Positions 1 through 64,000 of a DNA stretch of 64,000 bases are shown piece by piece. The notes beneath the pieces were generated by a model. That model was not told where the DNA came from. It saw only the letters and a program-made list of their open reading frames with translations, and did no database searches. Every line of letters starts with the position of its first letter. The stretch's first letter is position 1. A program made the translations under genes and the position numbers. Origin of the DNA: Pseudorhodoferax aquiterrae (GTDB lineage: Bacteria > Pseudomonadota > Gammaproteobacteria > Burkholderiales > Burkholderiaceae_C); NCBI RefSeq assembly GCF_014652235.1, contig NZ_BMYK01000018.1, positions 1-64,000 of the forward strand, in the 5' to 3' direction.

Positions 1-34
1 TGACAAAGCGCAAGGTGCCCTTGCGCAGCCCATG

Positions 35-126
35 GCGCTGCGCTCCTCGGCAGGGGCACAGGGGAAATTCCGATCCGGGCCATCGCTGCGCTCGGCCTGG
101 GACTCGGGCCATCGCTTCGCTCGGCC
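35..126. repeat. Partial copy of a dispersed non-coding repeat
   Basis: No convincing gene lies in the first 151 bases. Positions 77-97 and 106-126 are two near-identical 21-bp units (GGGCCATCGCTGCGCTCGGCC and a variant with one change), 29 bp apart. The same unit, preceded by a similar stretch containing CTCGGC and GGGCACAGGGG, occurs at 39219-39281, so this is a degenerate copy of the right end of the larger element at 38781-39281. It lies just downstream of the GntR gene that closes the left operon. Function is unknown; similarity was judged by eye. Confidence 0.6.
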
Positions 127-151
127 ACGGGATGTAGTGGGGCCGCGCATC

Positions 152-841
152 TCAGTTCTTGAACAGGCCGGCGGCATGCGCCTTGGCATCTTCCAGATGG
201 AAGCGCAGCGCATGCTGCACGGCGTCCACATCGCGCTTGGCCAGCGCGTGGGCGATCGGCCTGTGGGTTTCGGCCAGCACCTTGAGGTCGCCGTAGCTGT
301 CTTCGCTGAGCGCGAGAAACATGCGCACCTCGGTCTGCATGTTGTCGAACAGGCGGTGCAGGTAGTGGTTGCCCGAGAGCGCGCTGATCGCGAAGTGGAA
401 ATCCAGGTCCAGCGCCACGCGCTCGGCCGAGGGCAGGCTTTCTGCGCGCGCGACCATGTCGTCCACGCGCGCATCGAGCTGGGCCAGTTCGGCATCGCTG
501 GCGTGCGCGCAGGCCAGGGCCGCGCCCAGCAGCTCGAGCTGGATGCGCACCTCGTACAGATCGTTGACCTGCTTGGCCGAGACCGTGCGCACCGCAAAAC
601 CATGGCGCGGGCGCGAGACCAGGAGGCCCAGGCTCTCCAGCCGGCGCGCGGCTTCGCGCACGGGCGCGCGGCTCACGCCCATCTGCCTGGCGAGTTCGGC
701 CTCGACGATGCGCTCGCCCGGTCCAATGCGGCCCGACAGGATGGCCTCCTGCAGCTGGGCCTCGACCACGCCGACCAGGTCGGGCACCTGGATCGAGGAG
801 AAGGCGGGCGGGGATGCGGCCTCGGGCCGGCTCGTTGTCAT
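152..841 (-). CDS. GntR-family regulator, FCD (FadR) subfamily
   Basis: A 229-residue DNA-binding repressor or activator. Residues ~15-85 form the GntR winged helix (LQEAILSGRIGPGERIVEAE, then the recognition region MGVSRAPVREAARRLESLGL). The C-terminal FCD helical domain (YEVRIQLELLGAA to the end) should bind a metal and a small organic acid. The ATG at 841 starts the conserved domain cleanly; the reading frame continues further upstream without homology. It is the last gene of the minus-strand operon, 29 bp after the EamA transporter. The likely regulatory target is therefore its own operon, and the palindrome at 12439-12460 is the best candidate operator. The effector cannot be told from sequence. 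Confidence 0.9.
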   Translation of the reverse strand: MTTSRPEAASPPAFSSIQVPDLVGVVEAQLQEAILSGRIGPGERIVEAELARQMGVSRAPVREAARRLESLGLLVSRPRHGFAVRTVSAKQVNDLYEVRIQLELLGAALACAHASDAELAQLDARVDDMVARAESLPSAERVALDLDFHFAISALSGNHYLHRLFDNMQTEVRMFLALSEDSYGDLKVLAETHRPIAHALAKRDVDAVQHALRFHLEDAKAHAAGLFKN

Positions 842-870
842 GTGTGCTCCCTTTGTCTCGTGTCCTGCAT

Positions 871-1761
871 TCAGCCCGGCCGGCGCGCCCGCGCGAGATA
901 CATCCCGGCCACCGCGATCAACGCCATGCCCACCAGGGCCAGCGCGTCCGGCGGCCGCTGGAACCACAGCGTGCTGATCAGCACGGCCAGCAGCAGCTGC
1001 ACGTAGTTGAGCGGCGCCAGCGTGGCCGCGCCGACGCGGCGGAAGGCGGCCAGCAACAGCAGCTGGGCGCAGCCGCTCACGGCGCCGCCGGCGACCAGCA
1101 GCGCCATCTCGGGCCAGGGGGGCAGCTGGACGTGCGGCATGAACAGCACGGGGATGTTGGTGACGACCAGGCAGGCCAGCGCCATGTGGGCGAACTGCAC
1201 CGGCGCGGGCACCAGGCCCGAGAGCTTGCGCGTGAGCACCTGGAAGATCGCGTAGCAGACGGCCGAGACCGCCATCAGCAGCGTGCCGACCAGCGGCAGG
1301 CTGCCGCCGGGCCGCACGATGCACAGCATGCCGACGAAGCCCAGCAGCACGGCCGTCCACTGCGCGCGGCCCACGCGCTCGCCGAGCAGCCAGGGCGAGA
1401 GCGCGACCATGATCAGCGGGGCCGTGAAGTAGATCGCCGTGGCCTCGGCCAGCGGCATGGTGACCAGCGCCGTCATGAAGCAGGTCGCCACGATGGCCAG
1501 CGACACGCTGCGCGCGCTGAGCAGCTTCTGGTGCGGCTGGCGCCACAGGCGCAGGTCGCCGTGGCGCAGCAGCAGCACCAGGGCCAGCGCGCCGATGGCG
1601 GTGTAGCGGCCCAGGTTCACGACGGCTGGCGCATAGTGCGCGACCATCTGCTTGGCGAAGGCGTCGTAGGCTGCGAACAGCACCAGCGCGCCCAGGAACA
1701 GCGCAATGCCGGTGGCCGCGCCGTCGCGCGGCACCGATGTCGAGGCCGGTACGGAACTCAT
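871..1761 (-). CDS. EamA/DMT-superfamily membrane transporter
   Basis: A 296-residue inner-membrane protein with about ten hydrophobic helices arranged as two EamA repeats (first ~15-145, second ~160-290; ALVGMALIAVAGMYLARARR closes the second). Members of this superfamily usually export amino acids, metabolites or drugs, or less often import organic acids. Its ATG overlaps the stop codon of the upstream hydrolase gene by 4 bp (TCAT on the plus strand at 1758-1761), showing translational coupling. As the operon already has an ABC importer, this protein may export an inhibitory or surplus intermediate; that is inference. Substrate unknown. Confidence 0.88.
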   Translation of the reverse strand: MSSVPASTSVPRDGAATGIALFLGALVLFAAYDAFAKQMVAHYAPAVVNLGRYTAIGALALVLLLRHGDLRLWRQPHQKLLSARSVSLAIVATCFMTALVTMPLAEATAIYFTAPLIMVALSPWLLGERVGRAQWTAVLLGFVGMLCIVRPGGSLPLVGTLLMAVSAVCYAIFQVLTRKLSGLVPAPVQFAHMALACLVVTNIPVLFMPHVQLPPWPEMALLVAGGAVSGCAQLLLLAAFRRVGAATLAPLNYVQLLLAVLISTLWFQRPPDALALVGMALIAVAGMYLARARRPG

Positions 1762-3002
1762 GCGGCCTGGGCGAGCATGGCCCCGAGCAAGACGTTGGCC
1801 CCAGCTTCGAGGTGCTTGGGATCGGCGTCCTCCACCTCGTTGTGGCTGATGCCGTCCTTGCAGGGCACGAAGATCATCGCGGTGGGGACGCAGCGCGCCA
1901 TGTAGACGGCGTCGTGGCCGGCGCCCGTCACGATGTCGCGCTGGCTCATGCCGCGTGCGATGGCCTCGCTGCGCACGCGCTCGACCAGCGTGCGGTCGAA
2001 GGGCGTGGGCGGGAATTCCTGCACGAAGGCGATGTCCACCTGCACGGGTGTGCCCGTGGTTTCGCCCGCAGCCAGCGCTGCGGCCGCGGCGCGAAAGCGC
2101 TGCTCCATCTGCTCCAGCAGGGCCGCGTCCTCGTGGCGCAGGTCCACCGTGAATTGCACACGGCCGGGGATCACGTTGCGCGAGGCCGGGTAGGCGTTGA
2201 CCACGCCCACGGTTCCGCGGCCCAATGGCGCGAACGCGGGATCGTTGGCGATGTCGACCACGGCCTGCATGAGGTGGGTGGCGGCGTACAGCGCGTCGCG
2301 GCGCAGCGCCATGGGCGTGGGGCCGGCGTGGGCCTCCATGCCGGTCACGGTCACGTCGTACCAGCGCAGGCCCAGCGAGCCCGTGACCACGCCGATGGTG
2401 GTTTCCTCGGCTTCCAGGATCGGGCCCTGCTCGATGTGGGCTTCGAGGTAGCTGCCGGCCTGCACGGTACCGATGGGGGCCGTGCCCGCATAGCCGATGG
2501 CGGCCAGTTCGTCGCGCACGGCCTTGCCGTCCACATCGGTGGCCGCGAGCGCCGTCTCCAGCGGGAACACCCCGCAGTGCACGCCCGATCCCATCATGAC
2601 GGGCACGAAGCGCGTGCCTTCCTCGTTGGTCCAGATGGTGAGCGCGAGCGGCGCCTCGGTCTGGATGCCTTGGTCGTTGAGCGTGCGCATGACTTCCAGG
2701 CCCGCCATCACGCCGAAGCAGCCGTCGAAGCGGCCGCCCGTGGGCTGGGTGTCGATGTGGCTGCCCGTCATGACGGGCTTGCGCGCCGGGTCGCGGCCCG
2801 GCCGCACGCCGAAGATGTTGCCGACCTGGTCGACCGTGATCTCAAGGCCGGCCTCGCGCATCCAGCCGACCACGAGGTCGCGGCCCTGGCCGTCCTCTTT
2901 GCTCAGGGCCAACCGGCAGTTGCCGCCCTTGGGCGTGGCGCCGATCTGGGCCAGGTCCATGAGGCTCTGCCAGAGCCGCTCGCCATCGATCGCCACCGTC
3001 AT
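1758..3002 (-). CDS. Zn-dependent M20 hydrolase, N-carbamoyl-(beta-)amino acid amidohydrolase type
   Basis: A 414-residue cytoplasmic enzyme of the hydantoinase/carbamoylase branch of M20 (AmaB, HyuC, beta-ureidopropionase, AllC). Metal-ligand motifs are intact: GSHIDTQPTGGRFDG (His82, Asp93), NEEGTRF (Glu127/Glu128), HIEQGP, GAGHDA and ISHNEVE. The family hydrolyses N-carbamoyl amino acids or allantoate to a free amine, CO2 and ammonia. Start at 3002 overlaps the upstream amidohydrolase stop by 4 bp, and its own stop overlaps the EamA start by 4 bp. With the aminotransferase in the same unit, a carbamoyl-amine to amine to aldehyde/oxo-acid sequence is plausible, but the substrate is not determined. 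It differs from the second M20 carbamoylase here (42144-43922), which is fused to UraD. Confidence 0.88.
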   Translation of the reverse strand: MTVAIDGERLWQSLMDLAQIGATPKGGNCRLALSKEDGQGRDLVVGWMREAGLEITVDQVGNIFGVRPGRDPARKPVMTGSHIDTQPTGGRFDGCFGVMAGLEVMRTLNDQGIQTEAPLALTIWTNEEGTRFVPVMMGSGVHCGVFPLETALAATDVDGKAVRDELAAIGYAGTAPIGTVQAGSYLEAHIEQGPILEAEETTIGVVTGSLGLRWYDVTVTGMEAHAGPTPMALRRDALYAATHLMQAVVDIANDPAFAPLGRGTVGVVNAYPASRNVIPGRVQFTVDLRHEDAALLEQMEQRFRAAAAALAAGETTGTPVQVDIAFVQEFPPTPFDRTLVERVRSEAIARGMSQRDIVTGAGHDAVYMARCVPTAMIFVPCKDGISHNEVEDADPKHLEAGANVLLGAMLAQAA

Positions 3003-4036
3003 GCGTTCAGCCCTTCCAGGAAGGCGTCCAGCGCCGCGCCGATGGCTTCCACCATGTAGCCGCCTTCCTGCACCACCACGGTGGGCAGGCCCAGTGCGCG
3101 CACGCGCGCCCCGGCCAGGCGGAAGGCTTTCATGTCGAACTTGAGCACGCTGATGGGGTCGTCCTTGTAGGTGTCGAAGCCCAGCGGCAGCACCAGGGCC
3201 TGGGGCTGGAAGCGCTCGATGGCGGCCATGGCCTGGTCCAGCGCCTGGGCGAACTCGGCGTTGCCGCTGCCATGGGCCAGCGGCAGGTTCAGGTTGCAGC
3301 CCTCGCCGGCGCCCGTGCCGCGCTCGTGCGCGTAGCCCGTGTACCAGGGGTAGTAGCCGGCCGGGTCGGCGTGGGTGGAGACGGTCAGCACGTCGCCACG
3401 TTCGTAGAAGATCTGCTGCGTGCCGTCGCCGTGGTGGGCGTCGATGTCGAGCACGGCCACGCGCGCATGCGTCTGGCGCAGCGTGGCAGCCGCGATCGCG
3501 CTGTTGTTCACGTAGCAGAAGCCGCCGGCGCGGGCGTGCTGGGCATGGTGGCCCGAGGGGCGGCACAGCGCGTAGGCCAGGCCACCGCTTTGGCGCACGG
3601 TCTCGGCCGCAGCCTGTGCGGCATGGGCCGCGCGCAGCACGGAGCGCCAGGTGTGCGGGCCGATGGGGCAGGACAGGTCGCCGATGTACCAGCCGGTCTG
3701 CGCGACCACGGAGGGCGAGGGGCAGGGGCCGATGCGCGGGCCATGCGGTGACAGGTTGGGCAGGACCTCGGGGCCGGGGCGCAGGCCGAAGGCGCCGGCC
3801 TGCTGCCAGCGCGCGTAGGCGGTCTCCAGGTAGTCCAGATAGTCCGTGCTGTGCACCAGCTCCAGCGCGGCGCGGCCGGCCTCGGGCGGTGCGGCGACCG
3901 TGATGCCGCGCTGGGCCAGCGTGCCCATCAGCGCCTCGGCGCGCGTGGGCAGGTCGGTGGGCTTGCAGATCACGCCCAGGCGCATGTACTGCTGCGGGTC
4001 GTGCAGCAGCTGGTCGTCGGAGAAGAAGGCCTGCAT
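2999..4036 (-). CDS. Histone-deacetylase-family amidohydrolase (acetylpolyamine amidohydrolase-like)
   Basis: A 345-residue class II HDAC-like zinc hydrolase. Catalytic and metal residues are all visible: RPSGHHA (His163/His164), VLDIDAHHGDGTQ (Asp199, His201), GFDTYKDDP (Asp288) and QEGGY near the C-terminus. Bacterial relatives deacetylate N-acetylpolyamines or other small N-acyl amines. The ATG at 4036 follows the aminotransferase stop after only 2 bp, and the stop overlaps the next start by 4 bp. Pairing with a SpuC-like aminotransferase suggests deacylation of an amine followed by transamination. The operon also carries a carbamoylase and an aldolase, so simple acetylputrescine breakdown does not explain the whole unit. 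Confidence 0.88.
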   Translation of the reverse strand: MQAFFSDDQLLHDPQQYMRLGVICKPTDLPTRAEALMGTLAQRGITVAAPPEAGRAALELVHSTDYLDYLETAYARWQQAGAFGLRPGPEVLPNLSPHGPRIGPCPSPSVVAQTGWYIGDLSCPIGPHTWRSVLRAAHAAQAAAETVRQSGGLAYALCRPSGHHAQHARAGGFCYVNNSAIAAATLRQTHARVAVLDIDAHHGDGTQQIFYERGDVLTVSTHADPAGYYPWYTGYAHERGTGAGEGCNLNLPLAHGSGNAEFAQALDQAMAAIERFQPQALVLPLGFDTYKDDPISVLKFDMKAFRLAGARVRALGLPTVVVQEGGYMVEAIGAALDAFLEGLNA

Positions 4037-4038
4037 GT

Positions 4039-5424
4039 TCAACCCTTCATTTCCGCGTCGAAGCGGTCCATGGCGCGGGTCAGGCGTGCGAACAGGTCGG
4101 CCAGTTCGGCCGCGGTGATGACGAGCGGCGGGCACAGGCCGATGCTGTCGCCCATGGCGCGCACGATCAGGCCTTCGTCCAGCGCCAGCGCGGCGAAGCG
4201 GTAGCCGGCCTTCTTGTCGGCCGCGAACGGCGTGCGCGCGGCCTTGTCGGCCATGAGCTCGATGGCGCCGATCAGGCCCACGCCGCGCACGTTGCCGACC
4301 CAGCGGCGCTCGGCGAAGGACTGGAGGCCCGCCTGGAAGGCCGGTGCCAGCGCCTGCACATGGTCGATGAGCTTCTCGTCCTCGTAGACCTGGAGCGTCT
4401 CCAGCGCCACGGCGCAGGCGACCGGGTGGCCCGAGTAGGTGTAGCCGTGGCCGAAGCTGCCCAGCTTGCCGCTGTGGGCCGCGATCGCGCTGTGCACCTT
4501 GTCGTTGACCATGACGGCCGAGATCGGCACGTAGCCCGAGGACAGGGCCTTGGCGCAGGACAGGATGTCGGGTTGGATGCCGAAGGTTGTCGAGCCGAAC
4601 ATGTTGCCCGTGCGGCCGAAGCCGCAGATCACCTCGTCGGCGATCATGAGCACCTCGTACTTGCGCAGCACGGCCTGCACCTTCTCGAAGTAGCCGGCCG
4701 GGGGCACCAGCACGCCGCCTGCACCCATCACCGGCTCGGCGATGAAGGCGGCCACGGTGTCGGGGCCTTCGGCCAGGATGCGTTCTTCGAGCTGCTTGGC
4801 CAGGCGCGTGGAGAAGTCCTGCTCGGTCTCGCCGGGCTCGGCGTAGCGGTAGTGGTGCGGGCAGTCCACGTGCAGGAAGCGTGCGGCCGGTGCGGTGGCG
4901 ATCGGCAGGTCGAAGTCGCGGTGGTTGCCGTCCAGGCCGCCCAGGCTGGCCGCGGCCACGGTCACGCCGTGGTAGGCATTGCGGCGCGCGATGATCTTCT
5001 TCTTGTGCGGCTTGCCGATGGCGTTGTGGTAGTACCAGACCATCTTGACCGCGCTGTCGTTGGCCTCGGAGCCCGAGTTGGCGAAGAACACGCGGGCCAT
5101 GGGCGCGGGGGCCAGCGCCAGCAGCTTCTCGGCCAGGTCGGCCACGGCCACGTTGGTGCGCTGGTTGAAGGTGTGGTAGTAGGGCAGGGTGTCCAGGGCC
5201 TTGGCGCCAGCGGCCGCCAGGCGCTTGTTGGAAAAGCCCAGCGAGGCGCACCACAGGCCGGACATGCCTTCGACATAGCGCTTGCCCTGGTCGTCGACGA
5301 CGTGGATGCCGTCGCCACCCACGATCACGAGCGGCGGCGTCTGCGGCAGCGCGGCCAGGTTGGTGTAGGAGTGCAGGTGGGTGGCGACGTCCTTCTCGCC
5401 GGTGCTCATCGGGTCTTTGGCCAT
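4039..5424 (-). CDS. Class III PLP-dependent aminotransferase (omega-aminotransferase, SpuC/beta-alanine-pyruvate type)
   Basis: A 461-residue fold-type I aminotransferase. Diagnostic stretches: GMSGLWCASLGF (residues ~54-64), the phosphate-cup FFANSGSEANDSAVKM (114-128), the Asp binding pyridine N in ADEVICGFGR (Asp263) and the PLP-binding Lys292 in CAKALSSGYVP. The pattern matches aminotransferases for putrescine, beta-alanine or other omega-amines with pyruvate as acceptor. I use the ATG at 5424 because AGGAG lies 5 bases upstream; another in-frame ATG at 5445 would overlap the preceding gene. The gene sits 17 bp after the dehydrogenase stop and 2 bp before the HDAC-like gene. Confidence 0.9.
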   Translation of the reverse strand: MAKDPMSTGEKDVATHLHSYTNLAALPQTPPLVIVGGDGIHVVDDQGKRYVEGMSGLWCASLGFSNKRLAAAGAKALDTLPYYHTFNQRTNVAVADLAEKLLALAPAPMARVFFANSGSEANDSAVKMVWYYHNAIGKPHKKKIIARRNAYHGVTVAAASLGGLDGNHRDFDLPIATAPAARFLHVDCPHHYRYAEPGETEQDFSTRLAKQLEERILAEGPDTVAAFIAEPVMGAGGVLVPPAGYFEKVQAVLRKYEVLMIADEVICGFGRTGNMFGSTTFGIQPDILSCAKALSSGYVPISAVMVNDKVHSAIAAHSGKLGSFGHGYTYSGHPVACAVALETLQVYEDEKLIDHVQALAPAFQAGLQSFAERRWVGNVRGVGLIGAIELMADKAARTPFAADKKAGYRFAALALDEGLIVRAMGDSIGLCPPLVITAAELADLFARLTRAMDRFDAEMKG

Positions 5425-5441
5425 GGGGGCTCCTCGTGGTT

Positions 5442-6346
5442 TCAAACGCTCAGGCGTTTCAGGTTGTCTTCGGTCTGCCGCGCGATGGCCTCGGGCCCAG
5501 TGCGCGTGGCAATGTGCGGCGTGACGGTGATGCGCGGGTGGTGCCAGAAGGGGTGGGCCTGCGGCAGCGGTTCCTCGACGAAGGCGTCCAGCACGGCCGA
5601 GGCGATCTGGCCGCTCTCCAGCGCGCCGAGCAGGTCGTCCTGCACGAGTTGCGCGCCGCGGCCGGCGTTGACCAGGTGGGCGCCGCGCGGCAGCTGGGCG
5701 AACAGTTCGGCGTTCAGGATACCGTGGGTGTCCGCCGTCAGCGGCAGCAGGCAGACCAGCGTGTCGCAGCCGGCGAGGAACTCGGCGCGCGATGCGTCAC
5801 CGTGGAACGCCTCCACACCCTCGGGCAAACCGCTCTTGGGACTGCGGCTCCAGCCGCGCACGCGGTAGCCGATGGCCGCCAGCGCCTTGGCGGCAGACTG
5901 GCCCAGCACGCCCAGGCCGGCGATGCCCACGCGGTGCCGGCCCGGTGGCACGACGGGCGATTCCTCCCAGGCCGCACGGCGCTGGCTTTCGATGTAGCCG
6001 CCCATGTGGCGCTGGCCGTGCACCACGGCCCAGGCCACGTAGGCGTTCATGCCGGCCGCCATCTCGGCATCGACGATGCGGCAGATCGGCACGTCGGGCA
6101 GCGCGGTGTCACGCGTGATGTGGTCGGTGCCGGCGCCCACCGACTGGATCAGCCGCAGCCTGGGCATGCGGGCCAGCAGGCCGACGGGGGGCGACCAGCA
6201 GACCACGGCATCGATCTGTTCGAGCGCCGCCAGTTCCTGCACCTCGGTGTCGATGCGGTGCAACTTGGCGTTGGGAAACCGCGCGCTGAAGGCAGGGCGC
6301 AGGTAGTCCATGGCGATCTGGTCGGAGACGAGCGCGATGTTCAATG

Positions 6347-6350
<4 letters not shown>
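5442..6350 (-). CDS. D-isomer-specific 2-hydroxyacid dehydrogenase (glyoxylate/hydroxypyruvate reductase A-like)
   Basis: A 302-residue NAD(P)H-dependent dehydrogenase. The Rossmann motif GIAGLGVLGQSAAKAL lies near residues 133-148, followed by RGWSRSPKSG. Basic residues after the second strand suggest NADPH preference. The catalytic triad is present: Arg in NAGRGAQLV, Glu in VEEPLP and His in VTPHIA. GhrA-type enzymes reduce glyoxylate, hydroxypyruvate or other 2-oxo acids. The start overlaps the ATPase stop by 4 bp (6347-6350). In this operon it could reduce a 2-oxo acid formed by the aldolase or aminotransferase; the direction in vivo cannot be seen. Confidence 0.88.
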
Positions 6351-7983
<1,633 letters not shown>

Positions 7984-7987
<4 letters not shown>

Positions 7988-8826
7988 TTCCCTCTCCCAT
8001 CGGCACGGGCGTTCAGGCCGTCGTTGAGGCCTTCACCGACTAGGTTCAGCGCCAGCACCGTGAGCAGGATGGCGACGCCCGGGAACACCGCCATCCACCA
8101 GGCCTGGCGCAGCACCGTGCGCGCCGAGCCGACCATGTAGCCCCAGCTCATCTGGTTCGGGTCGCCCAGGCCCAGGAAGCTCAAGCTGGATTCGAGCAGG
8201 ATGGCCGTGGCCACCATCAGCGAGGCCATGACCACGATGGGCGAGGCCGCGTTGGGCAGGATCTGCGTCAAGATGATGCGCGGCGTGGACTGGCCCGCGA
8301 GCTGGGCCGCGGCCACGAAGTCGCGCTGGCGCAGCGTGAGGAATTCGCTGCGCACCAGGCGCGCCACGGGTGGCCAGGACACCACCGCGATGGCCGCCAC
8401 GATGGAGCCGACCGATGGCTCGAAGATGGCCACCAGCACGATGGCCAGCGCGAAGCTCGGCACCGACTGGAACAGCTCGGTGAAGCGCATCAGCGTGGCG
8501 TCGACCCAGCCGCCGAAGTAGCCCGAGATGGCGCCGATGGACACGCCGATCAGCAGCGAGACCACGGTGGAGACCACGCCGATCAGCAGCGAGACGCGGG
8601 CGCCGGCGACGATGCCCGAGAAGATGTCGCGGCCCATGGTGTCGGTGCCCAGCGGCAGGCCTTGCTCGGCGCCGGGATGGGCGAAGGGCATGCCGACCAT
8701 GTCCCAGGGGTTGTTGTGGGCGATGAAGGGGCCCAGCACGGTGACCAGGGCCACCAGCATCAGCACGATGAGGCCGAAGACCGCGCCCTTGTTGCGGCAA
8801 AAGCGCCGCCAGAAACTGCTTTTCAT
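7984..8826 (-). CDS. Peptide-type ABC transporter permease, DppC-like
   Basis: A 280-residue inner-membrane permease. It has the DppC-type N-terminal segment (RNKGAVFGLIVLMLVALVTVLGPFI), the extracellular HPGAEQGLPLGTDTMGRD motif typical of OppC/DppC, and the cytoplasmic EAA-like loop ARLVRSEFLTLRQRDFVAAAQLAGQSTPRIILTQILPNA, shown here in parts as QRDFVAAAQLAGQ and QILPNAASPIVV. About six helices. It lies 9 bp downstream of the DppB-like gene and overlaps the ATPase gene by 4 bp. Confidence 0.93.
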
Positions 8827-8835
8827 GGTGTTACC

Positions 8836-9810
8836 TCAGCCCAGTTCGATTCTTGGGTCGACCAGCGTGTAGACGAAGTCGGTAATCAGGTTGAACAGCA
8901 CGGCCATGGCCGCGGTGAACAGGAAGCAACCCATCAAGAGGTTGTAGTCGCGCTGCAGCAGCGCGTCGAACATCAGGCGGCCGATGCCGGGCCAGGCGAA
9001 CACCGTTTCGGTCAGCACGGCGCCGCCGATCATGCCGCCGGCCTGGATGCCGGCCAGCGTGACCACGGGCAGCAGCGCGTTGCGCAGGATGTGCTTGCGC
9101 TGGATGCGGCCCGGGTGCACGCCCTTGGCCCGGGCGGTCTTGACGAAATCCATTTGCGCGACCTCGAGCATGGAGGCGCGCGTCATGCGGGCGTAGACGG
9201 CCATGTAGAACAGCGCCAGAGTGAGCGCGGGCAGCACCAGGTGCTTGCCGATGTCCAGCACCTTGGCCATGCCCGTGAGCTCGGCGCCCACGGTGAAGAA
9301 GCCGAAGGCCGGCAACAGGTCCATCTGCACCGAGAACAGCAGCACGGCCATCATCGCGAGCCAGTACAGCGGCGTGGCGTAGAACAGCAGCGCGACCACG
9401 GTGATCAGGCTGTCCTGCCACTTGCCCGCGTTGCGGCTGGCCAGCGCGCCCAGCACGATGCCGAACAGCAGCGACAGGCCGAAGGCCGTGCCCGTGAGCA
9501 GCAGCGTGGCGGGCAGCCGCTCCAGGATCAGGTCGGCCACGGGCTGCTGCTGGCGGTAGGAGTAGCCCAGGTCCAGCTTCAGCACATGGCCCAGGTAGTT
9601 GGCCAGCTGCGTGGGCAGCGGCTGGTCCAGGCCGAACTGTGCGCGCAGCTGGGCCACGAACTGCGGATCGGACGCACCGGCCTCGCCGGCCATGATGGAC
9701 ACCGGGTCGCCCGGCGCGGCGCGCACCAGCATGAAGTTGGCGGTGGCGATGACCAGCAGGGCCAACAGGCCTTGCAGGACACGCACGGACATGAACTGGA
9801 GTCGTTTCAT
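8836..9810 (-). CDS. Peptide-type ABC transporter permease, DppB-like
   Basis: A 324-residue inner-membrane permease of the DppB/OppB type. Features include the N-terminal helix with LLALLVIATANFMLVRAAPGDP, the long periplasmic insertion (FGLDQPLPTQLANYLG), the EAA-like loop MLEVAQMDFVKTARAKGVHPGRIQRKH (in parts: VKTARAKGV, ILRNALLPVVT) and the C-terminal end VYTLVDPRIELG. It pairs with the DppC-like protein. A 174-bp gap containing a dispersed repeat separates it from the upstream binding-protein gene, the largest gap in the operon. Confidence 0.93.
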   Translation of the reverse strand: MKRLQFMSVRVLQGLLALLVIATANFMLVRAAPGDPVSIMAGEAGASDPQFVAQLRAQFGLDQPLPTQLANYLGHVLKLDLGYSYRQQQPVADLILERLPATLLLTGTAFGLSLLFGIVLGALASRNAGKWQDSLITVVALLFYATPLYWLAMMAVLLFSVQMDLLPAFGFFTVGAELTGMAKVLDIGKHLVLPALTLALFYMAVYARMTRASMLEVAQMDFVKTARAKGVHPGRIQRKHILRNALLPVVTLAGIQAGGMIGGAVLTETVFAWPGIGRLMFDALLQRDYNLLMGCFLFTAAMAVLFNLITDFVYTLVDPRIELG

Positions 9811-9867
9811 CGCAGTGATCCAGGTGGCCGAGTCTCACCCGACGGGGTGGTACGGCACGGTTCGAAT

Positions 9868-9934
9868 GGCCGCGGAGCAGGCCGTGCCAGTGCAGCCGCG
9901 GAACTGGCTCTGCCAGGCCGCTGGGTGCGCCCCC
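9868..9934. repeat. Dispersed ~66-bp repeat, copy A, between binding-protein and permease genes
   Basis: The segment beginning GGCCGCGGAGCAGGCC and ending CCGCTGGGTGCGCCCC matches the reverse complement of 46523-46588 at roughly four bases in five. It is followed by a stem (CCCCCTTCGCG then CGGAAGGGGG) at about 9930-9953. The other copy ends in an analogous but different CCCCT/AGGGG hairpin. It lies in the 174-bp gap after the solute-binding-protein gene, where such hairpins often set the ratio of binding protein to permease; that role is inferred. Confidence 0.65.
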
Positions 9935-9984
9935 TTCGCGCAGCGGAAGGGGGTTGGCGGAGCGCGCAGCGCGGAGACTGGGGG

Positions 9985-11547
9985 TTACGAAAGTTTCACG
10001 CGACCGAGGCTGTCGTTGAGTCCGATGCCGGACGTCACGATGTTCTGGATCTTGTTGCGGTACAGCGTCGGGAAGTTGATCTCGTGCAGCCAGGCCACGG
10101 GCACTTCCTCGACGAGCAGCTTCTGCACTTCCAGGTAGATCGCCTTGCGCTTGGCCGGATCGCCCTCCTTGGCACCGGCGGCGAACAGTTCGTCGACCTT
10201 GGCATTGGTGTAGCCGGCCACGTTGTTGAAGGGCGAACCCTTGGCGATGTTGTCGCTGGTGTAGTTGCGGCCCACGCCCAGGGCCGGGTCGCCGTACTGG
10301 TAGACGTAGGTGAAGGCCAGGTCGAAGTCCCACTCGTTGCAGCGCTGGTTCCAGCCGGCCACGTCGGTGGCGACCATCTCGATCTTGACACCGGCCTGCG
10401 TGAGGTTCTGGCGCACGATCTCGGCCTGGCGCTGCCAGGATTCGCCGTAGGGCAGGGGCAGGAGGCGGATGGTCTCGCCCTTGTAGCCGGACTCGGCCAG
10501 CAGCTTCTTGGCCTTGGCCAGGTCGCGCGGGTACTTGGCGACGTCGTCGCTGGCGAAGGCGATGTGGCTGTTGAACGGGCCCGTGGCTGGCTTGGCGAAA
10601 CCGTACCAGGCGATCTTGGCCATGGCCTCGCGGTCGATGGCGGTCCAGATGGCCTGGCGGAACTTCACGTTGTCCATGGGCTTGGTGCGGTTGTTGATCC
10701 ACAGCCAGCTGTGCGGCGCGAAGAACTCCCAGCCCTTGGTGGTGACGGCCGCACCCGGCAGCTTGGACAGGCGCGCCACGTCGAAGTACTCCACCGTGCC
10801 GCCCGGCGCGATGTCGACCTTGCCCGATTCGAAGGCGGCGGCGCGCGCGGCCGCGTCGGGAATCACGTGGAAGTACACGCTCTCCACGGTCACGGCGCCC
10901 GCCTGGTGGTAGTTCTCGTTGGCCACCAGGTGGATGTAGGAGCCCTTGGCCCATTCCTTGAACTTGAGCGGTCCGGTGCCGATGGGCGTGGCGTTGGCCG
11001 GGTTGGTCAGGAAGTCCGTGCCCTCGTAGATGTGCTTGGGCACCATGGGCATGGTGCCGTTCTCGAAGATGCCCAGGAAGGGGCCGAACGGCTGCTTGAG
11101 CTTGAACTCCACCGTGAGCGGGTCGAGCGCCTTGATCGATTCCACATGGGCCAGGCTGGCGCGGAAACGCGCATGCGTCTTGCGCAGGAACACGTCGCAG
11201 GAGAACACCACGTCGTCGGCCGTGAAGGGCTTGCCGTCGTGCCACTTCACGTTGGGCTTGAGCTTGAAGACGTAGGTCTTGCTGTCCGGGCTCACGGTCC
11301 AGGAGGTCGCCAGCTGGGGCTGGGGTGCGAGCTTTTCGTCGTAGCGCAGCAGGCCTTCGTAGATGTTGCCCGCGATCAGCTGCGTGGGGCCGTTCTGCAC
11401 GATGCCCATCATGAGCCCCGGGGGCTCGGGTTGGACCAGCACGTTGACGACGCCTTTCTTGGCCTGGGCCAGGCTGTGCAATGGCACCCCGGCGATGGAC
11501 AGGCCGAGGGCTGCGGGGACGGCTTGGATCAGGTGGCGGCGTTTCAT
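9985..11547 (-). CDS. Extracellular solute-binding protein, family 5 (peptide/nickel type)
   Basis: A 520-residue periplasmic binding protein with an N-terminal signal (MKRRHLIQAVPAALGLSIAG, twin-arginine-like RR, cleavage probably after SLAQA near residue 29). Family 5 landmarks: NIYEGLLRYDEKLAPQPQLA, the SPDSKTYVFKLKPNVKWHDG strand-turn signature, FTADDVVFS and the GTGPLKFKEW hinge region. Family 5 proteins bind peptides, opines, sugars, nickel or other ligands, so the ligand is not defined; the operon suggests an N-acylated or carbamoylated amine. It is the second gene of the unit, 48 bp after the aldolase gene. Confidence 0.92.
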   Translation of the reverse strand: MKRRHLIQAVPAALGLSIAGVPLHSLAQAKKGVVNVLVQPEPPGLMMGIVQNGPTQLIAGNIYEGLLRYDEKLAPQPQLATSWTVSPDSKTYVFKLKPNVKWHDGKPFTADDVVFSCDVFLRKTHARFRASLAHVESIKALDPLTVEFKLKQPFGPFLGIFENGTMPMVPKHIYEGTDFLTNPANATPIGTGPLKFKEWAKGSYIHLVANENYHQAGAVTVESVYFHVIPDAAARAAAFESGKVDIAPGGTVEYFDVARLSKLPGAAVTTKGWEFFAPHSWLWINNRTKPMDNVKFRQAIWTAIDREAMAKIAWYGFAKPATGPFNSHIAFASDDVAKYPRDLAKAKKLLAESGYKGETIRLLPLPYGESWQRQAEIVRQNLTQAGVKIEMVATDVAGWNQRCNEWDFDLAFTYVYQYGDPALGVGRNYTSDNIAKGSPFNNVAGYTNAKVDELFAAGAKEGDPAKRKAIYLEVQKLLVEEVPVAWLHEINFPTLYRNKIQNIVTSGIGLNDSLGRVKLS

Positions 11548-11595
11548 CGGTGCGGACCTTTCTGGAGGATGGGGCAGGGCTGGGAAGGCAGGGGA

Positions 11596-12444
11596 TCAGG
11601 CGCGGTAGGCGGCGGTGGACGCCGGCTCCAGGCGTTGCAGCAGGGCACGCCACTCGCGGGCGTAGGGGTCGGTGGGTTGCGCGGCCAGGCGGTTGGTGTC
11701 GCCGCTCTCGTACTGGCGCGCCGTCAGCTCGCAGATCTCTTCGGGCACGGGGTGGATGGGCTGGCCCGTGCTCTGGATGGCGACCTGCACGCGGCAGGCG
11801 CGCTCCAGGTTGTGCATCAGGATGAAGGCCTCGGAGATGGTGCGGCCCAGCGTCACGAGTCCGTGGTTGCGCAGGATCAGCGCGCGCGAGGTCGGCCCCA
11901 GGTCGGCGACCAGGCGCTCGCGCTCCTCGTGGTTCAGCGCGATGCCTTCGAAGGCGTGGTAGGTGACCCGGTTGTGGAACTGCAGCGCCCACTGGTTGCA
12001 GGGCTGCAGGCCGCCGGCCAACGAGGAGACGGCGACGCCGGCCACGGTGTGGGTGTGCAGCACGCAGGCGGCGTCGTGCCGGGCCGCGTGCACGGCGCTG
12101 TGGATCGTGAAGCCGGCCGGGTTCACGTCCCATTCGCTGGGCTCGACGATGTTCCCTTCCAGATCGATCTTCACGAGCGAGGAGGCCGTGATGTCGCGGA
12201 ACAGCATGCCGAAGGGGTTGATCAGGAACTGGTCCTCGGTGCCGGGCACGCGCGCCGAGATGTGGGTGTAGATGCTGTCGTCCATGCCGTACAGGGCGAC
12301 GAGCCGGTAAGCGGCCGCCAGATCTTCGCGGACCTGGCGCTCGGCCGCCGACATGGCGGGGCGGCTGGCCTTGGGGGCGGCGGGCTGGGCCGGGGCGATG
12401 CGTTCTGCTGTTTCCACGGTGTGTCCTGAAGTGTTGTCTGTCAT
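11596..12444 (-). CDS. Class II aldolase/adducin-family protein
   Basis: A 282-residue zinc lyase-like protein. Metal-ligand motifs are present: HTHTVAGVAVSSLAGG (two His of HxH) and RNHGLVTLGRT (third His). The acidic residue in the NPFGMLFRDITASSLVKID region is also conserved. The family covers fuculose-phosphate aldolase, ribulose-5-phosphate epimerase and decarboxylase-like enzymes, so the reaction is not fixed. I place the start at 12444 (MTDNTSGHTVETAERIAPAQ). No strong ribosome-binding site is visible and a palindrome covers the start. It is the first gene of the eleven-gene operon, divergent from the RbgA-like GTPase. Confidence 0.85.
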   Translation of the reverse strand: MTDNTSGHTVETAERIAPAQPAAPKASRPAMSAAERQVREDLAAAYRLVALYGMDDSIYTHISARVPGTEDQFLINPFGMLFRDITASSLVKIDLEGNIVEPSEWDVNPAGFTIHSAVHAARHDAACVLHTHTVAGVAVSSLAGGLQPCNQWALQFHNRVTYHAFEGIALNHEERERLVADLGPTSRALILRNHGLVTLGRTISEAFILMHNLERACRVQVAIQSTGQPIHPVPEEICELTARQYESGDTNRLAAQPTDPYAREWRALLQRLEPASTAAYRA

Positions 12445-12460
12445 CTGTCGACAGCTGACA
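12439..12460. promoter_or_regulatory. 22-bp near-perfect palindrome overlapping the aldolase start, candidate GntR operator
   Basis: The left half reads TGTCATCTGTC and the right half GACAGCTGACA; they are inverted copies except at one symmetric pair, giving a core CTGTCGACAG. It covers the start codon (12442-12444) of the first operon gene. FCD-type GntR proteins bind short palindromes of this kind, and the operon ends with such a regulator. Assignment to that regulator is inference. Confidence 0.55.
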
Positions 12461-12641
12461 TCATGCAGATCCCGTGCCAGCCGAAACATCGGCAAAAACC
12501 CGGCGTTCGGTCTTTCCAGCGTGCATTGGGGGCCGCAAATGCACCAGCCGCGTGCACGGCGCGCACGCCAGCCGTGCGGGCAGGGCGGTTCGGCAGTTGG
12601 CGGACAATCCGGCCCCCGATCCGCACAGAGAGCCCGCACGC

Positions 12642-13583
12642 ATGTCCATCCAATGGTTTCCCGGTCACATGCACGCGACGCGCAAGGCCATCGCCGAGCG
12701 CCTGCCCGAGATCGACGTGGTGATCGAGCTGCTGGACGCGCGCCTGCCGGGCTCCAGTGCCAACCCGCTGATCGCCGAGCTGACCCAGGGCAAGCCCGCG
12801 CTCAAGCTGCTGACCAAGCAGGACCTGGCCGACCCGGAACAGACCGCACAGTGGCTGGCCCACTACCAGGCGCTGGTCGGCACCAACGCCATCGCGCTGG
12901 ATGCGGGCATGGCCGCGCCGATCCGTGCGCTGGCGCCGGCCTGCCGGGCGCTGGCGCCGAACCGCGGCGGCATGGCCAAGCCCATGCGCGTGCTGGTCTG
13001 CGGCATCCCCAACGTGGGCAAGTCCACGCTGATCAACAGCCTGCGCGGCCAGCGCAAGGCCAAGACCGGCGACGAGGCGGGCGTCACCAAGACCGAGCAG
13101 CGCATCGTGCTGGAGGACGATTTCTACCTCTACGACACGCCCGGCATGTTGTGGCCGCGCATCGCCGTGGCGCAGAGCGGCGACTTGCTGGCCGCCAGCG
13201 GCGCGGTCGGCCGCAACGCTTACGACGATGTCGAGGTGTCGCTGGCCCTGCTCACCCAGATGCTGGGCCGCTACCCGGAGCGGCTGCGCGAGCGCTACAA
13301 GCTTCAGGACATGGGGGGCCTGAACGACGAGGCCGTGCTGGCCGAGATCGGCCGCCGGCGCGCACCGCTGCTGCCGGGCGGGCGTCCCGACCTGCAGAAG
13401 GCGGCCGAGATCGCGATCCACGACTTTCGCAGCGGCGCCTGGGGCCGCGTGACGCTGGAGACGCTGGAGGAGTTCGCGGGCTGGCGGGCGCAGGCCGATC
13501 TGGCCGATGCGGCGCGGGCGGCCAGGCAGGCGGCGCGCAAGCAGAAGAAGCAGCCGCAGCGTGGCGGCGGCCCGGCGTCCTGA
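12642..13583 (+). CDS. Ribosome-biogenesis GTPase, YlqF/RbgA family
   Basis: A 313-residue circularly permuted GTPase. The permuted order G4-G5-G1-G2-G3 is visible: G4 as TKQD (residues 58-61), then G1/P-loop GIPNVGKS (121-128) and G3 DTPG (165-168). The N-terminal MSIQWFPGHMHATRKAI block is the family signature. RbgA assists late assembly of the 50S subunit in Gram-positives; homologues in proteobacteria are presumed to act on ribosomes too. Start chosen at the signature ATG (12642). It diverges from the catabolic operon and runs toward the Mrr-like gene, with stops 6 bp apart. Confidence 0.93.
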   Translation: MSIQWFPGHMHATRKAIAERLPEIDVVIELLDARLPGSSANPLIAELTQGKPALKLLTKQDLADPEQTAQWLAHYQALVGTNAIALDAGMAAPIRALAPACRALAPNRGGMAKPMRVLVCGIPNVGKSTLINSLRGQRKAKTGDEAGVTKTEQRIVLEDDFYLYDTPGMLWPRIAVAQSGDLLAASGAVGRNAYDDVEVSLALLTQMLGRYPERLRERYKLQDMGGLNDEAVLAEIGRRRAPLLPGGRPDLQKAAEIAIHDFRSGAWGRVTLETLEEFAGWRAQADLADAARAARQAARKQKKQPQRGGGPAS

Positions 13584-13589
13584 ATCGGG

Positions 13590-14156
13590 CTAGGACGCCC
13601 GCAGCAACACCGCCAGATCCGCGCCCTGCAGCACGCGGATCGGCGCCTGCTTGGCGAATGCGCCGGCGTTCTCGCTGAGTTCGCCCAAGGCCAGGAACAC
13701 GGCCGCATCGGCGTCCTTGGCGCGGCGCGCGGCGTCGAGCTCGCGCAGCGGCTCCACGCCCTGGCGCGCCGCCTTCCAGCGCTTGGCGCTGACCAGCGTG
13801 GTGCGGCCGCCTTTTTCGAGCACGAAGTCGGCGCCGCCCGTGGTCTTCTTCACCTCGTAGCCGGCCTGGCGGTAGGCCGATTCCAGTGCGGCGGCGAATT
13901 CGTTCCACGACATGCCCGCGGCGCGCGCCAGCTGGGCCTCGACCATGCTCGCACTGGGCGCACCCCACTGCCGCTTGAGCGCGATGGCGCCGATGATGGC
14001 AAAGGGCACGCCGCCCAGCGCGCCGGCCAGCGCGTACTCGCGCGGCAGCAGCGCGGCGCTGACCAGCACGAAGCCGCAGGCGATCGCCAGGCTGATCCAC
14101 CAGCGCGAGCGCAGCAGGATCGCGAACAGCGAGTTTTCGGCCATCTTCAGTTTCAT
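13590..14156 (-). CDS. Membrane-anchored Mrr_cat (restriction-endonuclease-like) protein
   Basis: A 188-residue protein: two hydrophobic helices (residues ~12-55, RSRWWISLAIACGFVLVSAA and LAGALGGVPFAIIGAIAL) followed by a cytosolic nuclease-fold domain. The domain shows the Mrr pattern of helix MSWNEFAAALESAYRQAGYE, then GGADFVLEKGGRTTLVSAKRWK. This keeps the Asp and Lys of the PD-(D/E)xK core, while the usual Gln before the Lys position is Ser. No methylase is nearby, so it is not an ordinary restriction gene. Function unknown; it may act on DNA at the membrane or be inactive. Confidence 0.75.
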   Translation of the reverse strand: MKLKMAENSLFAILLRSRWWISLAIACGFVLVSAALLPREYALAGALGGVPFAIIGAIALKRQWGAPSASMVEAQLARAAGMSWNEFAAALESAYRQAGYEVKKTTGGADFVLEKGGRTTLVSAKRWKAARQGVEPLRELDAARRAKDADAAVFLALGELSENAGAFAKQAPIRVLQGADLAVLLRAS

Positions 14157-14457
14157 GCGGGAGCGCCTCGGGCGTATCGGTGGGGTGGTTGGAAAAGCCA
14201 GGGTTTGTAGCACGTGTCGTGGGCGGCCGGCAGGCAGGCGCCCAGCCGCCACAGTGTCGCCACAATGCGCGCGCCTCCTCTCCAGAGAATCGAGCCGCTT
14301 GGGCCGCTGGCCGATGCGCTGCATTAACAAGACCGCACGAGATGGAGCCGAGGATGCGCAGGAACAACTTGGAGGATGTCGACAGGCCGTGCGCCCTCGC
14401 CACGGTGCCGGCCGCGGCCACGGCGTCGGGCGCCGGCCACCCGCCGGAGGCGGCGCC
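14157..14457. other. Intergenic region between Mrr-like and HD-GYP genes
   Basis: 301 bp holding the divergent upstream regions of the membrane Mrr-like gene (minus) and the HD-GYP gene (plus). An open stretch from about 14354 to 14464 has no recognisable coding character and would overlap the HD-GYP start. I see no RNA gene or clear terminator. Confidence 0.5.
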
Positions 14458-15711
14458 ATGCTGAAGAAGATTCCTGCCGCGCAGCTGCGGCTGGGCATGT
14501 ACGTGCAGGAGTTCTGCGGCTCCTGGATGGACCACCCGTTCTGGCGTGCGAAGTTCCTGGTCGGCACCGAAGCGCAGTTGTCCAAGGTGCGCGCCAGCGG
14601 CGTCCAGGAACTGTGGATCGACACCGACAAGGGCCTGGACGTCGAGACCGGCATCCCCGAAGCGGAGGTCAAGGTCATGGTGGAACAGGAGCTGGAGCGC
14701 TTCGCGACCATGCCGGCCCCCTTGCTGCCCATGCCGCAGGAGTCCGAGGACGACGTGGGGCAGGCGCTGGCGCTCATCCACCGCTCGCTGCCCCGGATCA
14801 CGACCATGTTCTCCGATGCGCGGCTGGGCAAGGCGCTCGATCTGCCCGGCTGCGAAAGCATGGTCGACGAGATCTGCGAATCGGTGCTGGCCAAGCCGCA
14901 CGCCCTCATCAGCGTGGCGCGCCTCAAGCGCCATGACGAATACACCTACATGCATTCGGTGGCGGTGTGCGCGCTCATGATCGGCCTGGGGCGTCAGCTC
15001 GGCCTCAACGACCGGCTGCTGCGCAAGGTCGGCCTGGCCGGCATGCTGCACGATGTGGGCAAGGCCGCCATGCCCCTGGACATCCTGAACCGTCCCGGCA
15101 AGCTCTCGGATGCCGAGTTCCGCGTCATGCGCAGCCATCCGGCGCGCGGCCACGAATTGCTCACCGAAGGCGGTGGCGCCGGGCCGGTGGTGCTCGATGT
15201 CTGTCTGCACCACCATGAGAAGGTCGATGGCACGGGCTACCCCCATGGCCTGGCCGGCGACCAGATCAGCACGGTCGCCAAGATGGGCGCCATCTGCGAT
15301 GTGTACGACGCCATCACCTCCGACCGGCCCTACAAGCGCGGCTGGAGCCCGGCGGAATCGCTGCGCCAGATGGTGCAGTGGAAGGGCCACTTCGACCCCA
15401 AGGTGTTCCAGGCCTTCGTGCGCACGGTGGGCATCTACCCGATCGGCTCGCTGGTCCGGCTGCGCTCGGGAAGGCTCGCCGTGGTCATGGAGCAGAACCC
15501 GGCCAACCTGCTGGCACCGCGCGTCAAGGCCTTCTTCAACCTGGACACCAATGTGCGGGTGTATCCGCGCGAAGTCGATCTGGCCGATGCCGCCCTGGGC
15601 GACGCCATCGAACGCTACGAATCTCCGTCCGACTGGCGCTTCAAGGACCTCGACGAACTCTGCGGCCTGCAGCGCCCCCGCGCGGGAGAAGGCCAGGGAG
15701 GCAGGCCATGA
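14458..15711 (+). CDS. HD-GYP domain c-di-GMP phosphodiesterase with N-terminal DUF3391
   Basis: A 417-residue cytoplasmic protein. Residues ~1-125 match DUF3391 (KKIPAAQLRLGMYVQEFCGSW, split here for length), the usual partner of HD-GYP. The catalytic domain (~150-350) has DEYTYMHSVAVC, the HD dyad in GMLHDVGKAAMP and the GYP signature HHEKVDGTGYPHGL, so c-di-GMP hydrolysis should be intact. GGAGGC lies 6 bases before the ATG at 14458. Its stop overlaps the start of the GGDEF-EAL gene by 4 bp, so the two c-di-GMP proteins are co-translated. Confidence 0.93.
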   Translation: MLKKIPAAQLRLGMYVQEFCGSWMDHPFWRAKFLVGTEAQLSKVRASGVQELWIDTDKGLDVETGIPEAEVKVMVEQELERFATMPAPLLPMPQESEDDVGQALALIHRSLPRITTMFSDARLGKALDLPGCESMVDEICESVLAKPHALISVARLKRHDEYTYMHSVAVCALMIGLGRQLGLNDRLLRKVGLAGMLHDVGKAAMPLDILNRPGKLSDAEFRVMRSHPARGHELLTEGGGAGPVVLDVCLHHHEKVDGTGYPHGLAGDQISTVAKMGAICDVYDAITSDRPYKRGWSPAESLRQMVQWKGHFDPKVFQAFVRTVGIYPIGSLVRLRSGRLAVVMEQNPANLLAPRVKAFFNLDTNVRVYPREVDLADAALGDAIERYESPSDWRFKDLDELCGLQRPRAGEGQGGRP

Positions 15712-18626
15712 AGGCCGAAGAACGCGACCGGCTGCAGGCCCCCGTCGACCTCGTGAACGCCAGGAAGCGGGCGGCCCTCATCGCCATGACCGCGGTGACC
15801 GCAGGCTTCCTGATCCTGCAGGGCCCGGGTTTCGGCATGGCGCCGGGCTGGGTGGGCCTGGCCCACCTGCTGTTGGAACTGGCGGCCGTCGGCATGGCGG
15901 TGCAGGTGATCTCGACGGCCTGGGGCGGGCTTAGTTACAGCGCGTCCACGCGGGCCAATCTGTTCATCGCCGGATTCGGCATCGTGGCCGGCGCCGACCT
16001 TCTGCATGCGCTGGTGCACGAGTCGCTCGCCACACCGGTGCTGCAGGCCGACGAGGCCGCTGCCACCTGGTTCTGGGTCGTCGGCCGCGTGGTGCAGGTG
16101 GCGGTCATGGGCCTGGTTCTGCTGCGCGTGCGGCTCCCTGGTCCCCGCGCGCTGTGGCTGCAGACCGCCGTGCTCGTGGCCTGCGTGCTCGGGCTGTCGG
16201 CCAGCGCCGTCGTGTCGCGCTGGGCCGCAGACAGCGCTGACGCGGTCGCCGCCATCGCCTGCGTCGCCAGCTGGGCCGCGGCGGCCGGCTGCTACCGCCG
16301 CTTCGCCAGGACCGCGGACCCTTGCGACCTGTGGCTGGTCTTGAGCTGCTTTCTGCTCGGTGCCGCCCTGTTCGTCGCTGGCCTCTACGGCCAGGCTCCG
16401 GGCCGGGCGGACCTGGTCGCCGACCTGCTGCGCCTGGGCTCCTACCTGTGTCTGCACCGCGCCGTCTTCCTCAACGGCTTCGATGGACCGCTGCGGCGGC
16501 TGGTCCATTCCGAGACGGCGCTGCGGGACCGTGAGGCGGAGCTCAAGAACATCCTGGAGAACCTGCCCGTCGGCCTGTGCCGCCTGGACCGCTATCTGCA
16601 GTTCCGCTACGCCAATGGGCGGTTCCGCAAGATCATGGGCGCGGACACCAGCGAGATGCCAGGCCAGTCGCTGGACACCCTGCTCTCGGCGGAGCAGGCC
16701 GAGGTGCTGGCGCTGCCGCTGGAGCGCGCCCTGTCGGGCGACCGGATCGAGTTCGACTTCTCGACCGTCGGCGCCCTGGGCGAGCGGCCGCAGCACCGGC
16801 ATGCCGTGCTGGCACCGGCGCGGCTGGACGACGGCGGCATCGGCGGCGTGCTCGCCATCGTCAGCGACGTGTCGGACCGTGAGCATGCGCGGCAACGTGC
16901 TGCCGAGACGGCGCAGGAGATCCAGGACCTGCGTGCGGCCCTGGACGCGCACGCCATCGTCGCGGTGACCGATGGGCGCGGTGTCATCACGCGGGTCAAC
17001 GACAAGTTCTGCTCCATCTCCAGGTACCCGAGGGAAGAGCTGGTGGGCAAGACGCACCGGATCATCAACTCCGGCCACCATCCCAAGGGCTTCTTCGGCG
17101 AGATGTGGAAGACCATCTCGCGCGGCGAGGTCTGGAACGGCGAGGTCTGCAACCGCACCAAGGACGGCGCGCTGTACTGGGTCCACACGACCATCGTCCC
17201 GCTGCTCGGCGCGCAAGGCGTTCCGGTGCAGTACATCGCGATCCGGGCCGACATCACCAAGCGCAAGGAAGCCGAGGCGCAGGCCCAGCGCATGGCGCTG
17301 CACGACGCGTTGACGGGCCTTCCCAACCGCCGGTTGATGGGCGACCGGCTGCAGCACGCCGTGCTGGCCGCCGAGCGGGAAGGGCAGTGCGGCGCCTTGC
17401 TGATCCTGGACATGGACAACTTCAAGGACGTCAACGACAGCCTGGGCCATGCGGCGGGCGACCAGCTCCTGCAACAGGTGGCCACGCGCCTGGGCGACGG
17501 GGTGCGCAAGAGCGACACGGTCTCCAGGCTGGGCGGCGACGAGTTCGTCGTGATCCTGGAGCGGCTGGGCCCCGGCCTGCAGGACGCCACCGCCAAGGCG
17601 CTGGACATCGGCATGAAGATCTGCGAGGAACTCGGCCGTCCCTTCTGCTGCGCGGGCAACACCATCAACACCAGCACGAGCATCGGCGTGGTCCTGTTCC
17701 ATGGGCAGGGCGACGTTCCCGACGAGCTGGTCAAGCAGGCCGACATGGCGCTCTACAAGGCCAAGGAGGAAGGCCGCAACCGGGTCGCCTTCTTCGACCC
17801 CGACCTGCAGTCCGAAATCAACGCGCGGGCCGAGTTGCTGCGCGAGTTGCGCAATGCCCTGGCACGCCAGGAACTGCGGCTGTACTACCAGCCCGTGGTC
17901 GACGCCAGCCTGCGCATCGTCGGCGTCGAGGCGCTGCTGCGCTGGCAGCAGGACAGGCTGGGTCTGGTCTCGCCAGCCCAGTTCATTCCGCTGGCCGAGC
18001 AGAGCGGCCTCATCATCTCCATCGGCGAATGGGTGCTGCAGGAGGCCTGCAGGCAGCTGAAGGTCTGGGAGGACGACCCCGTGCGCCAGCATTGGACGGT
18101 GGCGGTGAACGTGAGCGCCAAGCAGTTCCACGACGAGCAGTTCATCGGCCGCGTGCTGCGCATCCTCGAGGCCAGCGGGGCCGCGCCGCACAAGCTGCGG
18201 CTGGAGATCACCGAAAGCATGATGCAGGTCAATCTGGAGCAGACGGTGGTCACCATGCAGACCCTGAAGGCGCTGGGCGTGCTGTTCTCGCTGGACGACT
18301 TCGGCACCGGCTACTCGTCGCTGAGCTACCTCAAGAAGCTGCCGCTGGACCAGCTCAAGATTGACCGCTCCTTCGTCGCCGACATCATGGACGACCCCAA
18401 CGACGCCGCGATCGTCCGCACGGTGATCTCGCTGGCCGAGCACCTGTCGCTCACCGTCGTCGCAGAGGGGGTGGAGTCGTTGGAGCAGAAGCAGTTCCTG
18501 GTGCGCCACGGCTGCACGGCCTTCCAGGGTTTCCTGTTCGGCAGGCCGGTCCCCGCGGAACTGCTCGGTGAGCAGCTGCCGTCGGTGCAGGTGGCCCAGG
18601 CCGCCCTGGACAAGGCCCGCCGCTAG
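15708..18626 (+). CDS. MASE3-like/PAS/GGDEF/EAL c-di-GMP enzyme
   Basis: A 972-residue membrane protein. Residues ~20-255 form about seven helices resembling the MASE3 sensor (GADLLHALVHE, then WFWVVGRVVQ). Two PAS domains follow (~275-395 and ~400-520, the latter with VTDGRGVITRVNDKFC and an IRADITKRKEAE tail). The GGDEF domain is intact (RLGGDEFVVI near 605-614) with an upstream RKSD inhibitory I-site. The EAL domain (from ~715) has EALLRW near 740, DDFGTGYSS, LKIDRSFV and VVAEGVES. Both synthesis and breakdown of c-di-GMP therefore look possible. It is coupled to the HD-GYP gene by an ATGA overlap. Confidence 0.93.
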   Translation: MKAEERDRLQAPVDLVNARKRAALIAMTAVTAGFLILQGPGFGMAPGWVGLAHLLLELAAVGMAVQVISTAWGGLSYSASTRANLFIAGFGIVAGADLLHALVHESLATPVLQADEAAATWFWVVGRVVQVAVMGLVLLRVRLPGPRALWLQTAVLVACVLGLSASAVVSRWAADSADAVAAIACVASWAAAAGCYRRFARTADPCDLWLVLSCFLLGAALFVAGLYGQAPGRADLVADLLRLGSYLCLHRAVFLNGFDGPLRRLVHSETALRDREAELKNILENLPVGLCRLDRYLQFRYANGRFRKIMGADTSEMPGQSLDTLLSAEQAEVLALPLERALSGDRIEFDFSTVGALGERPQHRHAVLAPARLDDGGIGGVLAIVSDVSDREHARQRAAETAQEIQDLRAALDAHAIVAVTDGRGVITRVNDKFCSISRYPREELVGKTHRIINSGHHPKGFFGEMWKTISRGEVWNGEVCNRTKDGALYWVHTTIVPLLGAQGVPVQYIAIRADITKRKEAEAQAQRMALHDALTGLPNRRLMGDRLQHAVLAAEREGQCGALLILDMDNFKDVNDSLGHAAGDQLLQQVATRLGDGVRKSDTVSRLGGDEFVVILERLGPGLQDATAKALDIGMKICEELGRPFCCAGNTINTSTSIGVVLFHGQGDVPDELVKQADMALYKAKEEGRNRVAFFDPDLQSEINARAELLRELRNALARQELRLYYQPVVDASLRIVGVEALLRWQQDRLGLVSPAQFIPLAEQSGLIISIGEWVLQEACRQLKVWEDDPVRQHWTVAVNVSAKQFHDEQFIGRVLRILEASGAAPHKLRLEITESMMQVNLEQTVVTMQTLKALGVLFSLDDFGTGYSSLSYLKKLPLDQLKIDRSFVADIMDDPNDAAIVRTVISLAEHLSLTVVAEGVESLEQKQFLVRHGCTAFQGFLFGRPVPAELLGEQLPSVQVAQAALDKARR

Positions 18627-18749
18627 CAGCCTGGGCGGCACGGAGAGAGCGTCGGGCCGCCCGCGGGCCGGTGCCAACACACTTGTGCCACATTTGCAGG
18701 GCCGCCCTGGGGCCCAATGGACCCACCCGTCGTTCAAGGCACCGCGCGC

Positions 18750-21700
18750 ATGCCCCATCCCGTCCGCACCGTAGGCCCGTTTCCCGAGTTGGCGCGCATG
18801 CCACCGCCCGCGGCGCCGCGCCGGCTGTTGCGCGCGGCCGTGGCGCTGTGGCTGGTGGCGGCGCTGGCCTCGCTGGGGCTGGCCGCGATGGACCGCTTCC
18901 AGGCCGACGGCTTCGAGCAGCAGATGCGCCCCCTGCGCCAGCTGGCCGTGGTGCGGGCCGAGCTGACGCCGCGGCTGCAGGCCGGCGCCGCCGAAGGCAA
19001 CGCGCCGCGCGACGCGGCCGAGCGTGCGGCCTGGCTGCATGCGCTGGAGCGCGTGAATGTGCTGGGCCAGCGCGTGGCGGGCGCGCCGCTGGGCCTGCCC
19101 AACACGCTGTCCGAGCAGGCCCTGGCGCTGCATGCGCAATGGGCCGGCGCGGACCTGGCGCGCTCGCCCTGGAGCGGCGCGGAGGCCGGCCCCAGCCGTT
19201 CGGCCCTGGCGGCCCTGTTGCAGGAGGCCGAGCGCGTGGAGGCCCAGAGCGAAGCCCGGCTGGCGCAGTCGCGCGCGTTGCAGCAGCGCCGGTACTGGCT
19301 GGCCTGGTCGGCCCTCGGCGCCGTGTTGCTGCTGGGCCTCGGCGCGGCCTGGCGCTGGGAGCGGCGCTGGCGCAAGCTCGAGACCGCCCTGCATGCCGAC
19401 GCCGCGCAGCACCGCCAGATGCTGGACCTGCTGCCGCAGATGGTCTGGATTTGCGATGCCGAGGCGCACTCGGAGTACCTCAACGAACGCTGGGCGCAAT
19501 TCAGCGGCAAACCCGTGCGCGAGCTGCTGGGCGCCGGCTGGCTGGACCTGATCCATCCGGACGACCGCCCGACCGTGCTCGGCGAGTGGCGCATGCTGCA
19601 GTCCAGCGGCGCCGACCGCCTGTCCGACTTCCGGCTGCGCCATGCCGATGGCAGCTACCGCTGGTGCAATGTGCGCTTCGGCGCCGTGGGCGGCAAGGCC
19701 GGCCGTCCCCGGCGCTGGTTCGGCACCAGCAGCGACGTGCACGAGGTGCGCCAGGCCAGCCAGGCGCTGGCGCGCAGCGAGGAGTTCCACCGCTCGCTGC
19801 TCGCGTCCCTGAACGAGGGCGTGATCGCCTACGACGCGCAGGGCCTGGCCACCGCCGCCAATCCGGCGGCCCAGCGCCTGCTGGATCTGCGCGCCGAGGA
19901 CATGCTGGGCACCCATCCCAAGGACTGGGGCCTGGTGCTGCACGACCTGCAGGGCCAGCCGCTGGTGGCCGGCCAGACACCGGTCGGCCGCGTGCTGGCC
20001 GACGGCCAGGCCCGTCGCGACGTGATGGTGGCGCGCACCGACCGCCACGGTCGGCGCCAGTGGCTGTGCGTCAACGCCGAGCCCGTGCACGGCGGGCCCG
20101 GCGGCACGCTCAGCGCCGTGGTCTGCTCGTTCACCGACGTGACGGTGCAGCAGCAAGGCCAGCGTCAGGCGCTGGATCAGCTCGAACGCGAGGTCCAGTC
20201 GCGCACGCGCGAGCTGACCGGCATGCTGCAGGACCGCACCGAGGACCAGCAGCGCATGCAGGCCCTGAACGCGCAGCTGCAGGAAGCCGAGCGCTTCGCC
20301 CACCTGGTGGCCGACAGCGTGCCGGGCCGCCTGGTCTACTGGGACAGCGGGCTGCGCTGCCGCTTCGTCAACCGCACGCAGCGCGAATGGTTCGGCGAGA
20401 CCTCCGAGGACGTGATCGGCCGCACGCTGGTCGAGGTGCGCGGCGCCGCCTTCGCCGAACGCGTAGCCTTGCGTGTGGCGGCCGCGCTGGCCGGCGAACC
20501 GCAGGAGTTCGAGCAGGTCGAGTACAGCGTGCGCGGCGAACGCGCCGACACGCGCGTGCAGTACATCCCCGACCGGCGCGAGGGCGAGGTCAAGGGCTTC
20601 GTGGTGCTGGCCACCAACATCACGCGCCACAAGCAGGCCGAGCAACTGCTGCGCGAGCGCCACGAAGAGCTGGAGCAGGCGCGCGACCGCGCCGACGCGG
20701 CCAACCAGGCCAAGACCATCTTCCTGGCCAACATGAGCCATGAGATCCGCACGCCGCTCAACGCCATCCTGGGCTTCGCGCACCTGCTGCGCCGCGAGAT
20801 CGACGACACGGCCCAGCAGCAGCAGCTCGGCCGCATCGTCGGTGCGGCCAGCCAGCTGCTGCAGCAGCTCAACGACATCCTGGACCTGTCGCGCATCGAG
20901 TCCGGCCAGCTGCGGCTGGAGCAGGCCGAGTTCTCGCTCGACGGCCTGCTCGCGCGCAGCTGCGCCGCGGTGGTGGACGCCGCGCGCGAGAAGGACATCG
21001 AACTGGTGCTGCATGCCGAGCCCTTGCCCGACCTGCTGCGCGGCGACGCCGCGCGGCTGCTGCAGGCGCTGCTGAAGCTGCTGTTCAACGCCGTGAAGTT
21101 CACCGAGCGCGGCCTCGTGATGCTGCGCGTGGAACTGCTGGCGCAAGAGGGCGACACGCTGCTGCTGCGCTTCGCCGTGCAGGACACCGGCATCGGCATC
21201 GCCGCCGAGGACCTCGGCCGGCTGTTCACGCCCTTTGCCCAGGCCGACGGCACGAGCACCCGGCGCCACGGCGGCACCGGCCTGGGCCTGGCGCTCACGC
21301 GCAGCATCGCCGAGCAGATGGGCGGCGAAGCCGGGGTCGAGAGCCAGCCCGGCCGGGGCAGCCGCTTCTGGTTCACGGCGCGCCTGGGCGTCGCCCAGGC
21401 CGAACCGCCGGCACAGCCCGCCGCGCTGCGCGGCCTGCGCGCGCTGGTGGTGGACGACCTGCCCGAGGCCCGCGACACGCTGGCCGAGCTGCTGCGCGGC
21501 CTGGGCCTTGTGGCCGACACGGCGCCGGACGGCGCCCAGGCGCTGGTCCGGGCGCAGCAGGCGCTGCAGGACGGCCGGCCCTACGAGTTGCTGCTGCTCG
21601 ACGGTGCCATGCCGGGCATGGACGGCGTGCAGACCGGCATCGGCCTGGCGGCGCTGGCGCCGCCGCGTGCCATGGTGCTGCTGGCCACGCACGACCGCGC

Positions 21701-22664
21701 TTCGCTGCACCAGCTGGCGCGCGACGCGGGCTTCGGCGCCGTACTCGCCAAGCCCATCACGGCGGGCCTGCTGCGCGACACCTTGCTGCGGCTGGTGGCC
21801 GACGCCGGCGCCGTCGACACCCAGGCCCGGCCGCAGACCTTGCTGGCCAGCACGGCCGGCGCGCGCGTGCTGCTGGCCGAAGACAACCTCGTCAACCAGG
21901 AAGTGGCCACGCAGCTGCTGCATGCCGCCGGCGTGCAGGTGGATGTGGCAGGCGACGGCGCCCAGGCCCTGGAGATGGTGCGCAGCCGCCCCTACGACCT
22001 GGTGCTCATGGACGTGCAGATGCCGCACCTGGACGGACTGGAGGTCACGCGCCGCATCCGCCAGGAGCCCGCGCTGGCGCAGTTGCCCATCATCGCGATG
22101 ACCGCGAACGCTTTTCCCGAGGACCGCCAGGCCTGCCTGGAGGCTGGCATGAACGAGCACCTGGCCAAGCCGGTCGATCCACGCGAACTGCATGCCGCGT
22201 TGCTGCGCTGGCTGCCGGCGCGGCTCGGCGAAGGCCGGCCGCCGGCGCCGCTGCCGCTGGCCGGCCCGCAGCCCGCGCCGCGGGCGGCCGCGCCGGCAGG
22301 TTCTGCCGACGTCGTCGCGCGCATGGCGGACCTGATCGACCTGCCGCAGGCGCTGGAGTATGCGGCCGGCCAGAACGACATCCTGCTGCGCGTGCTGCAG
22401 CAGTTCGTGGCCCACTACGCTGCCACCGGCGCCACGCTGGTGCGGCTGCTCGAGGAAGGCGAGCGCACCGCGCTGGCGCGGGCGCTGCACGGCTTGCGCG
22501 GCGTGGTCGGCATGATCGGCGCAGGCCGCCTGCGCGAGATGAGCGCGGCGCTGGAGGCGGCGCTGGCCAAGGGCGCGCCGGCCGACGAACTGCGCGCCCC
22601 GCTGGAAGAACTGCGCAGCGCGCTGGACGCGCTGGTCGCCGCGGTCGCGCAGCGGCTGGGCTGA
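18750..22664 (+). CDS. Hybrid sensor histidine kinase with two receiver domains and HPt
   Basis: About 1304 residues. Order: a hydrophobic helix (~25-48), a periplasmic segment to ~175, a second helix (~185-207), PAS repeats (~220-640), HisKA with NMSHEIRTPLNAIL (His664), the HATPase core with LFNAVKFTERG and RRHGGTGLGLALT, receiver 1 (~891-1010, Asp in LLLDGAMPGMDG), receiver 2 (~1037-1155, LMDVQMPHLDG) and an HPt domain (ALHGLRGVVGM, His near 1246). Start could be 18750 or 18798 (MPPPAAPRRLL); no strong ribosome site decides. Its TGA is directly abutted by the stop of the opposing response-regulator gene, the likely phosphorelay partner. Confidence 0.9.
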   Translation: MPHPVRTVGPFPELARMPPPAAPRRLLRAAVALWLVAALASLGLAAMDRFQADGFEQQMRPLRQLAVVRAELTPRLQAGAAEGNAPRDAAERAAWLHALERVNVLGQRVAGAPLGLPNTLSEQALALHAQWAGADLARSPWSGAEAGPSRSALAALLQEAERVEAQSEARLAQSRALQQRRYWLAWSALGAVLLLGLGAAWRWERRWRKLETALHADAAQHRQMLDLLPQMVWICDAEAHSEYLNERWAQFSGKPVRELLGAGWLDLIHPDDRPTVLGEWRMLQSSGADRLSDFRLRHADGSYRWCNVRFGAVGGKAGRPRRWFGTSSDVHEVRQASQALARSEEFHRSLLASLNEGVIAYDAQGLATAANPAAQRLLDLRAEDMLGTHPKDWGLVLHDLQGQPLVAGQTPVGRVLADGQARRDVMVARTDRHGRRQWLCVNAEPVHGGPGGTLSAVVCSFTDVTVQQQGQRQALDQLEREVQSRTRELTGMLQDRTEDQQRMQALNAQLQEAERFAHLVADSVPGRLVYWDSGLRCRFVNRTQREWFGETSEDVIGRTLVEVRGAAFAERVALRVAAALAGEPQEFEQVEYSVRGERADTRVQYIPDRREGEVKGFVVLATNITRHKQAEQLLRERHEELEQARDRADAANQAKTIFLANMSHEIRTPLNAILGFAHLLRREIDDTAQQQQLGRIVGAASQLLQQLNDILDLSRIESGQLRLEQAEFSLDGLLARSCAAVVDAAREKDIELVLHAEPLPDLLRGDAARLLQALLKLLFNAVKFTERGLVMLRVELLAQEGDTLLLRFAVQDTGIGIAAEDLGRLFTPFAQADGTSTRRHGGTGLGLALTRSIAEQMGGEAGVESQPGRGSRFWFTARLGVAQAEPPAQPAALRGLRALVVDDLPEARDTLAELLRGLGLVADTAPDGAQALVRAQQALQDGRPYELLLLDGAMPGMDGVQTGIGLAALAPPRAMVLLATHDRASLHQLARDAGFGAVLAKPITAGLLRDTLLRLVADAGAVDTQARPQTLLASTAGARVLLAEDNLVNQEVATQLLHAAGVQVDVAGDGAQALEMVRSRPYDLVLMDVQMPHLDGLEVTRRIRQEPALAQLPIIAMTANAFPEDRQACLEAGMNEHLAKPVDPRELHAALLRWLPARLGEGRPPAPLPLAGPQPAPRAAAPAGSADVVARMADLIDLPQALEYAAGQNDILLRVLQQFVAHYAATGATLVRLLEEGERTALARALHGLRGVVGMIGAGRLREMSAALEAALAKGAPADELRAPLEELRSALDALVAAVAQRLG

Positions 22665-23348
22665 TCAGCCGTCCACGCGCTCGAAGCGGTAGCCGAAGCC
22701 GTAGACCGACACCATCTTCCAGCCGTGCGTGCCGTCCAGCTTGAGCTTGCGGCGCAACCGGCTCACGTGGGTGTCCACGGTGCGTGCGTCGACCTCGGTC
22801 GACACGCCCCAGACCTTGTCGAGCAGGAAATCGCGCGAGAGCAGCTTGCCCATGTTCTGGAACAGGCACACCGCCAGGTCGAACTCCTTCTGCGTGAGCT
22901 CCATGGACTGGCCCGCCATGGCCAGGCGCTGGCGCGTGATGTCGATCTCGTACTCGCCCGCGCGCAGCACCGGCAACTGGCCGGGGCGCGCCCGGCGCGA
23001 GGCTGCCGCGATGCGCGCCAGCAGCTCCAGCGGCTTGGCAGGTTTGACGATGTAGTCGTCGGCGCCGGCCTCCAGCGCCGCCACGGTCACGGGTTCTTCC
23101 TCGCGCGCCGTGATGACGATGCAGGGCAGCTGCCAGCCCACGGTCTTGCGCACCCACTGCAGCACCTCGCCGCCGTTGCCGTCAGGCAGCATCCAGTCGA
23201 TCAGGGCCAGGTCGAAGGTCTCGGCCTGCACGCCGGCCTGGAAGGCGGCAGCCGTCTCGAAGCCCTTGCAGGTGTGGCGGCCCTGCTGCACCAGCAGCGT
23301 GAGCAGCTCGCGCTGCACGGGGTCGTCCTCCAGGATGGCGATGTGCAC
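22665..23348 (-). CDS. OmpR/PhoB-family response regulator
   Basis: A 227-residue two-component regulator. The receiver (1-115) has the acidic pair EDD at 7-9, the phospho-acceptor Asp51 in LALIDWMLPDGNGG and Lys in YIVKPAKPLE. The C-terminal winged helix (~130-225) has TQKEFDLAVCLFQNMGKLLSRDFLLDKVWG, shown here as TQKEFDLAVCLFQ plus LSRDFLLDKVWG, and VDARTVDTHVSRLRRKL. The start is GTG at 23348, preceded by GAGGA six bases upstream. The gene ends exactly where hybrid kinase 1 ends on the other strand. It may act with either hybrid kinase through their HPt domains. Confidence 0.9.
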   Translation of the reverse strand: MHIAILEDDPVQRELLTLLVQQGRHTCKGFETAAAFQAGVQAETFDLALIDWMLPDGNGGEVLQWVRKTVGWQLPCIVITAREEEPVTVAALEAGADDYIVKPAKPLELLARIAAASRRARPGQLPVLRAGEYEIDITRQRLAMAGQSMELTQKEFDLAVCLFQNMGKLLSRDFLLDKVWGVSTEVDARTVDTHVSRLRRKLKLDGTHGWKMVSVYGFGYRFERVDG

Positions 23349-23464
23349 TCTTGGTCCTCTCAAAGCATCGGAAGGTCGGCGGCCTGGCGCGCGCGCGCGG
23401 TCGCGCGGACCGGGCCGGTAATGACAATCACGGCCCATCTGCCACCTCTTGGAGACCGCTTCCG

Positions 23465-23854
23465 ATGCCAACCCATGGTCTGACGCTGGCTTATTGGTAC
23501 CTGCTCGCGGCCGCCGTGCTGCCGTACCTGACGGCCTGGATCGCCAAGGCCGGCGCCTTCGGGCTGCACGACAACCAGGCACCGCGCGCGTGGGCGGCAC
23601 GCCAGAGCGGCTGGCGCGCCCGCGCACTGGCGGCCCAGCACAATGGCTTCGAGGGGTTGCCGCTGTTCATGGCCGGCGTGCTGGCGGCCCACCAGTTCGG
23701 CGCCGCGCAGGCGCGCATCGACGCGCTGGCGCTGGCCTACCTGGTGCTGCGCGTGGCCTACGTCGCGCTGTACATCCAGGGCCGCGGCACGCTGCGCAGC
23801 CTGGCCTGGACGCTGGGGCTGGCGGTCAGCGTGGCGCTGTTCTTCGTGCGCTGA
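23465..23854 (+). CDS. MAPEG-family membrane protein
   Basis: A 129-residue inner-membrane protein with four hydrophobic helices. It matches bacterial MAPEG proteins (LAYWYLLAAAVLPYLTAWIAK; then RALAAQHNGFEGLPLFMAGVL with the conserved N-G-F-E; YLVLRVAYVALYIQGRGTLRS), each quoted only in short runs. Eukaryotic relatives are glutathione- and eicosanoid-metabolism enzymes; the role of the bacterial proteins is mostly unknown. It lies between the response regulator and hybrid kinase 2, divergent from the former, with no sign of a shared pathway. Confidence 0.85.
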   Translation: MPTHGLTLAYWYLLAAAVLPYLTAWIAKAGAFGLHDNQAPRAWAARQSGWRARALAAQHNGFEGLPLFMAGVLAAHQFGAAQARIDALALAYLVLRVAYVALYIQGRGTLRSLAWTLGLAVSVALFFVR

Positions 23855-24042
23855 GCAGCTCCGAGGGCGCGCATCCACGGCACCGTTGTCGGTGCACCCG
23901 GCGGGGCAAACCGCAGTGGCCGGCACCGTGCCGCATCCGAGCGCCCCCAACCGCACCGCCAACTGCATGGATTTCCTTGCTTGAAATGATCGGATTTTGA
24001 AACAGTTTCTCGAACTTTTGTGTTGGGAGTCGCCCCGATCCA

Positions 24043-24064
24043 ACGCTGCCGAGTCCGGCAGCGT
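24043..24064 (-). terminator. Perfect 9-bp hairpin downstream of hybrid kinase 2
   Basis: ACGCTGCCG at 24043-24051 pairs perfectly with CGGCAGCGT at 24056-24064 across a 4-base loop. It lies about 18 bp beyond the stop of the minus-strand kinase gene and also downstream of the MAPEG gene on the plus strand. No good T-run follows on either strand, so it may be a transcript-end stabilising hairpin rather than an intrinsic terminator. Confidence 0.35.
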
Positions 24065-24082
24065 GCGGCCCGTCGGCGGCCG

Positions 24083-27907
<3,825 letters not shown>

Positions 27908-27913
27908 GGCAAA

Positions 27914-27926
27914 CCTCCGTGGGAGG
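27914..27926 (-). promoter_or_regulatory. Hairpin covering the ribosome-binding site of hybrid kinase 2
   Basis: On the minus strand the leader reads CCTCC, CAC, GGAGG. The GGAGG Shine-Dalgarno element can pair fully with CCTCC just upstream, leaving a 3-base loop. A second small stem (GGCGG with CCGCC, 27926-27943) lies immediately upstream. This could limit translation of the kinase, but a 5-bp stem is short and could be chance. Confidence 0.3.
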
Positions 27927-27943
27927 GCGGCTGCAAAACCGCC

Positions 27944-28242
27944 GAGCCTAAGCGCCTCGCCGGGCTGGGCGCGTAGGACAGGGCGACGAGCACGGCCATG
28001 CGCTCATGCGGCCAGCGCGGCCGGCGGCACGCCGGGCCAGGTGCCGTGGACCGGCGGCATCGGCCTCGCGGCAACCGTCGACCGGCAGCGGCCGCGGTGG
28101 TCTTGGTGATGGTGCTGCGCATGGGTGACCTCGTCGCGCTCGGGTGACGGGCGCCATTGTCCCGGCCGATGCCTGGCGACCGTGGCGCAACGGTGGCGGC
28201 GTGCGGCGCGGCGCGACACAGTCGCGTCACATTTCGGGCGGG
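27944..28242. other. Intergenic region between hybrid kinase 2 and zur
   Basis: The full gap is 27908-28242 (335 bp). It holds the kinase leader and the region beyond the zur stop. Short open frames on the minus strand lack recognisable similarity or ribosome sites. I see no RNA gene or T-run terminator. Confidence 0.45.
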
Positions 28243-28749
28243 CTATCGCCGCTGCGCATCCTGCGCCTGGCAGCGCGCGCAATCCACATTGATCTCCATG
28301 CCGTGGGCATGCAGGCCCAGGCCGGCCAGGGCCTGCTCGACCTGGTTGCCCAGGGCCGGGTTGTCCCACTCGGTGGCATCGCCGCAGCGTCCGCAGACCA
28401 GGAACACCGGGTCGTTGTGCGGGTGCGGGCCGTGCTTGCAGACCACGAAGCTGCTGGTGGCCGCGACCTTGTGGACCAGGCCCTGCTCTACCAAGAAATC
28501 GAGCGCGCGGTAGACCGTCATCGGCGCCACGCCCGGGTTCAGCGCGCGCATGTCGGCCAGCAGGTCGTAGGCCTTGCCCGCGCCGTCGCGCGCCAGCAGC
28601 AGCTCCAGCACCAGCGCGCGCTGCTCGGTCAGCTGCGCGCCCTGGGCCGCGCAGCGCGCCTGGGCCTCGGCCAGTGCCTGCCGGTGCTGCCGCGGCGTGG
28701 GCTGCTTGGCGGTCTGCACGGGGGCACGGGGAGCGGTCTTGCGGGGCAT
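28243..28749 (-). CDS. zur: Fur-family zinc-responsive repressor Zur
   Basis: A 168-residue Fur-family protein. The winged helix covers ~30-100 (LTEQRALVLELLLARDGAGK, YDLLADMRALNPGVAPMTVYRALDFLVEQGLVHKV given in part: MTVYRALDFLVEQGLVHKV). The metal-binding half has HGPHPHNDPVFLVCGRCGD (first CxxC) and VDCARCQ (second CxxC), the structural zinc site typical of Zur. The ATG at 28749 begins a short basic tail (MPRKTAPRAPVQTAK). It is the last gene of the zinc operon, 10 bp after znuB, so autoregulation through the box at 32813-32832 is likely. Zur with Zn(II) would repress uptake. Confidence 0.88.
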   Translation of the reverse strand: MPRKTAPRAPVQTAKQPTPRQHRQALAEAQARCAAQGAQLTEQRALVLELLLARDGAGKAYDLLADMRALNPGVAPMTVYRALDFLVEQGLVHKVAATSSFVVCKHGPHPHNDPVFLVCGRCGDATEWDNPALGNQVEQALAGLGLHAHGMEINVDCARCQAQDAQRR

Positions 28750-28759
28750 GGCCCGGATT

Positions 28760-29494
28760 TTAGGTGGGGCCCTCCCGGCGCAGCAGCGCGGCCAGGCCCA
28801 ACCCGCACAGCGCCAGGGCCACGCAGGCGCCGCTGGGCCAGTCGCGCGCCCAGGACAGGACCAGGCCCAGGGCACAGGCGAGCGCTGCCAGGGCCTGCGC
28901 CCAACCCAGGCGCAGGCCGCGCGCCAGCCACAGGGCCGGCGCGATCAGCAGCGCGAACACCAGGTACAGGCCCAGCGCCGGCACCGCGGCGCTCAGTGCG
29001 AGCGCGAACACCGGGTAGAACCAGACGTCGCGCCCGAGCCGGCCGGCGGCGAGGGCCACCAGCAGCGACGCGCCGCCCAGCAGCGCGGTGGCCGACCAGG
29101 GCGCCCACAGCACGTCGGCGGCCAGCAGGGCCGTCAGCAGCTCGCGGCCGTGCGGTGCCTGGGCGGCGGCCAGCACGGCGACGCTGGCGCCGGCCACGTA
29201 GACCAGGCCGATCAGCGCCTCGCGCTGGCGCGGCGCGCGCCGTGCGATGGCCCGCACCGCCGCGGCGCCGGCCAGCGCCGCCACGGCGGCGGCCAGGGCC
29301 GTGGCCCAGGCCGGTGGATGGTCCAGCAGCAGCGCGCAGGCCAGCGCGCCGCACGCCGCCACCTGGGCCACGGCGAGGTCGATGAAGACCACGCCGCGCG
29401 CCAGCACCTGGGCGCCCAGCGGCACCAGGGCCAGGCAGGCGACGGCCAGCGCCGCCACCGGCGCGGCCAGCCAGGCCAGTGCGTCCAGGCTCAA
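28760..29494 (-). CDS. Zinc/manganese ABC transporter permease (ZnuB/AztB type)
   Basis: A 244-residue inner-membrane permease of ABC family 3, mostly hydrophobic with about seven or eight helices. Family features include VFIDLAVAQVAACGALACAL, EALIGLVYVAGASVAVLAAA with AQAPHGRELLTALLAADVLW, and the FALLIAPALWLARGL segment (each quoted in short runs). No ATG begins the homologous region. The first good start is TTG at 29494, whose last two bases plus A form the stop of the upstream binding-protein gene (TTGA overlap), arguing for coupled translation. Its partner ATPase is not encoded nearby. Confidence 0.85.
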   Translation of the reverse strand: MSLDALAWLAAPVAALAVACLALVPLGAQVLARGVVFIDLAVAQVAACGALACALLLDHPPAWATALAAAVAALAGAAAVRAIARRAPRQREALIGLVYVAGASVAVLAAAQAPHGRELLTALLAADVLWAPWSATALLGGASLLVALAAGRLGRDVWFYPVFALALSAAVPALGLYLVFALLIAPALWLARGLRLGWAQALAALACALGLVLSWARDWPSGACVALALCGLGLAALLRREGPT

Positions 29495-30393
29495 CGCGGC
29501 TCCAACAGCTGCGCGATGAGCCCGTCGAACAGCGCCGCCAGCTCGGGCGCCTGCCCGTCCTCGGTCACCGTGGACGGCAGCTGCAGCAAGCGCGTGCCGC
29601 CACCCAGCTGCTGCGCCAGCCACTGCGCCGGTCGCCCATCCTGGTAGAGCGACACGACCACGGCGCGCGGTGGCGCGGCGCGCATGGCCTCGAGCACGCG
29701 CTGCAGATGGCCCGGCGTGGGCGGCATGCCGGGCTTGGGCTCCAGGTCGGCCACCTGGGCCATGCCCAGCCAGTGCCACAGGTAGGCGTAGGTGCTGTGC
29801 TGGGCCGCCACCTGGGTGCCGCGCAGCGGCGCCGCCCGTTCGCGCCAGGCCGCCATGCGGGTGCGCCAGTCGGCTTCGAAGGCCTGCCAGCGTTCGCGGT
29901 GCGCGGCGGCGCGTGCAGGCTCGAGCTGCTGCAGGCGTTGCGACAGCGCCTGGGCGATGGCCAGCAGCCGGTCCGGGTCCAGGTGCACGTGCGGGTTGCC
30001 TTCGCTGTGCACGTCGCCGTCGAACGGTGTGCCGGGCGGGCGCGGGTCGATCAGCGTGACATGGTCGGCCGCGTAGAACATGCCGGCCGCACCGTCCTGC
30101 ACGCGCGCGTTGCCGGCGCGTTGCTGCAGCATGGGCAGCCAGCCGGCCTCCAGCGCGGCACCCGTGCAGACCGCGAGGTCGGCGCGGCGCAGCGCCGCGA
30201 TCAGGCTGGGGCGGGCCTCGATGTGGTGCGGGTCCTGGCGCGCATGCGTGGCGCTCGTGACCTGCGCCTGCGGCGCGAGCTGGCGCACCAGCGCCGCCCA
30301 TTCGGGCTCGCAGGCGAACACGGTCAGCGCCTGGCTGGCGCCGGCCGAGGCCCAGAGCAGCAGGGCCGTGAGACTAGAACGCATGCGCAGCAT
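29491..30393 (-). CDS. Zinc ABC transporter substrate-binding protein (ZnuA/AztC type)
   Basis: A 300-residue (297 from the second ATG) periplasmic binding protein of cluster A-I. A signal peptide is clear (RSSLTALLLWASAGASQA, cleavage before LTVFACEPEW). Likely metal ligands: His in DPHHIEARPS, the NPHVHLDP region, His in AAQHSTYAYLWHW and an acidic residue in the C-lobe. The His-rich loop seen in ZnuA is short here, closer to AztC, which receives zinc from AztD. Starts at 30393 or 30384 both overlap the end of the outer-membrane gene (stop 30374), so coupling is certain but the exact start is not. Confidence 0.87.
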   Translation of the reverse strand: MLRMRSSLTALLLWASAGASQALTVFACEPEWAALVRQLAPQAQVTSATHARQDPHHIEARPSLIAALRRADLAVCTGAALEAGWLPMLQQRAGNARVQDGAAGMFYAADHVTLIDPRPPGTPFDGDVHSEGNPHVHLDPDRLLAIAQALSQRLQQLEPARAAAHRERWQAFEADWRTRMAAWRERAAPLRGTQVAAQHSTYAYLWHWLGMAQVADLEPKPGMPPTPGHLQRVLEAMRAAPPRAVVVSLYQDGRPAQWLAQQLGGGTRLLQLPSTVTEDGQAPELAALFDGLIAQLLEPR

Positions 30394-31501
30394 GGGCACC
30401 GAAGGACAGGACGTATTGGAGTTGCAGCGCATGCTTGCCGGTGTCGAAGCCCACCGCATCGCGCTGGCGCGTGAACTGCAGGCGCAGGCTCTGCATGTGC
30501 GTGGGCTTGTAGGCCAGCATCACGGCGTCTTCGGCCAGCCTGGCGCCGTGGAAGTGGTCGCCATGCGGCTGGCGCACGCGCAGCAGGTCGGTGCGCACGC
30601 CCACTTCCCAGCCCGGCGCGAAGCGGTACACGGCGCTCAGGTAGTGCGCCCTGTGCTTGTCGCCGCTGGTGGCGTAGCGGTTGAGGTCGTGCACCTCGGC
30701 GTACTCGTAGGCCAGGCGCAGTTGCTGACGGGCGTTGTTGCCCTCCGGCGCCCACTTGTAGGCCAGGTCGAACAAGTACAGGTGCTTGCCGCTGTAGGCC
30801 GCGCCGTGGGCGTGCGCGTGGTCGTGGCCATGGTCGTCGCCGCCGTGGTCGTGGTCGTCCTCCAGCGCGGCCTCGCGCCGGTTGTTGAGCCACGACAGGC
30901 CGGCCTGCCAGCTGTGCGAGCGGCCGATGTCGCCGCCGGTGCGCGCCGTGAGCACGAAGGCGCCCGGACTCTGCGTGCGGCTGGCCTCCTGCACCAGCTG
31001 GCGCCCGCGGAACACCTCGGCGCCCAGGCGCAGGTACAGGTCGGTCGGCGCGGTCCAGTTCAGGCGCAGGCCGTCGTCGTACCAATGGCCGCCCAGGAAG
31101 GCGCGGTAGAGCAGCGGGCGCTCGACGAAATCGTCGGCATGCGGGTGCTGCTCGTTGAGGTAGCCCAGCTGCGAGGAGAAGCGGCCGGCGCGCGCCTGCA
31201 GGCCGGCGGGCAGGCTGCGCGTCTGCACGAAGGCCTCTTCGAGTTCGGCCTCCAGCTCGTCGTCGTGGCTGTGCACGGCGGTCGTCACCTGGGCCTGCAG
31301 CGCGCTGCCCACGGGGCCGAACAGGCTGATGTCGCTGTGGCCCAGGCCCAGGCCCTGCACGCGCTGGCCGAGCGCCGGCACGCGCGAGGAAGCGGCCACG
31401 TCGAGCACGGCGCCGAACTGCCAGCGCTCGGCCGGTGCCGGCGCTTGCGCCTGGGCACTGCTGGCCGCGGCCAGGGCCGCCGTCAAGGCCAACCGCTTCA
31501 T
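30374..31501 (-). CDS. Predicted His-rich outer-membrane beta-barrel protein of the zinc operon
   Basis: A 375-residue exported protein: signal peptide (MKRLALTAALAAASSAQAQA), then alternating amphipathic strands typical of an outer-membrane barrel, ending in aromatic HAF. Residues ~215-240 form a strongly His/Asp-rich loop (EDDHDHGGDDHGHDHAHAHG) likely to bind zinc at the surface or in the pore. Other His clusters lie near 77-80 and 119-121. It overlaps the AztD-like gene by 4 bp and the binding-protein gene by 11-20 bp. I infer a zinc-specific porin or zinc-scavenging protein; there is no TonB box or plug domain. Confidence 0.75.
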   Translation of the reverse strand: MKRLALTAALAAASSAQAQAPAPAERWQFGAVLDVAASSRVPALGQRVQGLGLGHSDISLFGPVGSALQAQVTTAVHSHDDELEAELEEAFVQTRSLPAGLQARAGRFSSQLGYLNEQHPHADDFVERPLLYRAFLGGHWYDDGLRLNWTAPTDLYLRLGAEVFRGRQLVQEASRTQSPGAFVLTARTGGDIGRSHSWQAGLSWLNNRREAALEDDHDHGGDDHGHDHAHAHGAAYSGKHLYLFDLAYKWAPEGNNARQQLRLAYEYAEVHDLNRYATSGDKHRAHYLSAVYRFAPGWEVGVRTDLLRVRQPHGDHFHGARLAEDAVMLAYKPTHMQSLRLQFTRQRDAVGFDTGKHALQLQYVLSFGAHAAHAF

Positions 31502-32775
31502 CGTGCGATCCCCAGCCAGGCCAGGTAAGAGGGCGTGAAGCCCAGCGCCACGCGCTGCTTGATCTGCAACTGGCCGGTGTCGAGCACCAGCAGCTGCCGC
31601 CCGTTCGGGTCGCTCAGGTAGACCTCGTCGCGCGCGCCGTTGGCCGCGAAGGCCGGAAACGGTGCAGCCGCGGGCATGGACGGGACAGCGCCCGGCACGG
31701 TCACGCGCGTGGTCCACGCGCCGGCCTCGCGTTGCAGCGCGTACAGCGTGCCCTGGTCGTCGAGCACGAACAGCGTGCGCCCCGTGCGGTCGAAGCCATG
31801 GGCACGGCGCAGCCGGCCTTCGCCCCAGCCGGCGATGGCGATCGCCGTGGCGGCGTCGGTGGCCGGGTCGATGTCGTAGAAGCGGGTGGTGGACGGCGTG
31901 CCGCTGTTGCCGATGCCGACGAAGCGGGCCAGGGCAGGGTGGCCGGCGATGGTGGAGATGCCCGAGGGCGTCGTGACGCGCGTGGCGGCGAAGTTGCCGC
32001 CCGCCGCAGGGCGCACCAGCAGCGCGCCGTCGCTGCAGCCGGCGATGGTGGTCTGGGCCTGGGTGTAGCTGCCGTGCATGCCGGGGCACAGCGCGTCCAG
32101 CCGCTGCACCACACTGTAGGCGCTGCCCTGGCGGCGGTAGATCTCCACCTGGGTGGGCGCGGTGGCGCCGGCCACCAGCGCGCTGGTGACCAGGTGCTCG
32201 CCGTTGGGCTCGGCGAAGCCATGCATGGGCGCGGTCAGTGGCAAGGTGGCCGCCACCTGGCCGGCACCGATGCTGGCGTCCGTCAGCAGCAGCGCCGAGG
32301 CGTTCTGCGCGGTGGCGGCGCGGCCGTCCATGAACAGCGCGGCCTGGCCGGCGCGGTCGTCGTAGTGGGTGGGCTGGGGGCCGTCCACCCGCAGCGCCAG
32401 CAGCCGCGGGTCCTGCTTGTAGTCGTGGTCGTGGTCGCCGTGGTCTTCCTGCCAGATGCCGCCGTCGACGATCTGCGTGGTGTCCTGCGTGCGCTGCAGC
32501 GCCAGCGCGTAGCGGCCTCCGGGGCTGGCGTAGACCGCGCTGGGGCTGTTGGCGAGGGTGAAGCTGGCCACCACGTTGGCGCTGTCCAGGTCGTGCAGGC
32601 GCAAGGTCGGCGAACCGTTCTCGGCGATGGCCAGGCGGCCGGCCGTGTCGATGTCGTGGTCCTCGTGGGCATGGTCCTCGTCGTCGCCACCGCCGCCGCC
32701 ACAGGCGGCCAGGGCCAGGGCGGCGACGAGGCCCAGTGCGAAACGGGTGGAACGGAAAGCGGCGTGGCTCGGCAT
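31498..32775 (-). CDS. AztD-like beta-propeller zinc chaperone, predicted lipoprotein
   Basis: A 425-residue exported protein. It has a lipobox ALAAC with Cys25 followed by a Gly/Asp/His-rich linker (DDEDHAHEDHD). The rest is repeated beta-propeller blades (for example LRLHDLDSANVVASF, LLALRVDGPQPTHYDD, LFVLDDQGTLYAL, LLVLDTGQLQIKQRVA) with a second His cluster, EDHGDHDHDY. This fits AztD, the periplasmic propeller that passes zinc to the AztC binding protein, except that this one should be membrane-anchored. AGAGGAGAA precedes the ATG at 32775. It is the first gene of the zinc operon, behind a Zur-box-like palindrome. Confidence 0.8.
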   Translation of the reverse strand: MPSHAAFRSTRFALGLVAALALAACGGGGGDDEDHAHEDHDIDTAGRLAIAENGSPTLRLHDLDSANVVASFTLANSPSAVYASPGGRYALALQRTQDTTQIVDGGIWQEDHGDHDHDYKQDPRLLALRVDGPQPTHYDDRAGQAALFMDGRAATAQNASALLLTDASIGAGQVAATLPLTAPMHGFAEPNGEHLVTSALVAGATAPTQVEIYRRQGSAYSVVQRLDALCPGMHGSYTQAQTTIAGCSDGALLVRPAAGGNFAATRVTTPSGISTIAGHPALARFVGIGNSGTPSTTRFYDIDPATDAATAIAIAGWGEGRLRRAHGFDRTGRTLFVLDDQGTLYALQREAGAWTTRVTVPGAVPSMPAAAPFPAFAANGARDEVYLSDPNGRQLLVLDTGQLQIKQRVALGFTPSYLAWLGIAR

Positions 32776-32812
32776 GGTTCTCCTCTGAAATGCCTGGTTC
32801 GTGGGATGCAGA

Positions 32813-32832
32813 GTTATAACATAACGTGTTAC
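32813..32832. promoter_or_regulatory. Zur-box-like palindrome upstream of the zinc operon
   Basis: GTTATAACATAAC at 32813-32825, followed by GTGTTAC, is an A/T-rich island in very G+C-rich DNA. It matches the GTTAT...ATAAC symmetry of proteobacterial Zur operators. It lies about 40 bp upstream of the AztD-like start, and the operon encodes Zur. Binding is inferred from motif form and context. Confidence 0.7.
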
Positions 32833-32858
32833 ACAGTCACATTCGAAGAGGCCAGCCG

Positions 32859-32899
32859 CAAAAGCACAGGGGCCGGATGCGCGATGCGCATCCGGCCCC
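32859..32899 (-). terminator. Intrinsic terminator of the xanthine/urate permease gene
   Basis: A perfect 14-bp stem: GGGGCCGGATGCGC at 32869-32882 pairs with GCGCATCCGGCCCC at 32886-32899 across a 3-base loop. On the minus strand it is followed after a few bases by CTTTTG. It lies 28 bp beyond the permease stop and separates that gene from the zinc-operon promoter. Confidence 0.75.
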
Positions 32900-32927
32900 G
32901 GCGGGTGGATCGGCGAAGGAGGGGGCG

Positions 32928-34406
32928 TCAGTGCGCCTCGGCCGCCTTGGCGGCCTCGATCGCATCGGCCGTGTTGTCGCCCGTGCCGTTGAAGTAGATG
33001 TTGAGCAGCACGGCGGAAATCGCCGTCAGCAGGATGCCGGACTCCAGCAGCGGGTGCAGGCCGTGCGCCATCTGCTGCATCCAGCGCGGCGCCACCAGCG
33101 GGATCAGGCCGAAGCCGATGGCCAGCGCGACGATGTACAGATTGTTGCGGTTGCCGCGGAAGTCCACCGCCGACAGGATGCGGATGCCGGTGGCCGCCAC
33201 CATGCCGAACATCACGAGCCCGGCGCCGCCCAGCACGAAGGTGGGCACGCTCTCCACCAGCGCCCCCATCTTGGGCAACAGGCCCAGCACCACCATGATC
33301 ACGCCGCCGGCCACGCAGACCCAGCGGCTGCGCACGCCGGTCACGCCGACCAGGCCCACGTTCTGGCTGAAGCTGGTGTAGGGGAAGGTGTTGAACACGC
33401 CACCGATCACGGTGCCCAGGCCATCGGTGCGCAGGCCGGCGGCCAGCTCGGCCTGGGAGATCTTCTTGCCCGTGATGTCCGACAGCGCGAGGAACATGCC
33501 GGTGGACTCGATCATCACGACCACCATGACCAGCGTCATGGTCAGGATCATCACCGGGTCGAAGGTCGGCATGCCGAAGGCCAGCGGCGTGACGATGTCG
33601 AACCATGCCGCCTCGGCCACCTTGTGGAAGTCCATCTTGCCCATGGCCACGGCCACGGCGCAGCCGGCCACGATGCCCAGCAGCACCGAGATGTTGGCGA
33701 CGAAGCCGCGGCCGAAGCGCACCAGCAGCAGGATGAAGACCAGCACCGCGGCGGCGATGCCCATGGTGTCGAGCGCGCCGTACTTCGGGTTGTCCTGCAT
33801 CGGGATCGGGCCCAGCAGCTGGCCGACCGGCACGCCCTTGGCCTCGGCCGCGGCGCGCGTGGCGTCCACCAGGCGCACCAGCGCATCGGCGTTGACGGTC
33901 TGCGCCATCGAGGCCGGGCCGCCCATGGCCCAGCCCACGCCCACGCGCATCAGGCTGATGCCGATGACGGCGATGATGGTGCCCGTCACCACGGGCGGGA
34001 AGAAGCGCAGCATCTTGCTGATGGCCGGCGCGATCAGCATGGAGATGACGCCCGCGCCGATGATGGCGCCGAAGATCGCGCGCGCACCCTCCACGCCCGG
34101 CATGGCGTTGGCGAAGGCCACCATCGGGCCGACCGCCGCGAAGGTCACGCCCATCATGACGGGCAGGCGGATGCCGAACCAGCGCGTCATGCCGAAGGAC
34201 TGGATCAGCGTGACGATGCCGCAGCAGAACAGGTCGGCGCTGATCAGCATGGCCACCTGGTGCGGCGTGAGCTGCAGCGCGCGGCCGACGATCAGCGGCA
34301 CCGCAACGGCGCCGGCATAGATCACAAGGACATGCTGCAGGCCCAGCGCGGCCAGGCGGCCGGTGGGCAGGCGTTCATCCACGGGGTGGATAGCGGGCGT
34401 GGTCAT
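32928..34406 (-). CDS. NCS2-family purine (xanthine/urate) permease
   Basis: A 492-residue inner-membrane proton symporter with about 13-14 helices. Signatures of the xanthine/urate branch (UacT, XanP, PucK): NTFPYTSFSQNVGLVGVTGV (substrate-binding helix region), GVTFAAVGPMVAFA and ESTGMFLALSDITG. The ATG at 34406 is followed directly by MTTPAIHPVDERLPTGRLAA. The gene brings purines to the catabolic genes that follow. A 237-bp upstream region contains the palindrome at 34570-34589, and a strong hairpin ends the transcript. Xanthine versus urate cannot be separated by eye. Confidence 0.9.
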   Translation of the reverse strand: MTTPAIHPVDERLPTGRLAALGLQHVLVIYAGAVAVPLIVGRALQLTPHQVAMLISADLFCCGIVTLIQSFGMTRWFGIRLPVMMGVTFAAVGPMVAFANAMPGVEGARAIFGAIIGAGVISMLIAPAISKMLRFFPPVVTGTIIAVIGISLMRVGVGWAMGGPASMAQTVNADALVRLVDATRAAAEAKGVPVGQLLGPIPMQDNPKYGALDTMGIAAAVLVFILLLVRFGRGFVANISVLLGIVAGCAVAVAMGKMDFHKVAEAAWFDIVTPLAFGMPTFDPVMILTMTLVMVVVMIESTGMFLALSDITGKKISQAELAAGLRTDGLGTVIGGVFNTFPYTSFSQNVGLVGVTGVRSRWVCVAGGVIMVVLGLLPKMGALVESVPTFVLGGAGLVMFGMVAATGIRILSAVDFRGNRNNLYIVALAIGFGLIPLVAPRWMQQMAHGLHPLLESGILLTAISAVLLNIYFNGTGDNTADAIEAAKAAEAH

Positions 34407-34569
34407 CGGGGCGTTCTCCACAGACTTCGGACAAGTGCACGCGCGCTGGACGGCTTTCAGTGGGGGAAGCCGCGGCCAGTGCCGGCCGGTTCTTCCCCCC
34501 ACCACAGCGGGTTCTGTGAGGAGCTTTGGTCGCAAAACCCCTTGGACAAGGGGACCCGCGGCGACCTGG

Positions 34570-34589
34570 GTATACGGCTTATCGTATAC
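34570..34589. promoter_or_regulatory. Perfect GTATACG-N6-CGTATAC palindrome, candidate purine-regulon operator
   Basis: GTATACG at 34570-34576 and CGTATAC at 34583-34589 are perfect inverted copies around six bases. The site lies 164 bp upstream of the permease ATG in an A/T-rich tract. A related half-site (GCATACG) occurs at 34630-34636 and the same core occurs at 35045-35052 before the HIU-hydrolase gene. The GntR protein encoded at 40432 is the likeliest binder; that is inference. Confidence 0.6.
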
Positions 34590-34643
34590 ACCTTAGAACG
34601 TTTTTGTCTCCGGATAAACCCTTTGATCGCATACGGATGAAGC

Positions 34644-35003
34644 TCAGGACCCGCGGTAGGTGCTATAGCTGTAGGGGCTCACGAGCAGCGGCACGTGGTA
34701 GTGGCCGGCCTTGTCGGCGATGCCGAAGTCCAGCGGCACGCTGTCGATGAAGGGCGGCTCGGGCAGCTGCACGCCGCGCGCGCGGAAGTAGGCCGCCACC
34801 TCGAAGACCAGGCGCCAGCGGCCGGTTTCCATGGTGGAGGCGTCCAGCAGCGGGCCGCCGTCGTTGCGGCCGTCGGCGTTGAGCGTGATGGCCTTGACGG
34901 TCTGCGCGCTGCCGTCGGCCTGCACGCGCTGCAGGGTGACGCGCATGCCCGCGGCCGGGCAGCCGTTGGCGGTGTCGAGGACGTGGGTGCTCAGGTGTCC
35001 CAT
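34644..35003 (-). CDS. uraH: 5-hydroxyisourate hydrolase (transthyretin-related)
   Basis: A 119-residue homotetrameric enzyme that opens 5-hydroxyisourate to OHCU, the step after urate oxidation. The family hallmarks are at the ends: MGHLSTHVLDTANGCPAAGM with catalytic His at the start, and YSYSTYRGS at the C-terminus. Arg and His of the active site lie in GRWRLVFEV and HYHVPLLVSPY. Length equals the usual bacterial form, with no signal peptide. It has its own upstream region (120 bp) with a GTATACG motif. The next enzyme, OHCU decarboxylase, is fused to allantoate amidohydrolase at 42144. Confidence 0.95.
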   Translation of the reverse strand: MGHLSTHVLDTANGCPAAGMRVTLQRVQADGSAQTVKAITLNADGRNDGGPLLDASTMETGRWRLVFEVAAYFRARGVQLPEPPFIDSVPLDFGIADKAGHYHVPLLVSPYSYSTYRGS

Positions 35004-35041
35004 GGTGCTTGTTCCTTTCGAAGTGTGGTGGGCAGGGGCTG

Positions 35042-35057
35042 GATCGTATACGCGATC
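35042..35057. promoter_or_regulatory. CGTATACG-containing palindrome upstream of uraH
   Basis: GATCGTATACGCGATC has outer arms GATCG/CGATC and an inner self-complementary CGTATACG at 35045-35052. It is 39 bp upstream of the uraH ATG and shares its core with the perfect palindrome before the permease gene, suggesting common regulation. Confidence 0.5.
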
Positions 35058-35123
35058 AGGCGCCTGCACGCCTCCGCAGCCGCGGAAGCGATGCAAGCGC
35101 CGTACCCGCAGGGGCGGACGGAC

Positions 35124-36035
35124 TCAGGCCGGCTTGTCGCCGATCTTGAACTGCGACAAGGCCTCGAGCGCGCGCACCATGCCCGAGTGGTCCCAGGCCG
35201 CGCCGCCCTGGGCCACGCAGGCCGAGAACAGCTGCTGCGCGCCGGCCGTGCCCGGCAGCGCCAGGCCCAGCTGGCGCGCCGCGCCCAGGGCCAGGTTCAG
35301 GTCCTTCTGGTGCAGCGCGATGCGGAAACCCGGCTCCACGGTGCGCGCGACCATGCGCTCGCCCAGCACCTCGAGGATGCGCGAGCTGGCCAGGCCACCC
35401 AGCAACGCCTCGCGCACGCGGGCCGGGTCGGCGCCGGCGCGGGCCGCGAACAGCAGGCCCTCGGCCACGGCCTGGATGGTCAGCGCCACCACGATCTGGT
35501 TGGCCACCTTGGCGGACTGGCCGTCGCCGCTGCCGCCCACGCGCGTGATGTTCTTGCCCATCACGGCCAGCACGGGCTTCGCACGCTCGAACACCTCGGG
35601 CTTGCCGCCGCACATGATGGACAGCGTGGCGTTGCGCGCGCCCACGTCGCCGCCGGAGACCGGCGCGTCCAGGTAGTCGGCGCCCAGCGCCTCGATGCGG
35701 CGCGCGAAGTCCTGCGTCTCCACGGGCGAGATCGAGGACATGTCGATCACGAGCTTGCCCTTGCCGCCGTTGGCCAGGCCTGCCGCCACGCCGTCCTCGC
35801 CGAACAGCACGGTCGCCACGTCGGGCGTGTCCGGCAGCATGGTGATCACGATGTCGGCGCGCTCGGCCACGCCGCGGGCCGAGGTGCATTGCGTGGCGCT
35901 GGTCTCGGCGAGCGCGGCCGGCACCTTGCCCAGCGTGTGCAGGAACAGCTGGTGGCCGGCGCGGATGAGGTGTCCTGCCATGGGCGTGCCCATGACGCCC
36001 AGGCCGATGAAACCGATCTTGAGAGAAGAAGTCAT
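35124..36035 (-). CDS. glxR: 2-hydroxy-3-oxopropionate (tartronate semialdehyde) reductase
   Basis: A 303-residue beta-hydroxyacid dehydrogenase that reduces tartronate semialdehyde to D-glycerate. Motifs: N-terminal NAD(P) fold GFIGLGVMGTPMAGHL, substrate loop DAPVSGGDVGARNATL, and catalytic Lys in GQSAKVANQIVVALT. The family-typical KDLNLALGAARQLGL follows near residue 240. It lies 19 bp downstream of hyi in the order gcl-hyi-glxR, the classical glyoxylate-to-glycerate unit. Confidence 0.93.
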   Translation of the reverse strand: MTSSLKIGFIGLGVMGTPMAGHLIRAGHQLFLHTLGKVPAALAETSATQCTSARGVAERADIVITMLPDTPDVATVLFGEDGVAAGLANGGKGKLVIDMSSISPVETQDFARRIEALGADYLDAPVSGGDVGARNATLSIMCGGKPEVFERAKPVLAVMGKNITRVGGSGDGQSAKVANQIVVALTIQAVAEGLLFAARAGADPARVREALLGGLASSRILEVLGERMVARTVEPGFRIALHQKDLNLALGAARQLGLALPGTAGAQQLFSACVAQGGAAWDHSGMVRALEALSQFKIGDKPA

Positions 36036-36054
36036 GTCTTGGAGCTTGTCGTTG

Positions 36055-36828
36055 TCAGTGGTTGGGAATCCAGGAAAGGCCGGCCTCGGTACGGCCCGCG
36101 GGCTTGTATTCGCAGCCGATCCAGCCCCGGTAGCCGATGCGGTCCAGGTGGGCGAACAGGAAGGGGTAGTTGATCTCGCCCGTGCCCGGCTCGTTGCGGC
36201 CGGGGTTGTCGGCCAGCTGGATGTGGGCGATGCGCGGCAGCTGCTTCGTGAGCGTGGCCGCGAGTTCGCCTTCCATGCGCTGCATGTGGTAGATGTCGTA
36301 CTGCAGGAAGACATTGGCCGCACCGATCTCGTCGATCAGCGCCAGCGTCTGGCCGCTGCGGTTCAGGTGGAAGCCCGGGATGTCGTAGCTGTTGACCGGC
36401 TCGATCAGCAGCTTGAGCCCGGCGCCGGCCAGTTGGGTGGCGGCGTAGCGCAGGTTCTCCACCAGCGTGGCGTGCACCTCGGCGATGTCCGCGCCGGCCG
36501 GCGTCTTGCCCACCAGGCAGTTGAGCTGCGGCACGCCGAGCACGCGGGCGTACTCGATGGCCTGGCCCACGCCGGTGCGGAACTCGCGCTCGCGCCCCGG
36601 GATGCAGGCGATGCCCCGCTCGCCGGCGTCCCAGTCGCCGGCCGGCAGGTTGTGCAGCACGAGCTGCAGTTGCTGCTCCTGCAGGCGGGCCAGGATGTCG
36701 GCAGCCGAGTAGGGGTAGGGGAACATGAACTCGACGGCCTGGAAGCCGGCGCGGGCGGCAAGTCCGAAGCGGTCCAGGAACGGGACCTCGTTGAACAGCA
36801 TCGTGAGGTTGGCGGCGAATTGGGGCAT
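36055..36828 (-). CDS. hyi: Hydroxypyruvate isomerase
   Basis: A 257-residue TIM-barrel enzyme of the AP-endonuclease-2/xylose-isomerase-like family. It interconverts hydroxypyruvate and tartronate semialdehyde. Typical stretches: FAANLTMLFNEVPFLDRF at the N-terminus, VEFMFPYPYS, LIEPVNSYDIPGFHL (catalytic Glu), LQYDIYHMQRMEG and IQLADNPGRNEPGTGEINY with a second Glu near the end. It starts 11 bp after the gcl stop and is followed by glxR. Confidence 0.92.
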   Translation of the reverse strand: MPQFAANLTMLFNEVPFLDRFGLAARAGFQAVEFMFPYPYSAADILARLQEQQLQLVLHNLPAGDWDAGERGIACIPGREREFRTGVGQAIEYARVLGVPQLNCLVGKTPAGADIAEVHATLVENLRYAATQLAGAGLKLLIEPVNSYDIPGFHLNRSGQTLALIDEIGAANVFLQYDIYHMQRMEGELAATLTKQLPRIAHIQLADNPGRNEPGTGEINYPFLFAHLDRIGYRGWIGCEYKPAGRTEAGLSWIPNH

Positions 36829-36839
36829 GGCGTCCTCCC

Positions 36840-38636
36840 TCAATCCAGCATGGCGGCGGCGATGGCCGTGGGCACGTCGGATTTGCTCGTGGCCAAATCC
36901 TCGAACTCCACCACGTTGTCGATCTCGGTGCCCATGGCGATGTTGGTCACCTGCTCCAGCAGCACCTCCACGACGACAGGCACGCGGTACTCCTCCATCC
37001 AGGCCTCGGCCTGGCGGATGGCCGGCGCGATCTCGTCGGACCGGTGCACGCGGATGGCCTTGCAGCCCAGGCCTTCGACCACCTTCATGTGGTCCACGCC
37101 GTAGCTGCGCACCGGCTCGTCGGCCGGCGTGTTGATGTTGTCGAAGGCCAGCTGCACGCAGTAGTCCATGCCGAAACCGCGCTGGCTCTGGCGGATCAGG
37201 CCCAGGTAGCTGTTGTTCACGACGATGTGCAGGTAGGGCAGCTTGAACTGCGCGCCCACGGCCAGTTCCTCCAGCATGAACTGGAAGTCGTAGTCGCCCG
37301 ACAGCGCGACGATCTTGCGGCCCGGATCGGCGGCGCGCACGCCCAGCGCGGCGGGCACGGTCCAGCCCAGCGGGCCGGCCTGGCCGCAGTTGATCCACTG
37401 GCGCGGGCCGTAGACATGCAGGAACTGCGCGGCGGCGATCTGCGACAGGCCGATCGTGGAGACGTAGGTCACGTCCTTGCCGAAGGCGTTGTTCATGCAC
37501 TGGTACACGCGCTGCGGCTTCATGGGCACGCTGTCGTAGTTGGTCTTGCGCAGGTACTGCACGTCGCGCTTGCGGTCCTGGCATTCGGCGGCCCAGGCAG
37601 AGCGCTCGGGCAGCCTGCGCTGCGCGGCGCGCTCGCGGGCGGCCTGCACGAAGAGTTGGAGTGCGGCCTTGGCGTCGGAGACGATGCCGTAGTCGGGCGC
37701 GAACACGCGGCCGATCTGGGTCGGCTCGATGTCGACGTGGATGAACTTCCTGCCCTTGCAGTAGACCTCGGGGCTGCCGGTGTGGCGGTTGGCCCAGCGG
37801 TTGCCGATGCCCAGCACGAAGTCGCTTGCCAGCATGTTGGCGTTGCCATAGCGGTGGCTGGTCTGCAGGCCGCACATGCCGGCCATGAGCGGGTGGTCGT
37901 CGGGGATGGTGCCCCAGCCCATCAGCGTGGGGATCACGGGGATGCCGGTCAGCTCGGCGAATTCCACCAGCAGTTCGGACGCGTCGGCGTTGACGATGCC
38001 GCCGCCGGCCACGATCAGCGGGCGCTCGGCGAGCTCCAGCATGTCCAGCGCCTTGTCGATCTGCGCGCGCGTGGCGGCCGGCTTGTAGACGGGCAGCGGC
38101 GCGTAGGTGTCGATGTCGAACTCGATCTCGGCCATCATCACGTCGAAGGGCAGGTCGATCAGCACCGGGCCCGGGCGGCCCGAGCGCATCAGGTGGAAGG
38201 CCTGCTGGAACGCGCGCGGCACCTGGGCCGGCTCCAGCACCGTGGTGGCCCACTTGGTCACGGGCTTGACGATGCTGGCGATGTCCACGGCCTGGAAGTC
38301 TTCCTTGTGCAGCCGTGCGCGCGGCGCCTGGCCCGTGATGCACAGGATCGGGATGCTGTCGGCGCTGGCCGAGTACAGGCCGGTGACCATGTCGGTGCCG
38401 GCCGGGCCCGAGGTGCCGATGCACACGCCGATGTTGCCGGCCTTGGCCCGCGTGTAGCCCTCGGCCATGTGCGAGGCGCCCTCGACATGGCGCGCCAGCA
38501 CGTGGCCGATGGTCTGGCGCTCGCGCAGCTGCGCATAGAGCGGGTTGATGGCGGCGCCGGGCACGCCGAAGGCCTGGGTCACGCCTTCTTTCTCCATCAC
38601 GAGCACGGCGGCCATCGCCGCCTTCATCTTCGCCAT
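36840..38636 (-). CDS. gcl: Glyoxylate carboligase (tartronate-semialdehyde synthase)
   Basis: A 598-residue thiamine-diphosphate and FAD enzyme that condenses two glyoxylates to tartronate semialdehyde with CO2 release. The N-terminal [14 protein letters not shown] carries Val where other ThDP enzymes have the activating Glu, a known hallmark of Gcl. The ThDP-binding motif is SGDYDFQF through [10 protein letters not shown]. Start at 38636 ([18 protein letters not shown]) is preceded by AGGAGA; the frame stays open upstream to 38786 without homology. It leads the gcl-hyi-glxR unit. An ATTCC-N5-GGAAT palindrome lies 84 bp upstream. Confidence 0.95.
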
Positions 38637-38719
38637 TGCAGGTCTCCTGGGTTGGTGCAATCGGAGGCAATGGTCGTGAAGCAGGCGCCTGGCGTGAACG
38701 CCTGGGCGTGGATATGAAC

Positions 38720-38736
38720 TATTCCGCGTTGGAATA
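38720..38736. promoter_or_regulatory. TATTCC-N5-GGAATA palindrome upstream of gcl, LysR-type site
   Basis: A perfect 6-bp-arm inverted repeat with five central bases, containing a T-N11-A LysR-type core. It lies between gcl and the divergent LysR gene at 39343. The LysR protein is therefore a likely binder, though the gene is now about 0.6 kb away because of the intervening repeat element. Confidence 0.5.
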
Positions 38737-38780
38737 AGCGGGCCTACACTGAACCCATGGATGAGCGGAACGGAGACAGC

Positions 38781-39281
38781 GGCCAAGCGCAGCGATGGCC
38801 CGAGCCCCAGGCCGAGCGCAGCGATGGCCCGAATGGGACACCGGGGACGCCTTCTTTTGCCTACTTTTCTTGGCGAGACAAGAAAAGTCGGTCGGGGTGT
38901 GGGGGAGAAGCCCCCACCTCCTCACGTCGATCAGACGTCTTGGTCGATAGAACGCACCGTGTTCGCACCAGCACCAGAGGCCGGGATTGCCCCCGGCAGT
39001 GCAGTCACTTTCTCTTGTTTCGCCAAGAGAAAGTAACCAAAGAGAAGGCGACCCCGGTGCCCCCGTCCCTCCGCTGGCGCTCCGGGCAACCTGCGGTGCT
39101 CGCGGCCTGGGCGCATTGCACAACTCGCACCACTCACTGCGTTCGTTCAGCTCGAACAAGTGCAATGAGTCAGATGTTGAAGCGCGTGGTTCCCCGCGCC
39201 GCCCAGGCCCCTGCGCGCCTCGGCGTGGGCACAGGGGCCCCGGGGTACGGGGACACATTCGGGCCATCGCTGCGCTCGGCC
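38781..39281. repeat. Nested inverted-repeat, non-coding element (~500 bp)
   Basis: The 706-bp gap 38637-39342 is mostly this element. The outer arms, 38810-38835 and 39256-39281, are perfect 26-bp inverted copies; a second outer unit starts at 38781. The inner arms, 38841-38888 and 39007-39057, are near-complementary over about 48 bp and carry TACTTTTCTTGGCGA versus TCGCCAAGAGAAAGTA. A third pair, CATTGCAC at 39114-39121 and GTGCAATG at 39160-39167, lies between. No supported open frame is present. The end is repeated at positions 35-126. It resembles dispersed palindromic elements common in beta-proteobacterial genomes; mobility is not shown. Confidence 0.75.
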
Positions 39282-39342
39282 CTGGACCGTTCGGCCCTGG
39301 CCCGTTCGGCCACCATGGCGCTTTGCGGAAGGGAGCACTGAC

Positions 39343-40263
39343 ATGGACCGCCTCATGACCATGCAGGTCTTCGTGCGCGTCGTGGAGACGGGCAGCTTCA
39401 GCAAGGCCGCGGCCGAGCTGGCCACCACCCAGCCCACGGCCACCAAGGCCGTGGCCGAGGCCGAGCGCCGGCTGGGTGCGCGCCTGTTGCACCGCAGCAC
39501 GCGCGGCGTGACGCCGACCGAGGTCGGCCTGCTGTACTACGAGCGCTGCAAGGCCCTGGTGCGCGATGCCGACGAGGCCGACAGCGTGGCCGCGCTGGTG
39601 CAGGGCGGCGGCAGCGGCCTGTTGCGCATCAACTGCTCGGTGGCCTTCGGCCGGCGCGTGCTGGTGCCGCTGGTGCTGCGCTACATGCAGGCGCATCCGC
39701 AGCTGCAGGTGGAACTGTCCTTCGACGACCGCTACGTCAACCTCGTGGAGCAGGGCGTGGACCTGGCCGTGCGCATGGGCCGGCTGGCTGACTCGGCGCT
39801 CGGGGCGCGCTACCTGGGCCGCAACCCCTGGATGCTGGCCGGCGCGCCGGCCTATCTGGCCGCGCGCGGCACGCCGCAGCGGCCCGCCGACCTGGCCGGG
39901 CACGACTGCCTGGTCTACAGCAGCGTGCAGGGCGATGCGCGCTGGCCCTTCGTCACGCCCACGGGCGAGGAGCAGGCCCAGCCCGTGCGCGCCGTGCTCA
40001 AGTCCAACAACCTCTCGGCCCTGCTGGCGGCCTGCCGCGCCGGCATGGGGCTGGCGGTGCTGCCCTGGTACGTGGCCCACCGCGCCCATGCAGAGGCTTC
40101 CATCGTGCAGTTGCTGGCCGACCATGCCTTGCCTTCGCAGGAGATGCACGCGGTGTTTCCTTCGCCCAAGCTGGTGCCGGCCAAGGTCACGGCCTTCATC
40201 GCCTGGCTGCAGCAGCAGTTGCAGGGCGAATGGTGGGGCGCCGATCTGGCGCAGGCCGAGTAG
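39343..40263 (+). CDS. LysR-family transcriptional regulator
   Basis: A 306-residue regulator of the CrgA-like LysR group. The helix-turn-helix spans ~1-62 (MQVFVRVVETGSFSKAAAEL, then ATKAVAEAERRLGARLLHRS in part). The effector domain (~90-295) shows RVLVPLVLRYMQAHPQLQVEL and CRAGMGLAVLPWYVA. GAAGGGA precedes the ATG. It diverges from gcl-hyi-glxR and probably controls that unit or the purine genes. No effector can be named. Confidence 0.9.
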   Translation: MDRLMTMQVFVRVVETGSFSKAAAELATTQPTATKAVAEAERRLGARLLHRSTRGVTPTEVGLLYYERCKALVRDADEADSVAALVQGGGSGLLRINCSVAFGRRVLVPLVLRYMQAHPQLQVELSFDDRYVNLVEQGVDLAVRMGRLADSALGARYLGRNPWMLAGAPAYLAARGTPQRPADLAGHDCLVYSSVQGDARWPFVTPTGEEQAQPVRAVLKSNNLSALLAACRAGMGLAVLPWYVAHRAHAEASIVQLLADHALPSQEMHAVFPSPKLVPAKVTAFIAWLQQQLQGEWWGADLAQAE

Positions 40264-40431
40264 GGCATCTTTTCGCGCGGCGCTGTATTCAGTTTTTGGT
40301 GGCTTCTGCTGCGGAGACTCGCCATCTCCGAGGAGGAGGGACGCTCTGGCGATACCCATCCCGCCGCACGGGACTTGCGCTACCCCGAATTACTGTACAC
40401 AATCAAAGGCATCAATCGTCTTCAATCCATC

Positions 40432-41157
40432 ATGCCCCGCAAGCCCGCCTCTTCCCTGCGCCTGGTGGAACCGGTGCGCACGCCGCGCGATGCGCCCAGC
40501 ACCACGGACCAGATCGTCGAGTCCATCACGAGCGCCATCGTCGAGCAGCGCCTGATGCCCGGCACCAAGCTCGTGGAGCAGCAGATCGCCGATGTGTTCT
40601 CGGTCTCGCGCACCGTGGTGCGCCAGGCGCTGAACCAGCTCAGCCGCAGCCGGCTCGTCACGCTGCTGCCCGCGCGCGGCGCCTTCGTGGCCACCATGTC
40701 GGCCGAGGAGGCGCGCCAGGTGTTCGAGCTGCGCCGCCTCGTCGAAGGCGGCATGGCGCGCGAACTCGCGGCCCGCATCACCGACGCGCAGATCGCGCAG
40801 CTGCGCGCCCATTTGCAGGACGAGCGCGATGCGGTCAAGCGCGCCGACGTGAGCGGCCGCACGCGCTTGCTGGCCGATTTCCATGTGATCCTGGCACGGC
40901 TGCTCGGCAACGAGGTGCTGGCCGAACTCATCGCCGACCTGCTGTCGCGCTCGCAACTCATCGCGCTGATGTACCAGAGCGGCCACTCGGCCGAGCACTC
41001 GCAATCCGAGCACATCGAGATCGTCCAGGCGCTGGAAAAGCGCGACGGCCGCGCCGCCGCCCGGCTCATGGAGCAGCACATCACGAGCGTGGAGCGCAAC
41101 CTGCGGCTCGATCCACGCACCCCCGACTTGGCCGCCGTGCTGCGGCCCAGGCACTGA
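40432..41157 (+). CDS. GntR-family regulator (FCD) of the ureide cluster
   Basis: A 241-residue regulator. The winged helix (~20-90) contains ITSAIVEQRLMPGTKLVEQQ and the recognition part VFSVSRTVVRQALNQL. The C-terminal FCD domain (FELRRLVEGGMARELAARI onward) would bind an organic ligand such as a ureide. The start at 40432 lies 38 bp downstream of a TGTACA motif in an A/T-rich leader. It is followed after 24 bp by puuE, so it probably belongs to the allantoin operon and is the best candidate to bind the GTATACG palindromes. Confidence 0.88.
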   Translation: MPRKPASSLRLVEPVRTPRDAPSTTDQIVESITSAIVEQRLMPGTKLVEQQIADVFSVSRTVVRQALNQLSRSRLVTLLPARGAFVATMSAEEARQVFELRRLVEGGMARELAARITDAQIAQLRAHLQDERDAVKRADVSGRTRLLADFHVILARLLGNEVLAELIADLLSRSQLIALMYQSGHSAEHSQSEHIEIVQALEKRDGRAAARLMEQHITSVERNLRLDPRTPDLAAVLRPRH

Positions 41158-41181
41158 AACCCGAGAGACCAGACCACGACC

Positions 41182-42141
41182 ATGGCATCCCCGACCCCCG
41201 CTTCCCGCTACCCGCGCGACCTGCGCGGCTACGGCCGCAACCCGCCCCATGCGCAATGGCCCGGTCGGGCCCGCGTGGCCGTGCAGTTCGTGCTGAACTA
41301 CGAGGAGGGCGGCGAGAACTCCGTGCTGCACGGCGATGCCGGCAGCGAGCAGTTCCTCTCGGAAATGTTCAACCCCGCCGCCTACCCGGACCGCCACCTG
41401 TCCATGGAAGGCATCTACGAGTACGGCTCGCGCGTGGGCGTGTGGCGGCTGCTGCGCGAGTTCGAACGGCGCGGCCTGCCGCTCACGGTGTTCGGCGTGT
41501 CCATGGCGCTGGAGCGCTGCCCCGAGGTCACGGCCGCCTTCGTCGAGCTGGGCCACGAGATCGCCTGCCACGGCTGGCGCTGGATCCACTACCAGAACCT
41601 CGCGCCTTCGGTGGAGCGCGAGCACCTGGAGCGCGGCATGGAGATCATCCAGCGCATCACGGGCCAGATGCCGCTGGGCTGGTACACGGGCCGCGACAGC
41701 CCCAACACGCGCCGCCTCGTGGCCGACCATGGCGGCTTCGAATACGACAGCGACTACTACGGCGACGACCTGCCGTTCTGGCTGCGCGTGAAAAAGACCG
41801 ACGGCAGCCTCGCGCCGCACCTGGTCGTGCCCTACACGCTGGACTGCAACGACATGCGCTTCGCGCTGCCGCAGGGCTTCAGCCATGGCGACGAGTTCTT
41901 CGAGTACCTGCGCGACGCGTTCGATGTGCACTACGCCGAGGGCGACGAACGCCCCGCGATGATGAGCATCGGCATGCACTGCCGACTGCTCGGCCGGCCC
42001 GGCCGCATGCGCGCGCTGCAGCGCTTCCTGGACCATGTGCAGTCGCACGAGCGGGTCTGGATCACGCGCCGCATCGACATCGCGCGCCACTGGAAGCAGG
42101 TGCATCCCTTCGATGCCAACACCGCCTTTGTCTGGGAGTGA
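41182..42141 (+). CDS. puuE: Allantoinase, PuuE (polysaccharide-deacetylase-like) type
   Basis: A 319-residue NodB-fold enzyme that hydrolyses allantoin to allantoate without the metal centre of AllB-type allantoinases. PuuE features: RYPRDLRGYGRNPPHAQWPG at the N-terminus, VQFVLNYEEGGENSVLHGD, GHEIACHGWRWIHY (His-containing NodB motif) and GWYTGRDSPNTRRLV. It is 24 bp after the GntR gene and 2 bp before the UraD-AllC fusion, so the product passes directly to the next enzyme in the operon. Confidence 0.93.
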   Translation: MASPTPASRYPRDLRGYGRNPPHAQWPGRARVAVQFVLNYEEGGENSVLHGDAGSEQFLSEMFNPAAYPDRHLSMEGIYEYGSRVGVWRLLREFERRGLPLTVFGVSMALERCPEVTAAFVELGHEIACHGWRWIHYQNLAPSVEREHLERGMEIIQRITGQMPLGWYTGRDSPNTRRLVADHGGFEYDSDYYGDDLPFWLRVKKTDGSLAPHLVVPYTLDCNDMRFALPQGFSHGDEFFEYLRDAFDVHYAEGDERPAMMSIGMHCRLLGRPGRMRALQRFLDHVQSHERVWITRRIDIARHWKQVHPFDANTAFVWE

Positions 42142-42143
42142 AC

Positions 42144-43922
42144 ATGCCGCTCACGCTGGAGCAACTCAACACCGCCACGCAGGCCGACTTCGTCGCCCTG
42201 CTGGAGGGCACCTACGAACATTCGCCCTGGGTCGCCGAAGGCGCCTGGGCCGCGCGGCCCTTTGCCTCGCTGGCCGCGCTCAAGGCGGCGCTGGCCGAAT
42301 CGGTGCGCCGCGCCGGCCGCGACCGGCAGATGGCGCTGGTGCGCGCCCACCCGGAGCTGGCCGGCAAGGCCATGGCCAGCAACAGCCTGACGGCCGAATC
42401 GACCAACGAGCAGAGCAAGGCGGGCCTCACGAACTGCACGCCCGATGAACTCGCACTGATCGGCCGGCTCAACGCGCAGTACAACGCGCGCTTCGGCTTT
42501 CCGTTCATCATGCCCGTGCGCGGGCCGCGTGGCACCGGGCTCACCAAGCAGCAGATCATCGCCACGGTGCAGCGCCGGCTCAACCACCACCCCGACTACG
42601 AGTTCGCCGAGGCGCTGCGTGCGATCCACCGCATCGCCGAGATCCGGCTGGACGACAAGTTCGGCCAGGCGCCCGTGCTGGGCAACCTGGTCTGGGACTG
42701 GGCCGAGCAACTGGCCGTCCACACCGACCCCGGCTACGCCGAGCGCGGCGAACTCACCGTCACCTACCTGACCGATGCGCACCGCGCCTGTGCGGCCCAG
42801 CTGGCCACTTGGATGCGCGAGGACTGCGGCTTCGACGAGGTCACGATCGACGCGGTCGGCAACGTGGTCGGCATCTACCACGGCACGGACCGCAATGCCC
42901 CCCGCCTCTTGACCGGCAGCCACTACGACACCGTGCGCAATGGCGGCAAGTACGACGGCCGGCTCGGCATCCTTGTGCCCATGGCCTGCGTGCGCGAACT
43001 GCACCGCGCCGGCAAGCGGCTTCCCTATGGCTTCGAGGTCGTGGGCTTCGCGGAAGAGGAGGGCCAGCGCTACAAGGCCGTGTTCCTGGGCTCGGGTGCG
43101 CTGACCGGCGACTTCGACCCCGCCTGGCTGGACCAGCAGGATGCCGACGGCATCCCCATGCGCGCAGCCATCGCGCATGCCGGCCTGCGCGTGGAGGACA
43201 TCGCCGGCCTGCGCCGCGATCCTGCGCGCTACCTGGGCTTCGTCGAAGTCCACATCGAGCAGGGCCCCGTGCTCAACGAGACGGACCTGCCACTGGGCAT
43301 CGTGACCTCGATCAACGGCAGCGTGCGCTACGTCGGCGAGGTCGTCGGCATGGCCAGCCACGCCGGCACCACGCCCATGGACCGGCGGCGCGATGCGGCC
43401 GCGGCCGTGGCCGAGCTCGTGCTGTTCATGGAAAAGCGCGCCGCGGCCGAGCCGCACCTGGTCGCCACCGTGGGCATGCTCGAGGTGCCCAACGGTTCCA
43501 TCAACGTGGTGCCGGGCCGCTGCAGGTTCAGCCTGGACATCCGCGCCACGACCAACGAAGCGCGCGACGCCTGCGAGCGCGACGTGCTGGCCGAGCTGCA
43601 GGCCATCTGCGAACGCCGCGGCGTGCACCACCATGTGGAGCAGACCATGCGCGCCTCGGCCGCGCCCAGCGCACCGGCCTGGCAGCAGCGCTGGGAGCGC
43701 GCCGTGCAGGCCCTGGGCCTGCCGCTGTACCGCATGCCCAGCGGTGCGGGCCATGACGCCATGAAGCTGCACGAAGTCATGCCCCAGGCCATGCTGTTCG
43801 TGCGCGGCGAGAACGCCGGCATCAGCCACAACCCGCTGGAATCGACCACCAACCACGACATGGAACTCAGCGTGCGCGCGTTCCAGACCCTTCTGACCCA
43901 ACTCGCGAGCGAACAAGCATGA
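42144..43922 (+). CDS. uraD-allC: Bifunctional OHCU decarboxylase / allantoate amidohydrolase
   Basis: A 592-residue fusion. Residues 1-~170 are UraD: catalytic His69 in RAHPELAGKA, STNEQSKAGL and FGFPFIMPVRG; this half turns OHCU to allantoin. Residues ~175-592 are the M20 amidohydrolase: GSHYDTVRNGGKYDG, AEEEGQRYK, HIEQGPVLNE, GAGHDAMK and ISHNPLE, all ligands intact; it hydrolyses allantoate to ureidoglycine, CO2 and ammonia. The two activities flank the allantoinase step, so the fusion ties the enzymes before and after PuuE together. The gene overlaps the next start by 4 bp. Confidence 0.93.
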   Translation: MPLTLEQLNTATQADFVALLEGTYEHSPWVAEGAWAARPFASLAALKAALAESVRRAGRDRQMALVRAHPELAGKAMASNSLTAESTNEQSKAGLTNCTPDELALIGRLNAQYNARFGFPFIMPVRGPRGTGLTKQQIIATVQRRLNHHPDYEFAEALRAIHRIAEIRLDDKFGQAPVLGNLVWDWAEQLAVHTDPGYAERGELTVTYLTDAHRACAAQLATWMREDCGFDEVTIDAVGNVVGIYHGTDRNAPRLLTGSHYDTVRNGGKYDGRLGILVPMACVRELHRAGKRLPYGFEVVGFAEEEGQRYKAVFLGSGALTGDFDPAWLDQQDADGIPMRAAIAHAGLRVEDIAGLRRDPARYLGFVEVHIEQGPVLNETDLPLGIVTSINGSVRYVGEVVGMASHAGTTPMDRRRDAAAAVAELVLFMEKRAAAEPHLVATVGMLEVPNGSINVVPGRCRFSLDIRATTNEARDACERDVLAELQAICERRGVHHHVEQTMRASAAPSAPAWQQRWERAVQALGLPLYRMPSGAGHDAMKLHEVMPQAMLFVRGENAGISHNPLESTTNHDMELSVRAFQTLLTQLASEQA

Positions 43923-45160
43923 GCACGACGAACACCCCCTACGACGCCCTCGACCGCTGGGTCGACGCCCACTTCGACGAGCAGGTGCGCTTCCTGCAGG
44001 CCCTGGTGCAGGTGCCCACCGACACGCCGCCCGGCAACAACACGCCGCACGCGCTGCGCACGGCCGCGCTGCTCAAGGAGTTCGGCTTCGCCGCCCAGGC
44101 CCACGAAGTGCCGGCCGCCACCGTCAAGGAACATGGCCTTGCGTCCATCACCAACCTCGTGGTGCAGCGCCGCTACGGCCCGGGCGGCCGCGTGGTTGCA
44201 TTGAACGCCCACGGCGACGTGGTGCCGCCCGGCGAAGGCTGGACGCACGATCCCTACGGCGGCGAGGTCGTGGACGGCAAGCTCTACGGCCGTGCCGCGG
44301 CCGTCAGCAAGTGCGACTTCTCGACCTTCAGCTTCGCCACGCGCGCGCTGGAAGCGGCCGGCGTGCCGCTGGCCGGCGGTGTGGACCTGCTGTTCACCTA
44401 CGACGAGGAGTTCGGCGGCGAACTCGGCCCGGCCTGGCTGCTGGAAAAGGGCGCCACCAAGCCTGACCTCGAGATCGCGGCCGGCTTCAGCTACCAGGTC
44501 GTCACTGCGCACAACGGCTGCCTGCAGCTGGAGGTCACGGTGCACGGCAAGATGGGCCATGCGGCCGTGCCCGAGACCGCGGTGGACGCGCTGCAGGCCG
44601 CCAACCGCATCCTGACCGCGCTGTACGCCGAGAACGGCGAGCTGCGCAAGACCAAGAGCGCGGTGGACGGCATCAACCACGGCTACATCAACGTGGGCCA
44701 GATCATGGGCGGCACCAACACCAACGTGGTGCCCGGCAAGGTCGTGATCAAGGTCGACCGCCGCATGATCCCCGAGGAAGACCCGGTCGCCGTGGAAGCC
44801 CGGCTGCGCGGTCTGATCGAGCAGGCGGCTGCGGGCCAGGCTGGCATCAGCGTGGAGATCAAGCGTCTGCTGCTGGCCCACGCGATGAAGCCGCTGGCCG
44901 GCAATGCGCCGCTGGTCGAGTCGCTGTGCAGCCATGCCACGGCTTTGTTCGGCGAACCCGTCAAGGCCTCGGGCACGCCGCTGTACACCGATGCGCGGCT
45001 GTTCAGCGAGCGCGGCATCCCGGCCGTGATCTACGGCGCCGGCCCGCGCACGGTGCTCGAGTCCAACGCCAAGCGCGCCGACGAGCACATCGTGCTGGAA
45101 GACCTGCGCCGCGCCACCAAGGTGGTGGCGCGCACGCTGTTCGATCTGCTCAAGGCGTGA
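43919..45160 (+). CDS. M20-family protein with substituted metal ligands, ureide operon
   Basis: A 413-residue ArgE/DapE-like protein. The first ligand block is present (LNAHGDVVPPG, His98, Asp100) and the Glu pair is kept (TYDEEFGGE, Glu163/Glu164). The block that normally reads GRGxxDMKG is GRAAAVSKC, putting Val129 where the bridging Asp should be. The C-terminal His block reads NAKRADEH, with Lys385 at the expected His. Dimerisation-domain features are normal (CLQLEVTVHGKMGHAAVP). Its ATG overlaps the UraD-AllC stop by 4 bp, so it is translated with the allantoin genes. A role in ureidoglycine/ureidoglycolate breakdown or another ureide step is inference. Confidence 0.8.
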   Translation: MSTTNTPYDALDRWVDAHFDEQVRFLQALVQVPTDTPPGNNTPHALRTAALLKEFGFAAQAHEVPAATVKEHGLASITNLVVQRRYGPGGRVVALNAHGDVVPPGEGWTHDPYGGEVVDGKLYGRAAAVSKCDFSTFSFATRALEAAGVPLAGGVDLLFTYDEEFGGELGPAWLLEKGATKPDLEIAAGFSYQVVTAHNGCLQLEVTVHGKMGHAAVPETAVDALQAANRILTALYAENGELRKTKSAVDGINHGYINVGQIMGGTNTNVVPGKVVIKVDRRMIPEEDPVAVEARLRGLIEQAAAGQAGISVEIKRLLLAHAMKPLAGNAPLVESLCSHATALFGEPVKASGTPLYTDARLFSERGIPAVIYGAGPRTVLESNAKRADEHIVLEDLRRATKVVARTLFDLLKA

Positions 45161-45170
45161 TCCACATCAA
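45157..45170. promoter_or_regulatory. FNR/ANR-like box upstream of azurin
   Basis: GTGAT-CCAC-ATCAA matches the TTGAT-N4-ATCAA anaerobic-regulator consensus with one mismatch. Its centre is about 75 bp from the azurin ATG; a TAGAGT (45193-45198) lies where a -10 element would be for a class II site near -41.5. It overlaps the stop codon of the M20 gene. In Pseudomonas aeruginosa the azurin gene is controlled by ANR, which supports the reading. Confidence 0.5.
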
Positions 45171-45238
45171 GGCCCCAGCGCTGCGTCGGTCCTAGAGTCC
45201 GTCCCACACCCTTCCCAAGAAACCCGAGAGGACAAGAC

Positions 45239-45697
45239 ATGCGCATTCGACGCAATACCCTGGCGCTGGCCGCGGCCTGCGTGCTGGCGGGCCCGGCCCT
45301 GGCCGCCGGCCCCTGCGAGGCCGAGATCGACAGCACCGACGCCATGCAGTTCACCAAGGCCCAGCTTTCCGTGCCGGCGAGCTGCAAGCAGTTCAAGCTC
45401 ACGCTCAAGCATGTGGGCAAGCTGCCGAAGGCGTCCATGGGCCACAACTGGGTGCTGGCCAAGACGGCCGACATGGCCGGCGTGGCCAGCGACGGCATCG
45501 CCGCCGGCCTGCCCAATGACTACCTCAAGCCCGGCGATGCGCGCGTGATCGCCGCGACCAAGATCATCGGCGGCGGCGAGAGCGCCTCGGTCAGCTTCGA
45601 CGTGGCCAAGCTCAAGGTCGGCGAGGCCTACAGCTACTTCTGTTCCTTCCCGGGCCACTCGGCCCTCATGAAGGGCACGCTGACGCTGGCCAAGTAG
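45239..45697 (+). CDS. azu: Azurin, periplasmic type I copper protein
   Basis: A 152-residue exported cupredoxin. The signal peptide is [19 protein letters not shown], with the mature part from about residue 24. Copper ligands are His69 (GHNWVL), Cys135, His140 and Met144 ([14 protein letters not shown]) with the exact azurin spacing; Cys26 and Cys49 should form the disulfide. Azurin carries electrons between cytochromes and reductases in the periplasm, often under low oxygen or denitrification. It is followed by an intrinsic terminator and preceded by an FNR-like site, so it is a single-gene unit. Confidence 0.96.
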
Positions 45698-45715
45698 GCC
45701 GGACGCTCGTGCGCC

Positions 45716-45750
45716 AGCGGCTGCGGACCTGGTCTGCAGCCGCTTTTTTT
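45716..45750 (+). terminator. Intrinsic terminator after azurin
   Basis: GCGGCTGC (45717-45724) and GCAGCCGC (45736-45743) form a perfect 8-bp stem with an 11-base loop, followed at once by seven T (45744-45750). This is the clearest rho-independent terminator in the window. Confidence 0.9.
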
Positions 45751-45870
45751 CTGGCGCGCGCATAAGCTTGCGCGAAAAGCTTCGTTGGGTTGGCGGGACC
45801 GCCTTCGAACAATGGGCGGCTCGCGCGCCCTGGCCCCGCCGCCGGCGGTGGCGGCGCGCCAGGAGCCCGC

Positions 45871-46467
45871 ATGTCCGATCTCTCACCGCTGTCCGATGCC
45901 GCGCTGGACCGCCTGTTCCGCCAGGCCCGCACGGTGCACGCATTCCAGCCTGTGCCCGTGTCCGATGCGACGCTGCACCAGCTCTACGACCTGCTCAAGT
46001 GGGGGCCGACGGCCTTCAACGCCCAGCCTGCACGCTATGTGTTCGTGCGCAGCGCCGAGGCCAAGGCCAAGCTGCTGACGGCCGTATCCAAGGGCAATTG
46101 GAAGCAGACCGAATCGGCCGCCGTGACCGTGGTCGTGGCGCAGGACCGGCGTTTCCAGGACCACCTGCCCACGCAGTTCCCGGCCTACGATGCCAAGCCG
46201 CTGTTCGACGGCAACGCCCAGCTGGCCGACACCACGGCGCTGCGCAACGGCAGCCTGCAGGGCGCCTACCTGATCCTCGCGGCGCGCGCGCTGGGCCTGG
46301 ACGCCGGCCCGCAGTCGGGCTTCGACGCCAAGGCCGTGGATGCCGCCTTCTTCCCCGACGGCCGCTGGACCGCCAACTTCCTCGTGAACCTGGGTGTGGC
46401 CGACCACAGCGCGACCTTCGCGCGCGGCCCGCGCCTGGCCTTCGCCGACGCCGCGAGGATTGTCTGA
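45871..46467 (+). CDS. Nitroreductase-family protein, RutE (malonic semialdehyde reductase)-like
   Basis: A 198-residue FMN-dependent reductase; RutE is about the same length. Typical stretches: [40 protein letters not shown] (FMN site), [22 protein letters not shown] and [14 protein letters not shown] lies 5 bases before the ATG. RutE reduces malonic semialdehyde in pyrimidine use, but other rut genes (RutA, RutB, RutF) are absent here, so the true substrate may differ. It is separated from the flavin monooxygenase gene by a dispersed repeat. Confidence 0.82.
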
Positions 46468-46522
46468 ATGACACCACCCCGTCTGGCTGGCTCACTGCGT
46501 GTAGCCATCCGATACCCCTCAA

Positions 46523-46588
46523 GGGGCGCACCCGGCGGCCGGCCGGAGCCCGTTCCGCGGGTGCACTGGCATGGCCTGCTCCGCGGCC
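46523..46588. repeat. Dispersed ~66-bp repeat, copy B
   Basis: Inverted relative to copy A at 9868-9934. It runs from GGGGCGCACCC to CTGCTCCGCGGCC with a CCCCT/AGGGG hairpin at its left edge (46515-46526). It fills most of the 190-bp gap between the nitroreductase and monooxygenase genes and has no supported coding frame. Confidence 0.65.
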
Positions 46589-46657
46589 CCTCGACCTGCG
46601 GCTTGCGAGCCGGCTTCGTGTTCTGCGAATCGCGCGCCAGCGCAATGGAAGGCTGAG

Positions 46658-48010
46658 ATGACACAACGCAAACTGCGCCTGGGCGCCTTCATCATGGCCA
46701 CGGGCCACCACATCGCGGCCTGGCGCCACCCGGGTTCGCAGATCGACTCGGGTGTCAACATCGACCACTACATCGAGGTCGCGCAGACCGCCGAGCGCGG
46801 CTTGTTCGACCAGGTCTTCGTGGCCGACAGCCCCGGCATCGGCTTCCGCGGCGGCGAGGAGGCGCTGCGCCGCCAGGGCCGCGTGTCCTATTTCGAGCCC
46901 GTCACGCTGTGGGCCGCGCTGTCGGCCGTCACCAAGCACATCGGCTTCGTCGCCACGGCCTCGACGACCTACGAAGACCCCTACCTGCTGGCCCGCAAGT
47001 TCGCCTCGCTGGACCACATCAGCAAGGGCCGCGCGGCCTGGAACGTGGTGACCACGAGCGCCGACAACGTGCACGGCAACTTCGGCCTGGACGCGCACCC
47101 GGACCCAGCCCTGCGCTACGAGCGCGCGCACGAGTTCGTGCAGGTGGTCAAGGGCCTGTGGGACAGCTTCGAGGACGACGCCTTCGTGCGCGATGCGGCC
47201 TCGGGCGTCTACTTCGATCCGGCCAAGCTGCATGCGCTGAACCACGTGGGCAAGCATTTCCGGGTCAAGGGTCCGCTGAACCTGGAGCGCCCGCCCCAGG
47301 GCTACCCCGTGATCGTGCAGGCCGGCTCGTCGGAGGACGGCAAGGAGCTGGCCGCCGCCACGGCCGAGGCCATCTTCACGGCCTGGACCAGCCCGGCGGA
47401 GGCCCAGGCCTTCTACGGCGATGTGAAGGGCCGCATGGCCAAATACGGCCGCCGGCCCGAGCAACTGCTGGTGCTGCCCGGCATCTCGCCCGTGATCGGC
47501 CGCACCGAAGAGGAGGCGCAGGCCAAGTGGGCCGAGCTGCAGGCTCTGATCCATCCGGCCGTGGGCCTGGCCGCGATCGCGCCGTTCTGGCCCGGCGAGG
47601 ATGTCAGCCGCTGGGACCTGGACGCGCCGCCGCCTTACATCCCCGAGGCGCCCAAGGGCATCCAGAGCCGCACCCAGGTGGTGCTGGAACTGGCACGGCG
47701 CGAGCGCTTCACGGTCCGCCAGCTCTACGAGTACCTGGCCGGCGCGCGCGGCCACTGGGTCGTGGTGGGCACGCCCGCGCAGATCGCCGACCGCATGCAG
47801 GAGTGGTTCGAGAACGGTGCGGCCGATGGCTTCAACGTGATGCCGCCGGTGCTCCCGGCCTCGCTGAACGAGTTCGTGGATCTGGTCGTGCCCGAACTGC
47901 AGCGGCGCGGGCTGTTCCGCACCGCCTACGAAGGCCGCACGCTGCGCGAGAACCTGGGGCTGGAGCGGCCGGGCAACGCGTTCGCGCAGGCGCAGCGGGC
48001 GGCGGCCTGA
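46658..48010 (+). CDS. LLM-class flavin-dependent monooxygenase, NtaA/SnaA/DszA family
   Basis: A 450-residue FMNH2-dependent monooxygenase. Family signatures: LGAFIMATGHHIAAWRHPGS, FVADSPG, ATASTTYEDPYLLARKFASL, GRAAWNVVTTSADNVHGNFG (each in short runs) and the C-terminal NVMPPVLPASLNEFVDLVVP. Enzymes of this group attack nitrilotriacetate, EDTA, dibenzothiophene sulfone or other C-N and C-S compounds using reduced flavin supplied by a separate reductase. The nearby nitroreductase-like protein might be that partner, but this is only positional. Start at 46658 after GGAAGG. Confidence 0.88.
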   Translation: MTQRKLRLGAFIMATGHHIAAWRHPGSQIDSGVNIDHYIEVAQTAERGLFDQVFVADSPGIGFRGGEEALRRQGRVSYFEPVTLWAALSAVTKHIGFVATASTTYEDPYLLARKFASLDHISKGRAAWNVVTTSADNVHGNFGLDAHPDPALRYERAHEFVQVVKGLWDSFEDDAFVRDAASGVYFDPAKLHALNHVGKHFRVKGPLNLERPPQGYPVIVQAGSSEDGKELAAATAEAIFTAWTSPAEAQAFYGDVKGRMAKYGRRPEQLLVLPGISPVIGRTEEEAQAKWAELQALIHPAVGLAAIAPFWPGEDVSRWDLDAPPPYIPEAPKGIQSRTQVVLELARRERFTVRQLYEYLAGARGHWVVVGTPAQIADRMQEWFENGAADGFNVMPPVLPASLNEFVDLVVPELQRRGLFRTAYEGRTLRENLGLERPGNAFAQAQRAAA

Positions 48011-48221
48011 GACGGGGCCTATAGCGACTCGCTCGGTTGCCAGCGGCGCTCCGTCCCGCCTGTACCACGGGCTGTGAAAACGCAGGTCCATGGAGTAGGC
48101 GCCCCGGCAGGTCATGGCGGCCATGGTCGAAGTTATGGACGCGCCGGCGAGGCGCGCGTCATGATCGGCCTGGCGCCATGCCACGGACGCCCATTTGTCA
48201 ACCAGACCCGGGAGCATCGAC

Positions 48222-49013
48222 ATGGATCTTCAACTGCAGGGCAAGCTGGCCCTGGTGAGCGGCAGCACCGCCGGCATCGGCTATGCGATCGCACGCACGC
48301 TGGCGCAGGAGGGCGCGCGCGTCATCGTCAACGGCCGGTCGCAGGCGGCCGTGGACGAGGCGGTGGAACGCATCCGCACCGAGACGCAAGGCCAGGTGCT
48401 CGGCCACGCCGCCGACCTCAGCCGGGCCGACGCGGCCGAGGAACTCGTGCGGCGCCACCCCGGCATCGGCATCCTGGTCAACAACTTGGGCATCTTCGAA
48501 GCCAAGGCGTTCGAGGACATCCCCGACGAGGACTGGCTGCGCTTCTTCGACGTCAACGTGCTGAGCGGCGTGCGCCTGGCACGCCTGGTGCTGCCGCAGA
48601 TGAAGCGCGAGAACTGGGGGCGGATCGTCTTCATCTCGAGCGAGAGTGCGGTGCAGATCCCGACCGAGATGGTCCACTACGGCGTGACCAAGACCGCGCA
48701 GATTGCCGTCGCGCGCGGCCTGGCGGAGTCCGTTGCCGGGACCGGCATCACCGTGAACAGCGTGCTGCCGGGGCCGACGAAATCGCGCGGCGTCGGCGAC
48801 TTCGTGGAAGGCATGGCGCGCTCCAGCGACAGGAGCTTCGCGCAGGTCGAGGCGGAGTTCTTCGACAAGGTGCGCCCGACCTCGCTGATCCGGCGCTTCG
48901 CCGCGCCGCAGGAAGTGGCCTCGCTGGTGGCCTATGTGGCCAGTCCGCTCGCCTCGGCGACCACGGGTGCGGCGCTGCGGGTGGACGGGGGCGTCGTCAA
49001 AAGCGCGTTCTGA
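48222..49013 (+). CDS. Short-chain dehydrogenase/reductase
   Basis: A 263-residue classical SDR. NAD(P) motif SGSTAGIGYAIA (residues ~11-22), VNNLG for the adenine pocket, and the catalytic Ser-Tyr-Lys as FISSESAVQ, then VHYGVTKTA. The C-terminus GAALRVDGGVVKSAF is standard. It has a 211-bp upstream gap, so it is probably its own unit. The LysR gene beyond is convergent, with a 19-bp gap. Substrate unknown. Confidence 0.9.
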   Translation: MDLQLQGKLALVSGSTAGIGYAIARTLAQEGARVIVNGRSQAAVDEAVERIRTETQGQVLGHAADLSRADAAEELVRRHPGIGILVNNLGIFEAKAFEDIPDEDWLRFFDVNVLSGVRLARLVLPQMKRENWGRIVFISSESAVQIPTEMVHYGVTKTAQIAVARGLAESVAGTGITVNSVLPGPTKSRGVGDFVEGMARSSDRSFAQVEAEFFDKVRPTSLIRRFAAPQEVASLVAYVASPLASATTGAALRVDGGVVKSAF

Positions 49014-49032
49014 CGATGGCGGGCAGGGGTGT

Positions 49033-49938
49033 TCAGGCCCACGTCGCCGCCGTGCGCGCCGCCTGCTCGCGGACCCAGTGGCGGAACGCGGTCAGCGGCG
49101 GATACCAGGCCCGGTGGGCGGCGCAGGCCAGGTAGTAACGGCCGGCGCTGCGGCTGCGCACGTCGACGGCCGAAACCAGGTCGCCCCGCGCCAGTTCCTC
49201 CTGGAACAGGAATTCGGGCAGCAGCGCCACGCCCAGTCCGGCGGCGGCGGCCTGCATGGCGGTGGCGAACTGATCGACGTTCATCCCAGCGCCGCCGGCG
49301 GCGGCCAGCCCCTGCGCGGTGAACCAGTCGGCCCAGGCCTGCGGCCGCGAGGCCAGATGCAGCAGCGGCGCGCCGAGCAGGTCGGCCGGCACCGCGAAGC
49401 CGTGCTGCGCCTTGAGCGCGCGTGCGCAGGCCGGCACCACGGTTTCGTCGAACAGCAGGTCGAGTTCGGCGCGTGGCCATTCGGGCGCGCCGTAGTGCAG
49501 GGCAGCGTCCACGCCCTCGGCTTCCATGTTGAAGGGCTGCAGCCGCGTCACGAGGTTCAGCGTCACGCCGGGGTTCTGGCGCGTGAAGTCCGGCAGCAGC
49601 GGCGCGAGCCAGCGCGTGCCCATGGTCGGCAGGATGGCCAGTGTGAGCGTGCCCGCGCCGGGGCTGGCCTTCAGGCGCAGCGTGGCCTGCGCGATCGCGT
49701 GCAGGGCCTGGCGCAGTTCCCCGGCATAGGCCTCGCCGGCAGGGGTCAGGCGCACGGTCTGGCGTTCGCGCGCGAACAGCTCGACGCCGACGATGTCCTC
49801 CAGCGCGCGGATCTGCCGGCTCACGGCGCTCTGGGTCAGGCTCAGCTCCTCGGCGGCCGCCGTGAACTTCTGCAGCCGCGCGCAGGCCTCGAAGGCCACC
49901 AGCAAGCCCATGGAGGGTAGGTATTTCCGTGCGTGCAT
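49033..49938 (-). CDS. LysR-family regulator (GcvA-like), divergent from the 2-oxoadipate/2-hydroxyglutarate genes
   Basis: A 301-residue regulator. The winged HTH (~5-65) reads MGLLVAFEACARLQKFTAAA, then SLTQSAVSRQIRALEDIVGV. The effector domain starts near 92 (GTLTLAILPTMGTRWLAPLL) and ends with the GcvA-type YPPLTAFRHWVREQA. The ATG at 49938 starts the conserved HTH; the frame is open upstream to 50091 without homology. It diverges from the tctC-type/D2HGDH/hglS operon and probably controls it through the palindrome at 50055-50077. Confidence 0.9.
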   Translation of the reverse strand: MHARKYLPSMGLLVAFEACARLQKFTAAAEELSLTQSAVSRQIRALEDIVGVELFARERQTVRLTPAGEAYAGELRQALHAIAQATLRLKASPGAGTLTLAILPTMGTRWLAPLLPDFTRQNPGVTLNLVTRLQPFNMEAEGVDAALHYGAPEWPRAELDLLFDETVVPACARALKAQHGFAVPADLLGAPLLHLASRPQAWADWFTAQGLAAAGGAGMNVDQFATAMQAAAAGLGVALLPEFLFQEELARGDLVSAVDVRSRSAGRYYLACAAHRAWYPPLTAFRHWVREQAARTAATWA

Positions 49939-50054
49939 GAACTTGTGGGGGCGGAGTCCGCGCACTTGAGCGCGGCCCGGCTCGGCTCCCGAGAGGGAAA
50001 TAACCGCGTTGCGCGCGATTCTAGCGGGCCGCTGTCTACGTGTTTCCCGCAATG

Positions 50055-50077
50055 GTTCATTCCAAAGACGAATGAAC
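50055..50077. promoter_or_regulatory. GTTCATTC-N7-GAATGAAC palindrome, LysR operator candidate
   Basis: Perfect 8-bp arms around seven bases in the divergent intergenic region, 101 bp before the plus-strand gene and 117 bp before the LysR ATG. It contains T-N11-A symmetry, the usual LysR core. Confidence 0.6.
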
Positions 50078-50177
50078 TCCTTCCGAAACATTGATTGATC
50101 TCAAGACCGCTTGTCGGAAACATCCGTGTTTTTGCGCCGGCCGTGCAGGCCGCGCACCGACTCCCGAGACCCTTCCG

Positions 50178-51182
50178 ATGACCCGTTCCCTGCTGTCCAA
50201 GACCCCCACGCGCAAGCACTTCCTCGCCACGCTGGCGCTGCTGGCTGCGGGCCTCGCCGCCCCGGCCTTCGCCCAGGGCGATTACCCGAACAAGCCCGTC
50301 AAGCTGGTCGTGCCATTCGCGCCGGGCGGCAACACCGACCTCATCGCGCGCATGCTGGCCCAGGGGCTGGCTGAGCAACTGGGCCAGCCCGTGATCGTGG
50401 AGAACCTGGCCGGCGCCAACGGCTCCATCGGTGCCAGCCGCGTGGCAGGCGCACCGAACGACGGCTACACACTGCTGTTCGGCACGGCCGGCACCCAGGC
50501 CATCAACCAGAGCCTGTACCGCAACCTGGGCGAGAAGAACCTGGCGGACTACGAGTACGTGGCGCTCGTCACCAGCATTCCCAATGTGCTGGTCGTCAAC
50601 GAGGGCAGGACGCCCGTGCGCACGGTGGCCGAGTTCGTGGCGGCCGAACGCAAGCGCGGCGCGGGCCTGAGCTACGGCTCGCCGGGCACGGGCTCGACCG
50701 TGCACCTGTCGGGCGAACTGTTCAAGACCGCCACCAAGCTGGACCTGCTGCACGTGCCCTACAAGGGCAGCGCACCGGCGCTGACCGACCTCATGGGCGG
50801 GCAGATCGACTTCATCTTCGAGAACGTGACGCCCGCGCTGCCCTTCGTGCAGTCCGGCAAGCTGCGCGCGCTGGCCGTGACCTCGGCCGAGCGCCTGCCG
50901 GCCCTGCCCAATGTGCCGACCATGAAGGAAAGCGGCTACCCCGATTTCGTGACCGCCACCTGGAACGGCGTGCTGGCGCCCAAGGGCACGGCGCCGTCCA
51001 TCCTCAAGCGGCTGCAGGACGCCACGCTCAAGGTTGCCGGCAGCGCCGACTTCAAGACCCGCGTGACGGCGCTGGGCGGCGAGGTGCGGCTCATGGAGGC
51101 CGCCGCGTTCCGCGACTTCACGCGCAACGAGTACCAGCACTGGGGCGCCATCATCAAGAACGCCGGCGTGACGGTGCAATGA
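50178..51182 (+). CDS. Bug/TctC-family periplasmic solute-binding protein
   Basis: A 334-residue tripartite-tricarboxylate-type binding protein. The signal peptide is RKHFLATLALLAAGLAAPAFA. Family signatures: YPNKPVKLVVPFAPGGNTDL, VENLAGANGSIG, GYTLLFGTAGT, VPYKGSAPALTDLMGGQ and GTAPSILKRL. Bug proteins bind dicarboxylates and other carboxylic acids. The TctA/TctB membrane partners are not nearby, which is common in this group. Its stop overlaps the dehydrogenase start by 4 bp, so the ligand may be a C5-C6 dicarboxylate of the lysine/2-oxoadipate route. Confidence 0.92.
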   Translation: MTRSLLSKTPTRKHFLATLALLAAGLAAPAFAQGDYPNKPVKLVVPFAPGGNTDLIARMLAQGLAEQLGQPVIVENLAGANGSIGASRVAGAPNDGYTLLFGTAGTQAINQSLYRNLGEKNLADYEYVALVTSIPNVLVVNEGRTPVRTVAEFVAAERKRGAGLSYGSPGTGSTVHLSGELFKTATKLDLLHVPYKGSAPALTDLMGGQIDFIFENVTPALPFVQSGKLRALAVTSAERLPALPNVPTMKESGYPDFVTATWNGVLAPKGTAPSILKRLQDATLKVAGSADFKTRVTALGGEVRLMEAAAFRDFTRNEYQHWGAIIKNAGVTVQ

Positions 51183-52597
51183 GCACGGTGATCGAGACGC
51201 TGGCCGACATCGTCGGCGCCGCCCACGTGCTGACGGGCGAGGACGCATCGGGCTACGAGCAGGACTGGCGCCGCCGTGCCCAGGGCCGCGCGCTGTGCGT
51301 GGTGCGGCCGGGCTCCACGCAGGAGGTCGCCGCCGTGGTGCAGGCCTGCGCGGCCGCACGCGTGGCCATCGTGCCGCAGGGCGGCAACACCGGTCTGGTG
51401 GCCGGCTCGGTGCCCGACGACACCGGTACGCAGGTGGTGCTGAGCCTGCGCCGCATGGCGGCCGTGCGCGGCATCGATGCGCACAACATGACCATCACGG
51501 TCGAGGCCGGCTGCATCCTGCAGACGCTGCAGGAGGCGGCCGATGCGGCCGGCTTCCTGTTCCCGCTGAGCCTGGGCGCGGAGGGCAGCTGCACCATCGG
51601 CGGCAACCTGGCCACCAATGCCGGCGGCACCCAGGTGGTGCGCTACGGCAATGCGCGCGAGCTGTGCCTGGGCGTGGAGGTGGTCACGGCCCAGGGCCAG
51701 GTATGGGACGGCCTCGCGGGCCTGCGCAAGGACAACACGGGCTACGACCTGCGCGACCTCATCGTCGGCAGCGAGGGCACGCTGGGCATCATCACGGCCG
51801 CGACCCTGCGGCTGTATCCCCGGCCTGCCGCGCAGCTGACGGCCTGGGCCGCCGTTCCCTCGCTGGAGGATGCGAACCGCCTGCTGGGCCTGGCGCACCA
51901 GCACCTGGCCGCAGCGCTCACGGGCTTCGAGCTCATGAACCAGTTCGCGCTGGGCCTGGTGGACCAGCACTACCCGCATCTGCGCGTGCCGATGTGGCGT
52001 GACACCGCCTGGTGCGTGCTGCTGGAGATCTCGGACCACGAGTCCGAGGCGCATGCACGCGGCCTGTTCGAGCGCCTGCTGGAAACCGCCTTCGAGCAGG
52101 GCATCGTGGCCGACGCCATCGTCGCCGAAAGCATGAAGCAGGCCCACGACCTCTGGCACATCCGCGAAAGCATCACGCTGGCCCAGGTCGAGGAGGGCTT
52201 CAACATCAAGCACGACATCTCGATCCCGGTCTCGCGCATTCCCGACTTCGTGCGCGCGGCCGATGCCGCGTTGCTGGCCGCGGTGCCCGGCGTGCGCTTC
52301 GTCAACTTCGGCCACCTGGGCGACGGCAACCTGCACTACAACATCCAGGCCCCGGCCGGTGGCGACTCCAAGGCCTTCGTGGCGCAGCACGAGGAGCAGA
52401 TCACGGCCATCGTCTACGACACCGTGAGCGCCTTCGGCGGCTCGATCTCGGCCGAGCACGGCATCGGCGAGCTCAAGCGCCACAAGCTGCCGCTGCACAA
52501 GTCGCCCGTGGCGCTGGACCTCATGCGCGCGGTGAAGACCGCCTTCGACCCGCTGGACATCCTGAACCCGGGCCGCGTGCTGGCGCGCCAGCACTGA
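51179..52597 (+). CDS. FAD-binding dehydrogenase, probable D-2-hydroxyglutarate dehydrogenase
   Basis: A 472-residue flavoprotein of the GlcD/D2HGDH/D-lactate dehydrogenase family. The FAD domain has IVPQGGNTGLVAGSVPD and GAEGSCTIGGNLATNAGG. The C-terminal cap has VNFGHLGDGNLHYNI (metal-binding His residues) and AEHGIGELKRHKLP. Alone it could act on several D-2-hydroxyacids. The adjacent hglS makes D-2-hydroxyglutarate, so oxidation of that product to 2-oxoglutarate is the best reading. ATGA overlap with the upstream binding-protein gene. Confidence 0.85.
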   Translation: MSTVIETLADIVGAAHVLTGEDASGYEQDWRRRAQGRALCVVRPGSTQEVAAVVQACAAARVAIVPQGGNTGLVAGSVPDDTGTQVVLSLRRMAAVRGIDAHNMTITVEAGCILQTLQEAADAAGFLFPLSLGAEGSCTIGGNLATNAGGTQVVRYGNARELCLGVEVVTAQGQVWDGLAGLRKDNTGYDLRDLIVGSEGTLGIITAATLRLYPRPAAQLTAWAAVPSLEDANRLLGLAHQHLAAALTGFELMNQFALGLVDQHYPHLRVPMWRDTAWCVLLEISDHESEAHARGLFERLLETAFEQGIVADAIVAESMKQAHDLWHIRESITLAQVEEGFNIKHDISIPVSRIPDFVRAADAALLAAVPGVRFVNFGHLGDGNLHYNIQAPAGGDSKAFVAQHEEQITAIVYDTVSAFGGSISAEHGIGELKRHKLPLHKSPVALDLMRAVKTAFDPLDILNPGRVLARQH

Positions 52598-52626
52598 ACC
52601 TCTCTCACTTCCTTCCTTCGTTTTCC

Positions 52627-54009
52627 ATGCCAACGTTTGCCAGTGCGGACCAGATCCGTGATGCGTTCTCCCGCGCCATGTCGGCCATGTACAAGACCGA
52701 GGTGCCGCAGTACGGCACCTTGCTCGATCTGGTCGCGGACATCAACCGCGCCACGCTCGAGCAGGACGCCGCCCTGCGCGGCGAACTCGAGGCCGGCGAC
52801 GAGCTGCGCCGCCTGGACGTGGAGCGCCACGGCGCGATCCGCCTGGGCACGGCGCAGGAGCTCGCCGACATGCGGCGCATCTTCCGCGTCATGGGCATGT
52901 TCCCGGTCGGCTACTACGACCTCTCGGTGGCCGGCGTGCCCGTCCATGCCACGGCGTTCCGCCCGGTCAGCGACGCGGCCCTGCGCAACAACCCCTTCCG
53001 CGTGTTCACCTCGCTGCTGCGGCTGGAGCTGATCGCCGACGCGGCGTTGCGCGCGCAGGCCGAGGCCATCCTGGCCCGGCGCGCCATCTTCACGCCGCGA
53101 GCGCTCGAACTGACCGCGCTGGCCGAAGAGGCGGGCGGCCTGACCGAGGCCCAGGCCGTGGAATTCGTGCAGGAGGTGACGCAGACCTTCCGCTGGCACA
53201 GCGAGGCCACCGTGTCCCATGCGACCTACCGCCAGCTGCACGGGGCCCACCGCCTGGTGGCCGACGTGGTCTCGTTCAAGGGCCCGCACATCAACCACCT
53301 GACGCCGCGCACGCTGGACATCGACGCCGCCCAGGCCGAGATGCCGCGCCGCGGCATCGCCGCCAAGGAAGTGGTGGAAGGCCCGCCGCGCCGCAAGCAC
53401 GCCATCCTGCTGCGCCAAACCAGCTTCAAGGCGCTGGAGGAACCCATCGTCTTCGCCGAAGACGGTGCCGACGGCTCGCACACCGCGCGCTTCGGCGAGA
53501 TCGAGCAGCGCGGCATGGCGCTCACGCGCGCCGGCCGCGCGCTGTACGACCAGTTGCTGGCCGGCGTGCGTTCGATGCAGGGGGCGGGCAGTGCGTCGGC
53601 CGACTACAGCGAGCGCCTGGCCGCGGCATTCCAGGCGTTCCCCGACGACCTGGACCAGCTGCGCGAGCGCGGCCTGGCCTTCTTCCGCTGGCGCGTGCTG
53701 GATGCCGATGGCCTGGCGCGCGTGGCCGCGAGCGGCGCCGCGTTCGATCTGCAGGCGCTGCGCGCGCAGGGCCTGGTGGCGGCCAGCCCCATCGTTTACG
53801 AGGACTTCCTGCCCGTCAGCGCAGCCGGCATCTTCCAGTCCAACCTGGGCGGGGCCGAGCAGAAGAGCTATGCCGCCAACGCGGCGCAGGAGGCTTTCGA
53901 GGCCGCGCTGGGCGCGCCGGTGGCCGACGAGATCGCGCTGTACGAACAGAGCCAGCAGGCCTCGGTCGACGCCGTGCGCGCGCAGTACGCAGCTGTTCTC
54001 AACCGCTGA
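52627..54009 (+). CDS. hglS: 2-oxoadipate dioxygenase/decarboxylase HglS (YdcJ/DUF1338 family)
   Basis: A 460-residue non-haem iron enzyme with VOC-like fold that turns 2-oxoadipate into D-2-hydroxyglutarate in bacterial lysine catabolism. Predicted ligands match the characterised Pseudomonas putida enzyme by pattern: His68 in ERHGAIRLG (with Arg72 four residues on), His224 in PHINHLTPR and a Glu in FGEIEQRG. The substrate-selecting FLPVSAAGIF is near residue 400. It follows the D-2-hydroxyglutarate dehydrogenase gene by 29 bp. Its last 11 bp overlap the end of the opposing cyclase gene. Confidence 0.9.
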   Translation: MPTFASADQIRDAFSRAMSAMYKTEVPQYGTLLDLVADINRATLEQDAALRGELEAGDELRRLDVERHGAIRLGTAQELADMRRIFRVMGMFPVGYYDLSVAGVPVHATAFRPVSDAALRNNPFRVFTSLLRLELIADAALRAQAEAILARRAIFTPRALELTALAEEAGGLTEAQAVEFVQEVTQTFRWHSEATVSHATYRQLHGAHRLVADVVSFKGPHINHLTPRTLDIDAAQAEMPRRGIAAKEVVEGPPRRKHAILLRQTSFKALEEPIVFAEDGADGSHTARFGEIEQRGMALTRAGRALYDQLLAGVRSMQGAGSASADYSERLAAAFQAFPDDLDQLRERGLAFFRWRVLDADGLARVAASGAAFDLQALRAQGLVAASPIVYEDFLPVSAAGIFQSNLGGAEQKSYAANAAQEAFEAALGAPVADEIALYEQSQQASVDAVRAQYAAVLNR

Positions 54010-55600
54010 TGGCGACCTGGTTGCGGCCCTTGCGCTTGGCTTCGTAGAGCGCGGCGTCGGCGGCCTTGAGCAGGGCCGGTTCGGTGTCCTGCTGGCCGGG
54101 CACGATGGCGGCCACGCCCAGGCTGATGGTGACCTTGCCGGCCACCACGGCCGCGTGCGGAATGTCCATGGCGGCCACCGCAGTGCGCGCCGCCTCGGCC
54201 ACCAGGGTGGCGCCCAGCTGGTCGGTCTGCGGCAGCAGCAGCACCATCTCCTCGCCACCGTAGCGCGCAACGAAGTCCTCCGGCCGCTGCACGGTGGCGC
54301 GCAGCGTGGCCGCCACGCGGCGCAGGCATTCGTCGCCCTCCACATGGCCGTAGCGGTCGTTGTACTTCTTGAAGTCGTCCACATCGACCATGACCACGGC
54401 CAGCGGACTGCCCTCGCGCTGCGCCTGGCGGAACACGCGCGCGAAGCGCCGGTCGAAGTAGCGCCGGTTCGGCAGCCGGGTCAGCTCGTCGATGCGCGCC
54501 AGGGCAGCCAGCTGCTCGTTGGCCCGGGTCAGCGCATCGCGCGCCTCGCGCAGGCCGGCCTCGGCCTGCAGGCGCTGGGCCATGGTGCGGCGCGTGTAGG
54601 CCCCGGCGCGCTGCAGCAGCAGGCACAGGAAGCCGACCCAGACCGTCTGCAGCGCCGAGTTGATGCGCCAGTTGGCCAGCACCTGGCGCTTGCCGGCCGC
54701 CACCGTGACCTGCAGCGGATAGTTGCGCGCATGCTCGAAGCTGACCAGTCGCGCCACACCGTCCAGCGGCGAGCGCGCATCGACCGTGCCGGAGCGGTGC
54801 GTCGCCAGAAAGGTGGTCACCTCCGAGGGCGGCAGCGGCTTGCCGATGTCGGCGTCGATCGAGGGGTTGCGCGCGACCATGCGGCCGACCACGGTGAGCA
54901 GGATCGCGCCTTCCCCCACGTCGAAGCGCTCCAGCATGCTGCGCAGGTGCCGCACGCTCAAGGTGGCCAGCGCCACGCCGGCGAACTCGCCATCGACCCC
55001 GTTGAGCCTGCGCGAAACCGGCACGATCCATTCGCCCGACGAGCGGCTCAGGATCGGCGGGCCGATCAGCGTCGATGCGCTGGGGTTGTCGCGGTGGTGG
55101 ATGAAGTAGGCGCGGTCGGCGTTGTTCCAGCCCGGGTCCCATTGCGGCACCGAGGTGGCGACCCAGGCGCCCCGCGCGTCGTAGACGAACAAGCCCTTGA
55201 GCTGCTCCGTGCGTGCCACGTGGTTGACCAGCAGCGGCTGCATGGGCTCGAGCGCGGTCGGCGAGAGGTCGCTGCGCTCCAGTTCGTAGACCAGGCTGTC
55301 CAGGATGTGGTCGGCCTCGGACACCGCCGCTTCCATGCGCTCCGTGACGGCCCGCGCAAGGTTGGTGCTGGCCAACTGCGCCTGGGCGATGGCATGGGCG
55401 CGTGCATCGACGATGAGCCAGACGTTGGTGGCCAGCAGCGCCAGGCACACGAAGACCACCAGCCAGCGCGCACGCCGGATCGGGTCACGCGCCGGCGTCG
55501 GTGCGTCCGGCGGCTGGCCCAGGGGCGCCAGGTCGCTGAAGCCGGACGGCGCGCCCGCGCGGTCTGGGGATGGGGGAGGAATGCCTGGTCGCATGGACAT
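53999..55600 (-). CDS. Diguanylate cyclase with dCACHE-like periplasmic sensor
   Basis: A 533-residue membrane protein. One helix (~40-60, ARWLVVFVCLALLATNVWLI), a periplasmic two-lobed CACHE-like domain (~65-305, with VYDARGAWVATSVPQ and VARNPSIDADIGK), a second helix (~310-335), a short coiled coil, then GGDEF (~375-530) with LTRLPNRRYF, RYGGEEMVLL (GGEEF-type active site) and an RPED I-site upstream. It should make c-di-GMP in response to an external ligand. I prefer the ATG at 55600; a GTG at 55627 is the longer alternative. Convergent with hglS. Confidence 0.88.
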   Translation of the reverse strand: MSMRPGIPPPSPDRAGAPSGFSDLAPLGQPPDAPTPARDPIRRARWLVVFVCLALLATNVWLIVDARAHAIAQAQLASTNLARAVTERMEAAVSEADHILDSLVYELERSDLSPTALEPMQPLLVNHVARTEQLKGLFVYDARGAWVATSVPQWDPGWNNADRAYFIHHRDNPSASTLIGPPILSRSSGEWIVPVSRRLNGVDGEFAGVALATLSVRHLRSMLERFDVGEGAILLTVVGRMVARNPSIDADIGKPLPPSEVTTFLATHRSGTVDARSPLDGVARLVSFEHARNYPLQVTVAAGKRQVLANWRINSALQTVWVGFLCLLLQRAGAYTRRTMAQRLQAEAGLREARDALTRANEQLAALARIDELTRLPNRRYFDRRFARVFRQAQREGSPLAVVMVDVDDFKKYNDRYGHVEGDECLRRVAATLRATVQRPEDFVARYGGEEMVLLLPQTDQLGATLVAEAARTAVAAMDIPHAAVVAGKVTISLGVAAIVPGQQDTEPALLKAADAALYEAKRKGRNQVAISG

Positions 55601-55786
55601 GTCTGGTGCTGCGCAAGGGAGCACCACGAACCGGGGCCACAGACACTGCCGCCGGGGGTCTGATTCGCTCGCTCAGCGCGCGCTATTCGGCATAGTAGCG
55701 CACAGAAAACGTAGCAAGTGTGTAGGGTGATTTCCATGCCAGCCCGGGCGTCCGTCTGGCGTAGCGGCTGCGCCCGGGGCGCGGGT

Positions 55787-56104
55787 TCATGCCTGCAGCG
55801 GGTCGTAGCGCGACACCACCCAGGGCCGTCCGGAGTAGTCCCTGGGTTCGCGGTGGCCTTCGGCTTGGGCCTGGGTGCTCGCGATCTCGGCCAGCGGGGC
55901 CAGCACGGGGGCCAGGGCCTCGACCTCCTCGAAGGCCTTCATCGCCAGCAGCAGGAAGCCTGGCGTCAGCCGGCCTGCGTCGTGCAACTGGATCAGGTGG
56001 GCGATCAGGTCGGACGCCAGATCGTCCAGTTCGGCGGGCACGGCGATGGTGCCCAGCAGGCCTTGGCAATGTGCGAGGCGGGCGCGGATCTCGGGACTCT
56101 GCAT
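55787..56104 (-). CDS. Small conserved-looking protein of unknown function
   Basis: A 105-residue acidic, mostly helical protein (EIRARLAHCQGLLGTIAVPA, then LDDLASDLIAHLIQLHDAGR and the C-terminal DYSGRPWVVSRYDP). It has no signal peptide or membrane helix and I do not recognise the family. Codon usage is like the neighbours, with G/C in third positions. It lies between the cyclase gene and tRNA-Arg. Confidence 0.55.
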   Translation of the reverse strand: MQSPEIRARLAHCQGLLGTIAVPAELDDLASDLIAHLIQLHDAGRLTPGFLLLAMKAFEEVEALAPVLAPLAEIASTQAQAEGHREPRDYSGRPWVVSRYDPLQA

Positions 56105-56275
56105 GGTGGCCCCTGAATGTATGCGCGCGGCCGGCGGGCATGCCGGCCTGGGCCCGCCTGCGGTCGCCCCGGTGCCACCGTTGGGCGTGGCGTTCCGGCC
56201 GCGCGCCGCTGCCAGGGCCGGGCCCACCGAGAAGCTATGATCGCGGCCCTGGCGCCGGACCACCCGTGCGCCGAT

Positions 56276-56352
56276 CTGCCTGTAGCTCAGTTGGATAGAG
56301 CAACAGCCTTCTAAGCTGTGGGTCGGGGGTTCGATCCCCTCCAGGCAGGCCA
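56276..56352 (+). tRNA. tRNA-Arg (anticodon UCU)
   Basis: 77 nt. The acceptor stem CTGCCTG pairs with CAGGCAG, the D-arm is GCTC-AGTTGGATA-GAGC, the anticodon stem ACAGC/GCTGT holds loop CTTCTAA (anticodon TCT in DNA), and the T-arm is GGGGG-TTCGATC-CCCTC with one G-U pair. The 3' CCA is encoded at 56350-56352. Confidence 0.95.
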
Positions 56353-56460
56353 ACCAGCGGCCCTTTGAACTCGCACTTGCGACCTGCTCAGCGGTGGCAT
56401 CGGGCGCGTGCTGGCCACCGACGTTGACACTTCCAGCGCCACGCCGCTAGACTCGCGCCC

Positions 56461-58507
<2,047 letters not shown>

Positions 58508-58508
<1 letters not shown>

Positions 58509-59551
58509 TGCACAGCTTCGGGATTGCCGGCGCGGGCCTGCTGGGCCGCTTGCTGGCCTGGCGGCTCGCGCGCACCGGCGCGCAGGCGCAGGTGTTCGAC
58601 GCCGCGGCCGGCCCGGCGCCGGCGTTCGACGCGCAGGGCCCGGCCGCGTTCAGCGCGGCCGGCATGCTGAGCCCGCTGGCCGAGCGCGACCACGCGGATG
58701 CGCGCGTCGCCAGCCTGGGCTGGCGCTCGATCGCGCTGTGGCGCGACATCGTCGCGGCCCTGCCGGCGCCGCGGCCGTTCTTCGCCGAGCGCGGCAGCCT
58801 GCTCGTGGCGCACCGCGGCGACCTGCCCAGCGCGCAGCGCGTGCTGGCGCGGCTGGCCGGGGAGACCCGTGCCGCACCCGAAGCGCTGGACACAGCCGCA
58901 CTGGCGCGGCTGGAGCCGGCGCTGCCGCCGCCGGCGCACGCCTGGCTGCTGCCGGGCGAGGCGCAGATCGATCCGCTGGCGACCCTGGCGGCCCTGCATG
59001 CGGCCGCGGAAGGCGTGGCATGGCATTGGCGGCGACCGGTGGCGCAGGCGCTGCCGGGGCGGCTGCAGTTCGAGGGAGGTGACTGGGCCGAGTTCGACTG
59101 CGTGATCGATGTGCGCGGGCTCGGCGCGGCCCAGAGCCTGCCGCTGCGCGGCGTGCGCGGCGAGACCGTCTGGCTGCACGCACCCGGCCACGGCCTCACG
59201 CGGCCGGTGCGCCTCGTGCACCCGCGCCACCGCGTCTACCTCGTGCCGCGGCCGGACGACCTCTTGTTCCTGGGCGCGACCGAGATCGAGAGCGAAGACC
59301 GTTCGCCCGTCTCGCTCAAGAGCGCCGTGGAGCTCATGAGCGCGGCGCACAGCGTGCTGCCCGTGCTGGCCGAGGCGCGCATCCTGCGGCTGGACCGGCA
59401 CCTGCGTCCTGCCCTGCCGGACCACCTGCCGCGCACCGTGCACGAGGACGGGCTGCTGCGCATCAACGGCCTGTTCCGCCATGGCTGGCTCATGGCGCCG
59501 GCGCTGGTGCAGGACGCGCTGGCGCTGCTGCGGCAGGAGGTGGTTGCATGA
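58508..59551 (+). CDS. thiO: Glycine oxidase ThiO-like FAD oxidoreductase
   Basis: A 347-residue DAO-family flavoenzyme. The N-terminal FAD motif is GIAGAGLLGRLLAWRLA. The C-terminal part has RGVRGETVWLHAPGHG, HRVYLVPRPDDLLFLGATE and INGLFRHGWLMAPAL, typical of ThiO. It oxidises glycine to iminoglycine for the thiazole ring, the oxygen-using alternative to ThiH. No thiH is present, consistent with an aerobic route. Its start overlaps the thiC stop by one base and its stop overlaps thiS by 4 bp. Confidence 0.9.
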
Positions 59552-59763
59552 CGCCCGAAACCGTTCCCATCGTGCTCGACGGCCAGCCGCACGCGCTGGC
59601 CGCTGGCAGCACGCTGGCCACGCTGGTTGCCGCGCTGGGCCACCAGCCCGAGGCCGTCAGCACGGCCGTCAACGGCGTCTTCGTCGCGCGCGGCCACCGC
59701 CACGACTATGCATTGCACAGCGGCGATGCCGTCGTGCTGTTCCAACCCATCACCGGAGGATGA
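59548..59763 (+). CDS. thiS: Sulfur-carrier protein ThiS
   Basis: A 71-residue ubiquitin-fold carrier ending in the required Gly-Gly (FQPITGG). It carries sulfur as a C-terminal thiocarboxylate to the ThiG reaction. Typical core: LAAGSTLATLVAALG and TAVNGVFVARGHR. The adenylating partner ThiF is not in this operon. ATGA overlap with thiO, and 3 bp before thiG. Confidence 0.95.
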   Translation: MTPETVPIVLDGQPHALAAGSTLATLVAALGHQPEAVSTAVNGVFVARGHRHDYALHSGDAVVLFQPITGG

Positions 59764-59766
59764 ACC

Positions 59767-60588
59767 ATGCCTGAGGCTGGAGCACCGAACGAGCGCTGGC
59801 AGGTGGCCGGCACTTCTCTCACGAGCCGCTTTTTGCTCGGCACGGCCGGCTACCCTTCGCCCCAGGTCCTGGGCGAGGCCATTGCGGCCTCGGGCGCCGA
59901 GGTCGTCACCGTGGGCCTCAAGCGCGCGCTCGCGGCGGGTGGCGACAACGGCTTCGTCGCCATCGTGCGCGCGGCCGTGCAGCAACAGGGCGCGCGGCTG
60001 CTGCCGAACACCGCCGGCTGCCGTACGGCGCGCGAGGCCGTGCAACTGGCGTACATGGCGCGCGAGCTCTACGACACGCCCTGGCTCAAGCTGGAGGTGG
60101 TGGGCGACGAGCACACGCTGCAGCCCGACCCGTTCGAGCTGCTGCAGGCCGCGCAGCAGCTCGTGCGCGACGGTTTCGTGGTCTGGCCTTATTGCACGGA
60201 CGATCTCGTGCTGTGCCGCCGCCTGCTCGACGTGGGTTGTCCGGTGCTGATGCCCTGGGGCGCGCCGATCGGCTCGGGGCAGGGGCTGCTGAATCCCTTC
60301 GCGCTGCGCAGCTTGCGCGAGCGCCTGCCCGACGCCACGCTGATCGTCGATGCCGGCATCGGCGCGCCCTCGCATGCGGCGCAGGCGCTGGAGCTGGGCT
60401 TCGACGCGGTGCTCTTGAACTCGGCCGTGGCCCAGGCGCGCGACCCCGTGCGCATGGCTGCTGCGTTCCGGGCGGCCGTGCAGGCGGGCAGGGCGGCGTG
60501 GCAGGCGGGTGTGATGGCCCGGCAGGACTTCGCCGTGCCGAGCACGCAGGTCGGCGGCGCACCGTTGCTGATCGGAGGCGCGGCATGA
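59767..60588 (+). CDS. thiG: Thiazole synthase ThiG
   Basis: A 273-residue TIM-barrel enzyme combining DXP, iminoglycine and ThiS-thiocarboxylate to the thiazole phosphate. The Schiff-base Lys lies in PWLKLEVVGDEHTLQPD; also SRFLLGTAGYPSP, LPNTAGCRTAREAVQLA, MPWGAPIGSGQGLLNP and DAGIGAPSHAAQALELGFDA (phosphate site). Its stop overlaps the start of the thiDE gene by 3 bases. Confidence 0.96.
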   Translation: MPEAGAPNERWQVAGTSLTSRFLLGTAGYPSPQVLGEAIAASGAEVVTVGLKRALAAGGDNGFVAIVRAAVQQQGARLLPNTAGCRTAREAVQLAYMARELYDTPWLKLEVVGDEHTLQPDPFELLQAAQQLVRDGFVVWPYCTDDLVLCRRLLDVGCPVLMPWGAPIGSGQGLLNPFALRSLRERLPDATLIVDAGIGAPSHAAQALELGFDAVLLNSAVAQARDPVRMAAAFRAAVQAGRAAWQAGVMARQDFAVPSTQVGGAPLLIGGAA

Positions 60589-62168
60589 AGCGCATCTGGA
60601 GCATCGCCGGCACCGACAGCAGCGGCGGCGCCGGCCTCGCCGCCGACCAGCGCGCGATCGATGCCTGGCCCGACGCCCACTTCTGCGGCGTGGTGGCGGC
60701 CGTCACCGCGCAGAACTCCCAGGCCGTCACGCGCGTGGAGGCTGTCAGCCCGCAGCTGCTGGACGCGCAGCTGGCCGCGCTCGAGGCCGACATGCCGCCG
60801 GCCGCTGTGAAGACCGGGCTGCTGGCCGACGCCGCCCAGATGCGCAGCGTGGCCGCCTGGACCGACCGCCTGCGCGAGGCCCATGCCGGCCTGCCGCTGG
60901 TGGTCGACCCGGTGCTGGGCGCCAGCAGCGGCGCCAACTTCGCCGACGACGGCGCGGTCGCGGCCTACCGCGCGCACCTGCTGCCGCGCGCCACGCTGAT
61001 CACGCCGAACCGGCGCGAGGCCGCGCGCCTGCTAGGCCTTCCCGGCCTGCGCCGCGACGAGGTGCCGGACGCAGCCCAGGCCCTGCGCGCGCTGGGCGCC
61101 CAGGCCGTCTGCATCACGGGCGGCGACCCGGCCGACACCCCGGACGATGCCACGCCCGAGGAAGCCGCCTTGGCAATGGACTGGCTGGCCAGCCCGCAGG
61201 CCAGCGGCTGGCTTGCGCTGCCGCGCATCGGCACGGGCAACACCCATGCCACGGGCTGCACCTTCGCGAGCAGCGCGGCGACCGCGCTGGCCCATGGTTT
61301 CGTCGCGGCCGACGCGGTGGTGCTGGCCAAGATGGCTGCCACGCATGCGCTGCGCCATGGCCATGCGGCCGGGCGCGGCCCGGGCCAGGTGCTGGCGCGG
61401 CCCGGGTTCCATGCCGAGCCTGGCCTTCTGCCCACCATGGGCTGGGGCGACGAGCTGCCCTGGGCGGTACCGGCTGGCGTGCGCGCCGCGCCGCTGGGCC
61501 TGTACGCCATCGTCGACAGCGCCGCACGCGTGCAGGCCGTGCTGGCCAGCGGCGTGCGCAGCGTGCAGCTGCGCATCAAGCAGCCCGCGGCCGCCACGCC
61601 GGCTTGGTGGGATGCGCTGCACGCCCAGGTGGCCGAGGCCGCGGCCACCTGCCGTGCCGCGGGCGCGCGCCTGTTCGTCAACGACCACTGGCAGCTGGCC
61701 GCGCAGCATGGCGCGCACGGCGTGCACCTGGGCCAGGAAGACCTGCTCGCCTTGGACGCCGGCCAGCGTGCCGCGCTGCGCGCGAGCGGCCTGGCGCTGG
61801 GTGTGAGTTCGCACAGCCTGTGGGAGTTGGCGCGCGCGCGCAGCCTGGCGCCGGCCTACATCGCCTGCGGCCCGGTCTGGCCCACGCTGACCAAGGCCAT
61901 GCCCTGGCGGCCCCAGGGGCTGGACAACCTGGCCTGGTGGTGTGCGATGGCGGGCACGCCCGTGGTGGCCATCGGCGGCGTGCTCGACCCGGCGCAGATC
62001 GGCGCGGCGGCCGAGGCCGGGGCCGACGGCATCTGCGTCGTGCGCATGCTGGGCGAGAGGCCGGCGGAGACGGTGCCTGCCATGCTGGCGGCACTGGCTG
62101 GCCATTGGCCGGCTGAGCCACGCGCGGGTGCCGCCGTGCCCTGGCCACGCCACAGCCTCGCGCCTTGA
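60585..62168 (+). CDS. thiDE: Bifunctional ThiD-ThiE: HMP-P kinase / thiamine-phosphate synthase
   Basis: A 527-residue fusion. ThiD (~1-285) has IAGTDSSGGAGLAADQRAID, VVDPVLGASSG, LITPNRREAARLLG and GTGNTHATGCTFASS (anion hole). ThiE (~300-515) has YAIVDS, VRSVQLRIKQ, RLFVNDHWQLA, GVHLGQEDL, GVSSHSLWELARA, YIACGPVWPTLTKA and PVVAIGGV. The ThiE active-site run usually reads QLRDK; here Ile replaces Asp, to be noted. GGAGG precedes the ATG. The fusion makes HMP-PP and joins it to the thiazole made by ThiG. Confidence 0.93.
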   Translation: MKRIWSIAGTDSSGGAGLAADQRAIDAWPDAHFCGVVAAVTAQNSQAVTRVEAVSPQLLDAQLAALEADMPPAAVKTGLLADAAQMRSVAAWTDRLREAHAGLPLVVDPVLGASSGANFADDGAVAAYRAHLLPRATLITPNRREAARLLGLPGLRRDEVPDAAQALRALGAQAVCITGGDPADTPDDATPEEAALAMDWLASPQASGWLALPRIGTGNTHATGCTFASSAATALAHGFVAADAVVLAKMAATHALRHGHAAGRGPGQVLARPGFHAEPGLLPTMGWGDELPWAVPAGVRAAPLGLYAIVDSAARVQAVLASGVRSVQLRIKQPAAATPAWWDALHAQVAEAAATCRAAGARLFVNDHWQLAAQHGAHGVHLGQEDLLALDAGQRAALRASGLALGVSSHSLWELARARSLAPAYIACGPVWPTLTKAMPWRPQGLDNLAWWCAMAGTPVVAIGGVLDPAQIGAAAEAGADGICVVRMLGERPAETVPAMLAALAGHWPAEPRAGAAVPWPRHSLAP

Positions 62169-62477
62169 CGCATCTCAAACTGTTTCTTTGATTCGACAAA
62201 TCATCGAATTCATTTGCTCCAAATTTGTTGCGCTGCTAGACTTTTTTCAGGCGGCAACGCAGCGAAAGCTGCGCACGAAAACACCGGCACCGGCCGGCGC
62301 GCATGCATCGGAGCGGGCGCTGGCCTGGCATCCGGCGGGCTCACAAGGGCCTTTGGACACCGTGCGCGCATCCCTGCGATGCCGCCGTCGCCCCGTCCTC
62401 CAGAACCGCAGGGATCCCATGTTCATTTCCACTGTTCCCCCCCTCCTCAGGCGCACCGCGCAAGCGGAGCAGCAAGC
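62169..62477. other. Intergenic region upstream of the chemoreceptor gene
   Basis: 309 bp, the first 90 unusually A/T-rich for this genome. ATTCGA (62191-62196) and TCGAAT (62204-62209) form an inverted repeat around seven bases and may be an operator. A 20-codon open frame (62419-62481) ends overlapping the chemoreceptor ATG; its status is uncertain. No terminator for the thi operon was found. Confidence 0.45.
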
Positions 62478-64000
62478 ATGAGCGGCCTGCGCAATGTCCG
62501 CATCGGTGCGCGGCTGGGTCTGGCCTTCGGCCTGATCCTGTTGATCGTCGCGGCCAGCACGGCCATGGGCGTCTGGCGCCTGGAGCAGTCCGACGCCGCC
62601 ACCCAGCAACTGGGCACGCTGGACAAGGAGCGCCAGGAGGTCGCGATCCGCTGGCGCCAGACCATCGATTTGAACTGGGTGCGCACCGAGGCCGCGCTGC
62701 TGGACTCGGACACCAGCCGCATCCCGCGCTGGCAGGCCGACATGGACAAGACCTCGCAGATCACGACGGCCTCGCGCGAGCGGCTGCACCAACTGGTGAC
62801 CACCGACATCGGCAAGCGCATGCTGCAGGACATCGATGCGCGCCGCGAGGCCTACCGCACACCGCGCGCGGCCCTGCTCAAGCGGCGCCAGGCCGGTGAG
62901 GACGTGTCGGCCGAACTCGAGCGCACGCTGCGTCCGCTGGCCACGGCCTACAGCGACAGCATCCTGACGCTGGAAAAGCGCCAGCAGGAGCTCTACGCCG
63001 AGTCGCTGCGCAGCGCCGGCAGCGCGGCAGACCAGGGCCAGACCGTGCTGATCGTGAGCGGCATTGCCGCCGTGCTGCTGGGCGCGCTGTTCGCCTGGGC
63101 GATCTCGCGCTCGATCACGCAGCCGCTGGCCGAGGCCGGCGTGGTGGCGCGCCGCATCGCCGATGGCGACCTCACGCAGCCCGTGCACGTCGAGGGTCGT
63201 GACGAGGCGGCCGCCCTGGCCGCGGCCTTGCGCGACATGCAGCAGCAACTGGCCAGCGTGGTGGCCGGCGTGCGCCGCAACGCCGATGGCGTGGCCACCG
63301 CCAGCGCCGAGATCGCGCACGGCAACAACGACCTGTCGGCGCGCACCGAGCAACAGGCTTCGGCGCTGGAGGAGACCGCGGCGTCCATGGAGCAGCTCAG
63401 CTCCACCGTGCGGCAGAACGCCGACAATGCCCGCCAGGCCAAGAGCCTGGCCGAGAACGCGGCCAGCGTGGCCGGCCGCGGCGGCGAAGTCGTGGCCCGC
63501 GTGGTCGACACGATGAAGGGCATCGACGAGAGCTCGGGCAAGATCGCCAGCATCATCGGCACCATCGATTCCATCGCCTTCCAGACCAACATCCTGGCGC
63601 TCAACGCGGCCGTGGAGGCCGCGCGCGCCGGCGATCAGGGCCGCGGCTTCGCGGTGGTGGCCAGCGAGGTGCGCAGCCTGGCCGGCCGCTCGGCCGAGGC
63701 CGCGCGCGAGATCAAGGCCTTGATCGGCACCAGTGTGGAGCGCGTGCAGCAGGGCACGGTGCTGGTCGGCGAGGCCGGCAGCACCATGCAGGAAGTGGTG
63801 GCCGCGATCCAGCGCGTGAGCGATCTGGTCGGCGAGATCAGCGCGGCCAGCAACGAGCAGAGCGCGGGCGTGTCGCAGGTGGGCGAGGCCGTCACGCAGA
63901 TGGACCAGGCCACGCAGCAGAACGCCGCCCTGGTGGAGGAATCGGCCGCGGCGGCCGACAGCCTGCGTGGCCAGGCCGAGCAGCTGGTGCAGGCCATGGC
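62478..64000 (+). CDS. Methyl-accepting chemotaxis protein (3' end outside window)
   Basis: At least 507 residues, cut by the window end. N-terminal helix ([20 protein letters not shown]), a periplasmic four-helix-bundle-like sensor (~35-190), second helix ([20 protein letters not shown]), HAMP (~210-265) and the cytoplasmic signalling domain with its highly conserved tip [20 protein letters not shown] and [19 protein letters not shown]. The tip is identical in type to Tsr/Tar-like receptors. Ligand unknown. Whether it ends with a CheR-docking pentapeptide cannot be seen. Confidence 0.95.

What the first reader, a model, noticed from the sequence alone, without database searches (positions are those of the whole stretch)
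152..12444. Eleven-gene catabolic operon of unknown substrate
One continuous minus-strand unit joins a class II aldolase, a complete peptide-type ABC importer with a fused double ATPase, a 2-hydroxyacid dehydrogenase, a SpuC-like aminotransferase, an HDAC-type amidohydrolase, an M20 carbamoylase, an EamA transporter and a GntR regulator. Four junctions are 4-bp overlaps and the rest are short apart from one 174-bp gap. The amidohydrolase, carbamoylase and aminotransferase suggest sequential removal of acyl and carbamoyl groups and then the amine; the aldolase and dehydrogenase suggest a carbon-carbon cleavage and reduction. No pathway I know contains this full set. The gene families are certain; the pathway is inference.
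Basis: partly seen in the sequence, partly recalled or inferred. Interest (0 to 1): 0.7.

Follow-up and report, generated by a model that had tools for sequence, protein, structure and literature searches.

The report
GntR-controlled operon for acylated amines
This is part of a larger, regulator-controlled bacterial gene set that seems to import amide-capped amines and strip them for carbon and nitrogen; its core recurs across Proteobacteria, but what exactly it eats is still unknown.

Summary
The eleven genes are real and exactly placed, apart from the aldolase start (better GTG 12417 than ATG 12444). The unit is truncated: the window begins at a contig end inside a multicopy palindromic repeat, and the operon very probably continues on contig C46 with an SDR, a second HDAC-type deacylase, an APH-type kinase and a phospholyase-like PLP enzyme (about 15 genes). 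Synteny holds: in 34 of 34 Comamonadaceae-type loci of at least 20.8 kb, the ten reader genes other than the M20 'carbamoylase' occur together with the second deacylase; the M20 is in 1 of 34. A palindrome CTGTCGACAG lies upstream of the aldolase gene in 37 of 40 loci; the three without it also lack this GntR gene. The same core and site occur in distant Pseudomonadota. Best reading: a GntR regulon importing N-acylated terminal amines or amino alcohols, deacylating them with two acetylpolyamine-amidohydrolase-like enzymes, then removing the amine by transamination or by kinase plus phospholyase. The carbamoyl step is not core, and the 'aldolase' lacks FucA's catalytic glutamate. The substrate is unresolved. 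Nine literature searches found no characterised orthologous operon.

The parts
12445..12454 (.). Palindrome CTGTCGACAG, predicted operator of the operon's GntR regulator
   Evidence: Exact in 37 of 40 aldolase loci with at least 300 bp upstream; 38 sites in 1,581,421 bases of the 80 loci; site and gntR both present in 37, both absent in 3; extended form at one place in the 7.1 Mb genome; TGTCGACA upstream of the aldolase in 12 of 13 further chosen clusters
11596..12417 (-). Class II aldolase/adducin-family protein; start corrected from 12444 (inference)
   Evidence: PF00596 171.6 bits; NF005451 351 against a cut-off of 207; zinc histidines kept, catalytic Glu replaced by Gly
9985..11547 (-). 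Family 5 substrate-binding protein of the importer
   Evidence: PF00496 294.1 bits
8836..9810 (-). Peptide-type ABC permease 1
   Evidence: NCBIfam Opp/Nik/Dpp B models
7984..8826 (-). Peptide-type ABC permease 2
   Evidence: PF00528 and PF12911
6347..7987 (-). Fused double ATPase
   Evidence: Two ABC_tran stretches, two oligo_HPY stretches
5442..6350 (-). GhrA-like 2-hydroxyacid dehydrogenase
   Evidence: PF02826 146.7 bits; GhrA model 190.6 below its cut-off of 403; Arg231/Glu260/His279 shared with E. coli GhrA
4039..5424 (-). Class III aminotransferase, PRK06105 subfamily
   Evidence: NF004767 698.6 against 517; best solved match 6g4b, 555.9 bits
2999..4036 (-). HDAC-type deacylase 1, acetylpolyamine-amidohydrolase-like
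   Evidence: PF00850 242.5 bits; best solved match 3men
1758..3002 (-). M20 carbamoylase-family hydrolase, an accessory gene
   Evidence: TIGR01879 416.1 against 204; in 1 of 34 full-length relatives
871..1761 (-). EamA-family transporter
   Evidence: PF00892 93.3 bits
152..841 (-). GntR/FCD regulator
   Evidence: PF00392 and PF07729; co-occurs with the palindrome
1..151 (-). End of a roughly 670-bp palindromic repeat at which the assembly breaks; the operon very probably continues on contig C46 (SDR 166-870, deacylase 2 877-1905, kinase 1908-2999, phospholyase-like enzyme 2992-4260)

Best explanation
A single GntR-controlled operon of about 15 genes takes up an N-acylated primary amine or amino alcohol through a peptide-type ABC importer. 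Two HDAC-type, acetylpolyamine-amidohydrolase-like zinc enzymes (plus an M20 enzyme in some strains) hydrolyse its amide bonds in the cytoplasm and expose a terminal amine. The amine is removed by two routes: a PRK06105 omega-transaminase, and an APH-type kinase that phosphorylates a neighbouring hydroxyl followed by a PLP ammoniophospholyase that releases phosphate and ammonia. The GhrA-like dehydrogenase, the adducin-family enzyme and, where present, the SDR process the remaining oxo or hydroxy acid skeleton; EamA perhaps exports an intermediate. GntR binds CTGTCGACAG in front of the first gene. Shown by sequence: gene content, linkage in relatives, co-occurrence of palindrome and regulator, kept catalytic residues. 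Inferred: junction of the two contigs, transport direction, order of steps, regulator binding and every reaction. The most fitting substrates are N-acetylated hydroxylated diamines or diamino acids such as 2-hydroxyputrescine or hydroxylysine; this last point is speculation.
For: Linkage: 34 of 34 full-length loci carry the ten non-M20 reader genes plus deacylase 2, and 30 of 34 carry kinase and lyase. Palindrome and gntR: both present in 37, both absent in 3 of 40 loci; TGTCGACA upstream of the aldolase gene in 12 of 13 further chosen clusters, the exception having LysR. Deacylases: best solved matches are acetylpolyamine amidohydrolases, with metal and tyrosine motifs kept. Lyase: 379 and 373 bits to a phospholyase and human ethanolamine-phosphate phospho-lyase, next best 166. 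Kinase motifs invariant in 9 of 9 rows; kinase beside lyase in 39 of 40 chosen neighbourhoods. Kinase, lyase and deacylase also stand together in Microvirga and Bosea. A plasmid-borne copy is almost colinear.
Against: No biochemical data. A deacylase lies near the kinase-lyase pair in only 7 of 40 chosen kinase neighbourhoods, five of them from one genus and four of those on the other strand at 32-37% identity, so the pair also serves other pathways. Four of 34 full-length loci (Comamonas) lack kinase and lyase. Deacylases of the GntR core clusters do not form one clade (4 changes). The role of the adducin-family enzyme is unexplained: FucA's catalytic Glu is Gly. The glutamate gatekeeper of Mycoplana ApaH is Val here, which argues against N8-acetylspermidine. 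No sigma-70-like promoter was found. Adjacency of C18 and C46 is not proven: both ends lie in a multicopy repeat.
Confidence: 0.6

Rival explanations
1. Ordinary acetylputrescine/acetylcadaverine catabolism: deacetylation followed by SpuC-like transamination, with kinase and phospholyase as a side module for another compound.
For: P. aeruginosa PA1409 and PA0321 deacetylate acetylputrescine and acetylcadaverine (passages of PMC4784309; section 9 of PMC11532494). The aminotransferase is an omega-transaminase by family and a member of its subfamily or a 49-50% homologue stands by the deacylase in several core clusters.
Against: No aldehyde dehydrogenase among the 15 genes; the hydroxyacid dehydrogenase, adducin-family enzyme and kinase/lyase have no role; the importer is of peptide type; two deacylases of separate clades.
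Confidence: 0.2
2. The amide joins an amine to a 2-hydroxy acid (pantothenate-like): the deacylase acts as a general amidohydrolase, the dehydrogenase and adducin-family enzyme degrade the acid half, and transaminase or kinase/lyase the amine half.
For: A cluster with only GntR, adducin-family enzyme, dehydrogenase and deacylase exists (L183). In Azospirillum, in a cluster without the adducin-family gene in the stretch seen, a 2-dehydropantoate-reductase-like protein follows the ATPase (219.3 bits, cut-off 223). HDAC-fold hydrolases of dimethoate and propanil are in the PDB list.
Against: Closest solved deacylase relatives are deacetylases; the kinase/lyase chemistry does not fit beta-alanine; FucA's catalytic Glu is missing.
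Confidence: 0.15
3. One reading: sequential removal of acyl and carbamoyl groups, then the amine, as in ureido or hydantoin degradation.
For: The M20 enzyme belongs to the hydantoinase/carbamoylase family, and M20 homologues recur with deacylase 1 in 19 of 33 loci outside the family (14 of them at 69-77% identity).
Against: M20 in 1 of 34 full-length family loci; no hydantoinase among the 15 genes; M20 enzymes of this family may take other N-acyl groups (recalled).
Confidence: 0.07
4. Recycling of hydroxamate siderophore fragments.
For: In Pseudosulfitobacter the cluster (without a dehydrogenase in the stretch seen) lies about 1.8 kb from an annotated lysine/ornithine hydroxylase, followed by a GNAT acetyltransferase and a MATE exporter.
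Against: Seen in 1 of 8 annotated plasmid loci; kinase/phospholyase needs a carbon-bound hydroxyl.
Confidence: 0.05

Closest known systems
Bacterial acetylpolyamine amidohydrolases (Mycoplana ramosa ApaH; P. aeruginosa PA1409, PA0321; B. pseudomallei 3men, species recalled)
   Same: Family, metal-binding and tyrosine motifs, best PDB matches
   Different: Gatekeeper Glu106 of MrApaH is Val in both; two divergent copies in one operon with a peptide-type importer and kinase/phospholyase
Hydroxylysine kinase and ammoniophospholyases (HYKK, PHYKPL, ETNPPL)
   Same: Adjacent APH-family kinase and class III PLP enzyme closest to 5g4i and human ETNPPL
   Different: Behind a deacylase in a GntR operon; substrate unknown. 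The kinase's resemblance to HYKK is recalled; the human work is known here only from a citing reference and recall
PRK06105 omega-aminotransferases (6g4b, recalled as the Pseudomonas jessenii 6-aminohexanoate enzyme)
   Same: Above the curated cut-off, best PDB match
   Different: Different gene context
Glutathione, dipeptide, nickel and opine importers (Gsi, Dpp, Opp, Nik, Cnt)
   Same: Family 5 binding protein, two permeases, fused double ATPase as in GsiA; the two-domain ATPase exceeds some curated cut-offs (NikD, NikE, CntD, CntF)
   Different: Binding protein and permeases stay below every curated cut-off listed, and the ATPase below that of GsiA (508 against 1077); linked to deacylases

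Membership tests
Acetylpolyamine amidohydrolase | Hist_deacetyl domain and best relatives among ApaH enzymes | tested here: met
Acetylpolyamine amidohydrolase | His-His pair, DxDxHH metal motif, second Asp, EGGY tyrosine | tested here: met
   Invariant in 11 of 11 rows; positions; functional roles recalled
Acetylpolyamine amidohydrolase | Glu gatekeeper as in MrApaH (not universal; PsApaH has His) | tested here: not met
   Val at the aligned place in both window-genome deacylases (gatekeeper from a passage of PMC11532494)
Acetylpolyamine amidohydrolase | Activity on acetylpolyamines | not testable with these tools
   Needs an assay
Ammoniophospholyase pathway (kinase plus PLP lyase) | Lyase nearer to known phospholyases than to transaminases | tested here: met
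   379 and 373 bits against 166
Ammoniophospholyase pathway (kinase plus PLP lyase) | Kinase partner with HxDxxxxN and DxGD motifs next to the lyase | tested here: met
   (motif roles recalled)
Ammoniophospholyase pathway (kinase plus PLP lyase) | Activity on a vicinal amino alcohol and its phosphate | not testable with these tools
   Needs an assay
Class II aldolase | Three zinc-ligand histidines | tested here: met
   H121, H123, H185 shared with E. coli FucA (roles recalled)
Class II aldolase | Catalytic Glu of FucA | tested here: not met
   Aligned with Gly in the window protein and the 3 relatives aligned (role of Glu recalled)
GhrA-type 2-hydroxyacid dehydrogenase | Arg, Glu, His catalytic residues | tested here: met
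   R231, E260, H279 (roles recalled)
GhrA-type 2-hydroxyacid dehydrogenase | NCBIfam GhrA equivalog cut-off | tested here: not met
   190.6 against 403
Carbamoylase/ureido degradation operon | M20 carbamoylase conserved in the cluster | tested here: not met
   1 of 34 full-length loci; 6 of all 45
GntR regulon | Conserved palindrome that co-occurs with the regulator | tested here: met
GntR regulon | Binding of the regulator to the site | not testable with these tools
   Needs a gel-shift or footprint

The most novel reading that the evidence does not exclude
A GntR regulon found across Pseudomonadota, not described in anything my searches found, scavenges N-acylated hydroxylated diamines or diamino acids: HDAC-type deacylation, then nucleotide-dependent phosphorylation and PLP phospho-elimination, with transamination as the alternative. 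This would give HDAC-fold enzymes a dedicated catabolic pathway, and bacterial HYKK/PHYKPL-like enzymes a pathway context.
Probability: 0.35. Interest if true: 0.65.

Novelty: new variant of a known kind. Interest (0 to 1): 0.5.

Why it matters
It would assign a pathway to a group of HDAC-like bacterial enzymes usually annotated by resemblance, and to kinase/phospholyase pairs whose bacterial substrates seem mostly unknown. The conserved palindrome makes the question testable: one binding assay and one induction screen with acylated amines could reveal the ligand for the whole family.

Tried and rejected
Class II aldolase as proof of carbon-carbon cleavage: rejected as unproven after alignment with E. 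coli FucA. Carbamoyl step as core: rejected. A special structure in the 174-bp sbp-permease gap: not supported (z -1.16). Consensus promoter and terminator scan: no promoter-like site, terminator-like sites at chance level. Nine literature searches found no orthologous characterised operon; only openly licensed PMC papers are held. Of papers I saw passages of PMC11532494, PMC8154272 and PMC4784309 and section 9 of PMC11532494; of all others only search listings with starts of abstracts. Substrate identity could not be settled: hydroxyputrescine and hydroxylysine are chemical guesses from the enzyme families, and the abundance of 2-hydroxyputrescine in Betaproteobacteria is recalled. No structure prediction or fold search was run. 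Gene lists come from a simple codon-usage gene finder of my own; the counts quoted rest on tblastn.
Full report
OBSERVATION. The eleven minus-strand genes are present at the stated coordinates with the stated families. Junctions are 48, 174, 9, -4, -4, 17, 2, -4, -4 and 29 bp. Upstream alignments of ten loci show that ATG 12444 directly abuts a conserved palindrome and is not an ATG in several relatives, whereas GTG 12417 is preceded by a plausible ribosome-binding site and aligns with GTG or TTG in near relatives; I therefore take 11596-12417 as the aldolase-family gene (inference).

THE UNIT IS LONGER THAN THE WINDOW. The window is the first 64 kb of contig C18, and its first 126 bp recur in the genome. 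In 299 genomes of the family, 13 (own included) hold a deacylase at least 63% identical to the window's; in 10 of these a second match of 44-47% identity lies 2.7-5.3 kb away on the same contig, and in 3 (own included) a second match lies on another contig. In the window's genome that is C46, whose start carries SDR, deacylase 2, APH-family kinase and a class III PLP enzyme (coordinates). In the 97% relative G253 (the same contig is named Pseudorhodoferax sp. Leaf265), the 711 bp between gntR and the SDR is a palindromic repeat; its left end matches C18:3-151 (83%) and its right end C46:2-156 (90%). Because the repeat has many copies, this match alone does not prove adjacency; conserved gene order is the stronger argument. 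The simplest reading is that C18 and C46 adjoin at an unassembled copy.

SYNTENY. A pattern-based scan of the 84,980-species genome collection returned 80 of 129 relatives of deacylase 1. In 34 Comamonadaceae-type loci of at least 20.8 kb (of 45 such loci, grouped by me from titles), aldolase-family gene, binding protein, both permeases, ATPase, dehydrogenase, transaminase, deacylase 1, EamA, GntR and deacylase 2 are in 34 of 34; kinase and lyase in 30 of 34; SDR in 10; M20 in 1. These loci were found through deacylase 1, so its own count is by construction. The C. kerstersii and C. aquatica loci, dropped by the length cut, carry M20 but lack transaminase, GntR, deacylase 2, kinase and a linked lyase. 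In 33 other loci of at least 18 kb (Achromobacter, Bordetella, Cupriavidus, Parapusillimonas, Microvirga, Bosea and others), deacylase 1 is accompanied by an M20 homologue in 19 (14 at 69-77% identity, 5 at 42-44%), EamA in 15, and kinase and lyase in 8.

TWO MODULES. Searching with the adducin-family protein in 397 phylum genomes and reading 16 chosen neighbourhoods showed gntR, aldolase-family gene, binding protein, two permeases, ATPase, dehydrogenase and a deacylase together in 7 of 16; one more (L183) has gntR, aldolase-family gene, dehydrogenase and deacylase without importer; 8 have no deacylase. A further copy (L157) adds kinase and lyase. The tree of 67 deacylases (quick method, SH-aLRT only) puts deacylase 1 with Achromobacter, Cupriavidus, Bordetella and Rhizobiales enzymes (29 rows, 99) and the Comamonadaceae deacylase 2 in its own clade (14 rows, 99), which groups with five of the eleven core-cluster enzymes at 86, not a strong value; the core-cluster enzymes as a whole are not one clade (4 changes), so the deacylase may have been exchanged there. 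The window's binding protein is 59-64% identical to core-cluster ones and 48-52% to those of the deacylase-1 clusters outside the family; one plasmid cluster without the aldolase-family gene (Haematobacter) nevertheless has 61.7%. The window's operon thus looks like a fusion of a GntR core module with a deacylase-1 module (inference).

PALINDROME. CTGTCGACAG lies upstream of the aldolase-family gene in 37 of 40 loci with at least 300 bp upstream; 38 sites exist in all 1,581,421 bases. Site and gntR are both present in 37 and both absent in 3. TGTCGACA is found 56-212 bp upstream of the aligned aldolase start in 12 of 13 further clusters chosen by me; those 12 carry a GntR gene, the exception has a LysR gene in its cluster. 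In the own genome the extended form occurs at one place. Regulation by this GntR is inferred; binding was not tested.

ENZYMES. Both deacylases are closest to solved acetylpolyamine amidohydrolases with motifs intact; the Glu106 gatekeeper of Mycoplana ApaH (passage of PMC11532494) is Val in both. The lyase is nearest to a solved phospholyase (5g4i) and human ethanolamine-phosphate phospho-lyase, and the kinase keeps its catalytic motifs. Kinase and lyase stand together in 39 of 40 chosen neighbourhoods, with a deacylase in the stretch in 7 of 40, five of these from one genus. The transaminase is a PRK06105 enzyme, and the same subfamily stands in the Nitratireductor and Pseudosulfitobacter clusters. 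The dehydrogenase keeps the GhrA triad. The aldolase-family protein keeps three zinc histidines but has Gly for FucA's Glu, so aldol cleavage is not established.

PLASMIDS. The binding protein has relatives in 55 plasmid records. Of 8 inspected, 7 have an amide hydrolase beside the importer (HDAC type in 6, an amidase in 1), 4 have the aldolase-family gene, and 3 have a kinase and a lyase-like gene (in the Thioclava record by annotation and order only). CP099606.1 from an Arabidopsis leaf isolate carries an almost colinear copy of the whole operon, without the SDR.

INTERPRETATION. The consistent theme is import, amide hydrolysis, and removal of a terminal amine by interchangeable means, usually under one regulator. 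The kinase and phospholyase imply a hydroxyl next to the amine in at least some substrates (inference from family chemistry). The substrate is not identified. No characterised orthologue was found in nine literature searches of a partial library.

Noticed in passing
window 38776-39297; window 1-151; L040:13698-14408: A roughly 670-bp imperfectly palindromic intergenic repeat with many copies in this genome (50 match rows, both orientations and pieces counted) and also in the near relative G253; several contigs begin or end in it.
   Followed up: partly
L195 (CP099606.1, 22-37 kb): Almost the whole operon, M20 included, lies on a 159-kb plasmid of a Comamonadaceae leaf isolate (typed non-mobilizable), so it can sit on a plasmid.
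   Followed up: partly
L192 (G000:C30:27500-47499): The same genome holds a second cluster with homologues of the aldolase-family gene (53%), dehydrogenase (43%), ATPase (56%) and permeases but no deacylase match.
   Followed up: no
L201 (Thioclava plasmid): An amidase-signature enzyme stands where the HDAC-type deacylase is elsewhere, beside an annotated phosphotransferase and class III aminotransferase: apparent non-orthologous replacement.
   Followed up: no
L202 (Pseudosulfitobacter plasmid): The GntR/aldolase/importer/deacylase cluster lies close to annotated hydroxamate-siderophore-type biosynthesis genes.
   Followed up: no
window 12642-13583, + strand: A YlqF-type ribosome biogenesis GTPase is divergent from the operon; its counterpart in L040 scores 291.3 bits to TIGR03596.
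   Followed up: no
L039:4970-8551 (C46): Downstream of the operon lie a fatty acid hydroxylase, a fatty acid desaturase and a DarB-like ketosynthase (below its cut-off) with a C-terminal haem-oxygenase-like domain.
   Followed up: no
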